This document shows positions 1 to 64,000 of a DNA stretch of 64,000 bases, in pieces. The stretch comes from Rhodanobacter sp. Lineage in GTDB: Bacteria > Pseudomonadota > Gammaproteobacteria > Xanthomonadales > Rhodanobacteraceae. Position numbers and translations under genes: made by a program. The stretch's first letter is position 1. Each line of letters starts with the position of its first letter. The stretch covers positions 1 through 64,000 of the forward strand of contig SCRM01000016.1 of the NCBI GenBank assembly GCA_004298045.1, in the 5' to 3' direction. Below the pieces are notes generated by a model that was not told where the DNA came from, searched no databases, and saw only the letters and a list, made by a program, of their open reading frames with translations.

Positions 1-118
1 CAACCGACGACCCGGGTCTCGTAACCGGCCTCGCCCAGGCATGCGGCGAGTGCGGCCGGTTCGACCGCCGTCGTGTCAAACAGGACGTTGATACGCTGGT
101 CATGGGCCTGTGCATGCA
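1..118 (-). other. Fragment resembling the second half of a heavy-metal-associated (HMA) domain
   Basis: In a minus-strand frame different from dnaQ, positions 118 to 1 read as [20 protein letters not shown] followed by an alpha helix and the ending EAGYETRVV. This resembles the beta-alpha-beta second half of HMA domains found in copper or mercury chaperones and P-type ATPases (pattern V-x-F-D, then L...I...AGY). No CXXC metal site is present because the N-terminal half is missing. The fragment begins exactly where dnaQ similarity ends, so it marks a junction. Assignment is by eye and tentative. Confidence 0.4.
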
Positions 119-295
119 CCAGCCGGTGACCTGGCTGGCCCCCTCGTCCATCGCCCGTTCCGGGTTCAGGTAGGTCTGCCAGTACTTGCCGGTCACCCGG
201 CGTTCGAGCACTTCCACGCAGGCGATTTCCACCAGGCGATGCCCTTGGCGCACTTCGAGGCCGGTCGTTTCGGTATCCAGCACCACCTGCCTCAT
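1..295 (-). CDS. dnaQ: DNA polymerase III epsilon subunit (proofreading exonuclease), 5' part only, broken
   Basis: The first about 58 codons match the N-terminus of DnaQ, the 3'-5' proofreading exonuclease of the replicase. Exonuclease motif I is visible ([10 protein letters not shown], with the metal-binding Asp and Glu), followed by the family signature [15 protein letters not shown]. The ATG at 295 overlaps the rnhA stop (ATGA), the usual rnhA-dnaQ coupling. After QVTG, near position 121, similarity stops abruptly. The frame stays open to the window edge but reads unrelated sequence, while another frame encodes an unrelated domain (next entry). The gene therefore looks truncated or joined to foreign DNA; an assembly artefact is possible. 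Identity of the 5' part is secure. An intact copy must exist elsewhere if this is real. Confidence 0.75.
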
Positions 296-741
296 GCCGG
301 CACCTTCTGCTGCTCGGCCTGCGTGCGCGCGGCCTGGTCGACGCGTTCGTTTTCGGTATGCCCGTTGTGACCCTTGACCCAGAACCAGCGCACCCGGTGC
401 CGCCCGGTGGCGAGCGACAATCGTTCCCACAGATCGCGATTTTTCACCGGCTTGCCGTCCGCAGTACGCCAGCCATTGGCCTGCCACTTCGGCATCCATT
501 GCTGGACGCCCTGCATCACGTAACGCGAATCGGTCGTCAACCGCACTGCACAGTCGCGATTGAGCGCCTCAAGCGCATGGATCGCTGCCAGCAACTCCAT
601 CCGGTTGTTGGTGGTGGCTGCCTCCCCACCGGCCAGCATCCGCTCCTGTCCCTTGGCACGCAGCAAGGCGGCCCAGCCGCCGGGCCCGGGGTTGCCGAGG
701 CACGCGCCATCGGTAAAGGCTTCCACTTCATCTATCGTCAC
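292..741 (-). CDS. rnhA: Ribonuclease HI
   Basis: Ribonuclease HI degrades the RNA strand of RNA-DNA hybrids (R-loops, primers) in the cytoplasm. The 149-residue protein has the normal length. The acidic catalytic set is visible: Asp11 in [14 protein letters not shown], Glu in NRMELLA, Asp in TTDSRYV and Asp in NERVDQAA, plus the catalytic His in [10 protein letters not shown]. The start is a GTG at 741, placed 9 bases after the upstream methyltransferase stop, and the stop overlaps the dnaQ start. The order methyltransferase-rnhA-dnaQ, divergent from gloB, is that of E. coli yafS-rnhA-dnaQ. Confidence 0.95.
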
Positions 742-750
742 GCATTGTCC

Positions 751-1425
751 TCAAGAAAGATGTTGGCGGCGGGTACCGGGCGACCACCGCACGTTGGCCG
801 GGGCGCCAGCCAGCGACGGGCGCAAACTGATCGGTATGGCCAGTTGCCGGCGTTTGCGTGCAAGCAGCACGTAGACGCCACCGAAACAACTGTCGGTACC
901 TTCGCCATGCGGCCAGAACGGGCCAAGTCGATGCACGGCTACGGTATCCAGCCCGGCGTCCAACAACGCTTCGCGCAGCCGCCAAGGCCATTGCATGGTC
1001 TGGTGCTGCCCGCGTGCGCGCCAGTGAAACCACGGCGCCCAGCCACCAAGCGGGTGCACTGCCGTGATCGCCAGCACGCCGCCCGCCGCGAGTACCCGGC
1101 ATGCCTCGCCGAGCAGGCACGCCGACCGCGGCGCCGGCTCCAGCGCATGCTGCAACCAGACCAGGTCAAAAGCCTCGTCGATGAACGGCAACGCCCCATC
1201 GGCGCGCGCCTGAAGCTCGCCGCGATAATCGCCACCGGCCAGCCACAAGCGCGTCCACGCCACGCCGAGCAAAGGCGGCGCAGCATCCTCCGCGGCAACC
1301 CCCACTTGCAGCGCACGGCGCGCAGCTTCGCGTTGCAATATCGGCACCAATGCCCGCCGCTGCCGTTCGCGCGACGCCCGCAGCACCGCGCTTGCGTGGA
1401 TATTCTTGCCACTCTGACGCGCCAT
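751..1425 (-). CDS. SAM-dependent methyltransferase, YafS-like
   Basis: A 224-residue class I methyltransferase-fold protein. Seen: an N-terminal helical part, a loose motif I region (LQVGVAAEDA) without a clean GxGxG, the acidic-to-aromatic stretch FDLVWLQHALE typical of motif IV/V, and GGVLAITAVHPLGGWAPWF. The ATG at 1425 (MARQSGKN) fits family starts better than longer upstream options. It lies upstream of rnhA and divergent from gloB, as yafS does in E. coli. The substrate is unknown for this family. The weak SAM loop leaves open whether it is an efficient methyltransferase. Confidence 0.8.
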   Translation of the reverse strand: MARQSGKNIHASAVLRASRERQRRALVPILQREAARRALQVGVAAEDAAPPLLGVAWTRLWLAGGDYRGELQARADGALPFIDEAFDLVWLQHALEPAPRSACLLGEACRVLAAGGVLAITAVHPLGGWAPWFHWRARGQHQTMQWPWRLREALLDAGLDTVAVHRLGPFWPHGEGTDSCFGGVYVLLARKRRQLAIPISLRPSLAGAPANVRWSPGTRRQHLS

Positions 1426-1809
1426 GCTTTCCACCCGACACCCGTCTCCGCCCCGCAACCAAAGCAAGCAGGAAGTGTAGCGGCTGTGCCGGAATGGCGA
1501 GCAGGCTCGGTCGGTGTGACACGCTCGGCAAACGCTGAATGGGGAATTCCGTTTTAACGCGAATCTAACGAGCACAGCGGACGACCTGCTTATAGTCGAC
1601 CAGTTGGCTCGTGGGCGCCGCCTTCACCTGAAGCGTGAAGCGCAGGGTGCCATGCCCGCGTGAGTCGGCCGCGTCGCCAGAGTGCGACACGTGCAACGCA
1701 GGGTCGATGCGTGCCGCTGACCGATCGCGCGCGGATCGCTACAAGTGCGGGTTCGCCGTTACCGGGCGAAGCAATCTGGCAGGCGGTGTCGCGTGACGGC
1801 ACCCATCCC
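1426..1809. other. Divergent intergenic region yafS-like/gloB
   Basis: A 384-base gap between two divergent genes, expected to hold both promoters. On the plus strand TATAGT at 1591-1596 could be a -10 box, but there is no convincing -35 at the right spacing. No coding potential related to either neighbour, no repeat and no strong hairpin was seen. Alternative upstream in-frame gloB codons start at 1660 but lack family similarity. Confidence 0.4.
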
Positions 1810-2595
1810 ATGCAGACGGAGCGTGCCGTGCATCTCTTGCCGTTACCGGCGCTGGCCGACAACTATATCTGGCTGTTGCATGACGACAATGGCCAGGCCA
1901 TTGTCGTCGACCCCGGTCAGTCGGCACCGGTCGAGCACGCGTTGATCAAGCACGGTTGGCAACTGCGCGCCATCCTGCTCACCCACCACCACGACGACCA
2001 CATCGGCGGCGTCGCCGGCTTGCTGGCGAACCACCCGGTGCCGGTCTATGCGCCGGACGATGCGCGTATTCCCAGTGCCAGCGTGCACGTCGCGGACCGC
2101 GGCCATGTGCGACTGGCTGCGCCGCAAGTGGACTTCGAAGTCATCGCGGTCCCCGGCCATACCCGCAGCCACGTCGCCTACTACGGCGCCGGCGTGCTGT
2201 TTGCGGGCGACACGTTGTTCAGCCTCGGCTGCGGGCGCCTGTTCGAGGGTACGCCGGCACAAATGCTGACCTCTCTCGATCGCCTCGCCACACTACCCGG
2301 CGACACGCAGTTGTGCTGCGCCCACGAGTACACCGTCGCAAACGGCCGCTTCGCACAAACCGTCGAACCCGGCAATACGGCGCTCGCAGCCCGCCTCGCC
2401 GAAGTGCGCCGCCTGCGTGACAACCACCAGCCGAGCCTGCCGGTATCGCTGGCCAGCGAGCTGGCCACCAACCCCTTCTTGCGCATCGACGTGCCTGCCG
2501 TCATCGACTGGTGCCGTCGACATCATCAGCCACCGGCGGATCGCACTGCACGCTTCGCGTGCCTGCGCGCCGCAAAGGATGTCTTCCACGCATGA
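1810..2595 (+). CDS. gloB: Hydroxyacylglutathione hydrolase (glyoxalase II)
   Basis: Glyoxalase II hydrolyses S-D-lactoylglutathione to D-lactate and glutathione, the second step of methylglyoxal detoxification. The 261-residue protein has the metallo-beta-lactamase motif THHHDDHIGG at residues 58-67, a second metal ligand in VPGHTRSH, the bridging Asp in LFAGDTLF and His in CCAHEYT. The C-terminal half is the helical glyoxalase II domain. The ATG at 1810 gives the usual N-terminus (LPALADNYIWLL). The stop overlaps the ATG of the following lytic transglycosylase (ATGA), so the two are translationally coupled. Confidence 0.95.
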   Translation: MQTERAVHLLPLPALADNYIWLLHDDNGQAIVVDPGQSAPVEHALIKHGWQLRAILLTHHHDDHIGGVAGLLANHPVPVYAPDDARIPSASVHVADRGHVRLAAPQVDFEVIAVPGHTRSHVAYYGAGVLFAGDTLFSLGCGRLFEGTPAQMLTSLDRLATLPGDTQLCCAHEYTVANGRFAQTVEPGNTALAARLAEVRRLRDNHQPSLPVSLASELATNPFLRIDVPAVIDWCRRHHQPPADRTARFACLRAAKDVFHA

Positions 2596-3818
2596 ACCAA
2601 TCCTCCTGCTGCCTGCGGCTGCTGCCGCTCGCCCTGTCGGCCGTGCTCGCCGCCTGCGCCACCACCCCGGCGCCACGTCCCGCGACACCGATCAGCGCCG
2701 CTCCGGCACCAACGCTGGTGCCGGGGATCCTACCCGCCGATGGGTTGGAGACACCCGAGCCCGACGCCGGCGATGTCTGGGATCGCCTGCGCGGGAGCTT
2801 TGCCATGCCGGACTGCGACGCCGATCCAGCGGTGCTCGCACAGGCACATCGCTACACGCGCAATCCGCAACGCTTCGAGCAGGAAGTGCGCGCGGCGTTG
2901 CCCAAGCTCACCTATGTGCAGCAGGTCGCCGCCAGACATGGCGTTGCCGGCGAGTTCGTGCTGCTTCCCTGGATCGAAAGCGGCTTTCGCCCGATACGGG
3001 GTCGCCACGGCCGGCCAGCCGGCATGTGGCAGATCATGCCGGCCACTGCAAGTGCTATGGGGCTGCGCGTGAATTCACGCTACGACGCCCGCCTCGACGT
3101 GCAATCGGCAGCCGAAGCCGTCATGAAGCTGCTCGCCGGGTACCACGACCAATTTCACGACTGGCGCGTTGCGGCCTACGCTTACAACTCCGGGGAGTTC
3201 AATGCACAGCGGATGGTGCAGCGCCATGGCAATCCCCCGGATGTACCGGTGATACCGCGTTGGCCGGTGCGCGACGTCACTCGCGAGCACCTGACGCGCC
3301 TGCTCGCCATGGCCTGCATCGTGCGCGAACCCGCACGGTTCCACGTGACCCTGCCCACGCTCCCGCCGGCGCAGCATCTGGTATCCGTGCCGCTGCCGCA
3401 TTCGATGCCACTCGCGCTCGCCGCGGATCAGGCCGGCATGTCGCTCGATCACCTCAAAAACCTCAACGCCGGCTTCCTCAACGACATCGCCGACCACAAG
3501 GTGGCGTCGTATCTGGTCATGCCCGAGGGACACGCCCGGCAATTTCGCACCATGTTGCTCGATCAGCCTGCGGGTGCCACCGCCGACCTGCGGCAGGACA
3601 ACGTGCTCGCCGACGCCTCACCGGCACCCGTTGATCCAGCGATCACGGTTCCCCCACACCATGCGGCCGTGCGCACGCACCGGGTGAAACCGGGTGAAAC
3701 GCTGTGGCAACTTGCGCGCAACTACGCCGTCAGCGTCCGCGAGCTACGTCAATGGAACCATCTGCGAACTGCCCGGCTGAAAACCGGCCAGGTGTTGAAG
3801 ATCGCCCGACCGCACTGA
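2592..3818 (+). CDS. mltD: Membrane-bound lytic murein transglycosylase D
   Basis: Cleaves peptidoglycan glycan strands with 1,6-anhydro ring formation. The 408-residue protein starts with a lipoprotein signal (LSAVLAAC, Cys22), so it is probably outer-membrane anchored. The SLT domain follows, with the catalytic Glu in LPWIESGFRP and the signatures AGMWQIMPATA and YAYNSGEFNAQ. A C-terminal LysM domain (HRVKPGETLWQLARNY ... LKTGQVLKI) binds glycan; E. coli MltD carries two LysM repeats, here only one is clear. It is coupled to gloB by a 4-base overlap. gloB-mltD adjacency is the same in E. coli. Confidence 0.93.
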   Translation: MNQSSCCLRLLPLALSAVLAACATTPAPRPATPISAAPAPTLVPGILPADGLETPEPDAGDVWDRLRGSFAMPDCDADPAVLAQAHRYTRNPQRFEQEVRAALPKLTYVQQVAARHGVAGEFVLLPWIESGFRPIRGRHGRPAGMWQIMPATASAMGLRVNSRYDARLDVQSAAEAVMKLLAGYHDQFHDWRVAAYAYNSGEFNAQRMVQRHGNPPDVPVIPRWPVRDVTREHLTRLLAMACIVREPARFHVTLPTLPPAQHLVSVPLPHSMPLALAADQAGMSLDHLKNLNAGFLNDIADHKVASYLVMPEGHARQFRTMLLDQPAGATADLRQDNVLADASPAPVDPAITVPPHHAAVRTHRVKPGETLWQLARNYAVSVRELRQWNHLRTARLKTGQVLKIARPH

Positions 3819-3969
3819 GGTTACCCGCGGGGGGCGGTCGCTATGTAAAAAACCGCGGTCGCATCGCTTCGCCCGCCCGGGTCAGGCGGATCAGACATCA
3901 CGCGAGTCATGGCAAGACAACGCGTTGCCCCGCGCGCCGGGTTCTCGCCATCCGAATGCCCAAGGCCAA

Positions 3970-4005
3970 AAACCAGAGGGCGACCTATAGGCCGCCCTCT
4001 GGTTT
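3970..4005. terminator. Bidirectional terminator between mltD and ppiD
   Basis: A 13-bp perfect stem, AAACCAGAGGGCG with CGCCCTCTGGTTT, encloses a 10-base loop. The A-rich left arm and T-rich right arm let it work for both convergent genes. Confidence 0.85.
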
Positions 4006-4021
4006 GCGTCGGTACCCGGCG

Positions 4022-5926
4022 TTACAGGCGGTCTTTCGCAATCTTGACTTCAGTGGTCGCGCGCAACGACTTGAGAAGCTCCTGCGTCGCTACCGCGCCA
4101 TAGGCCTGAGCCATCTGTTGCCGCAATTGCTCACGCTCGTTTGAGGTCACCTTTGCCAAGTCGGCACCCTGTACTTTGGTGACTGCCAGCAGCGCAAAGC
4201 TGCCATCGTGCATGTCCACCGCCGCGTACTGCGGTTTGCCATCGGCCGGGTGCGGCAACAGGAACGCCTCGTCACGCAACGCAGCCGGCACATCCGGCTG
4301 AATGCGCAGGACCTCCGCCTGCTCGTGCACCGGTGCCTTCGCCGACGCGGCGACAGTCGCGAACGCCTCGCCTTTTTGCACACGCGCCAGAAGGCTGTCG
4401 GCCAGCTGCTTGCCCGCCTTTTCGATGCGCTGGTTGAGCATGGTCTTGGTGATGGCGTCACGCACCTCGGCCAACGGTTTCGGCGCCGCGGCAACATGCT
4501 TGGCCACGCGTACCACGACCGCGTTGTCGCTGCCCAGCTCGATCAGGTTGGAATTGTTGCCTTGGCTCAGGACATCGTTGCCGAACGCCGCCTTGATGAC
4601 CTTGGGGTTCGCCGCAATCCCCTGCCCGCCATGGCGGGAAAACAGCTCGGTAGTCTTGACCGGCAGACCGAGCGCCTGCGCGGCTGGCTCCAGCGACGAT
4701 GGATTCTGGTAGCTGAGGTCGGACAGCTTGCCGGCCACCTCGTTGTATTGCCGATCCTTGTCGCCTGTCGTTGCCTCTGCAATCAGCTGGTTGCGCACTT
4801 CGGCGAACGATTTGGCTTCACCGTTGCGGACACCGCGCAGCCAGAGGATGTCGTAGCCGTCCGGCGTCAGCACCGGCTTGGAAATCTCCCCCTGCTTCAG
4901 CGCAAACAACGCGTTCTCGAACGCCGCATTGGTCACACCTTTCTGCAACCAGCCCAGATCGCCGCCCTGACGTTTCGAGCCAAGATCATCGGAATCCTGC
5001 GTGGCGAGCTGCGCAAAGTTCGCCGGCGTCGCCGCCGCAGCAATCTTGTCGGCCTTGGCCAGAGCCGCCTTCTGTTGCGCCGGAGTGGCATTGGCGGGCA
5101 GGTTGACCAGGATATGCGACACCTCGCGCTGCTCGGGTTGCACGAAGCGCTGCTTCTCGCTCTCGTAGCGCTTCAACAGATCGGCATCGCTCGGCGCGGC
5201 CGCAGGTTTCAGGTCGGCCGCGTTCACCTCGATGTACTGCAGTGACACGCTTTCCGGGTTGGTGTAATCGGCAATGTGCGCCTTGTAGTACGCCTCGATC
5301 TGCGCATCGGTCACCGCCGCATCGGCCGGCGCCTGCTGCGGCAGCACCGCGTAGGTCAGGTCGCGCCGCTGCATGCGCAGGTTCAGAAACTGATCGACCT
5401 CGGCGTCGGTGATGATGGTGCCGGCGTCGATCGCATTCGGCAGCGCCTGCGTCGCCAAGGTCGAGCGCACATCCCGCTGGAACATCTCCGGCGTCTTGCG
5501 CTGCTGTGCCAGCAGGTTCTGGTAGGTCGTGGCGTCAAAGTGCCCATTGAGCTGGAACGCCGGGATGGCGGCGATGTAATCGCGCACCGCTTCGTCCGGT
5601 ACGCGGATGCCCCAATCCTCATTGGCCTTGAGCAGCAGCTGCTGGTCGATCATGCCGTCCAGCACTTTCTGTTTCGTCGCCGCCTTCTCGAACGCGTCGG
5701 CATCGAAGTTGTCACCTTGCTCTTCGCTCAACTGCTGGCGCAACTGGTTCATGCGGTCCTGGAAATCCTGCTGGCTGATCTCCTGCTTGCCGACCTTTGC
5801 CACGTAGGTGTCGGCGCGCGACATGATGTAACCCTCGACGCCGAAGAACGTCATCGCGAAAACCGCCACGCCGAGCACGATGATGGAAGGCCACCCATGC
5901 ATCTTGTTACGCATTGCCTGCAGCAT
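4022..5926 (-). CDS. ppiD: Periplasmic folding chaperone / peptidyl-prolyl isomerase PpiD
   Basis: PpiD is anchored in the inner membrane near the Sec translocon and helps newly exported proteins fold. The 634-residue protein has one N-terminal transmembrane helix (residues about 14-33), a SurA-like N-domain, one parvulin domain beginning at EVSHILVNLP (residues about 265-360), and a C-terminal SurA-type chaperone segment. I chose the ATG at 5926 (MLQAMRNKMHGWP) because it matches family N-termini; an in-frame start 13 codons upstream is less likely. The order hupB-tRNA-ppiD downstream of lon is conserved in related bacteria. Confidence 0.93.
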   Translation of the reverse strand: MLQAMRNKMHGWPSIIVLGVAVFAMTFFGVEGYIMSRADTYVAKVGKQEISQQDFQDRMNQLRQQLSEEQGDNFDADAFEKAATKQKVLDGMIDQQLLLKANEDWGIRVPDEAVRDYIAAIPAFQLNGHFDATTYQNLLAQQRKTPEMFQRDVRSTLATQALPNAIDAGTIITDAEVDQFLNLRMQRRDLTYAVLPQQAPADAAVTDAQIEAYYKAHIADYTNPESVSLQYIEVNAADLKPAAAPSDADLLKRYESEKQRFVQPEQREVSHILVNLPANATPAQQKAALAKADKIAAAATPANFAQLATQDSDDLGSKRQGGDLGWLQKGVTNAAFENALFALKQGEISKPVLTPDGYDILWLRGVRNGEAKSFAEVRNQLIAEATTGDKDRQYNEVAGKLSDLSYQNPSSLEPAAQALGLPVKTTELFSRHGGQGIAANPKVIKAAFGNDVLSQGNNSNLIELGSDNAVVVRVAKHVAAAPKPLAEVRDAITKTMLNQRIEKAGKQLADSLLARVQKGEAFATVAASAKAPVHEQAEVLRIQPDVPAALRDEAFLLPHPADGKPQYAAVDMHDGSFALLAVTKVQGADLAKVTSNEREQLRQQMAQAYGAVATQELLKSLRATTEVKIAKDRL

Positions 5927-6000
5927 TGCCTGTTCCTGCCTGGTTGTTCGGTGCGCGCGGCGCACGTGCTGTAAAGGGCGACGGCGAGGCCGTCAAACGA

Positions 6001-6025
6001 CAAGGGCGCCACTCGGGCGCCCTTG
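6001..6025 (-). terminator. Terminator of the tRNA-Val/tRNA-Asp unit
   Basis: A 10-bp perfect stem, CAAGGGCGCC with GGCGCCCTTG, sits 8 bases past the CCA end of tRNA-Asp. The tract after it on the minus strand (TCGTTTGA) is only weakly U-rich. Confidence 0.6.
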
Positions 6026-6032
6026 CGAACCG

Positions 6033-6109
6033 TGGCGGAGCGGACGGGACTCGAACCCGCGACCTCCGGCGTGACAGGCCAGCATTCTAACCGTCTGAAC
6101 TACCGCTCC
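6033..6109 (-). tRNA. tRNA-Asp (GTC)
   Basis: A 77-base cloverleaf with acceptor GGAGCGG/CCGCTCC, anticodon loop CTGTCAC (anticodon GTC), T-arm GGTTCGAGTCC and an encoded CCA. It lies 9 bases after tRNA-Val and 106 bases before ppiD. Confidence 0.97.
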
Positions 6110-6118
6110 ACAGTCTTC

Positions 6119-6193
6119 TGGTGGGTGCTGCAGGGATCGAACCTGCGACCATCGCCTTGTAAGGGCGGCGCTCTACCGCTGAGCTAAGCACCC
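6119..6193 (-). tRNA. tRNA-Val (TAC)
   Basis: A 75-base gene with acceptor GGGTGCT/AGCACCC, anticodon loop CTTACAA (anticodon TAC), T-arm GGTTCGATCC and an encoded CCA. It starts 19 bases downstream of the hupB stop, so it may be co-transcribed with hupB. Confidence 0.97.
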
Positions 6194-6212
6194 GCGACCG
6201 AGCACAAGCCGC

Positions 6213-6485
6213 TCAGTTTAGGGCGTCCTTCAGCGTCTTGCCAGCCTTGAACGCGGGCACTTTCGACGCCTTGATCTTGATCGTTTCGTTGGTGCGCGGG
6301 TTGCGGCCGGTACGGGCCGCGCGCTTGCGCACCGTGAACGTGCCAAAGCCGACGACGGCAACGTCCTCGCCCTTCTTGAGCGATTTCTGCACGACATCAA
6401 AGAACGCTTCAAGTGCGCGGCCTGCGTCAGCCTTGGTCAGTTCGGCTTTTTCCGCGATGGCGGTGATCAGATCGGTTTTGTTCAT
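6213..6485 (-). CDS. hupB: DNA-binding protein HU-beta
   Basis: HU is a small nucleoid protein that bends DNA as a dimer. The 90-residue product has the exact family length. Seen: [20 protein letters not shown] at the start, the saddle sequence [19 protein letters not shown] with the DNA-intercalating proline in RNP, and [16 protein letters not shown] at the end. The start at 6485 has an AAGGGAG ribosome-binding site. Location downstream of lon is conserved in Proteobacteria. Confidence 0.97.
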
Positions 6486-6768
6486 CGAATACTCCCTTGT
6501 TGGTCTTTTGACGGCGACGCTCGCCCTGCGGAAACGCGCCACCGCGTGGATGTCGAAGCGCTGGTTTGCCGGAACGCAACCCCGCATTTTTGAGCACCCG
6601 CAACGGGTGCCGGGATGGCGGCTCCGCCTTTATACCAGCGCCTCGCCGGCCATCGCAACACAAGTTGGCACAAGGCTTTTCAGGTGTTTGTCCATGTTGC
6701 AATGCGGCTTGCATACCGCCTGTACTTGATGACTGCCCGGCAGGCCCGAACCGGCGGTACAAGACACC

Positions 6769-9261
6769 TCAATGCGCGCGCGGGTGCGAGCCAGCGTCGT
6801 CGTCACTGGCCGCATCCTTGTGCGGCACATCACCGGTCGCCTCGCGCGCCGCATTCGGCTCCAATGGCCGCTCCAGCGCGATGTCCAGCACCTCATCGAT
6901 CCAGCGCACGGGACGAATATCCATCGACGCCAGCACGTTGGCCGGCATTTCGGCAAGATCCTTCTTGTTCTCGTCCGGGATGATCACCGTGGTGATGCCG
7001 CCGCGGTGGGCCGCCAGCAATTTCTCCTTGAGCCCGCCGATCGGCAACACGCGGCCGCGCAACGTGATCTCGCCGGTCATGGCCACTTCCGAGCGCACCG
7101 GGATCTTGGTCAGTGCCGACACCAGCGCCGTGCACATGCCGACACCGGCGCTGGGGCCGTCCTTCGGCGTCGCGCCCTCCGGCACGTGCACGTGGATGTC
7201 GTACTTCTGGTGGAACTCCGGGTCGATGCCCATGCGGTCCACCCGCGCGCGCACCACCGACAACGCGGCCTGGATCGACTCCTTCATCACGTCGCCCAGT
7301 TGGCCGGTGTGCACCAGCGCCCCTTTGCCCGGCATGACCGTCGCCTCGATGCTGAGCAGCTCGCCGCCGACCTGCGTCCACGCCAAGCCGGTCACCAGCC
7401 CCACCTCGTTTTGCTGTTCCTTGCGCCCGAAATCAAAGCGACGCACGCCGAGGTAGCTGTCGAGGTTGCCCGAATCCACCCGCACGCCGGTCACGCGCGC
7501 GACTTTCGCTCGCGTCTTGTGCTTGGCGGCACCGGCACGTTTTGCTTTCGCCTGCTTGACCTCGCCCAGCATCAACTCCTTCACCACCTTGCGGCAGATC
7601 TTCGAAATCTCGCGCTCCAGGTTGCGCACGCCCGACTCGCGCGTGTAGTAGCGCACGATGTCGCGCAGCGCATCGTCGGCCACCGCGAGCTCGGCCGGCT
7701 TCAGGCCGTTGGCCTTGAGCTGCTTGGGCACCAGGTAGCGCTGCGCAATCGCGAGCTTTTCGTCCTCGGTGTACCCCGGCAGCCGAATGACCTCCATGCG
7801 GTCGAGCAATGGGCCAGGGATGTCCAGCGAGTTGGCGGTGGCGATCCACATGACCTCGGAGAGGTCGAGGTCGACTTCCAGGTAATGGTCGTTGAACGCG
7901 TGGTTCTGCTCCGGGTCGAGCACTTCGAGCAGCGCAGACGAAGGGTCGCCGCGGAAATCCATCGACATCTTGTCGATCTCGTCCAGCACGAACAGCGGGT
8001 TCTTGCTGCCGCACTTGCTGAGATTCTGCACGATGCGCCCCGGCATCGAGCCGATGTAGGTGCGTCGATGGCCGCGAATCTCCGCCTCGTCGCGCACGCC
8101 GCCCAGCGACATGCGCACGAATTTCCTGTTGGTGGCCTTCGCGATGGATTGCCCGAGGGAGGTTTTGCCGACGCCCGGCGGGCCGACGAGGCAGAGGATC
8201 GGCCCCTTCATCACCGACACGCGTTGCTGCACGGCCAGATATTCGAGGATGCGCTCCTTGACCTTCTCCAGCCCGAAGTGGTCGGCATCGAGCACCTGCT
8301 GGGCCAGGGCGAGATCCTTGCGTACCTTGCCGCGTTTCTTCCACGGCACGCCGATCAGCCAGTCAAGGTAGTTGCGCACCACCGTGGCTTCGGCCGACAT
8401 CGGCGACATCTGGCGCAGCTTGCCGTACTCCTGCCGCGCCTTCGCCAGCACCGCCTTGGGCATGCCGGCAGCTTCGATTTTCTTCTGCAACTCTTCGGCT
8501 TCGTTCGGCGCTTCCTCTCCGTCGCCCAGCTCCTTCTGGATCGCCTTCATCTGCTCGTTCAGGTAGTACTCGCGCTGGCTTTTCTCCATCTGCGACTTGA
8601 CGCGGCCGCGGATGCGCTTCTCCACCTGCTGCAGATCCATCTCGCCATCGACGAGTCCGATCAACAGTTCAAGCCGCTCGCCGACGTTCGCGGTCTCCAA
8701 TACCTTCTGCTTGTCCGCCATGCGCACGGTAAGGTGCGCGGCGATCGAATCGGCAACCCGTGACGGATCTTCGATACCGGACAGGCTTGCCAGCACTTCC
8801 GGCGGCAACTTGCGGCTTTGCTTGACCAATTGCTCGAACAGTGAAATCAGCGTGCGCGACACCACGTCCAGCTCGCGCTCCTTTGCGGTGTAGACCGGCT
8901 CGATCACGCGCGAATGCGCTACCAGCATGCCGTCGACCTCGCGGCAATCCTCAATCGCCACCCGCGACTGGCCTTCGACCAGCACCTTCACCGTGCCATC
9001 CGGCAGCTTGAGCAACTGCAGCACGCTGGCGAGCGTGCCGATCTGGTGCAGGTCGGCTTCGACGGGATCATCCGTGTCCGGGCTCTTTTGTGCCACCAGG
9101 AGGATCTGGCGTTCGCCATCCATCGCTCGTTCGAGCGCACGCATCGATTTGTCGCGCCCGACGAACAACGGAATCACCATGTGCGGATACACCACGACGT
9201 CGCGCAGCGGCAATACCGGCAATGCCTCGCTGGCGGTGGGCGCAGGAGTGGTCTTGGCCAT
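6769..9261 (-). CDS. lon: ATP-dependent protease La (Lon)
   Basis: Lon degrades misfolded and regulatory proteins in the cytoplasm. The 830-residue chain has the N-terminal substrate domain ([20 protein letters not shown]), the AAA+ module with Walker [12 protein letters not shown] and Walker [11 protein letters not shown], and the C-terminal peptidase with the catalytic Ser in [10 protein letters not shown] and a downstream Lys ([10 protein letters not shown]). A short basic insert (residues about 585-605, [17 protein letters not shown]) lies between the AAA+ and protease domains; such linkers vary. It sits between clpX and hupB in the standard order, with its own 162-base upstream region. 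Confidence 0.97.
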
Positions 9262-9370
9262 CGAATCTCTTCCACGAAATCAGGAGGGGGCAACCCGACA
9301 CTGCGCCGGGCACCATGTAGCGTCAAGTGGAGGCAAACCGGGTGCGACACAACCCGTCACCCCGAAAACA

Positions 9371-9402
9371 CGATGGCCCCGGCGCAAGCGTCGGGGCCAT
9401 CG
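9371..9402 (-). terminator. Terminator after clpX
   Basis: An 11-bp perfect stem, CGATGGCCCCG with CGGGGCCATCG, lies 22 bases past the clpX stop and is followed on the minus strand by TGTTTTC. It separates clpX from the lon promoter region at 9262-9370. Confidence 0.85.
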
Positions 9403-9423
9403 TTGCCATCGCTGTCGGGTTGC

Positions 9424-10713
9424 TCAGGCAGCGCCGCCGTCGGCGGTCACCCGTGGCTGCAGATTGCCGCGATAAATGAGATATGGCGCGGCCTGCCCCT
9501 CGATCACCGCATCGTCCACCACGACCTTGCTGACGTGCTCGATCGACGGCAGCTCATACATCGTGTCCAGCAACACCTGCTCCAGGATCGTGCGCAAACC
9601 GCGCGCACCGGTCTTGCGCTTGAGTGCCTTCTTGGCGATCGCCTGCAAGGCCTCCGGCCGGAACTCGAGCTCGACGTCTTCCATCTCGAACAGCTTCTTG
9701 AACTGCTTGGTGACGGCGTTCTTCGGCTCGGTGAGGATTTTCACCAGCGCCTCTTCGTCCAGCTCATCGAGTGTGGCAACCACCGGCAAGCGGCCGACGA
9801 ACTCCGGGATCAGGCCGAAGCGCACCAGATCCGCCGGCTCGACATCCGCCAGCACCTTGCCGAGATTCTGGGTGCGATCCTTGCTGCGCACCTCGGCGCC
9901 AAAACCGATGCCGGTGGTCTCGGAGCGCTGCTGGATGACCTTCTCCAGACCGGAGAACGCGCCACCGCAAATGAACAGGATGTTCTTGGTGTCGACCTGC
10001 AGAAACTCCTGCTGCGGATGCTTACGCCCGCCCTGCGGCGGCACCGAGGCCAGAGTGCCTTCAATCAGTTTCAGCAACGCCTGCTGCACGCCTTCGCCGG
10101 ACACGTCGCGCGTGATCGACGGGTTCTCGCTCTTGCGCGAGATCTTGTCGATCTCATCGATGTAGACGATGCCCGACTGCGCCTTCTCGACGTCGTAGTC
10201 GCACTTCTGCAGGAGCTTCTGGATGATGTTCTCGACATCTTCGCCAACGTAGCCAGCCTCGGTCAGGGTGGTGGCATCGGCAATGGTGAACGGCACATTG
10301 AGCAGCCGTGCAAGCGTTTCCGCCAGCAGCGTCTTGCCCGAACCGGTCGGCCCGATCAGCAGGATATTGGACTTTGCCAGCTCGACGTCGTCGCCCTTCT
10401 GACGCGACTCCATGCGTTTGTAGTGGTTGTACACCGCCACCGCGAGCGCCTTCTTCGCGCGCGCCTGCCCGACCACGTACTGATCGAGCGACTCGCGGAT
10501 CTCCTTGGGCTTGGGCAGCTGGGTCCGGGTCGATGCCGCTTTTTCTTCCAGCTCCTCGCGAATGATGTCGTTGCACAGCTCGACGCACTCGTCGCAAATG
10601 AAGACGGACGGACCGGCGATCAGCTTGCGCACCTCGTGCTGGCTCTTGCCGCAGAAGGAGCAGTACAGGATCTTGCCGCCGTCGCTGGATCGGCCCTGCC
10701 GGTCGTCGCTCAT
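9424..10713 (-). CDS. clpX: ATP-dependent Clp protease ATP-binding subunit ClpX
   Basis: ClpX unfolds tagged proteins and feeds them to ClpP. The 429-residue protein starts with a C4 zinc-binding domain ([14 protein letters not shown] ... CDECVELC). It continues with Walker [16 protein letters not shown], Walker [11 protein letters not shown], the ClpP-contact IGF-type loop (TGIGFGAEV) and the sensor region TGARGLRTI. The ATG at 10713 is preceded by GGAATTG. It follows clpP by 121 bases in the same direction. Confidence 0.97.
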
Positions 10714-10834
10714 ACTTTCAATTCCGCTCGCAAAACTGGGGTTGCCTCGATCGCGGCCCGAGAATAGCACAGGGCTCCGCGCCTGCCTGCAGACGCGAAG
10801 CCCGTTGCAAGAGCCGTATTTTTTGACGCCGGAC

Positions 10835-11458
10835 TCAGGCGGACTTCACCGATTCCACCGCACGCTTGTCGAGCACGGAATCGATCAGACCGTACTCGCG
10901 TGCCGCCTCGGCGCTCATGAAGTTGTCGCGCTCCATGTCGCGCTCGAGCCGGTCCAACGGCTGGCCGGTGTGCTTGACATAAATGTCGTTGAGACGTCGA
11001 CGCAGGTAGAGGATTTCCTGCGCCTGGATCTCGATGTCGGTCGCCTGCCCACGGGCGCCGCCCGACGGCTGGTGGATCATCACCCGCGAATTGGGCAGCG
11101 AATACCGCTTGCCGTGTGCACCGGCCATCAGCAGCAACGATGCGGCGCTGCACGCCTGGCCGATGCACATCGTGCTGACGTCGGGTTTGATGTACTGCAT
11201 GGTGTCGTAGATCGCGAGCCCCGCGGTAACCACGCCGCCCGGGCTGTTGATGTACAGATGGATGTCCTTGTCGGGGTTCTCCGATTCAAGAAACAGCATC
11301 TGCGCCACCAGCAGGTTGGCAACCTGGTCGTCGACCTCGCCCACCAGAAAGATGACGCGCTCTTTGAGCAGTCGCGAATAGATGTCGTACGAGCGCTCGC
11401 CGCGCGCCGTCTGCTCGACGACCATCGGCACCAAGTTGAGATTGTGGATAGGTTCCAT
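10835..11458 (-). CDS. clpP: ATP-dependent Clp protease proteolytic subunit ClpP
   Basis: The serine peptidase chamber of ClpXP/ClpAP. At 207 residues it has the usual length. The catalytic triad is visible: Ser in [16 protein letters not shown], His in VMIHQPSGG and Asp in [13 protein letters not shown]. The oxyanion strand [11 protein letters not shown] is intact. The ATG at 11458 gives the typical N-terminal processing region ([18 protein letters not shown]). It lies 71 bases downstream of tig. Confidence 0.97.
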
Positions 11459-11529
11459 GGTTTGCGCGAGTCTCCGGTTGCCCTGCGTGAAGTGTGCCAC
11501 CTGCCCGAACCGCGTGCAGCGCCGGCGTT

Positions 11530-12819
11530 TCAGGCGCCGGGCCGCATCACCTCGTCGAAACTCAAGTCGAGGGTCGACGTGTTGGCGTGATCGGCCACCC
11601 ATTCGGCAACCTGGTCTTCCATCACGCGATTCTGCAGGCCGCTCATCAGCTGGGGGTCGCCGTTGTAAAGTTCAACCACCTTCTCCGGCTCCTCGTAGGT
11701 CGAAGCGATGGCCGCAAGCTGCTCGGCCACGCGCTTGCGGTCGATCTTGAGCTCCTGCTTGCGGGCGATTTCGCCCATCACGAGGCCCGCAACCACGCGT
11801 TTGCGCGCCGCCGGTACCGCGGCATCAACCAGCGCCTGCGGTGGCTGTTGGCCGCGCGGCACGTTGTTTGCCGCCAAGGCGCGCGCCTCGGACTGCACCA
11901 TCAGATTTGGCACCTCGAGCGTGGCATACGCACTGGCAAGCTGTTCCGCCACCTCGGCCTTGAGCCGCCCCATCAGCGCCGCCTTGAGCTCGCGGTCCAG
12001 GTTTGCGCGCACCTCCTTGCGGAAATGCTCAAGGTCGCCATCAGCGATGCCGAACAGTTTCGCAAACTCCGCATTCACCTCCGGCAGCTTCGGCTCCTGC
12101 ACCTTGACGATCTTGAAACTGACGTGCGCGGTCTGCCCCGCCAGCTTCTCGTTGCGGAAGTCGGCCGGAAACGCGATCTCCGCCTCGTAGCTGTCATCCG
12201 CCTTGCGGCCCACCAGCGCGTCATCGAGCGCCTTGAACAGGTTGCCGGCGCCCAGCACGCTGCCGGCCCGTTCCAACCCCTCGGCCGGGAAGCGGTAATC
12301 GCCCGCCTGCGCGGCATACTCGAACATCACGAAATCGCCCTCGGCCGAAGCGCGGTCAACCAGCTCGAAACTGCGCCGCTGCTGGCGCAACGTCTCCAGC
12401 ATCTTTTCAATATCGGCGTCGCCCACGGTTGCTACCGGGCGCTTGATTTCCAACGTCGCGACGTCGATCTCCGGAAATTGCGGCATCACCTCGAAGGTGG
12501 CGGTGTAGGCAATTTCGCCATTCTCCGGCTTGCCGGTGGTATCGATGGCCGGGTTCGCAACCGGCTGCAGCTTTTCCTGCGTCACCGCTTCGCGCAGCGT
12601 GCTGCCGATCAGGTCGGACAGCACCTCGCCACGCACCTGTTCGCCAAAACGCTGCTGAATGACCCTGACCGGCACCTTGCCGGGGCGGAACCCCTTGAGG
12701 CGTACGGTGCGACCAAGCTCGGCAATGCGCGCATCCACCTGGGTCTCATAGCGCTCCGCGGGAAACTTCACCGTGAGCTTGCGCCCGAGCGTGCCCGTGT
12801 TTTCAACCGAAACCTGCAT
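11530..12819 (-). CDS. tig: Trigger factor
   Basis: Ribosome-associated chaperone with peptidyl-prolyl isomerase activity. The 429-residue protein has the ribosome-binding domain with the signature [12 protein letters not shown] at residues about 43-54, the FKBP-type isomerase domain (residues about 150-245) and the C-terminal chaperone arms. The ATG at 12819 ([20 protein letters not shown]) matches family starts. It heads tig-clpP-clpX. The 82-base leader after tRNA-Leu contains a 9-bp inverted repeat (GTCGTGGCA/TGCCACGAC). Confidence 0.96.
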
Positions 12820-12901
12820 GTCGTCTCCTGGAACCCGATGTGTGATGGCGCCCGTCGTCGTGGCATGACCGCCGACGCGCGCCGAAAAACCTGCCACGAC
12901 C

Positions 12902-12987
12902 TGGTGCGAAAGGCGGGACTCGAACCCGCACGGGGGTTACCCGCCAGAACCTAAATCTGGTGCGTCTACCAGTTCCGCCACTTTCGC
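12902..12987 (-). tRNA. tRNA-Leu (TAG)
   Basis: An 86-base class II tRNA with acceptor GCGAAAG/CTTTCGC, anticodon loop ATTTAGGTT (anticodon TAG), a long variable arm and an encoded CCA. It lies 152 bases past the terminator that ends the other tRNA genes and 82 bases before tig, so it may be transcribed with tig. Confidence 0.96.
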
Positions 12988-13136
12988 CTGATGGTGCACC
13001 GGAGCAATCGACCGCCCGCGGGATACGGCCACCTAAGTCGATGATAACCGGCGCTAAAGCGTGTCATTGTACGGTTGCACAAACGCACAGCACAAGCGTC
13101 CGTGCACCGCGCGACGACCTGCCCACGCCCCAACGC

Positions 13137-13162
13137 AAAACGCCGGCCACGAAGGTCGGCGT
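13137..13162 (-). terminator. Terminator downstream of tRNA-Lys
   Basis: On the minus strand, stem ACGCCGACC pairs with GGCCGGCGT (one wobble) and is followed by TTTTG. It ends the five-tRNA transcript about 10 bases past tRNA-Lys and before tRNA-Leu. Confidence 0.75.
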
Positions 13163-13171
13163 CTGCAAAAT

Positions 13172-13247
<76 letters not shown>

Positions 13248-13261
13248 TGAAACTTGAATTT

Positions 13262-13338
13262 TGGGGTGGGCGGCGGGATTCGAACCCACGACAACCGGAA
13301 TCACAATCCGGGACTCTACCAGCTGAGCTACGCCCACC
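13262..13338 (-). tRNA. tRNA-His (GTG)
   Basis: A 77-base gene starting with the histidine-specific extra G (GGTGGGCG). The anticodon loop is TTGTGAT (anticodon GTG) and the 3' end is CCCACCCCA. Confidence 0.96.
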
Positions 13339-13351
13339 ATGAAACCGTGAC

Positions 13352-13428
13352 TGGTGCGCCCGACAGGACTCGAACCTGTAACCGTCGGCTTAGAAGGCCG
13401 ATGCTCTATCCGGTTGAGCTACGGGCGC
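13352..13428 (-). tRNA. tRNA-Arg (TCT)
   Basis: A 77-base gene with acceptor GCGCCCG/CGGGCGC, anticodon loop CTTCTAA (anticodon TCT), T-arm GGTTCGAGTCC and an encoded CCA. It reads the rare codon AGA. Confidence 0.96.
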
Positions 13429-13450
13429 AAGGCCCTTGCGGCTGATGCAG

Positions 13451-13527
13451 TGGTCGGGGTAGAGGGATTCGAACCCCCGACTTTTGCGTCCCAAACGCAA
13501 CGCTCTACCAGACTGAGCTATACCCCG
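13451..13527 (-). tRNA. tRNA-Pro (TGG)
   Basis: A 77-base gene with acceptor CGGGGTA/TACCCCG, anticodon loop TTTGGGA (anticodon TGG), T-arm GGTTCGAATCC and an encoded CCA. Confidence 0.96.
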
Positions 13528-13699
13528 AACGAGCCCGCGACAGCCTTTGCTTCGGAACCTTGAAGTGCTGCGGATGGCAAACTGTCAAGCAACCCGCAAC
13601 ACCGTTCAGGGCACCTTGCCCACCATCACCGCAGTTGGCCTCCTGCCAAGCCTTGCGGTTGCGTGCCGACGCGCATGCGCCTCGTCACGCAATACAAAA

Positions 13700-13776
13700 T
13701 GGTGCGCCCGGAGAGATTCGAACTCCCGACCACCTAGTTCGTAGCCAGGTACTCTATCCAACTGAGCTACGGGCGC
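13700..13776 (-). tRNA. tRNA-Arg (ACG)
   Basis: A 77-base gene with acceptor GCGCCCG/CGGGCGC, anticodon loop CTACGAA (anticodon ACG), T-arm AGTTCGAATCT and an encoded CCA. It is the promoter-proximal gene of the cluster and is separated from tRNA-Pro by a 172-base spacer in which I saw nothing. Confidence 0.96.
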
Positions 13777-13834
13777 ACACTTAACTGCTTCGTCGAGCCG
13801 TACCAACCTCGGTACCGCTCAAGCGAGGAGCGAG

Positions 13835-13863
13835 ATTATTAAGGGTCACACGCGGAACGTCAA
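13835..13863 (-). promoter_or_regulatory. Sigma-70 promoter of the tRNA cluster
   Basis: On the minus strand TTGACG (13863-13858) and AATAAT (13840-13835, within TAATAAT) are 17 bases apart, close to consensus. The following stretch to tRNA-Arg(ACG) is GC-rich from its first base (CTCGCTCC), like the discriminator of stable-RNA promoters under stringent control. Confidence 0.8.
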
Positions 13864-14008
13864 CACCTTTTGCAAAAAAACTTTAGATCCGCCGTACAAC
13901 CTAATGATGCAGCACGGCTTTGCTGATTGAGCAACCAACCAACCTGCGCTGGTACCGCCGCTACGCTCGCGGCCAGCGCATGCAGATGGCCGTCTAGACG
14001 GCTGCAAC

Positions 14009-15966
<1,958 letters not shown>

Positions 15967-15970
<4 letters not shown>

Positions 15971-16617
15971 GCGTGGTTCTCGCCCGTTGGCTTGGCTGCC
16001 GGTCGGTGTCCGGTTGCCAGCGCGTACACCTCCCGCGAACGCGCGCGGGAGGCCTTTGGTTTACGCATCGTCACGCGAGCAAAACTCGCGCGCAAGCTGC
16101 GCACGTAATCGTCGAAGCCGGCGCCCTGAAACAACTTGATCAGGAACGCGCCGCCCGGTTGCAGCCACTGCCGGGAAAAATCCAGTGCCAGCTCGGCCAG
16201 ATCCATCGCGCGGAACTGGTCGGCCATCACCACACCACTCATATTGGGCGCCATGTCGGATAGCACAAGGTCGACCTTGCGCCCATCCAGGCGTGATTCC
16301 AGCTCACGCAACACGCTTTCCTCGCGAAAATCACCTTCGAGGAAATCCACACCGGCAATGCCCTGCATCGGCAGAATGTCCAAGGCGAACACGCGGCCAT
16401 CGTCGCCCAGCCGCTGGCGTACCAGCTGCGACCAGCCGCCAGGCGCCGCACCGAGATCGACGACGGTCATGCCGGGTTTCAGCAGCTGGTCACGATCGAT
16501 CAGCTCTTCCAGTTTGTAGATCGCCCGCGAGCGCGCGCCCTCGGCCTGGGCTTTCTTGACGTAAACGTCGTTGAAATGTTCGCGCAGCCAGCCGGCGCTG
16601 CTCTTGCTGCGGGCCAT
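15967..16617 (-). CDS. rlmE: 23S rRNA 2'-O-ribose U2552 methyltransferase RlmE
   Basis: Methylates U2552 in the A loop of 23S rRNA within the 50S particle. The 216-residue protein has the SAM site [14 protein letters not shown] (residues about 54-67) and the K-D-K-E catalytic set: Lys in the N-terminal basic region, Asp in LVLSDMAPN, Lys in AFLIKLFQG and Glu near REVYALA. It is coupled to ftsH by a 4-base overlap and divergent from yhbY, the same order as E. coli yhbY//rlmE-ftsH. Confidence 0.95.
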
Positions 16618-16693
16618 GGACTGCCATCGCTACGGGGGAACGGGATGCCATGATACCCTTGACTGTCGACGACTCGCGAACGAATGCTTCCGC

Positions 16694-16990
16694 ATGGCCC
16701 TTTCTTCCACCCAAATCCGCTACTTGCGCAGCCTCGCCCACGGCTTGTCGCCGGTGATTTTGCTTGGCAACAAAGGCGCCAGCACGGCGGTGGTGAAAGA
16801 GCTCGGCCTGGCGCTGGAGACCCACGAGCTGGTCAAGGTAAAGCTCTCCGGCGGCGACAAGGATGCACGCCAGACACAGCTGGCAACCCTGCTGCAAGGC
16901 ACGGGTGCCGAAGAGATTCAACAGATCGGCCACGTGGCGATCGTGTTTCGCCGCAACGCCGATGAACCGAAGATTGCGTTGCCACGCTGA
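16694..16990 (+). CDS. yhbY: Ribosome assembly RNA-binding protein YhbY
   Basis: A CRM-domain protein of 98 residues that binds pre-50S particles. Seen: an N-terminal RYLRSLAHGLSPVILLGNKG (the GxxG-containing loop of the CRM fold), the middle HELVKVKLSGG, and the closing GHVAIVFRRN. The ATG at 16694 gives the family N-terminus. The stop TGA shares its A with the next ATG, so the following gene is coupled. Confidence 0.93.
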   Translation: MALSSTQIRYLRSLAHGLSPVILLGNKGASTAVVKELGLALETHELVKVKLSGGDKDARQTQLATLLQGTGAEEIQQIGHVAIVFRRNADEPKIALPR

Positions 16991-17367
16991 TGGAACTCTC
17001 GCTCGAACGTCCCGATGGTTACCTGTTCGTCCGCCGTGTCGCCGCACGCGGGGTAACGCTGATCGACCGCGAACTGACCGACAGCTTCGTGCTCGCGCCC
17101 GATCACGTCGAAGAACACTGGCCGGTGCACGAGGTTGCCGCACTGGGTGATACGCACATTGCCGGGCTGCTGGCGATGCAGCCCGAAGTGGTGCTGTTGG
17201 GCACCGGCGTGCAGCAGGTGTTTCCACCTGCCGAGTTCAGCGCGGAATTCCTGCGCAAGGGCGTCGGCATCGAAATCATGAACAACGCCGCGGCCGCGCG
17301 CACCTATAACCTCTTGGCGAGCGAAGGCCGTCACGTGATCGCGGCCTTCATGTTGCCCGTCGACTGA
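16990..17367 (+). CDS. Mth938-like domain protein
   Basis: A 125-residue soluble protein with the Mth938/NDUFAF3-like fold. Typical features are the central LLGTGVQQVFPPAEF, the strand KGVGIEIMNNAAAARTYNLLASEGR and a hydrophobic C-terminus ending in AFMLPV. In mitochondria the related NDUFAF3 assists complex I assembly; the bacterial role is not settled. The 1-base overlap with yhbY indicates co-expression. No catalytic motif is evident. Confidence 0.85.
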   Translation: MELSLERPDGYLFVRRVAARGVTLIDRELTDSFVLAPDHVEEHWPVHEVAALGDTHIAGLLAMQPEVVLLGTGVQQVFPPAEFSAEFLRKGVGIEIMNNAAAARTYNLLASEGRHVIAAFMLPVD

Positions 17368-17374
17368 GTCGGGT

Positions 17375-18364
17375 TCAGCGCGCCGGCAGGTAGCTGAGCG
17401 GATCGACCGGATTGCCGTCCTTGCGGATCTGGAATCCCAACTCCACGCGGGCAGCGCCACTCGACCCCATCCGCGCAATCTCCTGCCCGGCGGTTACGCG
17501 CTGTCCCTCTTTCACCAGCCGTTTGCTGTTGTGCCCGTAGGCCGACAGCAAGCTGTCGTTGTGCTTGATGATGACCAGCTCACCGTAGCCGACCAGGCCG
17601 TTGCCGCTGTACACCACCACGCCATCCGCCGCTGCGCGCACCGGGTCGCCGGCCTTGCCGGCAATTTCGATACCCGGTATGGCGTCCCCAGGCGTGAAAC
17701 GCGTAATGACCTCGCCGCTCGCCGGCCAGCGCCAAGTCACACCCCCTGCACTGCGCGAACTGCCGCCGGCAACGGCGGGCGCGGGCGCCGGCGGCGGCGT
17801 TGTCGGCTTGGGCTCACCCGCGACCGGAACCACGGTGGTCGGTTCTGATGCTGGCGGCGTTGCACGCGCAGCAACCGTCGAGGTTGGCGCCGCCGCCGTT
17901 GCTGTCGGACGCGATGCAGATGCTGCGGTTGCCGCCGGGGCGCCTTGCGCCGGAGTCGCCTTGGTCGGCGCCGGAGCGGGTACGGTTTCAAACACTGGTG
18001 CCGCAGGCGCCGTCGGCGCGGAAGACGTCGCCGCGGCTACTGCGTTCGATGCCGTTGCGCGGTTTGCGGCAGCATGCGCACCACTGGGCAAAGGCCCGAG
18101 CCGAAGCTGCTGTCCCGGCCAGATGGTGTACGGCGCAGCGATGTTGTTCCACTTGGCAAGGTCGCGAAAATCGACGCCTTTGCGGAACGCGATCGCATAC
18201 AGCGTGTCGCCTTTTGCCACCTGGTAGGTATCGCCTGGCGTGGCAGCGTGGACAACCGTCGTTGTGGCTGCCCCGCCGCTGGCCGGTTCGACCACGACCG
18301 TGCTGCATGCCGCGAGAGCGCATGCCATCACCATCGCAGCAAGCCACGCATAGTGTCGATTCAT
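17375..18364 (-). CDS. nlpD: NlpD-like lipoprotein with LysM and degenerate LytM domains
   Basis: NlpD activates the septal amidase AmiC at the outer membrane. Seen in 329 residues: a lipoprotein signal (ACALAAC), a LysM domain (YQVAKGDTLYAIAF ... WPGQQLRL), a long Ala/Pro/Thr linker (residues about 100-205) and a C-terminal M23/LytM domain. The LytM domain lacks the zinc ligands: GIEIAGKAGDPV replaces HxxxD and VELGFQIRKDG replaces HxH. E. coli NlpD is inactive in the same way. It ends the surE-pcm-yqaA block, the usual place of nlpD. A start at 18376 or 18400 is also possible. Confidence 0.85.
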   Translation of the reverse strand: MNRHYAWLAAMVMACALAACSTVVVEPASGGAATTTVVHAATPGDTYQVAKGDTLYAIAFRKGVDFRDLAKWNNIAAPYTIWPGQQLRLGPLPSGAHAAANRATASNAVAAATSSAPTAPAAPVFETVPAPAPTKATPAQGAPAATAASASRPTATAAAPTSTVAARATPPASEPTTVVPVAGEPKPTTPPPAPAPAVAGGSSRSAGGVTWRWPASGEVITRFTPGDAIPGIEIAGKAGDPVRAAADGVVVYSGNGLVGYGELVIIKHNDSLLSAYGHNSKRLVKEGQRVTAGQEIARMGSSGAARVELGFQIRKDGNPVDPLSYLPAR

Positions 18365-18404
18365 GCGCGAAAGCATAACGAGAGGCCGCCCGGTTTTCAT
18401 GCCG

Positions 18405-19013
18405 TCAATGGCCCCAGATCCACCAAACCAGGAGCGCACCGAGCAATGCCAACACGGCCCAGCCGATCCACTCGATGTAGTCGCGCAGCAGCCGCTCCGC
18501 ACGCTCACCGAACAACCAGATGAGCAACGCCAGCAGCCACACCCGCTTGCCGCGGCCAATGGCGATGCAGCCAAGGAACGGCAATATCGGCACCCCGACG
18601 ATGCCGGATGCCCAGGTGACGACCTTCATCGGCACCACCGGCTGCAAGGCGGCCAGGATCAGCACGCCGAACAGGCCCCACGGGTGCTCGACCATCTGCG
18701 TCCGCAAACTCGCCACGCCCTGCTCGATCGGCGCAAGCAAATGCAAGGTGTCGAGCAGCGGCTTGAGCGCCGTGAACGCCCAATAGCCCAAGGCATATCC
18801 CACCAGTGAACCCAGCAGTGAAAACAGCAGGCTGACGTTGGCGTAGAAAAACGCACGCTGGCGCTTGGCCAGCATCATCGGCGCGAGCATCACTTCCGGC
18901 ATCACCGGAAAAATGAACGCTTCGACAAAGCTCAGGCCGCTCAGGTAGTACAGCGCGCGTGGGTGGCGCGCCCACGTGAGCGCGTGTGCGTACAACTTGC
19001 CGAACAACTGCAT
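18405..19013 (-). CDS. YqaA-family inner-membrane protein (VTT/DedA-like)
   Basis: A 202-residue protein of the YqaA branch of the SNARE-associated/VTT superfamily. Seen: the reentrant-loop motif FVEAFIFPVMPEVMLAPMML, a glycine-rich helix LGSLVGYALGYW, the segment LQPVVPMKVVTWASGIVG, and two C-terminal hydrophobic helices (WLLALLIWLF, WAVLALLGALLVWW). Superfamily members act in lipid or small-molecule movement across the inner membrane; YqaA itself has no established substrate. It follows pcm by 23 bases in the surE-pcm-yqaA-nlpD series. Confidence 0.88.
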   Translation of the reverse strand: MQLFGKLYAHALTWARHPRALYYLSGLSFVEAFIFPVMPEVMLAPMMLAKRQRAFFYANVSLLFSLLGSLVGYALGYWAFTALKPLLDTLHLLAPIEQGVASLRTQMVEHPWGLFGVLILAALQPVVPMKVVTWASGIVGVPILPFLGCIAIGRGKRVWLLALLIWLFGERAERLLRDYIEWIGWAVLALLGALLVWWIWGH

Positions 19014-19036
19014 GAAGCGGGTTTCCTGTGGGGTGC

Positions 19037-19738
19037 TCAGCCAATACCGCCGAGCAGCGGCACGAAGCTCACCGGACCGAGTTCTTCCTGCGCGAAATCG
19101 CCCTGGCCGTCGCCGCGCAAACGCAGCAGCGTTTGGCTGCTGGGCGAGCCAACCGGGGCGACCAGCACGCCGGTCGGGCTGAGCTGTTCGAGGATGCGGG
19201 TGGGAATGGTGTCGCCAGCCGCGGTAAGGATGATTGCGTCGAACGGCGCCTCGTCGGCCCAGCCAAGCTTGCCGTCATCGTAACGGGAACGGATGTTGGT
19301 GAGACCAAGCTGGCGAAAACGACGCCGCGCCTGGCGCAGCAGCTCCTCGATCCGCTCGACCGTATACACCTGCGCCATCAGTGCGGCGAGGATCACCGTT
19401 TGGTAGCCAGAGCCGGTACCGATTTCGAGCACCCGCCCGGGCCTTTCGCCGCGGGCATCGAAATGCTCGAGCAGTGCCTCGGTCATGCGTGCCACCACCC
19501 ACGGCTGGGAAATCGTCTGCCCCTGCCCGATCGGCAGCGCGGTGTTCTCGTAGGCGCGCGCATGCAGCGCCTGGTCGATGAAATGATGGCGCGGCGTGTT
19601 GCGCATGACGTCGATGACGCGTGCATCGCGAATGCCGCTTTCCCGCAACTGCGCCGCCAGCCGATCGCGCGCACGTTGCGAGGTCAGACCTTCGCCCTTC
19701 AAGGCGGACGGTGGCAGCGGATGGATGTTCATCATCAT
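19037..19738 (-). CDS. pcm: Protein-L-isoaspartate O-methyltransferase
   Basis: Methylates isoaspartyl residues to start repair of damaged proteins. The 233-residue protein shows [20 protein letters not shown], the substrate loop [15 protein letters not shown] and the SAM loop [15 protein letters not shown]. Three consecutive ATG codons start at 19738; the first overlaps the surE stop (ATGA) and is probably used. It is coupled to surE, as in E. coli and most gammaproteobacteria. Confidence 0.95.
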
Positions 19739-20523
19739 GTGACCCGATCCGCCCGTGTCGCCATGTCTGCGGTCAGCGACTGCATCCAACTGCTGACTTT
19801 CTCCAGCGCCTGAAAGCGCGTGAGGTCGACATGGATCGGGGTCACCGACACGTAGCCGCGCCGTACCGCGTTGAAATCGGTGCCGGGACCATCGTCATCC
19901 ACCTCGCCAACCGGGCCGATCCACCAGATCGGGTTGCCGCGCGGATCGGTGCGCGCAATGCACGGTGCGGCGCGATGGCGGCGCCCGAGCCGGGTCACTT
20001 CAAAACCGTGGATCTCGGCCCACGGCCGATCGGGCACATTGACATTGAGAATGGTGTCGGCTGGCAGCGGATCGACCACCAGGCGGCGCGTCAGCAACAG
20101 CACCGCCTTGGCCGCCGATTCGAAATGCTCGCCGCGGTGATCGCTGCTCACCAGCGAGATCGCAATGGCTGGCAGGCCGAGAAAGCGGCCTTCCATCGCC
20201 GCCGAAACCGTGCCGGAATAGATCACGTCGTCGCCCAGGTTGGCGGCGTTGTTGATGCCGGAAACCACGATGTCGGGTTCCCGATCGAGCAAACCCGACA
20301 GGGCGAGATGCACACAATCGGTTGGCGTACCGGCCACGCGATAGCGGCCATCGTCCAGCCGCGAGACGCGCACCGGCAGATCGAGCGTCAACGAATTGCT
20401 GGCGCCGGAGCGGTCGCGATCGGGCGCCACCACGATGACTTCGCCCAGTTCGGCCAGCCGCGCGGCAAGCACGTGGATGCCTTTCGCATCAACTCCGTCG
20501 TCGTTGCTGACCAATACCCGCAT
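19735..20523 (-). CDS. surE: 5'/3'-nucleotidase SurE
   Basis: Metal-dependent survival phosphatase active on nucleoside monophosphates and short polyphosphate. The 262-residue protein starts [16 protein letters not shown], where NDDG carries metal ligands. It continues with [16 protein letters not shown] and [21 protein letters not shown], the family signature. The ATG at 20523 was chosen from this motif; a longer open frame upstream has no similarity. It is the first gene of surE-pcm-yqaA-nlpD and divergent from the Smr gene. Confidence 0.96.
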
Positions 20524-20696
20524 GCTGCTCCGCTTGAATCGCGTGACCGCGCCGCCAAATGGCGCCCCTGAACGCCCGAGTTTACCCGAGCGCGGTGCGG
20601 GTTTCACGAACGCAGTGCACGCCGGGAATGCCTGCCGGGCTTCGGCCCGAACGGCTTCCACGTGATTTCCCCGGCTCGAACTTTTAGCATCGAACC

Positions 20697-21245
20697 ATGA
20701 AGCGCCGCGCGCCGCCGAAGGTGACCGATGCCGATGCCCGCCTGTTTCGCGCGGCGATCGGCGCGGTGCGCCGGATCGAAACCGAAGCCGTGCCGCACCC
20801 GCCGCCGCGGCCGGCTCCGCGGCCGCGCATGCTCGAAGCCGATGAAGCTGCCGTGCCGGGCGAGCTGCTCGACCTGAGCTTCGATCTGGCCGCGATCGAG
20901 ATCGGCGAGGAACTGGGCTATCTGCGCGATGGCTACCCGCCAAAAGTGCTGCGCGCATTGAAACGCGGGCAATACAGCGTGCAGGACGAGATCGATCTGC
21001 ACCACATGAACGTCGCCGCCGCGCAAGCGTCGATCGCTGCGTTCCTTGCCGAAGCCCACGCTGCCGGCACGCACTGCGTGCGCATCATCCACGGCAAGGG
21101 GCTGCGCTCGAAAGCCGCCGGCCCGGTGCTGAAAGCGCTGACCGATCGCCTGCTGCGGCGACGCAACGACGTCATCGCGTTCGCCTCGGCGCGGCCCGCG
21201 CAGGGCGGCACCGGTGCAGTCATTGTGTTGCTACGCTCGGACTGA
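20697..21245 (+). CDS. Smr domain-containing protein
   Basis: A 182-residue protein with a C-terminal Smr domain, the small endonuclease-like fold of MutS2. Seen: the motif [13 protein letters not shown] (LDLH-type box) at residues about 98-110 and [12 protein letters not shown] (HGxG box) at about 129-140. The N-terminal half is Pro/Arg-rich (residues 33-44) and probably disordered. E. coli SmrB nucleases with this layout cleave mRNA at collided ribosomes; whether this one does is inference. Divergent from surE, 173 bases apart. Confidence 0.85.
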
Positions 21246-21295
21246 CTTCCCGGCAGCGCCGAGCCGCCGCACTGCCACGACAACGAGGATCTTCC

Positions 21296-21931
21296 ATGCG
21301 CCCACTCGGCCAGCGTTTCCTGGTGATCTACACCGGCGTGCTTACCGCCGTCTTCGCCGTCACCGTCCTGGGCGGCGGCGCGACGAGCACGAAACTCGAC
21401 ACCCTGGACGTGCAACGCATCAACATCGTCGAACCAGACGGTACGCTGCGCATGGTGATCTCCGACCACGCACACCTGCCGGGCATCATCGTGAAAGGCC
21501 ACGAACACGCCTTCGACCGCCCGCAGGCGGGCCTGTTGTTCTACAACGACGAGGGTTCGGAGACTGGCGGCCTGATCTTCGGTGGGCATCGCAACGCCAA
21601 AGGCGAGGTGGTGGATTCCGGTGGCAGCCTGTCGTTCGACCGCTACAACGCCAACCAGATCGTCCAGTTGCTCGGGGTGGACGATCATGAGGACCGCATG
21701 GCCGGCCTCGCCGTATCGGACAGCCAGGAGAACGGGCAAGGACACCGGCGAATCTGGGTCGGGCGTGACGGCGATGGCGTCGCCAGGCTCGCCCTGATGG
21801 ACGGCGCGGGGCATCCGCGACTGCTGCTGGAAGTACCCGACACCGGCACGCCGAGCATGGCTTTTCTCGATAGCGACGGCAAGGTCATGCAGCGCATCGC
21901 GCCGATGGCCGGTTCAAATAGGGGTCGATGA
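21296..21931 (+). CDS. Conserved hypothetical protein with N-terminal membrane anchor
   Basis: Not recognised as a named family. The 211-residue chain has one hydrophobic N-terminal segment (residues about 9-27, FLVIYTGVLTAVFAVTVLGG), then a soluble part rich in Asp, Gly and His that looks like repeated short beta-hairpins (RINIVEPDGTLRMVISD, AGLLFYNDEGSETGGLIF, RIWVGRDGDGVARLALMD, PSMAFLDSDGKVMQRI). It is probably anchored and mostly outside the cytoplasm. An AACGAGGA ribosome-binding site precedes the ATG. Its last 18 bases overlap the 3' end of convergent truD. Confidence 0.7.
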   Translation: MRPLGQRFLVIYTGVLTAVFAVTVLGGGATSTKLDTLDVQRINIVEPDGTLRMVISDHAHLPGIIVKGHEHAFDRPQAGLLFYNDEGSETGGLIFGGHRNAKGEVVDSGGSLSFDRYNANQIVQLLGVDDHEDRMAGLAVSDSQENGQGHRRIWVGRDGDGVARLALMDGAGHPRLLLEVPDTGTPSMAFLDSDGKVMQRIAPMAGSNRGR

Positions 21932-22936
21932 GGCCAGTTCGCGCACTACCACCGTCGCGTACGCGCCGGCTGGCAGTTCGAAGGAGAGTTCGAGCGCAGC
22001 GTCGGCAAGCCAGCGCCAGTGCAACGCCTTCGGCAACAGGCGCAATGGGCGGCGCTCCTGATCCATGCGGGCGGCAGCAATGCCCTCGGTGAGATCCGCA
22101 TGGGCGGCCGCGACTTCGCGCTCGAGTGCACCAGCCTCGCCCGTGGCAGGCGGCTCGCCCTGCCCCCACAGCGGGCCGGAAGGATGGATGTCACCTTCGG
22201 CCAGGCGCCGTTGCAGTTCCGCGGTGAACCGCTCCGGGCCGAACCACGAGCGCGAGCCGGCGAGCGACCAGATTTCGCCGTCGAGCGGCGCGTCCCAGCT
22301 GCCTGCTTCGACCCGGCGCGCCAGGACGGCATTGAAGATCTGCGAACGCGCGGCCGACAACAGGAACCCGCGCTTGCTGCGTTCGACCCGGCGCCCGGCG
22401 AACATGGCGCGCGCCGCCACAAGGTTGCCGCCCTCGCGCCCAAACCGCTGCTCGCCGAAATAGTTGGGCACGCCGCGCTGGGCGATCTCGCCGAGGACGG
22501 CCTCGGCGCGCGCGTGGTCGCCCTGCACCTCCCGCAACACCAGCACGAAACGGTTGCCGCGCAAGGCGCCGCGCTTCAGTTTGCGACTGTGGCGGGTGGC
22601 GGCCAGCACCTTCACCTCAGGGTGCGGGAACGCCGCCCAGTCAGGGTCGGGTTTGCCGGCCAGCTGCACCGAAAAGGTCTGCCGGGTTACAGCGTGGCGA
22701 TCCTTCAGCCCGGCATAACCGACGGCCACTGGCGGTACGCCGGCGAAGCGCGCCAGTTCGCGCGCTACCCAGTCGGTGTTGGTGTCGCGTTTTTCCACCC
22801 ACAGCAAGGCATGCTCGCCATGGCCGTCGGCGTCGTAGCCGAGGATTTCCTCAACCTGGAAATCCTCCGGCGTGCTGCGCAAGTGCGCACGCAGCGGCGG
22901 CATGCCGCAGGCAAACGGAAGTTCGGTTTCGCTCAT
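21914..22936 (-). CDS. truD: tRNA pseudouridine(13) synthase TruD
   Basis: Makes pseudouridine 13 in tRNA-Glu. The 340-residue protein has the catalytic motif VGYAGLKDRHAVTRQTFSV (catalytic Asp in KDRHA), an N-terminal PEDFQVEEI stretch and the TRUD insertion domain with PNYFGEQRFGREGGN. The ATG at 22936 lies 24 bases after the ispD stop. In related genomes ispF normally separates ispD and truD; it is absent here. Confidence 0.95.
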   Translation of the reverse strand: MSETELPFACGMPPLRAHLRSTPEDFQVEEILGYDADGHGEHALLWVEKRDTNTDWVARELARFAGVPPVAVGYAGLKDRHAVTRQTFSVQLAGKPDPDWAAFPHPEVKVLAATRHSRKLKRGALRGNRFVLVLREVQGDHARAEAVLGEIAQRGVPNYFGEQRFGREGGNLVAARAMFAGRRVERSKRGFLLSAARSQIFNAVLARRVEAGSWDAPLDGEIWSLAGSRSWFGPERFTAELQRRLAEGDIHPSGPLWGQGEPPATGEAGALEREVAAAHADLTEGIAAARMDQERRPLRLLPKALHWRWLADAALELSFELPAGAYATVVVRELASSTPI

Positions 22937-22960
22937 GATCGTTCCCGGTGTCAGGCGGGC

Positions 22961-23656
22961 TTACGCCTTCCTGGCCAACAAAAAACCGGCATAGGCGAGG
23001 TCGTCCGGCGATACCACCCGGATGTTGTCGGCCGCCCCTTCGACCAGCAGCGGACGAAAGCCGGCGATCTCCATCGCCATCGCCTCGTCGCTGACCGTCC
23101 AGCCGCGATTGGCGACGGCCTGCATCACGCGGGTCAGCTCACCGCGGCGGAACATCTGCGGGGTGAGCGCAAGCCAGCGGCGGTCGAGCCGCTCGGTGAG
23201 CTCGCTGCAGCGCTGGTCGTTGGCGCACTTGAGCATGTCGCGCAGCGGCAGGGCCAGCAGGCCGCCACCGGCCGGCGCGGCCTCGGTGATCAATCGCTCA
23301 ATGTCGGCGCCACGCACGTACGGGCGCAGCGGATCGTGCACCAACACGAAGTCGCGCTCGCCGACCGCCTCCGGCAAGGCGCGCAACCCGGCCAGCACGG
23401 CATCACAGCGCGAAAAGCCGCCATCGGTGGTCAGCACCGGCTTGCCGTGCAGGTGATCAACCGCCAACCCGTGTGCGTCGTTGCGATCCAATGCCACCAT
23501 CAGGCCCGCCACCCGCGGGTGCGCTGCGAGACAGCCGAGCGTCTGTTCGACCACCGTGCTGCCGCCAAGCGGCAGGCGGGTGGGCGGAAGGTCGCTGCCC
23601 AGCGGCACCACCTGTCCGGCTGTCGGCACCACGCACCACACGGTTTCCACACTCAC
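22961..23656 (-). CDS. ispD: IspD-like cytidylyltransferase with degenerate active site
   Basis: By position and fold this is 2-C-methyl-D-erythritol 4-phosphate cytidylyltransferase (MEP isoprenoid pathway): 231 residues, VWCVVPTAG start, FVLVHDPLRPYVRGAD, LALPLRDMLK, WLALTPQMFRRGEL and DEAMAMEIAGF. Several family residues are changed. The triphosphate loop PAAGxGxRM reads PTAGQVVPL, so the catalytic Arg (Arg20 of E. coli) is missing. PKQY reads PPTR, so Lys27 is missing. NIKVT near the end reads NIRVV. HDAARP is HDPLRP. Start is GTG at 23656, overlapping the ftsB stop (GTGA). Activity in the MEP pathway is doubtful. Confidence 0.75.
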   Translation of the reverse strand: MSVETVWCVVPTAGQVVPLGSDLPPTRLPLGGSTVVEQTLGCLAAHPRVAGLMVALDRNDAHGLAVDHLHGKPVLTTDGGFSRCDAVLAGLRALPEAVGERDFVLVHDPLRPYVRGADIERLITEAAPAGGGLLALPLRDMLKCANDQRCSELTERLDRRWLALTPQMFRRGELTRVMQAVANRGWTVSDEAMAMEIAGFRPLLVEGAADNIRVVSPDDLAYAGFLLARKA

Positions 23657-23991
23657 TGTTGCGGCGCCCCCGGGCGCACCGGCGGGGGCAGCGGCAAGGT
23701 GCTGCTGGCGCCCGCAGGTTGATTGTCGATCTGGTAGAAGGTTTCGCCGGACTTGATGAGACCGAGCCCGGTACGTGCGCGCGCTTCGATCGCCTGGTCG
23801 CCGTGCTTCAAGTCGGCGACGTCGGCGGCCAGCGCCTGGTTGCGTTGCTGCAGGCGGGTATTCTCGTCGACCTGCTTCTTGATCGACACCCGCATTGCAT
23901 CGACCTCGTGCATGCCGCCGTGCGCGGACCACAGTTTCATCTGCAGTCCGATCAGGAGGGCAAGCAACAACAGCGCGACCCAACGCAGCAT
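23653..23991 (-). CDS. ftsB: Cell division protein FtsB
   Basis: Bitopic septum protein that forms the FtsQLB complex. The 112-residue protein has one N-terminal transmembrane helix (LRWVALLLLALLIGLQMKLW, residues 2-21), a coiled coil (residues about 33-68, VDENTRLQQRNQALAADVADL) and the conserved tail region ARTGLGLIKSGETFYQI. The C-terminus adds a Pro-rich stretch. It lies 12 bases after eno and overlaps ispD by 4 bases. Confidence 0.95.
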   Translation of the reverse strand: MLRWVALLLLALLIGLQMKLWSAHGGMHEVDAMRVSIKKQVDENTRLQQRNQALAADVADLKHGDQAIEARARTGLGLIKSGETFYQIDNQPAGASSTLPLPPPVRPGAPQQ

Positions 23992-24003
23992 GGACAGCGG
24001 CGA

Positions 24004-31715
<7,712 letters not shown>

Positions 31716-31733
31716 CCGCTCCCGCCCCGGACT

Positions 31734-32888
31734 TCAGGAAACGCGGCCGAACAGGCGGTCCCAGAACGACGGCTTGGCCGGCTCATCGGCAGGCGGCGGC
31801 TGGTAACCCGGCTGCATGGCGGCGCAATCGGCAAGAAACGGCGCCGTGCGCGCCGCGGCCACCGCAGGGGAAAGCTGGAAGCCGAGCCGTACCGGGCTGC
31901 CGGTCACTTCGATCCAGGCCCCGAACGACAGTGTGTGCAGCAACGTCGCCAGCTCCGCAAACGGCAGCTCGCGAGTGAACACCAGCGCGCTGCCATCGAC
32001 CTGCGGCAGCGCCCCCGCACGCTTCTCCAGCGCCTGCCGGTCGATCTCGAAATAGGCATACATGGCCCGCGCCGCCACATGCGTAGCCTGCTGGTAACCA
32101 ACGCTGTAATGCGCAGTCACCGCCACTTGCTGCGGCGCGCACTGCAGGGTGATGCGGTTCTGGCCGCCCTTGACCGTCTGCGAGAGCACCAGCTCCGGGC
32201 TGGCGGGCGAGGGGTGGTAGGTGGCTTCCAATGCCTGCCGGCCGTTGTTGGCCACCAGCCACGGGGCCATTTCGTTGGCATCCCACCACACGGTGCCGTG
32301 GTCGGACGCGGTCAACACGTGCGCGAACCACTCGGCGCGCACATCCATCGCCTCCAGGTAATCGAGCCGGCCCTTCGGACTGGGTTCGCCGGTTACCGTC
32401 GTTGCCGCATCCGGCAACGCATCATCATGCAGGCCGATACGGTCACGCCCGCTCGGTGCCCAGCGATACACGCCGCCCAGGTAGGCATAGGCACACGCAT
32501 CCAGGCAGGTGGCTGGCAGCGCCGGCTGCGTACGTCGATTCGATGCGCGCCAGGCCCCGACGTGGGTATTGACCCGGGCCTGGCGAAACAGCCGGCCCAG
32601 CTCCATGCCGGCGCTGATGTCGCCCGCGGTGGAATCCAGATAGACGTCCGAACCGGCGGATACCTTGCCCGATGCCAGCAGCGCGCCGATCTGGTCCACG
32701 GCATCGTCGTTGAAGGTGCCGGCGACATAGATTTGCGGCGCCTTGGCCAATTGCAGCGTCATGCGATCGCTGCGCACATGGATGGTGACGGCCGCCGGAC
32801 TGGCAGCGAGCGCGGCCGGACATGCGCCGGCCAGCGCGAGGGCCAGCGCATGGCGCCAGCGGAAATGCGGGTGCGGGGACTCGGGCAA
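31734..32888 (-). CDS. Exported protein with degenerate ClpP-like fold
   Basis: No named family is certain. After a signal peptide (ALALALAGACPAALA) the N-terminal half follows the pattern of periplasmic ClpP/crotonase-like proteins: IYVAGTFNDDAVDQI, DVYLDSTAGDISAGMELGRL and CLDACAYAYLGGVYRW, then IGLHDD. In those families the motifs read SPGG and CASAC with a catalytic Ser; here they are STAGD and CLDAC, so the nucleophile is replaced by Asp and the protein may be non-catalytic. The C-terminal half is unassigned. No ATG fits: TTG at 32888, GTG at 32933 and TTG at 32960 are options. Convergent with parE (18 bases). Confidence 0.6.
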   Translation of the reverse strand: MPESPHPHFRWRHALALALAGACPAALAASPAAVTIHVRSDRMTLQLAKAPQIYVAGTFNDDAVDQIGALLASGKVSAGSDVYLDSTAGDISAGMELGRLFRQARVNTHVGAWRASNRRTQPALPATCLDACAYAYLGGVYRWAPSGRDRIGLHDDALPDAATTVTGEPSPKGRLDYLEAMDVRAEWFAHVLTASDHGTVWWDANEMAPWLVANNGRQALEATYHPSPASPELVLSQTVKGGQNRITLQCAPQQVAVTAHYSVGYQQATHVAARAMYAYFEIDRQALEKRAGALPQVDGSALVFTRELPFAELATLLHTLSFGAWIEVTGSPVRLGFQLSPAVAAARTAPFLADCAAMQPGYQPPPADEPAKPSFWDRLFGRVS

Positions 32889-32975
32889 GAGGGGTTCCGG
32901 TACGGACGAAAACCATGAGTGTCCCGCATGCACGCCAGCGTTGCCTGAATACGCCGGCAAATCGCACGCTTCGCC

Positions 32976-33239
32976 TCAACGCAACTGGCTGTCCTTGCTG
33001 CCGCGCCGGTTGTAGAGGTTGGCTGCGTGTTCCGCGTCGCGCGCCTCCTGGCAGGCCACGCACAGGCGCACGCCCGGCACCGCCTGGCGCCGCGCCTCGG
33101 GAATCGGTGCGTCGCACTCTTCGCAGCGCAAGCGCCCCGGCCCGCGCGCGATCTGCCGACGTGCGCGCTGCACGCCGTCGGCCACGGTGGCATCGATTTG
33201 ATCCTGCACGGCGCCATCGCCGGCCCAGCCGGTAGCCAT
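32976..33239 (-). CDS. DksA/TraR-type C4 zinc finger protein, YbiI-like
   Basis: An 87-residue protein very similar in layout to E. coli YbiI: MATGWAGDGAVQDQIDATVA start, a zinc finger CEECDAPIPEARR ... GVRLCVACQ (four Cys) and the ending YNRRGSKDSQLR. It lacks the long DksA coiled coil, so direct action in the RNA polymerase secondary channel is uncertain. The ATG at 33239 gives the YbiI N-terminus. Confidence 0.9.
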   Translation of the reverse strand: MATGWAGDGAVQDQIDATVADGVQRARRQIARGPGRLRCEECDAPIPEARRQAVPGVRLCVACQEARDAEHAANLYNRRGSKDSQLR

Positions 33240-33426
33240 GAAAACCTCCGCCACAACCTTGCTGTTGGCAACTATGTGGCCAGTATGCGTAGATTTCCAT
33301 CGTCGGTTGATTCCGGTCGCCGCTGACCCATATCACCAAACGCCGCCCGCCTGGCCTTAAGATGGACGGCTGAATTGCCTGCAACGCATCGCTTCGCAGG
33401 TGCCGCCGCCACTCACACACGACGTC

Positions 33427-33999
33427 ATGGGCATGTTTCAACTCAACTGGGTCAAAGCGCTGATCGGCGAATCGAGCATCCAGCGCGATGCCAACGCCGT
33501 GCCGGCCGTCGCTGCCGCCCACTTTGCCCCGAGCCCGGTGTTGCTGGCCTATGCGACGCAAACCGGGGTTACCGAGGATCTCGCCAACGCCACTCATGAG
33601 CAGCTGCTGGCGGCCGGCATCGAGACCGAACTGGTCGAGCTCAACGACCTCGACATCGAGAAGCTCGCCGCCACGCCGCAGGCGCTGTTCCTCACCAGCA
33701 CCACCTGCGATGGCGATCCACCCGACATGGCCGAGGCCTTTGCCGAAGAGCGCATGATCGATCCAGCGCCGCTGGAACACCTGCAATACGGTTTGCTCGC
33801 GCTGGGCGACCGCGCCTACGACCACTTCTGCGGCTTCGGTCACGCGCTCGATGAATGGCTGCGCGCCTGTGGCGCCAAGCCGTGGTTTCCATGCATCGAG
33901 GTGGACGACGAAGACGGTGACGCGCTGGATCGCTGGCATGCCCAAGTTGCCGCACTGGTACCCAAAGTCGCAGCGGCCGCCAGTCCGATCACGCCGTGA
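33427..33999 (+). CDS. Flavodoxin-like protein (MioC/CysJ N-domain type)
   Basis: A 190-residue single flavodoxin domain. Seen: the FMN phosphate loop LLAYATQTGVTEDLA (residues about 38-52; the usual T/S-x-T-G-N/T pattern), the second flavin loop LTSTTCDGDPPDMA, and YGLLALGDRAYDHFCGFGHALDEWL, typical of the MioC and sulfite-reductase flavoprotein class. There is no FAD/NADPH module, so an unknown partner reductase must supply electrons. The ATG at 33427 or 33433 are both possible. Base-use and strand match the next gene. Confidence 0.8.
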   Translation: MGMFQLNWVKALIGESSIQRDANAVPAVAAAHFAPSPVLLAYATQTGVTEDLANATHEQLLAAGIETELVELNDLDIEKLAATPQALFLTSTTCDGDPPDMAEAFAEERMIDPAPLEHLQYGLLALGDRAYDHFCGFGHALDEWLRACGAKPWFPCIEVDDEDGDALDRWHAQVAALVPKVAAAASPITP

Positions 34000-34038
34000 A
34001 ACAATGACCAGCCGCACCCTTCGGCGGAACTGAAACCG

Positions 34039-34521
34039 ATGCATATCGACCTTCCCGCGGCGCTGCGCGAGCGCCTGCACGCCATTCGCTGGTTCGCGCT
34101 TGCGGCGGTATCGGCGCTCATCGCGGGCGGGCTGATCGCTGCAGTGATTGCCCGCGCGCCCACCCAGCCGCTGGTGTGGATGGTGGCGTTCCTGGTGTTG
34201 GTCACCGGTGTGGCGCAAATGGTGCTGGCGCTAGGCCAGGGGCTGTTGCCCGAACACCTGCCATCGGCACGCTGGCGTGCCGGTGAATGGTGGCTGTTCA
34301 ATCTGGGCAATCTGGGCGTGATCGTCGGCACGCTGCGCACGCAGCCGCTGTGCGTCACCGTCGGCACGGCGCTGTTCATTGCCTCGCTGGTGGCGTTCTA
34401 TCTCGGCGTGCGCGGCGGCAAGGCGGGTTTGCTGCTGCATGCGTTCCGCACAGTGCTGGTGGTGGTGTGCGCCGGCGCCTGCGTCGGGCTGGCGCTGTCA
34501 CTGGGCGGCCTGCGCGTCTAG
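34039..34521 (+). CDS. Small integral membrane protein, unknown function
   Basis: A 160-residue protein with about five hydrophobic helices: WFALAAVSALIAGGLIAAVI, WMVAFLVLVTGVAQMVLAL, LFNLGNLGVIVGTL, CVTVGTALFIASLVAFYLGV and TVLVVVCAGACVGLALSL. No catalytic motif or family signature is recognised. It follows the flavodoxin-like gene by 39 bases, so the two may form a transcription unit. The stop is followed directly by a palindromic element. Confidence 0.7.
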   Translation: MHIDLPAALRERLHAIRWFALAAVSALIAGGLIAAVIARAPTQPLVWMVAFLVLVTGVAQMVLALGQGLLPEHLPSARWRAGEWWLFNLGNLGVIVGTLRTQPLCVTVGTALFIASLVAFYLGVRGGKAGLLLHAFRTVLVVVCAGACVGLALSLGGLRV

Positions 34522-34523
34522 TT

Positions 34524-34585
34524 GGGAGCGCGGGCGGAAACGGTCCGTTCGCCCCGCGGCGCTTCCGCTGCGCCGCACTCCCGCG
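34524..34585. repeat. Palindromic element, related in its first 25 bases to the 44796-44959 element
   Basis: The stretch begins GGGAGCGCGGGCGGAAACGG just after a stop codon. An internal hairpin pairs GCGGGCGGAAACGG with the complementary CCGTTCGCCCCGC, and a CTCCC closes the outer end. The start matches the element at 44796 (GGGAGCGTGGGCGG then AAACG) with small differences. It looks like a dispersed REP-type sequence. Confidence 0.55.
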
Positions 34586-34620
34586 CATGCTGGCGGCCAT
34601 CTTCCATTGGGGATGGCCAC

Positions 34621-35322
34621 ATGATCGAACGCAGACCCTTCAACCTGCTCGGCGGCGGCAACCACGGCTGGCTCGACACCAGGCATCATTTCTCCTTTGC
34701 CGATTACCACGACCCGATGCGCATGCATTGGGGTTCGCTGCGCGTGTGGAACGACGACACCATCGCGCCGAACACGGGTTTCCCGCCGCACCCGCACGCG
34801 GACATGGAGATCATCACCTACGTGCGCGAAGGCGCCATCACCCACCAGGACAGCCTCGGCAACCATGGACGCACGGTGGCAGGCGACGTGCAGGTGATGA
34901 GCGCGGGCACCGGCATCCGGCACGCGGAATACAACCGCGAGGACGTGCCCACGCGCATCTTCCAGATCTGGATCATGCCCGATACGCACGGCGAGGCGCC
35001 GACGTGGGGCACGCGGCCGTTCCCCAAGGGCGATCGCGCGGGTCGCTTCGTGGTCTTGGCCAGCGGCATGGCCGGGGACGCCGATGCCTTGCCGCTGCGC
35101 ACCAACGCCCGCGTGCTGGGCGCGACCCTGCGCGCCGGTGAAACGGTAGAGTACCCGTTGGCCACGGGGCGCTATGCGTACCTCGTACCGGCGCGTGGCA
35201 AGGCCACGGTGAACGCGGTCACCATCGATGCCGGCGATGGCGCTGCGCTCCACGATGAGCCCGGCGTGCGCGTGGTCGCCACCACCGACGCGGAAGTGGT
35301 GTTGGTGGATGCGGCCGCCTGA
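34621..35322 (+). CDS. Pirin-family bicupin protein
   Basis: A 233-residue pirin-type protein (YhaK-like branch). The N-terminal cupin has the metal-binding set in PPHPHADMEIITYV (two His and Glu) with a further His in ITHQDSLGNHG, then VMSAGTGIRHAEYN. Pirins of this class act as quercetin dioxygenases or redox sensors; the substrate here is unknown. The ATG at 34621 follows GGGGATGGCCAC. Confidence 0.9.
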   Translation: MIERRPFNLLGGGNHGWLDTRHHFSFADYHDPMRMHWGSLRVWNDDTIAPNTGFPPHPHADMEIITYVREGAITHQDSLGNHGRTVAGDVQVMSAGTGIRHAEYNREDVPTRIFQIWIMPDTHGEAPTWGTRPFPKGDRAGRFVVLASGMAGDADALPLRTNARVLGATLRAGETVEYPLATGRYAYLVPARGKATVNAVTIDAGDGAALHDEPGVRVVATTDAEVVLVDAAA

Positions 35323-35483
35323 CGTCCCGGCGCACTTGATTTCCATCCATTCATCACCAGTCTTGGCGTATTGATGCGTTGACCGGCGCCGGGCGCGGGC
35401 TTGATGAAAATCAGAGCTTGCGCGCGGCGCATCGTGGTCGCATGGCGTGATGCGGCATGTCTGGAACGGATGGAGCACGATTG

Positions 35484-36152
35484 ATGCAGGCGGATTTCTG
35501 GTTGCAATGCTGGCGCGAGGGACACATCGGTTTCCATCTCAAGGAGCCGCTGCCGCTGCTCATCAAGCACTGGCCCGATCTCGACTTGCCGGCCGACAGC
35601 CGCGTGTTCGTGCCACTGTGCGGCAAGTCGCCCGACATGGCCTGGTTGGTCGCGCACGGGTATCGCGTGCTTGGCGTGGAGCTGTCGCCGATCGCAGTGG
35701 AGCAGTTTTTCGACGAACACGGGCTGGCGCCCGAACGCCACGCAACGCCGTTCGGCACGCGTTACACCACCGACCGCATCGACATCATCCAGGGCGACGT
35801 GTTCGGCCTCGACGCCGCAACGCTGGCCTCCTGCACCGGCGTCTACGATCGCGCCGCCGTGGTGGCATTGCCGGCCGATTTGCGCCAGCGCTACGCCCAC
35901 GAGGTGTACGGCAAGCTGCCGGCGGGCTGCCGCGGCCTGATGGTCACGCTCGAGTACCCGCAGCGCGAAATGGACGGCCCGCCGTTTTCGGTGGAAGAAG
36001 GTGACGTGGAAGCCTTGCTTGGCCACGCCTGGGATACCAGCGTGCTCGACCGGCGCGACATCCTCGCGTCCGAACCGAAATTCCGCGCGCGCGGCCTCAG
36101 CGCGTTCCACACCGCGGTGTATCGCCTGTCGCGCCGCGCAGTCTCGCCGTAG
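35484..36152 (+). CDS. tpm: Thiopurine S-methyltransferase family protein
   Basis: SAM-dependent methyltransferase of 222 residues. Seen: DFWLQCWREGHIGFHLKEP start, the SAM loop VFVPLCGKSPDMAWL, GVELSPIAVEQFF and YDRAAVVALPADLRQRYA, all typical of bacterial Tpm, which methylates thiopurines and selenium or tellurium oxyanions. The gene stands 56 bases ahead of ovoA in the same direction, so a link with thiol metabolism is possible but unproven. Confidence 0.93.
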   Translation: MQADFWLQCWREGHIGFHLKEPLPLLIKHWPDLDLPADSRVFVPLCGKSPDMAWLVAHGYRVLGVELSPIAVEQFFDEHGLAPERHATPFGTRYTTDRIDIIQGDVFGLDAATLASCTGVYDRAAVVALPADLRQRYAHEVYGKLPAGCRGLMVTLEYPQREMDGPPFSVEEGDVEALLGHAWDTSVLDRRDILASEPKFRARGLSAFHTAVYRLSRRAVSP

Positions 36153-36207
36153 CGCCGCACGCGCCTGCCCCCCATTCTTTTCACTTCACGATCGCGAGGT
36201 TCTTGCC

Positions 36208-38340
36208 GTGAAACTTTCCACCCAGACAACCGATTCGGGCACCACCACGCTGCCCTTGGCGCGCAGCCCGAACCTGCACGAGACCGACCCCGAGCGCCTG
36301 CGCAAGACACTCCGCGACTACTTCACCAGCACCTTCGACCGCTATGAATCGCTGTTCGACACGCTGGCCACCGACGCCGCGTACTACGAGCCGTCGATCA
36401 CGCTGCGCCATCCGCTGATCTTCTACTTCGGCCACACCGCAACGTTCTTCGTCAACAAGCTCCTGCTCACCCACATGATCGAGGAGCGCATCGACCCGCA
36501 TCTGGAGTCGGTGTTCGCGGTGGGCGTGGACGAGATGAGCTGGGACGACCTGGACGACACGCACTACGACTGGCCGAGCGTGGCCGACGTGCGCGCCTAC
36601 CGCAACAAGGTGCGCGCGCTGGTCACCCACCTGATCGATACCGCACCGCTCACGCTGCCGCTGGGCTGGGACAACCCGTGGTGGCCGATCATCATGGGCA
36701 TCGAGCACGAGCGCATCCACATCGAAACCTCCTCGGTGCTGATCCGCCAGCACCAGCTCAAGTACGTCAAGTCCGACCCGGCCTGGAAACCCTGTCGCGA
36801 CACCGGTCCGGCGCCGGCCAATGCGCTGGTCAAGGTCGAAGCGGGCCACGTCGCGCTCGGTCGCGACATCACCAGCGCGCTGTACGGCTGGGACAACGAG
36901 TATGGCCACCACGAGGCCGAGGTGCCGGCATTCGAGGCCGGGCGCTACCTGGTCAGCAACCAGGAGTTCCTCGCCTTCGTCGAGGCCGGCGGCTACACGC
37001 TGGCCGAGTACTGGGACGAGGAAGGCAACGGCTGGCGACAGTTCGCCAAGGCCACCCACCCAACGTTTTGGCGGCGCGCCGCCGACGGCTGGCGCCTGCG
37101 GCTGATGACCGAGGAAGTGGCGATGCCGTGGAACTGGCCGGTGGAAGTGAACTACCACGAGGCCAAGGCGTTCTGCCGCTGGAAATCCGCGCGCGACGGC
37201 CAGCCGGTGCGGCTGCCGACCGAGGACGAGTGGTATCGCCTGTACGACGAAAGCCGGCGCGGCAACGACGCGCCCGACGCCAACATCAACCTCGCGCACT
37301 GGGCCTCGTCGTGCCCGGTCGATCATTTCCGCCAGGGTGATTTCTACGATGTCACCGGCAACGCCTGGCAATGGACGGAAACCCCGATCTATCCATTCGA
37401 GGGCTTCCAGGTGCACCCGGTGTACGACGACTTCACCACGCCGTGCTTCGACGGTCGCCACAACCTGATGAAGGGCGGCTCGTGGATCGCCACCGGCAAC
37501 GAGGCCGAGCCGGTATCGCGCTACGCGTTCCGCCGGCACTTCTTCCAGCACGCGGGCTTCCGCTACGTGGTGTCGAAGAATATGAAGCCGGCGCCGGCCT
37601 CGCACTACGAAACCGACAAGCTGCTCTCCGAGTACGCCGAGTTCCACTATGGCGACACCTACTTCGGGGTGCCGAACTTCTCCAAGGCGCTGGTGGAGCT
37701 GGCGCTGACCAAGCTGGGCGACACGCCGCGGCATACCGCGCTCGACCTGGGTTGCGCGTCGGGCCGCGCCACGTTCGAGCTGGCGCGGCATTTCGACCAC
37801 GTCACCGGCGTCGATTTCTCCGCGCGCTTCATTGGTCAGGGCGTGGCGCTGGCGCGTGGCGACAGCCTGCGGTATCTGCTGCACGACGAAGGCGAGCTGG
37901 TCGAGTACAAATCGCACAACCTCGACGAGCTCGGGCTGGCCCGCACGGCGGCCAAGGTCGAGTTCTGGCAGGGCGACGCGTGCAACCTGAAGCCCACGTT
38001 TGCCGAGTACGACTTCGTGCTGGCCGCCAACCTGATCGACCGCCTGTACAACCCCACGCAGTTCCTCGAAACCATCCACGAGCGGATGAACATTGGCGGC
38101 CTCTTGATGATCACCTCGCCCTACACCTGGCTGGCCGAACACACGCCACGCGCGGATTGGCTCGGCGGGTTCAAGAAGGATGGCGAGAGCTTCACCACGC
38201 TCGATGGCCTGGACGCGGTGCTGGGCAAGCACTTCGAGCGCCTGGGCGAGCCGCAGTCGGTGCCGTTCGTGATCCGCGAGACGCGGCGCAAGTTCCAGCA
38301 CACGCTGTCGGAAGTGACGTTCTGGCGGCGGCGCTCGTAA
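36208..38340 (+). CDS. ovoA: 5-histidylcysteine sulfoxide synthase OvoA with methyltransferase domain
   Basis: OvoA is the iron-dependent enzyme that joins cysteine and histidine in the first step of ovothiol A synthesis. The 710-residue protein has an N-terminal DinB-like domain with the HX3HXE iron site (His167, His171, Glu173 in EHERIHIE; His76 is a candidate third ligand), a formylglycine-generating-enzyme/sulfatase-modifying domain (YDVTGNAWQWTE, MKGGSWIATGN) and a C-terminal SAM methyltransferase domain (ALDLGCASGRATFELA) for N-methylation of the imidazole. The start is GTG at 36208 behind GCGAGGT. A strong terminator follows. Confidence 0.94.
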   Translation: MKLSTQTTDSGTTTLPLARSPNLHETDPERLRKTLRDYFTSTFDRYESLFDTLATDAAYYEPSITLRHPLIFYFGHTATFFVNKLLLTHMIEERIDPHLESVFAVGVDEMSWDDLDDTHYDWPSVADVRAYRNKVRALVTHLIDTAPLTLPLGWDNPWWPIIMGIEHERIHIETSSVLIRQHQLKYVKSDPAWKPCRDTGPAPANALVKVEAGHVALGRDITSALYGWDNEYGHHEAEVPAFEAGRYLVSNQEFLAFVEAGGYTLAEYWDEEGNGWRQFAKATHPTFWRRAADGWRLRLMTEEVAMPWNWPVEVNYHEAKAFCRWKSARDGQPVRLPTEDEWYRLYDESRRGNDAPDANINLAHWASSCPVDHFRQGDFYDVTGNAWQWTETPIYPFEGFQVHPVYDDFTTPCFDGRHNLMKGGSWIATGNEAEPVSRYAFRRHFFQHAGFRYVVSKNMKPAPASHYETDKLLSEYAEFHYGDTYFGVPNFSKALVELALTKLGDTPRHTALDLGCASGRATFELARHFDHVTGVDFSARFIGQGVALARGDSLRYLLHDEGELVEYKSHNLDELGLARTAAKVEFWQGDACNLKPTFAEYDFVLAANLIDRLYNPTQFLETIHERMNIGGLLMITSPYTWLAEHTPRADWLGGFKKDGESFTTLDGLDAVLGKHFERLGEPQSVPFVIRETRRKFQHTLSEVTFWRRRS

Positions 38341-38365
38341 GCTGTCGTTGAAAGGCTGCATCCGT

Positions 38366-38396
38366 ACCGGGGCAACGTTCGCGTTGCCCCGGTTTT
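38366..38396 (+). terminator. Terminator between ovoA and the PLP lyase gene
   Basis: A 12-bp perfect stem, ACCGGGGCAACG with CGTTGCCCCGGT, has a 4-base loop and is followed by TTT. It starts 26 bases after the ovoA stop and 16 bases before the next ATG, so the downstream gene depends on read-through or its own promoter. Confidence 0.8.
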
Positions 38397-38411
38397 GCAT
38401 TGGGAGACACG

Positions 38412-39578
38412 ATGAGCTTCGATTTCGACCAGCCGGTGGATCGCGCCGGTACCCACGCGCTGAAATATGACTTGCGCGCGCAAAAATTCGGCCGCGCCGA
38501 CGTAGCGCCGCTATGGATCGCCGACATGGATTTCGCCGCGCCGGAGTGCGTCACCCAAGCGCTCATCCCCCGCGCGCAACACCCCATCTACGGCTACACC
38601 ACCTGGCCCGCCGGCATGCTGGACGCGCTGGTCGGCTGGTGCGCACGCCGCCATCACTGGCAGGTCGAAACCGACTGGCTGCTGCCCGCCAACGGCGTGC
38701 TGGCCGCACTCTCCGCCGCCCTGCAGGCCTGCACGCAAGCAGGTGACGGCGTGATCGTGCAGCCGCCGGTCTACGGCGGTTTTGTCGAGGCGGCGCTCGC
38801 GTGCAGACGCCAGCCGGTCGACAACCAACTGCACGAGGAAGCCGGGCACTACACGATGGATTTCGCGCAGCTCGAACAATGCGCACGCGCCGGCGCCCGC
38901 ACTCTGATGCTGTGCAATCCTCACAACCCGGTCGGCCGCGCGTGGTCGCGCGACGAGCTGACCGAACTGCTGCGCATCGCCCGCCAATACGGCATCACGG
39001 TCATCAGCGACGAGGTGCACGGCGACCTCGCCCTGCCCGGCCACGTGCACCAGCCGCTGGCCGCGCTGGCGACCGCGCAAGATCGCGTCATTACCCTGCT
39101 GTCGCCGAGCAAGACCTTCAACCTGCAAGGCCTCGGCCTTGCCGTGCTGGCCACCGCCAACCCCGAACTGCGCGCGGCCGTCGCCCACCAGCTCGAAGCC
39201 CTGCACCTCGTAGGCGCCAACCCCTTCGCCGTCGCCGCCGCCGAAGCCGCATGGCGCGGAGGCGACGCGTGGGTGGATGCACTTCAAACGTATCTGGGCG
39301 CCACACGCGATCTCCTGATCGCACGGCTGCCCGCCAGCAACGCCATCCACGCAGTGCCACCCCAAGCCAGCTACCTCGCCTGGTTGGATTGCCGCGCCTT
39401 GCGCAAGACCGACGCCGAACTGCGCGACTTCTTCATCACGCATTGCGGCCTCGGCCTCAACCCAGGTGCCGACTACGGCCAGGGCGGCAGCGGGTTCATG
39501 CGCTTCAACTTCGGCGCGCCGCGCAAGATGGTCGAGACGGCGCTGGATCGCATCGCGGCGGCACTGAAGTCGGCGTGA
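38412..39578 (+). CDS. ovoB: MalY/PatB-type PLP-dependent C-S lyase, probable ovothiol lyase OvoB
   Basis: A 388-residue fold-type I PLP enzyme of the MalY/PatB cystathionine beta-lyase class. Seen: DVAPLWIADMDFAAP (typical start), YGYTTWP, NPHNPVGRAWSRDEL, ISDEVHGDL with the PLP-ring Asp, and the PLP Lys in LLSPSKTFNLQGLG. The gene sits directly after ovoA. In ovothiol producers, the second step is C-S cleavage of the sulfoxide by a PLP lyase (OvoB), so this context supports that role; sequence alone says only C-S lyase. The ATG at 38412 has GGGAG upstream, within the base of the terminator spacer. Confidence 0.8.
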   Translation: MSFDFDQPVDRAGTHALKYDLRAQKFGRADVAPLWIADMDFAAPECVTQALIPRAQHPIYGYTTWPAGMLDALVGWCARRHHWQVETDWLLPANGVLAALSAALQACTQAGDGVIVQPPVYGGFVEAALACRRQPVDNQLHEEAGHYTMDFAQLEQCARAGARTLMLCNPHNPVGRAWSRDELTELLRIARQYGITVISDEVHGDLALPGHVHQPLAALATAQDRVITLLSPSKTFNLQGLGLAVLATANPELRAAVAHQLEALHLVGANPFAVAAAEAAWRGGDAWVDALQTYLGATRDLLIARLPASNAIHAVPPQASYLAWLDCRALRKTDAELRDFFITHCGLGLNPGADYGQGGSGFMRFNFGAPRKMVETALDRIAAALKSA

Positions 39579-39683
39579 TGCGTTGGGGGGATTCGGGATG
39601 ACTCCCCAATCCCCCCGAATCACCCCAATGACTTCCGCCTGCACACGAGGCGTCAGGCGGACGCCTTCAGTCGCACGTGCCGA
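39579..39683. other. Convergent spacer with two inverted repeats
   Basis: The spacer holds GGGGGGATTCGGG with a partial complement CCCCCCGAATC (39589-39625) and a second hairpin CCGCCTG/CAGGCGG (39636-39660). Either could end transcription of ovoB or the M1 peptidase gene. Blocks such as gggattcggg/ccccaatcccc recur at 56712-56790. Confidence 0.5.
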
Positions 39684-42329
39684 TCAATGTTTCGCCAGCC
39701 ACGCATCCACCGCCGGCAAGCGGTCCTTGCGGATCATCATGCGGTACTCGATGTTGGCGATGGCGGTTTCGGCCGGGCGGCGGGCGGAAGCCGGCAGGCT
39801 GGCCGCGTAGGCCTTGACCTTGTCGATCATGGACGGATCGAACGAGGCGCTGGCCAGCCGCGGATAAAACTGGCTGCTGGCGCTGGAATCCACCAGTTTG
39901 GCGACCTGCTCGCGATGGGCCATGGCGAAGTTCCACGCCAGATCCGGGAAATGCCAGGCCACGGCGCTGATCATGCCGGCGCTGTTGGTGGCGCCCGGTT
40001 CGTCGGTCAGGGCCAGTGCCAGCGCACGCTCGGCCAACGCCTGGTCGTCGGCAATCCCCAGCAGGCGATACAGCCGATCCTTGATCATCGGCGTCTTCTC
40101 GGCCTTGGCCTGGGCGTGCAGCTCGTCCCAGGCCTTGGTGTCGGCATGCTCGGCGACAATCATGTAGACGCTCTGGCGCAGTGCGGCCGGCAGCGCCTTG
40201 GGATTGGTCTTGGCGGCGGCGAAGCGCTGGCGTACGTCGGCCAGCATCCGCGCGTCGCCCAGTTGCGCGAGTGCGCCGATGAGTTGGGTGCGCAGGAGCG
40301 TGGCTGAAGTACTTTCGTTCGGCTTGGGCACCCAGCCGATGCGGTCGAACTCGGGGCGCAACTGTTTGACAGCGTAAGCGCGGAAGCGCGTCTGCCGCGG
40401 CTTGTCGCCGCGGTAGTACGCATCCAGCCCGACCAGGCTGCCGGCCACGCGCGACCACAGCTCCGGGCTGGCGTCGGCAGGCACCGCGTGGGCGAGATCG
40501 AGGAAATCGGACACCGGCTCCAGTCCGGCCATACCTTCGGCCCAGCTGTCGCCGAGCAGGCCGAGCTGGTCGATCGGCGCCAGGCGGGTGAAATCCTTCG
40601 CCAGCGACGCCCGCAGAGTCGGCGCGTACAACGTGCGGTAGTAGCCGCTCTGCCCGGCGTTGACCAGCACCGGGCCACAGCCGGCAAGCGTCACGCTGGC
40701 GCTGCCGTCGATCAGCGTGCTCGTTGCCGGCTGGCCGACCACCTGCGCGATCACCGGCACATGCCAGCGCAGCGGCGTCTTGTGCGGCTGGTCGCGGCTG
40801 AATTCGCCCTGCGTGAGGCTCACGGTGCTCCGGTTGTCGCGGCAGGTGGCGGCCGTGACATTGATCAGCGGCACGCCGGGTTGCAGGGTGAAATCGTGGG
40901 CAACCTGGGTGATCGGCTTGCCGCCGGCGACCTTGTCCATCGCGTGCCAGAGGTCGTCCGACACCGTGTTGCCGTAGGCATGCGCGGCCAGGTAATCGTG
41001 CACGCCCTGCCGCCACGCCGCGTCGCCCACGTAGGCCTCCAGCATGCGGATCACCGCCTCGCCCTTGGCGTAGGTGATGGTGTCAAACGCCTGGCTGGCC
41101 TCCTCCACCGTGGCGATCTTCTGCACGATCGGGTGCGTGGTGGCGATGGCATCGCGCCCCATCGCCCCCTCGCGCACGCGGACGGTCTCGAGCACGGTGT
41201 TCCACTCCGGGTGCACCTTTTCGGTTTCGCGCTCGGCCATCCACGAGGCGAAGCCCTCGTTGAGCCACAGATCGTCCCACCAGCGCATGGTCACCAGATC
41301 GCCGAACCACTGGTGCGCCATCTCGTGCGCCGCGGTGTTGAACACGTTCATGCGGTCGCCCTGGGTGGAGTACGCCGGGTCGAGCAGCATCGCGTACTCG
41401 AAGGTGAAGATGGCACCCCAGTTTTCCATCGCCGAAAAGAACTGGCTGCTGCCCGGCGCGGCGATGTTGTCCAGCTTGGGCAGCGGGTACCTGATGCCGA
41501 AGTAATCGTTGTAGTCGTGCAGGATGGTCTTCGCCGAGTCGAGCACGAACCCGGCCTGCGCGGCCTTGCCCTTTTGCGCCACCACGCCGATCTGGGTGCC
41601 ATCGGATTCGGTCGTGGTGCGCTCGAAATCGCCCAGGCCGAAGAACAGCAGATAGGTGGACATTTTCGGCGTGGTTTCGAACTTGACGCGTGCCAGGCCG
41701 TGGCCGAGATCTGCGGTGCTGGCGATGGGCATGTTGCTCACCGCCATCTCGCCCTTTGGCGCGGTCACGGTCAGGTCGAACGTGGCCTTGTACGCGGGCT
41801 CATCCCACGAAGGAATGAAACGCCGCGCGTCGGAGTTCTCGAACTGAGTGAACAGCGCGCGCCGCTGGCCGTTGGCGGTCGGGTAATTGATCGCGAACAG
41901 GCCGTTGGCCTGGGTGCCGATCTTGCCGGTGTAGTCCAGCGTCAACCGGTACTTGCCCGCGGTCACCGGCTTGGCGAACGTGAAGCGTGCGGTCTGGTTG
42001 GCTGCGTCCACCGTGGCCTTCGCCGGAAGCGCCTTGCCGCCGGCGGCCGGCGCGAGGGTGGCCGACGAGAAAGTCATGCCGAGCGCATTCAGGGTGATGC
42101 GGGAAGTCGGCGTCGCCACGGTCACGTCGATCACGACATGGCCGTCGAAAGTCAGCTTATCCACATGCGGCACGATGCTCACTGCGTAGTGCGTGGGCAT
42201 CACGCCACGCGGCAACTGGGTCGGTGTTTCGGCCGCAGCCGTGGCAGGCGCCGCAGCTGGCGCCGCCAGGACGGTGCCGGCGGGCAAAGCGAGCGCCAGG
42301 GTGATAGCGGCAACAAGCATCTTGCGCAT
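39684..42329 (-). CDS. Exported M1-family aminopeptidase
   Basis: A zinc aminopeptidase of 881 residues. A Sec signal peptide (VAAITLALALPAGTVLAAPA) sets it apart from cytoplasmic PepN. The M1 domain has the exopeptidase motif SAMENWGAI, the zinc site HEMAHQWFGDLV with the third ligand Glu in WLNEGFASWM, and the catalytic Tyr region. A long helical ERAP1-like C-terminal domain follows. The ATG at 42329 is the only start giving a signal peptide. Related enzymes are common in Xanthomonadales, probably degrading peptides in the periplasm. Confidence 0.93.
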   Translation of the reverse strand: MRKMLVAAITLALALPAGTVLAAPAAAPATAAAETPTQLPRGVMPTHYAVSIVPHVDKLTFDGHVVIDVTVATPTSRITLNALGMTFSSATLAPAAGGKALPAKATVDAANQTARFTFAKPVTAGKYRLTLDYTGKIGTQANGLFAINYPTANGQRRALFTQFENSDARRFIPSWDEPAYKATFDLTVTAPKGEMAVSNMPIASTADLGHGLARVKFETTPKMSTYLLFFGLGDFERTTTESDGTQIGVVAQKGKAAQAGFVLDSAKTILHDYNDYFGIRYPLPKLDNIAAPGSSQFFSAMENWGAIFTFEYAMLLDPAYSTQGDRMNVFNTAAHEMAHQWFGDLVTMRWWDDLWLNEGFASWMAERETEKVHPEWNTVLETVRVREGAMGRDAIATTHPIVQKIATVEEASQAFDTITYAKGEAVIRMLEAYVGDAAWRQGVHDYLAAHAYGNTVSDDLWHAMDKVAGGKPITQVAHDFTLQPGVPLINVTAATCRDNRSTVSLTQGEFSRDQPHKTPLRWHVPVIAQVVGQPATSTLIDGSASVTLAGCGPVLVNAGQSGYYRTLYAPTLRASLAKDFTRLAPIDQLGLLGDSWAEGMAGLEPVSDFLDLAHAVPADASPELWSRVAGSLVGLDAYYRGDKPRQTRFRAYAVKQLRPEFDRIGWVPKPNESTSATLLRTQLIGALAQLGDARMLADVRQRFAAAKTNPKALPAALRQSVYMIVAEHADTKAWDELHAQAKAEKTPMIKDRLYRLLGIADDQALAERALALALTDEPGATNSAGMISAVAWHFPDLAWNFAMAHREQVAKLVDSSASSQFYPRLASASFDPSMIDKVKAYAASLPASARRPAETAIANIEYRMMIRKDRLPAVDAWLAKH

Positions 42330-42468
42330 GGAAGTTCTCTCGACAGGGGATGGCCGCAGCGCCCGACCGGGCACTGGCAACGGCGGCGAAACCGGACATA
42401 GCGGCATGCTTGCGCCGGCCGCGCCGCCGCGACACCGCCGGAAGTCACGCTTCGGCGAGGAAACCTGG

Positions 42469-42611
42469 CTTGTGAGTTTTTCAAACGCCGAATAGGCACG
42501 TCCAGGCGAATCGACAGATTCGCCTGTTCTGGCAGAAACTCGCCATATGCTTGATTTGCCGCCTGAATCGTGGTGCGCTTGCGACGTGCAGTGAAGCAAA
42601 AAACTCACAAG
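42469..42611. repeat. 143-bp element with 13-bp perfect terminal inverted repeats
   Basis: CTTGTGAGTTTTT at 42469-42481 is the exact inverse of AAAAACTCACAAG at 42599-42611. Between them a perfect 10-bp hairpin, CAGGCGAATC/GATTCGCCTG (42503-42526), is visible. No target-site duplication is apparent. It lies between the permease stop and the M1 peptidase start; the inner hairpin could terminate the permease transcript. Confidence 0.6.
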
Positions 42612-42620
42612 TCACGGTGT

Positions 42621-43982
42621 TCAAGCCTCGGCGCCCATGCGCCCCATGCGCCGTTCGACGCCGAAGCCGTAATACGCCGCCACCAGCAGCGCAATCCATG
42701 CGATACCCACGTAGATCGCCACGCGTGTGTCCGGGCTGTAGCCGAGCATCACCCACACGAACAGCAGGAACGCGAGGCATACCGCGCTGGACAGCGGCCA
42801 CACGCGCAGGCGGAAAGCCAACGGCTGTGCCTGCAGCCGGCGAAAGCGCCAGTGCGCCACCAGCACCATGCCCCAGGTCCACACCGTGTTGAACGCAAGG
42901 ATCGACATCATCATGCCGAAGATGCGCTGCGGCACGAGGTAGTTCATCAACACGCCAAGCAACAGGAACGCCATCGTCACCAGCACCCCGCGCAACGGCA
43001 CGCCGGAGCCATTCGTGCGCCGCAACGCCGCCGGCGCCTGGCCCTTGATCGCCAGGCTGTGCAGCATGCGGCTGCCACTGAAAGTGGTGGAGTTGAAGCT
43101 CGACAGCGCGGCGGTGATCACCACGAAATTGATCAGCCCCGCCGCCTGCGGAATACCGAGCTTGGCGAAGGTGGTGACGAACGGGCTGCTGTGCGCATCC
43201 AGCTCGTTCCACGGATAGATCGCCATGATCACGAACAGCGAGCCGATGTAGAAAATGAGGATGCGCCAGATCACCGAGTTGACCGCGCGCGGAATCGTGC
43301 GCTTCGGCTCAGCCGCCTCGGCCGCCGCCATGCCAATGGTTTCGATGCCGCCAAAGGAAAACACCAGCACCGGCAGCGCCAGCACCATGCCGGTCACCCC
43401 GTGTGGAAACCAGCCGCCATGCGACCACAGGTTCGCGAGCCCCAGCGGCTTGCCGCCATTGCCCCAGCCCAGCCAGATCAGCGCAAAGCCGCCCAGGATC
43501 ATTCCCACCACGGTCAGCACCTTGATCAGCGAGAACCAGAACTCCAGCTCGCCGTACACCTTCACCGCCAGCAGGTTCAGCGCGCCGATCATGCTCACGC
43601 TGGCAAACGCCCAGATCCACTGCGGCACCTCCGGGTACCAGGCTTTCATGTACACGCCCACCGCCGTGCTCTCGGCAATGCCGACGCCCATCATCAAGAT
43701 CCAGTAGTTCCACCCGGTGAGGTATCCGGCCAGCGGGCCGAGGTATTTGTGCGCATACGCGCCAAACGAGCCTGCCACCGGTTCCTCGGCAGCCATTTCG
43801 CCGAGCGCGCGCATGATGATGAAAATCATCGTGCCGCCGAATACATAGCCGAACAGCAGCGACGGCCCGGCCAGTTGGATCGCGGTGCCCGAGCCGAGGA
43901 ACAAGCCAGCGCCGATGCACATGCCCAGCGCCATGAAAGTGATGTGGCGCGGCGTCAGCTGACGCTGCAGATCTTGATTCAT
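42621..43982 (-). CDS. Amino-acid permease (AAT/APC family)
   Basis: A 453-residue transporter with 12 predicted helices. The start region HITFMALGMCIGAGLFLGSG is the APC substrate/sodium-site helix 1, followed by the family signature GYVFGGTMIFIIMRALGEMAAEEPVAGSF and FSFGGIETIGMAAAEA in helix 6. This resembles the E. coli ProY/CycA/AroP branch of neutral or aromatic amino-acid permeases; the substrate cannot be told from the sequence. The rhomboid gene lies 21 bases upstream in the same direction. Confidence 0.92.
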   Translation of the reverse strand: MNQDLQRQLTPRHITFMALGMCIGAGLFLGSGTAIQLAGPSLLFGYVFGGTMIFIIMRALGEMAAEEPVAGSFGAYAHKYLGPLAGYLTGWNYWILMMGVGIAESTAVGVYMKAWYPEVPQWIWAFASVSMIGALNLLAVKVYGELEFWFSLIKVLTVVGMILGGFALIWLGWGNGGKPLGLANLWSHGGWFPHGVTGMVLALPVLVFSFGGIETIGMAAAEAAEPKRTIPRAVNSVIWRILIFYIGSLFVIMAIYPWNELDAHSSPFVTTFAKLGIPQAAGLINFVVITAALSSFNSTTFSGSRMLHSLAIKGQAPAALRRTNGSGVPLRGVLVTMAFLLLGVLMNYLVPQRIFGMMMSILAFNTVWTWGMVLVAHWRFRRLQAQPLAFRLRVWPLSSAVCLAFLLFVWVMLGYSPDTRVAIYVGIAWIALLVAAYYGFGVERRMGRMGAEA

Positions 43983-44003
43983 GCCATTCCCCGAGAAAAA
44001 ACG

Positions 44004-44648
44004 TCAGCGCATCAGCCGCTGCGAAGGCTTCCACGGCAGCTTGCCGCGCCAGTACTGGATCAGCGCGTAGCCGCCGACCATGCCGCCCAGATGGGCGAAG
44101 TGCGCCACCCCAGCCTGGGTGCCAGTGACCCCCAGCACCAGCTCCACCGCGGCATAGCCGATCACGAAGAGCCACGCCGGCACCGGGATCGGGAAAAAGA
44201 TCAGGAACATCTTTTCGCGCGGATAAAGCATGCCGAACGCCAGCAGCAGCCCAAACAACGCACCCGAAGCACCAATCGTCGGGTAGAACCCGTGGGTGAA
44301 GTACTTGACCACGATGAGCTGCGCCACCGCCGCCGCCGCCGCGCACACAAAGTAGTAGATGGTGTAGTTGCGCGCGCCGAAGGTGAGTTCGATCACCCCG
44401 CCGAACATCCACAGACCGAACATGTTGAACGCGATGTGCTCGAAGCCGCCGTGCATGAACGCGTAGGTGACGAGCTGCCACGGCTCGAAACCGGCCACAT
44501 CCACATAGGGCGAAGCCCCAAGCGGCCACAGCGCGAAATACCGCGTCAGTGCCGCCGTGGTGGCGTCATGCAGCGCCAGCTGCAACGCAAACACCAGCAC
44601 GTTGGCAATCAAGAGATAGCGGGTAACCGGGGGGATGCGCGTCGGCAT
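44004..44648 (-). CDS. Rhomboid-family intramembrane serine protease
   Basis: A 214-residue six-helix protein. The catalytic dyad is visible: Ser in GASGALFGLL and His in AHFAHLGGMVGGY. Conserved His/Asn in HGGFEHIAFNMFGLWMFG line the oxyanion site. Rhomboids cut transmembrane segments; a substrate is not known here. The ATG at 44648 starts a short basic N-terminus (MPTRIPPVTRYLL). Confidence 0.92.
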   Translation of the reverse strand: MPTRIPPVTRYLLIANVLVFALQLALHDATTAALTRYFALWPLGASPYVDVAGFEPWQLVTYAFMHGGFEHIAFNMFGLWMFGGVIELTFGARNYTIYYFVCAAAAAVAQLIVVKYFTHGFYPTIGASGALFGLLLAFGMLYPREKMFLIFFPIPVPAWLFVIGYAAVELVLGVTGTQAGVAHFAHLGGMVGGYALIQYWRGKLPWKPSQRLMR

Positions 44649-44795
44649 GAAAGAGGTTCGCAACGCCCGCGCAACGTGGGCAAAGTACAAGGGTAGCCAG
44701 TGCGGTGCGGGCATGCCATGTGCAAACGGTCACGGCCGCAACGCGCGCCAAAGAAAAACCGCCCGCAGGCGGCTTTCCCTTCACCATGAACTGCT

Positions 44796-44959
44796 GGGAG
44801 CGTGGGCGGTAGAAACGTTCGAGGCGAAAAGTTCTCTGCGCGAGGATCGTTTTCCGACGCTGCGCCGGCCCATAGTGGTTCCATGGGTCAAGCAGCGGCG
44901 GGAAACGGAGCCGCGCAGAGGGCTTTGCAGCCCGGACGGCTTCTACCGCCCACGCTCCC
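44796..44959. repeat. 164-bp long imperfect hairpin element with 19-bp perfect ends
   Basis: GGGAGCGTGGGCGGTAGAA at 44796-44814 is the exact inverse of TTCTACCGCCCACGCTCCC at 44941-44959. Further inside, CTCTGCGCG pairs with CGCGCAGAG, CGTTTTCC...GCTGC pairs imperfectly with GCAGC...GGGAAACG, and CCCAT/ATGGG closes the centre. The whole stretch can fold on itself. It abuts the NlpC/P60 stop (44963). No reading frame in it resembles a protein. A smaller hairpin CCGCC/GGCGG lies just left at 44759-44772. Confidence 0.65.
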
Positions 44960-44962
44960 TGT

Positions 44963-45694
44963 TCAGCCGCCGACGTGCGCCAGCATGCCTTCCGGACGCT
45001 TGGCGCCCACAAAGCGCTTGGCCCAGTACGCTTCGTCGAGGCTGGAGATCTGCACCGCCTTGCCGGAAGCCGGCGCGTGGATGAAACGGTCGCCCGACAC
45101 ATAGATGCCGACATGCGTGATGTGATGCCGGCGTCCGGTGCTGAAGAACACCAGATCCCCCGGCTTCATGTCCGCCCGCTTGACCTTGAGGCCCGCGAGG
45201 AACTGCGAGGCGGAATTGGCCGGCAACTGCACGCCGATCGCGTGCGAGAACACATAGCGGACGAAACCGCTGCAATCGAAGCCGGTCGTGGGGCTGCGCC
45301 CGCCGCGCACATAACGCACATCGCGCAGGCCCATGGCCGCGGCAATCAGCGACTTGCGCAGGTCGGTCAGGGTTTCCGCCGGGCTGCTGGCCGCAAGCGG
45401 GCCGTCGGTTTTGGCAAGGACGTGATCGGCCTTGGCCACGTTGGCCGCGGTCGGCGCCGCCACACTATGCCCGGCGGAAAACGCCGGAATGGCCCCGGCG
45501 ATACCGGGCAATTGGCTGGCGACGGCCACTGCCGATGCATTGAGGATGGGCAGCTGGTTGAGCGAGAGCGCCGCCGAGCCATCGGCAGCAATCGGCGCAG
45601 GGTTGGCCACGGTACGCGTTTCGGCAAAGGCAGTGGTGCCCAAGAGCAACATCGAAACGAGCGCGGCAACCTTGGTCAATTGCTGAATCTGCAT
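44963..45694 (-). CDS. NlpC/P60 family cell-wall peptidase
   Basis: An exported cysteine peptidase of 243 residues. A signal peptide (VAALVSMLLLGTTAFA) is followed by an Ala/Pro-rich spacer (residues about 25-110) and a C-terminal NlpC/P60 domain. The catalytic Cys is in TTGFDCSGFVRYVF, the His in ITHVGIYVSG and a polar third residue in RFIHAPAS. Such enzymes cut gamma-D-Glu-meso-DAP or related bonds in peptidoglycan. The ATG at 45694 has GGGGAG upstream. Confidence 0.92.
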   Translation of the reverse strand: MQIQQLTKVAALVSMLLLGTTAFAETRTVANPAPIAADGSAALSLNQLPILNASAVAVASQLPGIAGAIPAFSAGHSVAAPTAANVAKADHVLAKTDGPLAASSPAETLTDLRKSLIAAAMGLRDVRYVRGGRSPTTGFDCSGFVRYVFSHAIGVQLPANSASQFLAGLKVKRADMKPGDLVFFSTGRRHHITHVGIYVSGDRFIHAPASGKAVQISSLDEAYWAKRFVGAKRPEGMLAHVGG

Positions 45695-45906
45695 CAGGCA
45701 GTCTCCCCTCCGGCGTGGGTTCGGTAGCTGTCGTTTCACAGGGAAACGACACGGCGAAGGTTCGACCTTAGCAACACATGCGCCCGCGTTTGTTCGATCC
45801 AGGTTAACTGTACCCCGCCGTTTCGGAGGTATGCGAAGCCCGTCACATTCGAGTACACACATGAAAAATCAATAACTTGTGTGTTTTCAGGAAGTGAAGC
45901 CGACGC
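45695..45906. other. Spacer with an ACACACA/TGTGTGT hairpin
   Basis: The yggS stop side contains the inverted repeat ACACACA (45854-45860) with TGTGTGT (45878-45884), separated by an AT-rich stretch, followed on the plus strand by TTTT. It may end yggS transcription or be part of the NlpC/P60 gene control region. No gene is seen. Confidence 0.4.
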
Positions 45907-46632
45907 TTAACGCGGTGCCTCGGGCCAGTAATACGAATCCGGATACGGCCGCTTGCCGAAGATCGCGGTGCCGATGCGTACCTCGGTGGCGCCTTCGGCG
46001 ATGGCGATCGGAAAGTCGCCGCTCATGCCCATGGACAGGCGCGGAATATGGTGGCCGCGGCCAATGGCGGCATCGCGCAACTCCCGCAGCTGGCGGAAAC
46101 AGGCACGGATTTCCTCCGGCACCTTGGTGTGGATCGCCAGCGTCATCAACCCGCGCACGCGCAACGTCCCATAGCCGGCCAGGCTGTCCAGAAAGCCCGG
46201 CAGCTCGGCCGGCGGCAGACCGTACTTGGTGTCCTCGGTGGAGGTCTTGACCTGCACCAGCACGTCGATGGCGCGGCCTTCCATTTGCAGCCGGTGATCC
46301 AGCGCAGCAGCCAGCTCGGGTCGGTCCAGCGACTGCACCTCGCTGGCATAGCGCGCCACTTCCTTGGCCTTGTTGGTCTGCAGGTGGCCGATCATCACCC
46401 AATCCAGATGCGCGTTGGCCAGCGCGCGCGCCTTGTCGCGGATTTCCTGCACTTTGTTCTCGCCGAAACGGGTGAGGCCAAGCGCCATCGCTTCGCGCAC
46501 CACGTCGACGCCGAAGGTCTTGGACACCGGCAACACGTTGACCTCGGCCGGATCGCGCCCGGCGGCGCGGCAAGCATCGGCGACGCGGCGCTGGATGTCC
46601 GCCCAATTGGCGGCGAGATGGGATTGATCCAT
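45907..46632 (-). CDS. yggS: PLP homeostasis protein YggS/PLPBP
   Basis: A 241-residue alanine-racemase-like TIM barrel that binds PLP without known catalysis and buffers vitamin B6. Seen: the PLP Lys in NVLPVSKTF, FGENKVQEIRDKA, HLDWVMIGHLQTNKAKE and the phosphate loop LSMGMSGDF with IRIGTAIFG-type end (VRIGTAIFGKRP). The ATG at 46632 matches family N-termini. Confidence 0.95.
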   Translation of the reverse strand: MDQSHLAANWADIQRRVADACRAAGRDPAEVNVLPVSKTFGVDVVREAMALGLTRFGENKVQEIRDKARALANAHLDWVMIGHLQTNKAKEVARYASEVQSLDRPELAAALDHRLQMEGRAIDVLVQVKTSTEDTKYGLPPAELPGFLDSLAGYGTLRVRGLMTLAIHTKVPEEIRACFRQLRELRDAAIGRGHHIPRLSMGMSGDFPIAIAEGATEVRIGTAIFGKRPYPDSYYWPEAPR

Positions 46633-46764
46633 GGGTATCGATACCCCCGTTGTTCGCCCGCCCTTCCTTTCGGAAGGTCGAGATGAGAGGTGGGGTTGGA
46701 CAGGGCAACAGCGAAGCTGGACGGCACCTGCCGGCAACTCCGCGAGCCCGGCCCCTCACCACGG

Positions 46765-46788
46765 CCCTCTCCCCAGTGGGGGAGAGGG
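46765..46788. repeat. Short perfect palindrome, dispersed-repeat type
   Basis: CCCTCTCCCC and GGGGAGAGGG are separated by four bases. The surrounding text (cccctcaccacggccctctcccc) is a repeat often seen in GC-rich proteobacteria. It lies 69 bases past the M20 peptidase stop and 133 bases before yggS, and may end the M20 transcript. Confidence 0.7.
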
Positions 46789-46856
46789 GGAAAGTGGCCA
46801 TCCCCCAAGAAGAAAAAAAGGCGCCCCTCTTTCCCGGATCGGGGGATCAGCCAGTG

Positions 46857-48281
46857 TCAGCCCTTGGCGCCCTGCGCGTAATGCTTGGCAATCACCTCGG
46901 CCACCACGCCAGACACCTTCTTGCCGGTAGGGATGTGCAGGAACTCGTTCGGGCCGTGCGCGTTGGAGTGCGGGCCGAGCACGCCGGTGATGAGGAACTG
47001 CGCCTTGGGGAATTTCTCGCCCAACATGCCCATGAAGGGGATCGAGCCGCCCTCGCCCATGTACGTGGCGGGTGCGCCGAACTGGCTCTTCGAGGCATCG
47101 TCCACCGCCTTGTCCAGCCACGGCGACAGCGCCGGCGCGTTCCAGCCGCTGCCGTCCTTTTCCAGATCGAAGGTGACGGTAGCGCCGTACGGCGGGTCCT
47201 TTTCCAACAAGCCCTTGACGAACCGGCCGGCCTGTTTCGCATCCAGCGTCGGCGGCACGCGCAGGCTCAGCTTGACTGCGGTGAACGGGCGCATGACGTT
47301 GCCGGCACTGTCCAGCGCGGGGATGCCGCCGATGCCGGTCACCGCCAGTTGCGGGCGCCATGTGCGGTTCAAGACCAGCTCGGAGAGATCCTTGGTGACC
47401 GGCTGCATGCCGCCCTTCCACGGAAACTTGTCGTAGATGTCGTTGCCCAGCACCTGCGCGGCGTGTTTGGCCTGCTCGGCACGCTGCGCCGGCACTTCGA
47501 CGTACAACTCCTTCGGCTTGATGGCGCCGGTGGCGGAGTCTTCCAGCCGGGAGAGGATCTCGCGCAGGATGCGGAAACTCGACGGCACCACGCCGGAGGC
47601 GTCGCCGGAGTGCACGCCTTCGTCCAGCACCTGCACCGTAAGATTGCCGCCGGTCATGCCGCGCAGCGAAGTGGTGAGCCAGAGCTGGTCGTAGTTGCCG
47701 CAGCCCGAATCCAGGCACACCACCAGCGATGGGCTGCCGATGCGGCTGGCGAGGTGGTCCACGTAGAACGGCAGGTCGTAGCTACCCGACTCCTCGCAGG
47801 CCTCGATCAGGATCACGCAGCGCGCGTGCGGCACGCCCTGTTCCTGCAGCGCCAGCAATGCGGAGAGCGAACCGAAGATGGCGTAGCCGTCGTCGGCGCC
47901 GCCGCGACCATATAGGCGATCGCCCTTGAGCACCGGCGTCCACGGGCCGAGGCCTTCGGACCAGCCGGTCATCTCCGGCTGCTTGTCCATGTGGCCATAA
48001 AGCATGACGGTGTCGTCGCCCTGCCCCGGCACCTCGATGAAGATGAGCGGCGTGCGGCCGTCCACCTCGAGCACTTCGAGCGTCGCGCCCGGCAGTGCGG
48101 CCAGCTTGCCGCGCGCCCAGTCGGCCATCAGCTTGAGCGCGGCATCCATGTGGCCATGGGCTTTCCAGTCTTTGTCGAACATCGGCGACTTGTTCGGGAT
48201 GCGGATGTACTCGACCAGCTTGGGCACGACTTCCTCATCCCACAGGCCGCTGATGCAGCGGGAAAGACGGGCGGTATCCAT
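46857..48281 (-). CDS. M20-family metallopeptidase
   Basis: A 474-residue di-zinc peptidase (CNDP/dipeptidase-like branch). Metal ligands: His and Asp in LYGHMDKQPE, Asp in YGRGGADDGYA, Glu pair in EACEESGSYD and His in PHSNAHGPNEFL. The dimerisation domain lies between residues about 200 and 375. No signal peptide, so cytoplasmic. The ATG at 48281 gives MDTARLSRCISGLWDEEV. Probable substrates are dipeptides or peptide amides. Confidence 0.92.
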   Translation of the reverse strand: MDTARLSRCISGLWDEEVVPKLVEYIRIPNKSPMFDKDWKAHGHMDAALKLMADWARGKLAALPGATLEVLEVDGRTPLIFIEVPGQGDDTVMLYGHMDKQPEMTGWSEGLGPWTPVLKGDRLYGRGGADDGYAIFGSLSALLALQEQGVPHARCVILIEACEESGSYDLPFYVDHLASRIGSPSLVVCLDSGCGNYDQLWLTTSLRGMTGGNLTVQVLDEGVHSGDASGVVPSSFRILREILSRLEDSATGAIKPKELYVEVPAQRAEQAKHAAQVLGNDIYDKFPWKGGMQPVTKDLSELVLNRTWRPQLAVTGIGGIPALDSAGNVMRPFTAVKLSLRVPPTLDAKQAGRFVKGLLEKDPPYGATVTFDLEKDGSGWNAPALSPWLDKAVDDASKSQFGAPATYMGEGGSIPFMGMLGEKFPKAQFLITGVLGPHSNAHGPNEFLHIPTGKKVSGVVAEVIAKHYAQGAKG

Positions 48282-48467
48282 GAGCAGCTCCCTAAATATG
48301 CGAGACCGCCAGTGTACCAGTGGCCCGACAGCCTCCCGGCGTCGGACGACAACGTGACGCGTTGTCGGCGCACACCGCGGCTGCCGCGACACCCGCTGTG
48401 CGCCCGACGCGAACATCGCAAAGTCGCGCCGCGGCACCTCGCCGCCTGCCACTTTGGAGCTCACACC

Positions 48468-48830
48468 ATGCATCGCAAACTTGCTGCCATCGCCCTGCTG
48501 CTCGGCCTTGCCGCCCCCGGCCTGCTGCTGGCCGCCACCCCGGTCAACGTCAACCGCGCCGACGCCGCCACCCTCGCACAATCGCTCGACGGCATTGGCC
48601 CGGCCAAGGCCGACGCCATCGTCGCGTGGCGTACCGCCAACGGCCCCTTCAAGTCGGTGGACGACCTGCGCCAAGTCAAAGGTATTGGCGAGGCCACGCT
48701 GGAGCGCAACCGCAGCGCGATCCTGCTGGCCGACCGCGCTGGCACTGCGCCCGCCGCAGCCAAGCCGGCCAAGTCAGCCCAATCGACCAAGCCGACGAAA
48801 CCGGCAAAACCGGCGCCAAAGCACCCGTGA
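48468..48830 (+). CDS. Exported ComEA-like helix-hairpin-helix protein
   Basis: A 120-residue protein with a signal peptide (ALLLGLAAPGLLLA) and two helix-hairpin-helix motifs (VNVNRADAATLAQSLDGIGP ... and VKGIGEATLERNR), the ComEA layout that binds DNA in the periplasm during natural transformation. The C-terminal 35 residues are Ala/Lys/Pro repeats, which could add non-specific DNA binding. No other competence gene is nearby. Confidence 0.88.
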   Translation: MHRKLAAIALLLGLAAPGLLLAATPVNVNRADAATLAQSLDGIGPAKADAIVAWRTANGPFKSVDDLRQVKGIGEATLERNRSAILLADRAGTAPAAAKPAKSAQSTKPTKPAKPAPKHP

Positions 48831-48937
48831 TCGCGGCGCAAAACACCGCATGAAGCCGTGGGCGATATGGCTGCGCCGTGCTGGCCACGGCGCGGCCTGC
48901 GTTACACTCGCGCGCCTTTCCCGCTCGCTGGCCAGCC

Positions 48938-49414
48938 ATGATCCTGCCGCGTTACCACGTTGCCGCCTCCACCATCCCGGGCGCCGGCAAGGGTCTGTTC
49001 CTGGACGAACCGGTCGCCGCCGGCAGCATCATCACGGCACCGGACCAGATCGACCATACCTACCGGCTGGCCGACATCGAGGCCTCGCCGACATTGCACG
49101 AGCAGTTCTATGCCAGCGCGCGCTGGTTCGAGGATCGCTACACGCTGTCGCCCGACTGGCCGGACGAATGCTTCATCAACCACAGCTTCACACCCAACGG
49201 CCTGTGGCATCTGGGTTTCGTGTTTGCGCTGCAATCGCTGGCCGCCGGCGCCGAAATCACCGTCGACTACCGGCACCTGCTGCCGCCCGGCCAGGCCGAG
49301 GATTTCGTCGATGCCCTGACCGGTGAGAGTATTGTCGGCTGGTCATGGCAGGAGAGTCTTGTCGACAGCACGCGCGCACTGGCTGCGCTGCTGGCTGTCG
49401 ATCGTCGTCGCTGA
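48938..49414 (+). CDS. SET domain protein, putative lysine methyltransferase
   Basis: A 158-residue protein composed of a SET domain. Seen: the N-terminal motif IPGAGKGLFLDEPVAAGSII, the SAM-binding motif ECFINHSFTPNG (NHS) and the terminal EITVDYRHLLP (the Y of the ELxxDY motif). SET proteins methylate lysines; bacterial targets are mostly unknown. The stop shares its last base with the ATG of the GNAT gene, so the two are translationally coupled. Confidence 0.85.
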   Translation: MILPRYHVAASTIPGAGKGLFLDEPVAAGSIITAPDQIDHTYRLADIEASPTLHEQFYASARWFEDRYTLSPDWPDECFINHSFTPNGLWHLGFVFALQSLAAGAEITVDYRHLLPPGQAEDFVDALTGESIVGWSWQESLVDSTRALAALLAVDRRR

Positions 49415-49953
49415 TGCTGGAAATACCGGAGATAGAAACCGCACGGCTGCGGCTGACCGCGCTGGCCGAACGCCATTTCGACGACTACGCCGCCATGCTT
49501 GCCGACGCCGACAGCACGCGTTACATCGGCGATGGCCAACCGCTCGACCGTACCAACGCGTGGCGCTCGCTCGCCATGCTGCTTGGCCACTGGCAACTGC
49601 GCGGCTGCGGCATGTGGGCGCTGGAGCGCAAGGACGACGGTGCCTTTGTGGGCCGCGCCGGCCTGATGAACCCGGAGGGCTGGCCCGATCTCGAACTGGG
49701 CTGGATGCTGGGCGCCAATCACCGCCATCACGGCTACGCCACCGAAGCCGGCGCCGCCGTGCTCGATTTTGCGTGGACGACGCTGCATGCCACGCGCGTC
49801 ATCAGTCTGATCCGCCCGGGCAACGTGGCCGCCGAGCATGTCGCGCAACGGCTCGGCGGGGAGGCGATCGAAGACATCGACTTCTACGGCGACCGGGCAC
49901 GCGTGTTTGCGTATTACCCGCCGCATCGGGAAAGTACCGACGTGGCGTGCTGA
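49414..49953 (+). CDS. GNAT-family N-acetyltransferase (RimJ/RimL type)
   Basis: A 179-residue acetyltransferase of the RimJ/RimL class: ETARLRLTALAERHFDDYAAM start, the conserved LELGWMLGANHRHHGYATEA acetyl-CoA loop and ISLIRPGNVAAEHVAQRLG. RimJ-like enzymes acetylate protein N-termini or small amines. The 1-base overlap with the SET gene suggests the two modify the same or related targets. Confidence 0.9.
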   Translation: MLEIPEIETARLRLTALAERHFDDYAAMLADADSTRYIGDGQPLDRTNAWRSLAMLLGHWQLRGCGMWALERKDDGAFVGRAGLMNPEGWPDLELGWMLGANHRHHGYATEAGAAVLDFAWTTLHATRVISLIRPGNVAAEHVAQRLGGEAIEDIDFYGDRARVFAYYPPHRESTDVAC

Positions 49954-49959
49954 GTCGCC

Positions 49960-50144
49960 GGCTGCCGATGGTTTTCCCGGCAGCCCGTCGGGATGAATCC
50001 CGCCGCCTCGGGCTTGGCGGTCAGGCCTGCATCGGGCTTGGCGGCATCGAGATAAAGCTTCCGCTCCGGATCGAGCTGCGCCGATACCACCTTGCCGGGC
50101 TTGACGAAATCGAAGCGTGCCCAGCGCCTCGTCGACAAACTCAT
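49960..50144 (-). pseudogene. Remnant of an unidentified, possibly M1-peptidase-like gene
   Basis: The 351-base gap holds a minus-strand stretch reading RFDFVKPGKVVSAQLDPERK followed by LYLDAAKPDAG, a pattern like the C-terminal beta-rich end of membrane-linked M1-type aminopeptidases. In another frame just upstream reads WDEFVDEALGTLRF, so a frameshift is likely. No start-to-stop gene with family length exists. Its end runs into the 3' end of the GNAT gene. Assignment is tentative. Confidence 0.35.
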
Positions 50145-50304
50145 CCCATCCCCCTCCCATGACTGGCAAAATGTGCGCCCGCGGCGCGTGGGCCGTCATC
50201 AGCCAGGTCACGCTGCAAGCCTTTGCATCCGCTAAGCATGCGTATGCGCCCGGCATGGCAAGCTGTGCGTCTGCGTTGCCGCAAATCAGGAGGAAACCCG
50301 ACGC

Positions 50305-50988
50305 ATGCGCATCCTGCTTGCCGAAGACGACGCCGCGATTGCCGATGGCATCTGCGCCTCGCTGCGCCAACACAACCACGCCGTGGACCACGCCACCGAT
50401 GGCCGACTCGCCGACGCCGCGCTGCGCGACCACGAGTACGACCTCCTGGTGCTCGACCTTGGCCTGCCGCAGCTCGATGGCAGCGAAGTGCTGCGCCGCC
50501 TGCGCAGCCGTGGCGCCGGGTTGCCGGTGCTGGTGGTGACGGCGCGTGACGGGCTGGCCGAACGCATCCGCGTGCTCGACCTGGGCGCCGACGATTATCT
50601 GGTGAAGCCGTTTGCGCTGGCCGAGTTCGAAGCCCGCGTGCGCGCCCTGCTACGGCGCTCGAGCACCCACGGCATGCCCGAACTGAAGCTCGGCCAATTG
50701 CGGCTGGACCTGCCCGGCCACCGCGCCTGGGTCGGTACCACCGCACTCGAACTTACCGCCCGCGAGTTTGGCCTGCTTGAAGCCCTCGCCCGCCGCGCCG
50801 ACCGCGTCACCAGCCGCGCACAGCTGGTGGAAGCCTTGTGCAACTGGGACGAGGAGCTGACCGACAACGGCCTCGACATCGCCATCCACCGCCTGCGCCG
50901 CAAGCTCGAAGGCAGCGGCACCGGCGTACGCACCATCCGCGGGTTGGGCTATCTGCTGGAGGAATCCAGCGGCGAAGCCACACCATGA
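50305..50988 (+). CDS. OmpR-family response regulator
   Basis: A 227-residue regulator. Receiver domain: acidic pocket Glu7/Asp8/Asp9 (LLAEDDAA), phospho-acceptor Asp51 (LLVLDLGLPQLDG), Lys in DYLVKPF. The C-terminal winged helix (AREFGLLEAL ... IAIHRLRRKL ... IRGLGYLL) is of the QseB/PmrA type. The ATG has a strong AGGAGG at 50288. It overlaps the kinase gene by 4 bases and is the first gene of a six-gene plus-strand unit that ends with an exporter. Confidence 0.95.
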   Translation: MRILLAEDDAAIADGICASLRQHNHAVDHATDGRLADAALRDHEYDLLVLDLGLPQLDGSEVLRRLRSRGAGLPVLVVTARDGLAERIRVLDLGADDYLVKPFALAEFEARVRALLRRSSTHGMPELKLGQLRLDLPGHRAWVGTTALELTAREFGLLEALARRADRVTSRAQLVEALCNWDEELTDNGLDIAIHRLRRKLEGSGTGVRTIRGLGYLLEESSGEATP

Positions 50989-52391
50989 AGCGCCCCCTGC
51001 GTCGCCCCAGCCTGCGCCGCCGTCTGCTCGGTTTCCTGCTGATCCCGGTCGCCGTGCTGTTGCTGCTGGACATGACGCTGACCTACGCCGTGGCGCTCGG
51101 CTACGCCAACCATGTGCACGACCGCGACCTTGCCGGCGATGCGCTGACGCTGGCCAAGATGATGGGCAACGAGCAGCTTGGCGGTGAACTCAGCCCACAA
51201 GCGCGATTTCTCTTGCAGTACGACCCGAGCGGCGAGGGCTTCTTCAGCGTGGTCAGTCGCCAGCGCGGGCTGCTCGCCGGCAATGATCGGCTCCCGGCGG
51301 CCAGCCCCCCATCCTCTATCGGCAGCCCGCCAACATTGTTCGACACCCACGTCGGCAAACACGCCCTGCGCGCCGTCACCCTCACCACCCGCGCACCGAA
51401 CCGGCCGGGCGACGAGCTGGTCATCACCGTGGCCGAAACCCTGCACGATCGCCACATGCAGGCACGCAACATCTTGCTGCTGGCGATCGCCACCGAAGCG
51501 CCGCTGGTCATCTCCGTGCTGCTGCTGGTGTGGTTTGGCGTGAATCACGGCCTGCGCGTGCTGGACCCGCTCACCGAACGCCTCGCCCGCCGCAACCATG
51601 AGCTGAGCCCGATCGGCGCCCCGGATGTACCGCAGGAAATCCTGCCACTCACGCGCACCATCGACGCCCTGTTCTCCCGCCTGCGCAGCATGCTCGCCTT
51701 GCACGACCGGTTCATTGCCGACGCCGCGCATCAGTTGCGCACGCCGCTGGCCGGGCTCAGTCTGCATGTCGAGCGCGCGCTGGCGGCATCCGACCCGGCC
51801 AGCGTGCACGACGCGCTCGCGCACATCCGCGACCTGACCCGGCGCACCGCGCGCACTACGGCGCAATTGCTGTCGCTTACCCGCGCACAAGCGCCATCGA
51901 ACGACACCCAGGCGCCTGCCGTGATCGACCTGGCGCAGTTGATTCCCGATGCCGTCGGCCAGCGCGTGCACGAAGCGCTCGAAGCCGGAGTGGACCTTGG
52001 CTACCAGTGCACTGAGCACACGCTAAGCATTCGCGGGCATGCTGCCAGCGTGCTTGACCTGCTCGACAACCTGATCGACAACGCCATCCGTTATGCCGGT
52101 CGTGGCAGCATCGTCACCGTCAGCCTGCAGCGCGGCGCCGACGACGGCGCGTGCCTCACGGTCGAAGACAACGGCCCGGGCGTGCCGCCCGAACTCCTGC
52201 CGCGCCTGAGCGAGCGGTTTTTCCGCGCTCCGGAGACCCACGCCGAAGGCAGCGGCCTGGGCCTGGCCATCGTGCAACGCATCGTCGAACGGCACCACGC
52301 CGAAGTCGTCTACGAGCTGGCCGAGGAACACGGCCTGCGCGTCACGGTGCGCTTCCCGCCGGTGCACGACGACCTCGCATCGGCTGCCTGA
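50985..52391 (+). CDS. Sensor histidine kinase (QseC/TctE type)
   Basis: A 468-residue inner-membrane kinase. Two helices (residues about 15-38 and 166-186) enclose a periplasmic domain of the 2CSK_N type. HAMP-like HGLRVLDPLTERLARRNHEL follows, then the H-box DAAHQLRTPLAGLSLH, N-box LLDNLIDNAIRYA, G1 box VEDNGPGVPP and G2 box GSGLGLAIVQRIV. It should phosphorylate the coupled regulator. The family senses carboxylates, cations or membrane stress; the signal here is not deducible. Confidence 0.94.
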   Translation: MKRPLRRPSLRRRLLGFLLIPVAVLLLLDMTLTYAVALGYANHVHDRDLAGDALTLAKMMGNEQLGGELSPQARFLLQYDPSGEGFFSVVSRQRGLLAGNDRLPAASPPSSIGSPPTLFDTHVGKHALRAVTLTTRAPNRPGDELVITVAETLHDRHMQARNILLLAIATEAPLVISVLLLVWFGVNHGLRVLDPLTERLARRNHELSPIGAPDVPQEILPLTRTIDALFSRLRSMLALHDRFIADAAHQLRTPLAGLSLHVERALAASDPASVHDALAHIRDLTRRTARTTAQLLSLTRAQAPSNDTQAPAVIDLAQLIPDAVGQRVHEALEAGVDLGYQCTEHTLSIRGHAASVLDLLDNLIDNAIRYAGRGSIVTVSLQRGADDGACLTVEDNGPGVPPELLPRLSERFFRAPETHAEGSGLGLAIVQRIVERHHAEVVYELAEEHGLRVTVRFPPVHDDLASAA

Positions 52392-52463
52392 CAGCATGTG
52401 CCGGCACTTGTATGCTAAGCAGTCGGCACGGTCGCCGCGCATCCTTTTTCCCCTGCTCACGTC

Positions 52464-53942
52464 GTGACCGCATTGTTTTCCCTCCCCGGCGCCGCACGCG
52501 CTGCACTTCCCCCTCCGCGTCTTCGCCGTCGCACGTCTGCGCGTTCGTGGCGCTGCGCTGCGCTGGCAGCGGCCATCGTACTGGCCGGCTGCAGCGTGAA
52601 AATGCCGGAGCTCAAGCCGCCGATTCCGGCACAGTGGCAGCAAGCGCGCGCCAGCCAGGCGCCGGCTCCCACCGACCTGCATGATTGGTGGCATGCGTTC
52701 CACGAACCGGCATTGAATGCATTGGTTGATCGTGCCCTCGTACACAACCTGGACGTGGCGCAGGCGATTGAACACCTGCGCGCCGCGCGCGCCATGCTGC
52801 GCCCGGCCCGCGTGCGTTACTGGCCAGGCCTAAAAGCCAGCACCGACCAGGTGGTCGACCCGGATGCCTCGGCGTCGTATCTCGTTGCCGGTTTCGATTC
52901 GACCTGGGAGTTCGGCCTGTTCGGCCGTGCCACCGCCAGCCAACGCGAGGCGCAAGGGCAACTCGATGCCAGCGCCGCCGACCTCGCCGGCGCCCGCGTC
53001 ACGCTGGTGGCCGAGGTCGTGCGCAACTGGATCGAACTGCGCACCGCGCAGCAGCAGGAGCAGCTGCTGCAGCACATCGCCGACCTGCGCGCCCGCCAGC
53101 TCGATCTCGTGACCGTGCGGGCACACCTCAAGCTGGCCGCGGCCACCGACGTGGACACCGCAACCGCCGCAAGCGCCGAAGCCGCCGCCGCGCTCGCGGC
53201 GCCGCGCCATGCCGCCGTGGCCGCGGCACAACGGCTGGCCGTGCTGCTTGGCCAGAACCACCCGGACCCGGCTTGGCTTGCGCCCGGCGCCCAGCCCGAG
53301 CTTGGTGCCTGGCAGATCGACGGCGCACCGGCCGAGCTGCTGCGCACGCGCCCGGAAATCGCCAAGGCCGAAGCCAACGTGCTGGCAGCCGCCGGCGAGC
53401 TGGGCATTGCCCGGGCCAACCGCTTTCCGCAGCTCGGCTTGAACGCCTCGATGGTCTGGGCCACCGACCTCAACAACAACCGCAAGCGCACGGTATCCAA
53501 CGGTCTGGCTACCATCGGGCCGGCCATCGACATCCCGCTGTTCGACTGGGGCATGCGTGCCGCCGCCGATCACGCCAAATCGCATGAGCTGCGCGCCGCC
53601 GTGCTCGCCTACCGACAGGCAGTGCTCGAAGGCGTGGCCGAGGTCGAAACCTCGCTCAACGCGCTGGCGCAGCAGGAACAACGCGAACAGCATCAGGCAA
53701 CGGCGCTGCGCGCGCTGGAGCATGCCGACGCCGCCACCGCCACCCGCGTCAAGCTGCAACTGGATTCGCCGCTCACCCTCGCCGAACGGCAACTCGCCAC
53801 GGCCCAGGCCCGGCTCGAACTGATCGACACCCGCGCCAGCCGCGGCATCGCCTATGTGGCCCTGTACAAGGCGCTGGGTGGCGCGCCGCGGCCAACGCCA
53901 GATCACGACCAGGACACCGCCGCCCACGAGGCCGCACGCTGA
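52464..53942 (+). CDS. Outer-membrane efflux lipoprotein (OprM/NodT family)
   Basis: A TolC-like outer-membrane channel of 492 residues. A long N-terminal region precedes the lipobox IVLAGCS. Two tandem OEP repeats follow, with PELKPPIPAQWQQ, DWWHAFHEPALNALVDRAL and RPEIAKAEANVLAAAGELGIARANRFPQL, the last being the diagnostic repeat-2 motif. The start is GTG at 52464; an internal start nearer the lipobox is possible because the signal is unusually long and Arg-rich. It overlaps the permease gene by 1 base. Confidence 0.92.
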   Translation: MTALFSLPGAARAALPPPRLRRRTSARSWRCAALAAAIVLAGCSVKMPELKPPIPAQWQQARASQAPAPTDLHDWWHAFHEPALNALVDRALVHNLDVAQAIEHLRAARAMLRPARVRYWPGLKASTDQVVDPDASASYLVAGFDSTWEFGLFGRATASQREAQGQLDASAADLAGARVTLVAEVVRNWIELRTAQQQEQLLQHIADLRARQLDLVTVRAHLKLAAATDVDTATAASAEAAAALAAPRHAAVAAAQRLAVLLGQNHPDPAWLAPGAQPELGAWQIDGAPAELLRTRPEIAKAEANVLAAAGELGIARANRFPQLGLNASMVWATDLNNNRKRTVSNGLATIGPAIDIPLFDWGMRAAADHAKSHELRAAVLAYRQAVLEGVAEVETSLNALAQQEQREQHQATALRALEHADAATATRVKLQLDSPLTLAERQLATAQARLELIDTRASRGIAYVALYKALGGAPRPTPDHDQDTAAHEAAR

Positions 53943-55072
53943 TGGTCGCCCTCGCGCGCAAGACGCTTGTCTACGAATGGCGGCGGTTCCTGCCAGCGAT
54001 CATCGCGGTCGGCTTTGCCGGCCTGTTGCAGCTCTTGCAGCTGGCACTGGTGCTCGGCATCTTCGGCGCCACCAGCATCTACATCACCGGCTCCGACGGC
54101 GAGGTATGGATCGGCTACCCAGGCACCCAAAGCGTCGGCTCCGGCCGCTCGATCGACGCCAATGTCGAGGCGCGCGTGCTGATGGATCCCGCGGTCGCGC
54201 GCGTCGAGTCGTACCTGTGGGTGGACGGCGACTGGCGCGGCGCCGGCGAAACCGGCGGCGTATCGGTGTTCGTCTCGGGCATCGACCCGGCGGCGAACGG
54301 GCTGCTGTTCGCCAAGGTGCTGTCGCCGGCACTGCGCACGCGGCTGGCCGAACCCGACGCGGTGATCGTCGATCGCGCCGACCTCGACAAGCTGGGCGTG
54401 CAGCTGGGCAAGACCGCCACCATCAACGGCCATCGCGTGCGCGTGGTCGGTGTCAGCCACGGCCTGCGCGGGCTCGGCGGCATCAACGTCATCACTTCGC
54501 TGGACACCGCGCGCCGGCTCGATGCCGACGACGCCGACATTGGCCCGACTTACCTCGTCGCCGAGCTGCGTAACCCGGCGGCAGCGGAGGCAGTGGCGCA
54601 GCGCCTGCAGGGCGATCCGGCGTTTGGCCCGTACACGGCGTGGAGTTCGGCCGATTTCGCCCGGCGCTCGGTGCGCTACTGGTTGTTCGACACCGGTGCC
54701 GGTGCCGGCGTGCTGTTCCTTGCCGGCATCGTGTTCCTGGTCGGCGCGGTCATCACCAGCCAAACCCTGGTCGGCGCGGTGAACGGATCGGCGCGCGAGT
54801 ATGCGACGCTCAACGCGCTGGGGGTCGGTGTCAGTGCGCTGCGCAAAGTGGTGCTGGAACAGGCGTTCTGGGTGGGGGCGCTGGGACTGGTTGGCGCCGT
54901 GGTGCTGGGTGCGTTATTGCTTGTTTTCGCGCGCAGCCAGGACGTACCCGTCGTGCTCGGCCCGGCTTCCGCCGGCGCGTGCATCGTGCTGGTGCTGGGC
55001 CAGGCGGCGGTCTCCGGCATGGCCGCCATGCGCAGCCTGCGCCGCATCGACCCGGCGACCCTGCTGCGATGA
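53942..55072 (+). CDS. ABC transporter permease, FtsX/DevC type
   Basis: A 376-residue permease with four helices: one at the N-terminus (residues about 17-46) and three at the end (DTGAGAGVLFLAGIVFLVGAV, the AFWVGALGLVGAVVLGALLL region and the ACIVLVLGQAAVSGMAAM region). A large periplasmic MacB-type domain lies between (residues about 50-250). This is the DevC-like layout. The stop overlaps the ATPase start (ATGA). With the lipoprotein channel and adaptor it should form a tripartite exporter. Confidence 0.9.
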   Translation: MVALARKTLVYEWRRFLPAIIAVGFAGLLQLLQLALVLGIFGATSIYITGSDGEVWIGYPGTQSVGSGRSIDANVEARVLMDPAVARVESYLWVDGDWRGAGETGGVSVFVSGIDPAANGLLFAKVLSPALRTRLAEPDAVIVDRADLDKLGVQLGKTATINGHRVRVVGVSHGLRGLGGINVITSLDTARRLDADDADIGPTYLVAELRNPAAAEAVAQRLQGDPAFGPYTAWSSADFARRSVRYWLFDTGAGAGVLFLAGIVFLVGAVITSQTLVGAVNGSAREYATLNALGVGVSALRKVVLEQAFWVGALGLVGAVVLGALLLVFARSQDVPVVLGPASAGACIVLVLGQAAVSGMAAMRSLRRIDPATLLR

Positions 55073-55800
55073 GCGCGCAACCCGCCAACGCCACCGTGAT
55101 TCGCGCCACGGACGTGTGCAAGGCATTCGACAGCGGGCGCCTGCGCACGCAGGTGCTCGACCGCCTGTCATTGACGATTGATGCTGGCGAACTCACGCTG
55201 ATTTCCGGACCTTCCGGCTGCGGCAAGAGCACGCTGCTGGCGATCCTGAGCGGCCTGCAAAAAGTGGATGCCGGCCACGTCAGCGCACTGGACAGCGAGC
55301 TTGGCCAGTTGAGCCTCAGCGAGCTTGAGCGCTTTCGCCTGCTGCACACCGGGTTCGTGTTCCAGGGTTTCAATCTGTTCCCTGCGCTCACCGCAGCCGA
55401 ACAAGTCGAACTGCCGCTCACCCACCTCGGGTTGTCCACCCACGACGCGCGCAAGCGCGCCGTGCAATCGCTCGAGGAAGTCGGCCTCGGTCACCGCATG
55501 CGCCTGCGCCCGGCCGAGCTTTCCGGCGGCGAGAAACAGCGCGTGGCGATTGCCCGGGCGCTGGCCAAACAGCCGCAATTGCTGTTTGCCGACGAGCCGA
55601 CCAGCGCGTTGGACGCCGCCAACGGCCAGACCATCATCGACCTCTTGCATCGCATCGCGCACAACCACGGCACCGCGGTACTGTGCGTCAGCCACGACCC
55701 CCGCCTCGTCGCCCACGCCGACCGTGTCCTGACCATGGAAGATGGCCGCATCCTCAGCGACCGCCGGCGCGATGCCGCCACGGAGAAAACCTCATCATGA
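55069..55800 (+). CDS. ABC transporter ATP-binding protein (MacB/LolD/DevA type)
   Basis: A 243-residue ATPase with Walker A SGPSGCGKSTLLAIL, Q-loop FVFQGFNLFPALTA, signature LSGGEKQRVAIARAL, Walker B LLFADEPTSALD and the switch His in CVSHDPRLV. It belongs to the MacB/LolD/DevA class that drives mechanotransmission exporters. It overlaps the permease and adaptor genes by 4 bases each. Confidence 0.95.
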   Translation: MSAQPANATVIRATDVCKAFDSGRLRTQVLDRLSLTIDAGELTLISGPSGCGKSTLLAILSGLQKVDAGHVSALDSELGQLSLSELERFRLLHTGFVFQGFNLFPALTAAEQVELPLTHLGLSTHDARKRAVQSLEEVGLGHRMRLRPAELSGGEKQRVAIARALAKQPQLLFADEPTSALDAANGQTIIDLLHRIAHNHGTAVLCVSHDPRLVAHADRVLTMEDGRILSDRRRDAATEKTSS

Positions 55801-56711
55801 TGCGCACTTCACCCCGTGCGTTGTTCCGCGCCTTGCTGGTACTGGCCGCGGGCGGCGCGCTGCTCGCCTGCTCCCGCTCCGCACCGCCGGCAGCCACTGC
55901 CACGGACGCCACGCCCTATGCCGCCGTCGCGCGCGGCCGCATCGCGATCGAAGGCGGGCTGCTCGCCCTGACGATGCCGCGTGAAGGCACGCTCGCCAGC
56001 GTCGACGCACACGAAGGCGACCGGGTGAAACGCGGTCAGGTGCTGGCCGTGTTGGACACCCATCCGGCCGAACTTGCCGTGCAGGCGGCGCAAGCCGACG
56101 TGGAGCAGGCCAAGGCGCAGGTGCAACTTGCCGATGCCAAACAGGCCGGCGCCAGGCAGCGCGCCGAGCGCCTCACCGCCGCCGCCGCGGCAGGTGCCGG
56201 CGACGGGCAAAGCGCTGACGACGCACGTGATGCCAGCGCCCAGGCTAGGGCCGAGCGCGATGCCGCGCAGGCCGCTGTCGACCTCGCCGAGCAAAAACTC
56301 GCCAGCGCCAAATACGAGCTGGCGCAACGCACCCTGCGCGCTCCGGTCAATGCCACGGTAGTCAGCGTCACCGCACAGCCCGGCGCCAGCGTGTCGCCGT
56401 CCTCCGGCACCGTGTTCACGCTGCTGCCCGACAAGCCGCGCATCGTGCGCGCCGAGCTCAACGAGAGCTTCGTCGGCGCGATCAAACCCGGCATGGCCGC
56501 CCAGGTCGTCGCCAACGACGACGCCGAAAACGGCCATTGGAACGCGCATGTGCTGCGCATCGGTCAGGTCTACGGCCCCGCCACGCTGGAAAACGACCCG
56601 CAGATCCGCGCCAACGCCCGCACCGTCGAATGCGTGCTCGCCTTCGACCAGGCGCAACCACAACTGCGCATCGGCCAACGCGTGATCGTGCGTTTCCTGC
56701 AGGCGCGATAA
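55797..56711 (+). CDS. HlyD/DevB-type periplasmic adaptor lipoprotein
   Basis: A 304-residue membrane-fusion protein. Lipobox ALLACS with Cys25, a lipoyl half (RGRIAIEGGLLALTMPREGT ... VDAHEGDRVKRGQVLAVLD), a coiled coil rich in Ala/Gln/Asp (residues about 90-165) and a second lipoyl/barrel part (LRAPVNATVVSVTAQPGASV). It should bridge the permease to the OprM-like channel. The unit ends here; the following spacer has only short repeats. Confidence 0.92.
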   Translation: MMRTSPRALFRALLVLAAGGALLACSRSAPPAATATDATPYAAVARGRIAIEGGLLALTMPREGTLASVDAHEGDRVKRGQVLAVLDTHPAELAVQAAQADVEQAKAQVQLADAKQAGARQRAERLTAAAAAGAGDGQSADDARDASAQARAERDAAQAAVDLAEQKLASAKYELAQRTLRAPVNATVVSVTAQPGASVSPSSGTVFTLLPDKPRIVRAELNESFVGAIKPGMAAQVVANDDAENGHWNAHVLRIGQVYGPATLENDPQIRANARTVECVLAFDQAQPQLRIGQRVIVRFLQAR

Positions 56712-56866
56712 GTCGGGAATCGAGAATAGGAACAGTCCGGCATCCCGCCGAATCCCGTATCCCCAATCCCCAATCCCGCCCCACGCGAAAGGGTGACGAA
56801 ACCGCTTGCTGCGAGGCTTGCCGCAGTGGCCGGTACGCCGGCAGCAATGGTCTTGCAGCAAATCTC
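56712..56866. other. Spacer with GGGATT/CCCCAAT-type short repeats
   Basis: The first 80 bases contain gggaatcgag, ccgaatcccgtat and ccccaatccccaatccc, a simple repeat also present at 39589-39625. No gene fits. The rest leads into the hydrolase GTG start. Confidence 0.45.
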
Positions 56867-57706
56867 GTGATCCAGCCAACCGAGTTCTTCTTTGAAGGCG
56901 GCGCCAGCGGCGTGCTGCTGATCCACGGTCTGACCGGCACGCCGATGGAAATGAAATTGCTCGGCAAGGGTTTGAACCATGCCGGGTTCACCGTGCACGG
57001 CATGCAGCTTGCCGGCCATTGCGGCAACGTCGACGACCTGCTCGCCACCGGCTGGCACGACTGGTACGCCAGCGTGGAAAAGGCCGCCGAAACCCTGCGC
57101 GGCAAGGTGGATCACCTGTTTGTCGGTGGTTTGTCGATGGGTGCGCTGCTGGCACTCAAGCTGGCCGCCGACCATCCGCAGTACGTGGCCGGCGTGGGCG
57201 TCTACGGCGCCACCTTCCGCTATGACGGCTGGAGCATCCCGCGGCTTGCGCGCTTGTCGTTCATGCTGCCGCTGCTCAAGGCGATCGGTATCGGCCGGCA
57301 TCGCAGTTTCATGGAGCAGCCGCCCTACGGCATCCGCGACGAGCGCCTGCGCGCGCAGGTCAGCAGCGCCATGCTGGGCGGCGACAGCGCGGCCGCCGGC
57401 CTGCCCGGCAACCCGTGGTATTCGCTGGCGGAGCTGTATTCGCTCGCCGCCACCGTGCGGCGGCAACTGCCGCAGGTCACCTCACCGTGCCTGGTCGCGC
57501 ACGCCAGCGAGGACGACGTCGCCAGCCTGCACAACGCCGAGCTGGTGATGCGCGAAGTCAGCGCGCCGGCCGAGCTGCTGCTGCTCGACCGCAGCTACCA
57601 CATGATCACCATCGACCAGGATCGGCGCACGCTGATCGAGCGCTCGGCCGCCTTCTTCGACCGCGTGGCGGCCGCCGACACCACCCGCCAGCGCGTGGCG
57701 GCCTGA
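56867..57706 (+). CDS. Alpha/beta hydrolase (carboxylesterase/lysophospholipase-like)
   Basis: A 279-residue serine hydrolase. Oxyanion motif LLIHGLTGTPMEM, nucleophile Ser in VGGLSMGALLAL, Asp in ASEDDVAS and His in DRSYHMITID. It resembles the Est30 carboxylesterase/monoacylglycerol-lipase group. The start is GTG at 56867 (VIQPTEFFFEGG); no ATG in frame fits. It leads a four-gene unit (hydrolase, two EamA halves, DegT aminotransferase) with 1-base spacing to the next gene. Confidence 0.88.
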   Translation: MIQPTEFFFEGGASGVLLIHGLTGTPMEMKLLGKGLNHAGFTVHGMQLAGHCGNVDDLLATGWHDWYASVEKAAETLRGKVDHLFVGGLSMGALLALKLAADHPQYVAGVGVYGATFRYDGWSIPRLARLSFMLPLLKAIGIGRHRSFMEQPPYGIRDERLRAQVSSAMLGGDSAAAGLPGNPWYSLAELYSLAATVRRQLPQVTSPCLVAHASEDDVASLHNAELVMREVSAPAELLLLDRSYHMITIDQDRRTLIERSAAFFDRVAAADTTRQRVAA

Positions 57707-57707
57707 C

Positions 57708-58082
57708 ATGCCCACCGGTGGCATCTCCCCGCTCGTCATCCTGCTGTGGGTACTGAACGTCATGTTCGACACCACCGGCCAGCTCGCCTTCAAGGCGGCG
57801 GCCGGCGATGACCGCGCCGGCGACGGCGTCGCCCGCTGGAAATACATGGCCAGCCGCCCGTGGTTGTGGCTGGGCATCGGCTGTTACATCTTCGAGTTTC
57901 TGGTGTGGATCGCGTTCCTGTCGCTGATCCCGCTGTCCGAAGGTGTGCTGCTGGGTTCGATCAACATCGTCGCCATCATGATTGCCGGGCGGTTCCTGTT
58001 TGCGGAGAAACTCACCCGTCTGCGCGTCATCGGCATCGCGCTGGTCACGCTCGGCGTCGCCGTCGTGGGGTTTGCCGAATGA
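57708..58082 (+). CDS. EamA-type half transporter, first subunit
   Basis: A 124-residue four-helix membrane protein of the drug/metabolite transporter superfamily, half of a normal ten-helix EamA chain. Seen: LVILLWVLNVMFDTTGQLAFK, WLGIGCYIFEFLVWIAFL, the PLSEGVLLGSINIVAIMIAGRFLFAEKLT motif and a closing VIGIALVTLGVAVVGFA. ArnE/ArnF-like undecaprenyl-aminosugar flippases have this layout. It overlaps the second subunit by 4 bases, so a heterodimer is likely. Confidence 0.85.
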   Translation: MPTGGISPLVILLWVLNVMFDTTGQLAFKAAAGDDRAGDGVARWKYMASRPWLWLGIGCYIFEFLVWIAFLSLIPLSEGVLLGSINIVAIMIAGRFLFAEKLTRLRVIGIALVTLGVAVVGFAE

Positions 58083-58492
58083 AACACGGCTGGTTCTACC
58101 TCATCGGGTTTGCGCTGCTGATGAGCTTCGACACGCTCGCGCAGATCAGCTTCAAGTACGCCGGCGACCATGCGCTGCCGGTCAGCGCGGACATTGCCTG
58201 GCTGCTGCGCGTGTTTGGCGCACCGTGGATCTACGGCGCCATCATCGGCTACATCGGCTCGTTCTTCACCTGGATGAGCCTGCTGAAATACGCGCCGATC
58301 GGCCCGGCATTTGCTGCCAGCCACCTTGAAGTGGTGTCGGTGATGCTGCTCAGCGTGTGGCTGTTCAACGAACACCTGACGCCGGTGCGGCTGATCGGCG
58401 CCGCGCTCATCATTGCCGGCATCGTCTGCCTCGGCTTTGCCGAAAGCCGCGAAGCGCCGGCCGAACCTGCAGCCGACGCCGACCCGGCCTGA
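58079..58492 (+). CDS. EamA-type half transporter, second subunit
   Basis: A 137-residue four-helix protein paralogous to the previous one. Seen: FYLIGFALLMSFDTLAQISF, WIYGAIIGYIGSFFTWMSLL, the PIGPAFAASHLEVVSVMLLS motif and LIGAALIIAGIVCLGFAES. The C-terminus adds an Ala/Glu/Pro tail. The pair resembles ArnE/ArnF or two-gene SMR exporters; direction and substrate are not shown. Confidence 0.85.
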   Translation: MKHGWFYLIGFALLMSFDTLAQISFKYAGDHALPVSADIAWLLRVFGAPWIYGAIIGYIGSFFTWMSLLKYAPIGPAFAASHLEVVSVMLLSVWLFNEHLTPVRLIGAALIIAGIVCLGFAESREAPAEPAADADPA

Positions 58493-58504
58493 GGCGCATC
58501 GCAC

Positions 58505-59716
58505 ATGCTGCCGCGTCGCCGCCACGAGTTGCCGCCCACCGCCGGCCTGCCGGCGCACTGGCGCGACCTGTTGCCCGGTCGCACCACGCTGGCGCCAGCC
58601 ATCGCCGATCAGCTCGATGTGCCGCTGCCCGTGGTCACTTGTTCCGGCAGCGCCGCGCTGATGATTGCGCTGGCCACGCTGCACCAGCGCCAGCCGCTGC
58701 GCCGCCGCGTGGTGATCCCCGCCTACACCTGCCCGCTGGTACCGCTGGCCATCCATCAGGCCGGACTGGAACCGGTGCCCTGCGACGTGCGCCGCGGCCA
58801 TTTCGATCTGGACCCGCACGCGCTGCGCGCCGCGTGCGACGAACGCACGCTGGCGATCGTGCCCACCCACCTCGGCGGCCGCATCGCCGACGTCGACGAC
58901 GCGCTGGCCGCCGCCAACAACGTCGGTGCCGTCGTGATCGAGGACGCAGCGCAAGCGCTCGGCGCCCGTCGCCGCGGCGAAAGCGTCGGCTGCGCCGGCG
59001 ATCTGGGCTTCTTCAGCCTCGCCGTGGGCAAAGGCCTCACCACCTACGAAGGCGGCCTGCTCGTCACCCGCAGCGAAGATCTGCGCCAACGCCTGGCGCG
59101 GACCGCCGCGCAGCTGGCGCCGTTCAACGCCGGCTGGGAGCTGCGCCGCGGCCTGGAACTCGTCGGCTACACCGCGCTGTACCGCCCGCACGGTCTGCGC
59201 CTCGCCTACGGCAACCCCCTGCGCCGCGCCCTGCGCGCCGGCGATCCGGTGCGCGCCGTGGGCGACGATTTCGCCCTGCCGCTGCCGCTGCACACGCTCG
59301 GCCACTGGCGCCAATCCGTCGGCGGCCATGCAGCCTCGCGCTTGCCCGCCTTCCTCACCGATTGCACCGCACGCGCCCACCGTTACCTGCCGCTGCTGCG
59401 TGCCATCCCCGGCGTCAGCGTGCTCGAAGACGCCGAGGGCGACACCGGCACTTGGCCGTTCTTCACTCTGCTGCTGCCCGGCCCGCAAGCCCGTAACCGC
59501 GCGCTCGACGAGCTATGGACGGCCGGCCTCGGCGTCAGTCGCCTGTTCATCCACGCCCTGCCCGACTACCCCTACCTCGCCGGTATCGTGCCGCAAGCCG
59601 ACACCCCCAATGCCCGCGATTTCGCCGCCCGCAGCCTCACCATCGGCAACAGCCCGTGGCTCGCCGACGCCGACATGAAAGCCATCATGCAGGTGCTCGA
59701 AAAAGCTGGCGTTTGA
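58505..59716 (+). CDS. DegT/DnrJ/EryC1-family PLP aminotransferase
   Basis: A 403-residue sugar-aminotransferase-type enzyme. Seen: CSGSAALMIALATLHQ, PAYTCPLVPLAI, VIEDAAQALGARRRGESVG with the PLP-binding Asp, and FFSLAVGKGLTTYEGGLLVT with the PLP Lys. The family makes amino sugars on nucleotide carriers (ArnB, WecE). No sugar dehydratase or epimerase is next to it. Unlike ArnB, the active-site stretch is VGKGLTTYEGG rather than HAIKNITCAEGG. It ends the four-gene unit. Confidence 0.88.
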   Translation: MLPRRRHELPPTAGLPAHWRDLLPGRTTLAPAIADQLDVPLPVVTCSGSAALMIALATLHQRQPLRRRVVIPAYTCPLVPLAIHQAGLEPVPCDVRRGHFDLDPHALRAACDERTLAIVPTHLGGRIADVDDALAAANNVGAVVIEDAAQALGARRRGESVGCAGDLGFFSLAVGKGLTTYEGGLLVTRSEDLRQRLARTAAQLAPFNAGWELRRGLELVGYTALYRPHGLRLAYGNPLRRALRAGDPVRAVGDDFALPLPLHTLGHWRQSVGGHAASRLPAFLTDCTARAHRYLPLLRAIPGVSVLEDAEGDTGTWPFFTLLLPGPQARNRALDELWTAGLGVSRLFIHALPDYPYLAGIVPQADTPNARDFAARSLTIGNSPWLADADMKAIMQVLEKAGV

Positions 59717-59786
59717 ACGGGGTCGGGTCCACTTCTTCGATCGCTGCCCGCGAACGCGGGCATGGTCGGAAAGTGAACCCGGTTCC
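59717..59786. repeat. REP-like palindrome directly after the DegT stop
   Basis: The outer arms GGGGTCGGGTCCACTT and AAGTGAACCCGGTTCC are near-perfect inverses. The centre is GCCCGC/GCGGGC with a GAAC loop. The left arm resembles the GGGGTCAGGTTCACTT repeats that occur with RAYT-type (REP-associated) transposases. A half copy follows another stop at 62008. Confidence 0.7.
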
Positions 59787-59835
59787 ATTCCAACCGGTCA
59801 ACGTGGCCACCGCCGGTGGCGTGCTCGGTTCGTGA

Positions 59836-59898
59836 GTGGCCTGCGCTTCGACCAGCACTGGAACACCCTCAGCACCTACTACCGGAGCCGCGCGCTCA
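59836..59898 (+). pseudogene. DedA C-terminal remnant
   Basis: This strip reads LRFDQHWNTLSTYYRS, which matches LGQHWDTLGTWFHR near the C-terminus of the intact DedA gene at 63228-63845. The DNA (cagcactggaacaccctcagcacct) differs from that copy (cagcactgggacaccctcggcacct) at few positions. It abuts the GST gene, as the intact DedA abuts the partial GST at the window end. Confidence 0.6.
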
Positions 59899-60552
59899 TC
59901 AGCCGCCAGACGGCTGGCCGGTGAACACCGCCAACTGGGCGGCAAAGGCGCGCCGCCAGGCCGGCCGCGCTTCCCCACGGCCGACATAGGCGGCAAGGTT
60001 CGGGTACTCGTCCAGCAGACCCGAGGGTCTCAGCCGCTGCAGCGTGTGCACCATCATGAGGTCGCCCGCGCTGAACGCGCCATCGAGCCAGTCGGCATCG
60101 CCAAGGCGGACGGCAAGCTCGTCCAGCCGGTGGCGGATGCGTTCCTTGATGAGCGGCAGGCGCTCCGAGGTCCAGGGCTTGTCGCCTTCTGCGAACTTGG
60201 CGGTCTGCAGTTCGAGGATGGGCGGCTCCACCGTGTTGAGTGCGGCGAACATCCAGGCGATCGCGCGTGCCCGGGCGCTCGCCTCGACCGGTAGCAGGCC
60301 CGCATGCCGCTGCGCGATGTGCAACACGATGGCGCCCGACTCGAACAGGACGAGGCCGCCCTCCTCGTAAGTGGGGATCTGACCGAACGGATGTAGCGCC
60401 CGGTGCGCGGGCTCCTTCATCGCCTTGAACGAAACCAGGCGGACGTCATAGGGCTGGCCCGCCTCCTCGAGCGCCCAGCGCACGCGCATGTCGCGTGCGA
60501 GCCCCTGGCCGTGATCGGGCGAGCTTGCAAAGGCGGTGATGACGGGTGGCAT
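59899..60552 (-). CDS. Glutathione S-transferase family protein
   Basis: A 217-residue GST. N-terminal thioredoxin-like domain: GLARDMRVRWALEEAGQPYD, then the cis-Pro region FGQIPTYEEGGLVLFESGAI with the Glu/Ser pair that binds the gamma-glutamyl of glutathione. The C-terminal helical domain holds SAGDLMMVHTLQRLR. The start at 60552 gives MPPVITAFASSPDHG. The C-terminal 40 codons are repeated at the window end. Confidence 0.9.
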   Translation of the reverse strand: MPPVITAFASSPDHGQGLARDMRVRWALEEAGQPYDVRLVSFKAMKEPAHRALHPFGQIPTYEEGGLVLFESGAIVLHIAQRHAGLLPVEASARARAIAWMFAALNTVEPPILELQTAKFAEGDKPWTSERLPLIKERIRHRLDELAVRLGDADWLDGAFSAGDLMMVHTLQRLRPSGLLDEYPNLAAYVGRGEARPAWRRAFAAQLAVFTGQPSGG

Positions 60553-60726
60553 CGGAAGACTCCGGATGGTGGTGCGGTATCGACACCGCGGAGGGTGCGC
60601 GCGGTACGGGGCTCCGTTCACTCCGAGCGCAGGCCGAAGGATGTGTTGGCGAGGCCACCCATGCATGACGATGCTTCGACTGCACCCGCTGCATGAGCAC
60701 GGCCCGGCGCGGACGGACGGGAATCG

Positions 60727-61206
60727 TCACCCCCGCCGTGCCGCCTCGATCGCCGCGATGTCGATCTTGGTCATCGTCATCATGGCCTCGAACGCACGCT
60801 TGGCCGCGGCCGGATCGGGATCGCCGATGGCCTCGACCAGGACGCGCGGGGTGATCTGCCACGACAGGCCCCACTGGTCCTTGCACCAGCCGCAGGCGCT
60901 GGCCTGGCCGCCATGGTCGATGATCGCGTTCCACAGGCGATCGGTTTCGGCCTGGTCGTCGGTGGCCACCTGGAACGAGAACGCGTCGGTGTGCGGCACG
61001 CCGGGGCCACCGTTCAGGCCCAGGCACGGAATGCCCATGACCGTGAACTCCACCGTCAGCACGTCACCCTGCTTGCCGGCCGGGTAATCGCCTGGTGCGC
61101 GATACACCTTGCCCACGGCGCTGTCCGAAAAGGTGCTGGCGTAGAAAGTCGCGGCGTCGAGGGCGGTGCCGTCGTACCAGAGGCAGATCGTGTTCTTGCT
61201 CAGCAT
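60727..61206 (-). CDS. VOC-family protein (PhnB-like)
   Basis: A 159-residue PhnB-type glyoxalase/bleomycin-resistance fold protein, often annotated as a 3-demethylubiquinone methyltransferase-like domain. Seen: NTICLWYDGTALDAATFYAS start, VEFTVMGIPCLGLNGGPG and GWCKDQWGLSWQITP. The reaction is unknown. It is 28 bases downstream of the SRPBCC gene; the two often occur together. Confidence 0.9.
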   Translation of the reverse strand: MLSKNTICLWYDGTALDAATFYASTFSDSAVGKVYRAPGDYPAGKQGDVLTVEFTVMGIPCLGLNGGPGVPHTDAFSFQVATDDQAETDRLWNAIIDHGGQASACGWCKDQWGLSWQITPRVLVEAIGDPDPAAAKRAFEAMMTMTKIDIAAIEAARRG

Positions 61207-61234
61207 CAGGATTCTCCTGGTGTGGGGCAGCGGC

Positions 61235-61678
61235 TCAGCCCGGAATCGTCGGTTCCACCAGCCGTTCCAACAGGGTCAGCGATTCCTGCCAGCCGAGGTA
61301 ACACTGCTCGGTGGGGATCGGGTCGGGGATGCCGGCCTGCTCGATCTGCACCTCGGTACCGCAGCTCACCTCGCGCAGGGCGATGGTGGTGACCATGGTG
61401 CCAGGCAGGTTGGGGTCGTCGAAGCGGTCGTCGTGGACGATGCGCTGGTTCGGCACCAGCTCCAGGTAGGTGCCGCCGAAGCTGTGGCCGTTGCCGCTGC
61501 CGAAGTGGGCAAAGCTCATGCGGTAGCGGCCGCCGACGCGTGCGTCCAGTTCGTGCACGGTGCAGGTGAAGCCATCCGGCGGCAGCCATTTGGCCAGCGC
61601 GGCGGGATCGAGGAAGGCGCTATAGACGCGCTCGGGCGGAGCGGTGAACACACGCAACAAGCGAATGGTGCCGGACAT
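61235..61678 (-). CDS. SRPBCC/AHSA1-family protein
   Basis: A 147-residue START-like protein: IRLLRVFTAPPERVYSAFLD, LAKWLPPDGFTCTVHELD, GGRYRMSFAHFGSG and GWQESLTLLERLVEP. Such domains bind small hydrophobic ligands; AHSA1 proteins also touch Hsp90. No enzymatic residues are implied. It is paired with the VOC gene. Confidence 0.9.
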   Translation of the reverse strand: MSGTIRLLRVFTAPPERVYSAFLDPAALAKWLPPDGFTCTVHELDARVGGRYRMSFAHFGSGNGHSFGGTYLELVPNQRIVHDDRFDDPNLPGTMVTTIALREVSCGTEVQIEQAGIPDPIPTEQCYLGWQESLTLLERLVEPTIPG

Positions 61679-61698
61679 GGTGGATCTCCAGGTGATTG

Positions 61699-62005
61699 AC
61701 GAGGGGGCCACGATGGCGACGGACGGACGAGCCGCACATCGAAACGCATGGTGCGCCGATTTTCCCGATCGTGCGCGAGGCGCTCAACGTGCTGTCGCAG
61801 CCGCACCGTCAATACCTGGAACCGGGCGGCCCGGGCTTTGTGCGGGGCGATGGCGCACTGGGTTGTGCGCACGAGGAAATCGTGTACTACAGCCAGGCGC
61901 CACCTCACGCTGAGCCCCGACCTGCAGTGGATTCGCCACCCCGGCTACGACCGGGCGCGCGGACCGGCAGCGTTTGCAGGATTGCGCACGCACGTGAAGT
62001 TCTGA
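61699..62005 (+). pseudogene. C-terminal remnant of an outer-membrane carbohydrate porin (OprB-like)
   Basis: One frame reads REALNVLSQPHRQYLEPGGP, then FVRGDGALG and EEIVYYSQAPP. A frameshift near 61905 continues as HLTLSPDLQWIRHPGYDRAR and GPAAFAGLRTHVKF with a stop at 62005. The terminal Phe and the pattern NPGYNRDRGP-like/LRxHxxF are typical of the last strands of OprB porins. The rest of the gene is absent. A REP-like half element follows the stop. Confidence 0.65.
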
Positions 62006-62007
62006 AA

Positions 62008-62040
62008 CGGGGCCAGGTTCACTTCTACGCCTGCCCGCAA
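62008..62040. repeat. Half REP-like element
   Basis: ACGGGGCCAGGTTCACTTCT followed by a CTGCCCGC core matches the left arm and centre of the palindrome at 59717. It also begins just after a stop codon. The right arm is missing or diverged. Confidence 0.5.
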
Positions 62041-62086
62041 CGCCTTGCCGGACGGAAACCGTCGTGGGTGTCGCAGGACCAGCTCC

Positions 62087-63013
62087 TCACCTGCGGGTCG
62101 CACCGACAATCACGTGACCCGAATCGCGCCAGCCCTCGAACCCGCCAGCGAGCGGGCGCACGCGATGAAACCCGTGCTTGCGCAGATCCGCGGCCAACGC
62201 CGCGGCGGAAGCCTCATTCGGGCAATCGCAATACACCACCACCTCGCCGCTGGCGCGGCTGGCGGCCTCTTCCATGGTGTTGACGTGGATGGAACCGGGA
62301 ATCCAGCCGGTTTCGGCGCGTCGCGCGAGCAGCCGCACGTCCAGCACGACCGGCGGCGCATCGGAGTCGATCAACGCCTGCAGGTCCTGCGGAGAAATGC
62401 GCGCAAGGCGCAGCTCGCGCAGGAAAAGGTGGCGCTTCAACCATTTCCAGCCGACGAACACCGCCGCGGCCAGCACGATGACCGCCACGCCATAGCGGCC
62501 AAGCGCTGCCAGCGTGTCGAGCGCCTCACGCACGGCGCTGTGGAACAGCGCACCAATCAGCACCCCGACGCCAGACCACAACAGCGCCCCGATACCGTCG
62601 AACAGCAAAAACGTGCGCCACCGGATGCGCGCCTCGCCGGCGAGAAGGGTCGCCACGGCCGCAAAGCCGGGCACGAACTTGGCAACCATCAGCGATGGGG
62701 CACCCCAGCGGGTGAAGATGCCGCGCGTCATCAGCACGCACGAATCCGGCGACAGCGACACCTTGCACATCAGCCGCAGCAGCCGCACACCCCAGCGCTT
62801 TCCGCCCACAAACCAGCTTACGTCGGCGATCAACGCCGCCAGCGTGGCCACCACGACAATCGGCCACAACGGCCCGCCCCCGGCTTGCGCGAACGCCGCC
62901 GTGGCCACGATCACCGGATACGCCGGCAACGGCAATCCGCCCTGGTCGACCAAGGTCGTCGCAAAGACAAGCAGCAGGCCGTACACGGCGACAAGGTGCA
63001 GCAGGAAATCCAT
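62087..63013 (-). CDS. DedA-family membrane protein fused to a rhodanese domain
   Basis: A 308-residue fusion. Residues about 1-200 are a DedA/VTT domain: LVDQGGLPLPAYPVIVATAA, DVSWFVGGKRWG, RWGAPSLMVAKFVPGFAAV and a further helix. A linker leads to a rhodanese domain (residues about 215-308): VVLDVRLLARRAETGWIPGS and the active-site loop VVYCDCPNEASAA with the candidate persulfide Cys. DedA proteins recycle undecaprenyl phosphate or similar lipids. The fused rhodanese may sense or transfer sulfur; this is inference. Divergent from the next DedA gene. Confidence 0.9.
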   Translation of the reverse strand: MDFLLHLVAVYGLLLVFATTLVDQGGLPLPAYPVIVATAAFAQAGGGPLWPIVVVATLAALIADVSWFVGGKRWGVRLLRLMCKVSLSPDSCVLMTRGIFTRWGAPSLMVAKFVPGFAAVATLLAGEARIRWRTFLLFDGIGALLWSGVGVLIGALFHSAVREALDTLAALGRYGVAVIVLAAAVFVGWKWLKRHLFLRELRLARISPQDLQALIDSDAPPVVLDVRLLARRAETGWIPGSIHVNTMEEAASRASGEVVVYCDCPNEASAAALAADLRKHGFHRVRPLAGGFEGWRDSGHVIVGATRR

Positions 63014-63227
63014 GCAATACCTCTGGGGCAGTCGGCGATCACCGATGCCGAGAATGCCACTGGCATCCGCGCCAGACCAACGTGCGCCGAACATATCGCC
63101 GCTGCCTTGCCGCGTGGTCGGTGCGGCGCTGCGTTCGGGACAAAGGGGGACAGCGGCAATTGGGCCACCATCGAGGCCGCCGCGATGCCGGTGCGATAAT
63201 GGCGGGCATTTCATCGGGAACAGTGCC

Positions 63228-63845
63228 GTGCTGGGACAACTCATGGAGGCGATCGCGGGCTTCGTGATCGCCGTGATCTCGCACCTGCACTACTGGGGCG
63301 TGATCCTGATGATGGCGATCGAAAGCGCCTGCATCCCGCTGCCGTCCGAAGTGATCATGCCGTTTGCCGGCTTCCTCGCGTTCAAGGGCGAGCTGAGCCT
63401 GTGGTGGGTCAGCGTGGCCGGCGCCTTCGGCTGCGTGCTCGGCTCATGGATGGCCTACGCGGTGGGTGCGTGGGGCGGTCGGCCGCTGGTGGAACGCTAC
63501 GGCAAGTACCTGCTGCTCTCCAAACACGATCTGGATCTTGCCGACCGCTGGTTTGCCCAGCACGGCGAGCTCACCATCTTCATTGGCCGCCTGCTGCCGG
63601 TGGTGCGCACGTTCATCGCCTTCCCCGCCGGCGTGTCGCGCATGCCGCTGTGGCGCTTCACGCTCTACACCTTCCTCGGTTCGCTGCCGTACTGCTGGTT
63701 GCTCGCCTGGATCGGCGCCCGCCTCGGCCAGCACTGGGACACCCTCGGCACCTGGTTCCACCGCTTCGACACCGCCATCGGCATCGCCATCCTGCTGCTG
63801 GCCGGCACCTACGTGTGGCGGCACGTGCGCAACCTGCGGGGCTGA
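63228..63845 (+). CDS. DedA-family inner-membrane protein
   Basis: A 205-residue VTT-superfamily protein. Seen: MMAIESACIPLPSEVIMPFAGF (the E-x-x-x-P-x-P-x-E motif), GSWMAYAVGAWGG, and FIGRLLPVVRTFIAFPAGVSRMP with the essential Arg pair. The family supports undecaprenyl phosphate recycling and proton-dependent homeostasis. A GTG at 63228 with GGGAA upstream is preferred; ATG at 63243 is the alternative. Its 3' end abuts a partial GST, echoing 59836-59899. Confidence 0.9.
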   Translation: MLGQLMEAIAGFVIAVISHLHYWGVILMMAIESACIPLPSEVIMPFAGFLAFKGELSLWWVSVAGAFGCVLGSWMAYAVGAWGGRPLVERYGKYLLLSKHDLDLADRWFAQHGELTIFIGRLLPVVRTFIAFPAGVSRMPLWRFTLYTFLGSLPYCWLLAWIGARLGQHWDTLGTWFHRFDTAIGIAILLLAGTYVWRHVRNLRG

Positions 63846-63852
63846 AGGGCAC

Positions 63853-64000
63853 TCAGCGCCCGGCCGGTGGCTGGTCGGTGTACACCGCCAACTGGGCGGC
63901 AAAGGCGCGTCGATGGGCCGGTCGTGCTTCGCTGTGGCCGACGCAGGCGGTAAGGTTCGGGTACTCGTCCAGCAGACCCCTCGGCCTTGATGTAAACAAC
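63853..64000 (-). CDS. C-terminal part of a second glutathione S-transferase
   Basis: The minus strand encodes GLLDEYPNLTACVGHSEARP and then AHRRAFAAQLAVYTDQPPAG before the stop at 63853. This matches the last 40 codons of the GST at 59899 (GLLDEYPNLAAYVGRGEARP, AWRRAFAAQLAVFTGQPSGG). Beyond the first Gly the two copies diverge at once. The rest of the gene is past the window, or the copy is truncated. Confidence 0.7.
   Translation of the reverse strand, partial: LFTSRPRGLLDEYPNLTACVGHSEARPAHRRAFAAQLAVYTDQPPAGR

Follow-up and report, generated by a model that had tools for sequence, protein, structure and literature searches.

How does a bacterium make its isoprenoids if the ispD of its MEP pathway has lost catalytic residues and the ispF next to it is missing, and why is such an ispD still there? 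The question arises from a gene string in Rhodanobacter sp. The window, i.e., the whole stretch of DNA that was analysed, comprises 64,000 nucleotides of contig C3 of a draft genome (G000; 3.26 Mb, 22 contigs, rated 95.91% complete). On its minus strand enolase is followed by ftsB, ispD and truD, then by surE and pcm:

24004-25365, minus strand: enolase, identified from its translation.
23653-23991, minus strand: ftsB (NCBIfam NF002058), whose stop overlaps the ispD start.
22961-23656, minus strand: ispD relic, 231 aa, an IspD homologue that is probably catalytically dead (PF01128 149.7 bits, 14 of 52 conserved columns changed, AF2 pLDDT 92.7).
22937-22960, minus strand: ispD-truD junction, 24 nt, with ispF missing; in same-genus loci ispF is present between the two genes.
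21914-22936, minus strand: truD (NCBIfam NF002153).
19735-20523, minus strand: surE, further downstream in this string (NCBIfam TIGR00087).
19037-19738, minus strand: pcm, encoding protein-L-isoaspartate O-methyltransferase (NCBIfam TIGR00080).

The sequence-only reading had stated that truD follows ispD after 24 bases, without the ispF that normally sits between them in this group. Both statements hold. The distance from the ispD stop to the truD ATG is 24 nt by the coordinates, and in all eight same-genus loci measured ispF separates the two genes, ending 12-343 nt before truD.

Isoprenoid genes in the genome, the genus and the family

Genome-wide, PF02542 finds no ispF, and dxr, ispG and ispH yield no match either. 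PF01128 has two matches, the relic and a 36.4-bit one, which is GlmU and thus not a second ispD or an ispDF fusion. It had been proposed that IspD and IspF moved elsewhere; with no match to a second ispD, an ispF or an ispDF in a genome rated 95.9% complete, this finds no support. Elsewhere in the genus, where 14 genomes were searched, ispF is present in 13, a true IspD in 13, dxr in 14, ispG in 13 and ispH in all six tested. The exceptions are G014 for ispD and ispF, a draft with a completeness of 92%, and G011 for ispG, a draft with 85%.

A replacement of the MEP by the mevalonate pathway had also been considered. This idea gains support from the absence of dxr, ispG and ispH matches together with a mevalonate cluster on the same contig as ispD (C3:182903-187907; L074 10904-15908), although no HMG-CoA synthase was found. 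HMGR lies about 160 kb from ispD. The cluster consists of MVD, a GHMP kinase, a 756-aa fusion of HMGR with mevalonate kinase, and an IPP isomerase of type I (IDI). HMGR, MVK, MVD and the isomerase score above their NCBIfam cut-offs (TIGR00532 403.1, TIGR00549 234.6, TIGR01240 277.9 and NF002995 177.6 bits, respectively). The GHMP kinase best fits phosphomevalonate kinase, and with 67.6 bits it stays below the TIGR01220 cut-off of 165.7.

HMG-CoA synthase has no match in G000, neither to PF08540 nor to profile A1, which was built from four divergent family members. Among the 31 HMGR genomes of the family that lack IspD (see below), 29 match PF08540 or the family profile, one of them (G074) by a 44-residue fragment, and G094 and G070 match neither; of the 12 genomes with both pathways none does. 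The PF08540 matches in relatives are often weak; of 24 genomes with a match, 17 exceed the cut-off. Two of the four translated PF08540 loci were scanned, and both resemble HMG-CoA synthases at scores below the equivalog cut-offs. L149, L153, L156 and L157, all from relatives with HMGR and without IspD, encode a divergent HMG-CoA synthase, about 490 aa long, that scores well below the NCBIfam equivalog cut-offs. In the window's genome, either another kind of synthase does the work, or HMG-CoA comes from elsewhere, e.g., from the degradation of leucine, or an assembly gap hides the gene.

HMGR was detected in 44 of the 233 family genomes searched. In the genus it is confined to one genome of 15, the window's own, and absent from the 14 others. 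Sorted by PF01128 score, the 44 comprise 31 genomes without a true IspD, a class made up of low-scoring or no matches and including G074, 12 with an IspD of at least 202 bits, and the window's genome with its altered IspD. IspH accompanies HMGR in 12 of the 12 genomes with IspD and in 1 of the 31 without (G138).

For a tree of HMGR, 31 of 40 loci were used; three were too unlike the others and were dropped, which left 28, with G094, of the same genus as G098, outside the tree. The window's HMGR is sister to that of G098, a member of another genus (100/97). Next to this pair stand the copies of G213 and G215, from a third genus (98/94), and all four sit inside a ten-row group that otherwise belongs to a fourth genus. 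This placing among other genera, together with the lack of HMGR in the rest of the genus (14 genomes), argues for a horizontal acquisition: the cluster has probably moved horizontally within the family. Its presence alone does not spoil IspD, since G098, G213 and G215 carry the cluster and their IspDs (L117, L127 and L120, respectively) keep R20, K27 and K213. L117 has a single contact change, G82A.

Some side observations belong here. A scan of L074 has HMGR running in one frame into the mevalonate kinase domain (11487-13757), and all 28 HMGRs in the tree have frames of 744-762 aa. In G213, G215, G133 and G031 (L173, L174, L176 and L076), the cluster is placed between the same flanking genes, which we take, from their looks, to be hopanoid-biosynthesis genes; these flanks are absent from the window's genome. 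G055, of the same order (L128), combines HMGR and an HMG-CoA synthase with ispF and an IspD that exceeds the TIGR00453 cut-off and keeps R20, K27 and K213, although dxr, ispG and ispH have no match there. An IspD-like protein of G074 (139.8 bits) was considered as a second relic and rejected. A fusion of a cytidylyltransferase with a short-chain dehydrogenase (L131 375-1760), it resembles ribitol-phosphate cytidylyltransferases; the IspD and ribitol-phosphate models give it almost equal scores, both under cut-off.

The active site and the fold of the relic

The relic is a homologue of IspD over its whole length, as it covers positions 2-220 of the 221 of PF01128. In a sequence search of the PDB, its best matches include chain 1i52, the IspD of E. 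coli. It nevertheless stays below the equivalog cut-off of TIGR00453 (144.5 vs 181.3 bits), which the comparison IspDs of L128 and L117 exceed (207.1 and 209.2 bits).

That key catalytic residues are missing had been read from the motifs PTAGQVVP, PPTR and NIRVV, and a comparison of columns bears this out. In 59 other IspDs, 52 columns are conserved to at least 97%. The relic deviates at 14 of them, which is more than chance: A14T, G18V, R20P, K27P, Q28T, S88A, A107P, A108L, T140M, R157L, A177V, L178M, K213R and T215V (E. coli numbering, here and below). P13, A15, G16, G82, D106, R109 and T165 are kept, and the motifs TPQMF and DEAMAME are present, as had been noticed before. The main lesions are the following:

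23576-23626, minus strand: P-loop lesion, residues 11-27, including A14T, G18V, R20P, K27P and Q28T (in-frame codon comparison with five IspDs of the genus; column comparison).
23327-23332, minus strand: A107P and A108L at the end of the ribose-contact strand, VHDAAR to VHDPLR (column comparison and contacts from the literature).
23234-23236, minus strand: T140M (column comparison).
23012-23020, minus strand: K213R and T215V in the L2-loop, NIKVT to NIRVV (column comparison and contacts from the literature).

T140 presumably has a role in MEP binding. For the CTP side, a passage of PMC5099578 on the B. subtilis enzyme lists contacts by the equivalents of P13, A15, G16, G18, R20, K27, G82, S88, A107, A108 and K213, and gives the equivalent of T215 as the partner of R20. 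Lys27 and Lys213 are described in a passage of PMC5020098 as critical for the transition state. Transferred to E. coli numbering, in part by an offset of our own, 8 of 13 listed CTP-contact positions are changed in the relic, including R20P, K27P and K213R; the 13 include D106, which is kept and which the passage names as a P-loop contact, not as a CTP contact. Among other genus-invariant columns only 22 of 113 are changed (Fisher p 0.0024). If four MEP-side residues from the literature are added, the counts become 10 of 17 vs 20 of 109 (p 0.0009). We strongly infer from these replacements that the relic has lost IspD catalysis. No cytidylate transfer is to be expected, because the residues in question are all replaced: the arginine and the two lysines that hold the transition state and the phosphates of CTP, the threonine partner of the arginine, and the cytosine-contacting serine.

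The fold had been said to remain, and prediction agrees. From 51 aligned sequences, of the window and of other loci, AlphaFold2 yields a model with a pLDDT of 92.7 and a pTM of 0.91, the best Foldseek match of which is E. coli IspD (1ini, TM 0.87/0.89). The relic should therefore have kept the IspD fold. That it is stable does not follow from a good model, however, since the alignment consists mostly of intact IspDs.

Retention, decay and other explanations

The most likely course of events is the following. The lineage would have acquired the mevalonate gene cluster, which would now supply the isoprenoids. The MEP genes ispF, dxr, ispG and ispH would have been lost, ispF by a clean deletion, and ispD would have survived between ftsB and truD as a dead but folded protein. 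Selection would act on this protein for a non-catalytic job, e.g., a protein contact, or because its translation yields a soluble link in the ftsB-ispD-truD string. That the MEP pathway was swapped for the mevalonate pathway and IspD catalysis lost with it, we consider highly probable. For the complete statement, i.e., swap, dead IspD and retention as a folded protein for a non-enzymatic reason, the scales tip just to the affirmative side. Pathway replacement and a repurposed relic had been offered as separate possibilities. They do not exclude each other, and both are probably true.

The rates of change speak for retention; the whole case is built on one sequence from one draft genome. On the relic's own branch, dS is 0.47 for ispD, 0.50 for truD and 0.60 for ftsB. 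Being like its neighbours in this respect, ispD was inherited together with them. The corresponding omega values are 0.57 (bootstrap 0.40-0.84), 0.16 and 0.10. In amino acids, the relic is 55-60% identical to 12 IspDs of the genus, which are at least 73% identical to each other. The changes are distributed unevenly. Own-branch dN is 0.67 (0.39-1.27) for a wider set of 24 active-site codons, for which some bootstrap replicates are undefined (dS saturation, small set), vs 0.23 (0.19-0.29) for the other 207 codons. The active site has thus kept up with the neutral rate or exceeded it, and the 207 remaining codons have changed roughly half as fast as neutral. Because the active site evolved unconstrained while the rest remained partly constrained, retention as a folded pseudoenzyme is the likeliest explanation. 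The same contrast favours the earlier suggestion that the relic was repurposed within its operon, without proving it.

The main rival is slow decay inside a coupled operon. MEP would have been replaced and ispD would be on its way out, the open reading frame persisting because it is translated between ftsB and truD, where stops or frameshifts would be polar on truD-surE-pcm, or because there has been too little time. This is a serious possibility, though hardly one to bet on. The gene string is tight: ispD starts with a GTG that overlaps the ftsB stop as GTGA, truD is only 24 nt away, and between 21800 and 24100 neither a terminator-like site nor a promoter-like site on the minus strand was found. 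Omega is raised throughout the gene. Outside the active site it amounts to about 0.49, compared with about 0.26 between clades, so that constraint is weaker than normal there too, and 21 of the 81 changes outside the active site are to residues seen in no other IspD, the largest share among the 17 rows compared. In the family, loss appears to be the usual end, as 31 of the 44 HMGR genomes have no true IspD. Also, the missing stop codons, which might be taken as proof of selection, are too weak an argument: under neutrality, the probability of no stop is 0.055-0.68, depending on the setting.

Uniform neutrality from one date on does not fit the distribution of the changes, however. By simple arithmetic, a dN of 0.23 outside the active site predicts about 0.15 within it, and 0.67 is observed. 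Neutral evolution was also simulated, in six settings of 300 runs each, with a protected reading frame, with as many amino-acid changes as the relic has, and with some of these drawn from ordinary tolerated ones. The masked HMM score of the relic, 251.6, was reached by none of the 1,800 simulations, which averaged 154-195 by setting; its unmasked score and its 15 active-site changes were each reached by one. For comparison, 15 IspDs of other genera that differ from the genus consensus at 75-124 positions were scored with this mask. They reach 221.7-286.6, so that the relic falls within their range, and they have 1-5 active-site differences. Unmasked, the relic (284.0) is below all 15. Of course, if selection merely keeps the product of a translated link soluble, the boundary to decay becomes blurred.

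A changed enzyme is improbable. The relic would still be a nucleotidyltransferase, with another substrate and an active site remodelled by selection. The active-site dN, which is at or above the gene-wide dS, would fit, and so would the retention of P13, A15, G16, G82, D106, R109 and T165. Yet R20 and K27, which hold the triphosphate, have both become proline, and the match to the ribitol-phosphate cytidylyltransferase model is far below its cut-off (31.8 vs 166 bits). Even less probable is an intact pathway, with the missing MEP genes hidden in assembly gaps and IspD working despite its changes. About 4% of the genome may indeed be missing, and G014, the genus draft mentioned above, lacks ispD and ispF matches though it also lacks HMGR. 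But ispF, dxr, ispG and ispH would all four have to fall into gaps, the ispF site is closed by sequence, and the catalytic lysines are replaced. Finally, a sequence or assembly error in ispD, which had been named as a possible refutation, is very unlikely, even in a draft of 22 contigs: the changes affect several separate active-site elements spread along the gene, the P-loop aligns codon for codon, which rules out a local pair of frameshifts, the frame is open throughout, and the MEP genes are lost genome-wide.

To return to the pseudoenzyme, a more far-reaching version can be proposed as a tentative conjecture. IspD may have been co-opted, its fold being selected while its active site was erased, for a second, non-catalytic role in the ftsB-truD string. 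This role may be old and, in ordinary bacteria, hidden by catalytic necessity. Isoprenoids would then be made via a mevalonate cluster without a recognisable HMG-CoA synthase, perhaps fed by HMG-CoA from leucine breakdown.

Known systems and significance

With the MEP cytidylyltransferases of E. coli (1i52, 1ini) and P. aeruginosa (9gby) the relic shares the predicted fold, the position after ftsB and many structural residues. It differs in its replaced catalytic and CTP-contact residues, in its score below the TIGR00453 cut-off and in the genome around it, which is without ispF, dxr, ispG and ispH. Differences in MEP and MVA pathways between species of one genus, and partial MEP pathways, have already been published (PMC10663253, PMC13001223). 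A section of PMC10663253 reports the former for Cellulomonas taurus and Staphylococcus. The likeness is that one species of a MEP genus has MVA genes and an incomplete MEP pathway; here, in contrast, the leftover is a degenerate IspD with a partly constrained fold, and that section does not treat residues. Listeria, according to a passage of PMC13001223, likewise retains MEP genes beside MVA, namely those up to MEcDP, for the sake of MEcDP. Since dxr and ispF, unlike in Listeria, were not found here, MEcDP cannot explain the retention of ispD. The Legionella MVA pathway, described in the same paper as lacking HmgS and PmvK, resembles the present one in having MVA genes and no recognised HMG-CoA synthase; it differs in that a phosphomevalonate kinase homologue is present here. 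In the open-access literature we found, among the matches listed, no account of an IspD whose active site was lost after a pathway swap while its fold stayed under constraint.

The gene-by-gene course of such a swap is hard to see. The present genome is an intermediate: ispF is cleanly gone, other MEP genes are missing, and the catalytic and the structural constraint on IspD have come apart. It also holds a warning for annotation, as a loose cut-off would score this genome as IspD-positive. The missing HMG-CoA synthase raises a separate, testable question, that of the source of HMG-CoA. IspD is a drug and herbicide target. If the relic is kept for something other than catalysis, it would point to a hidden second function of IspD.
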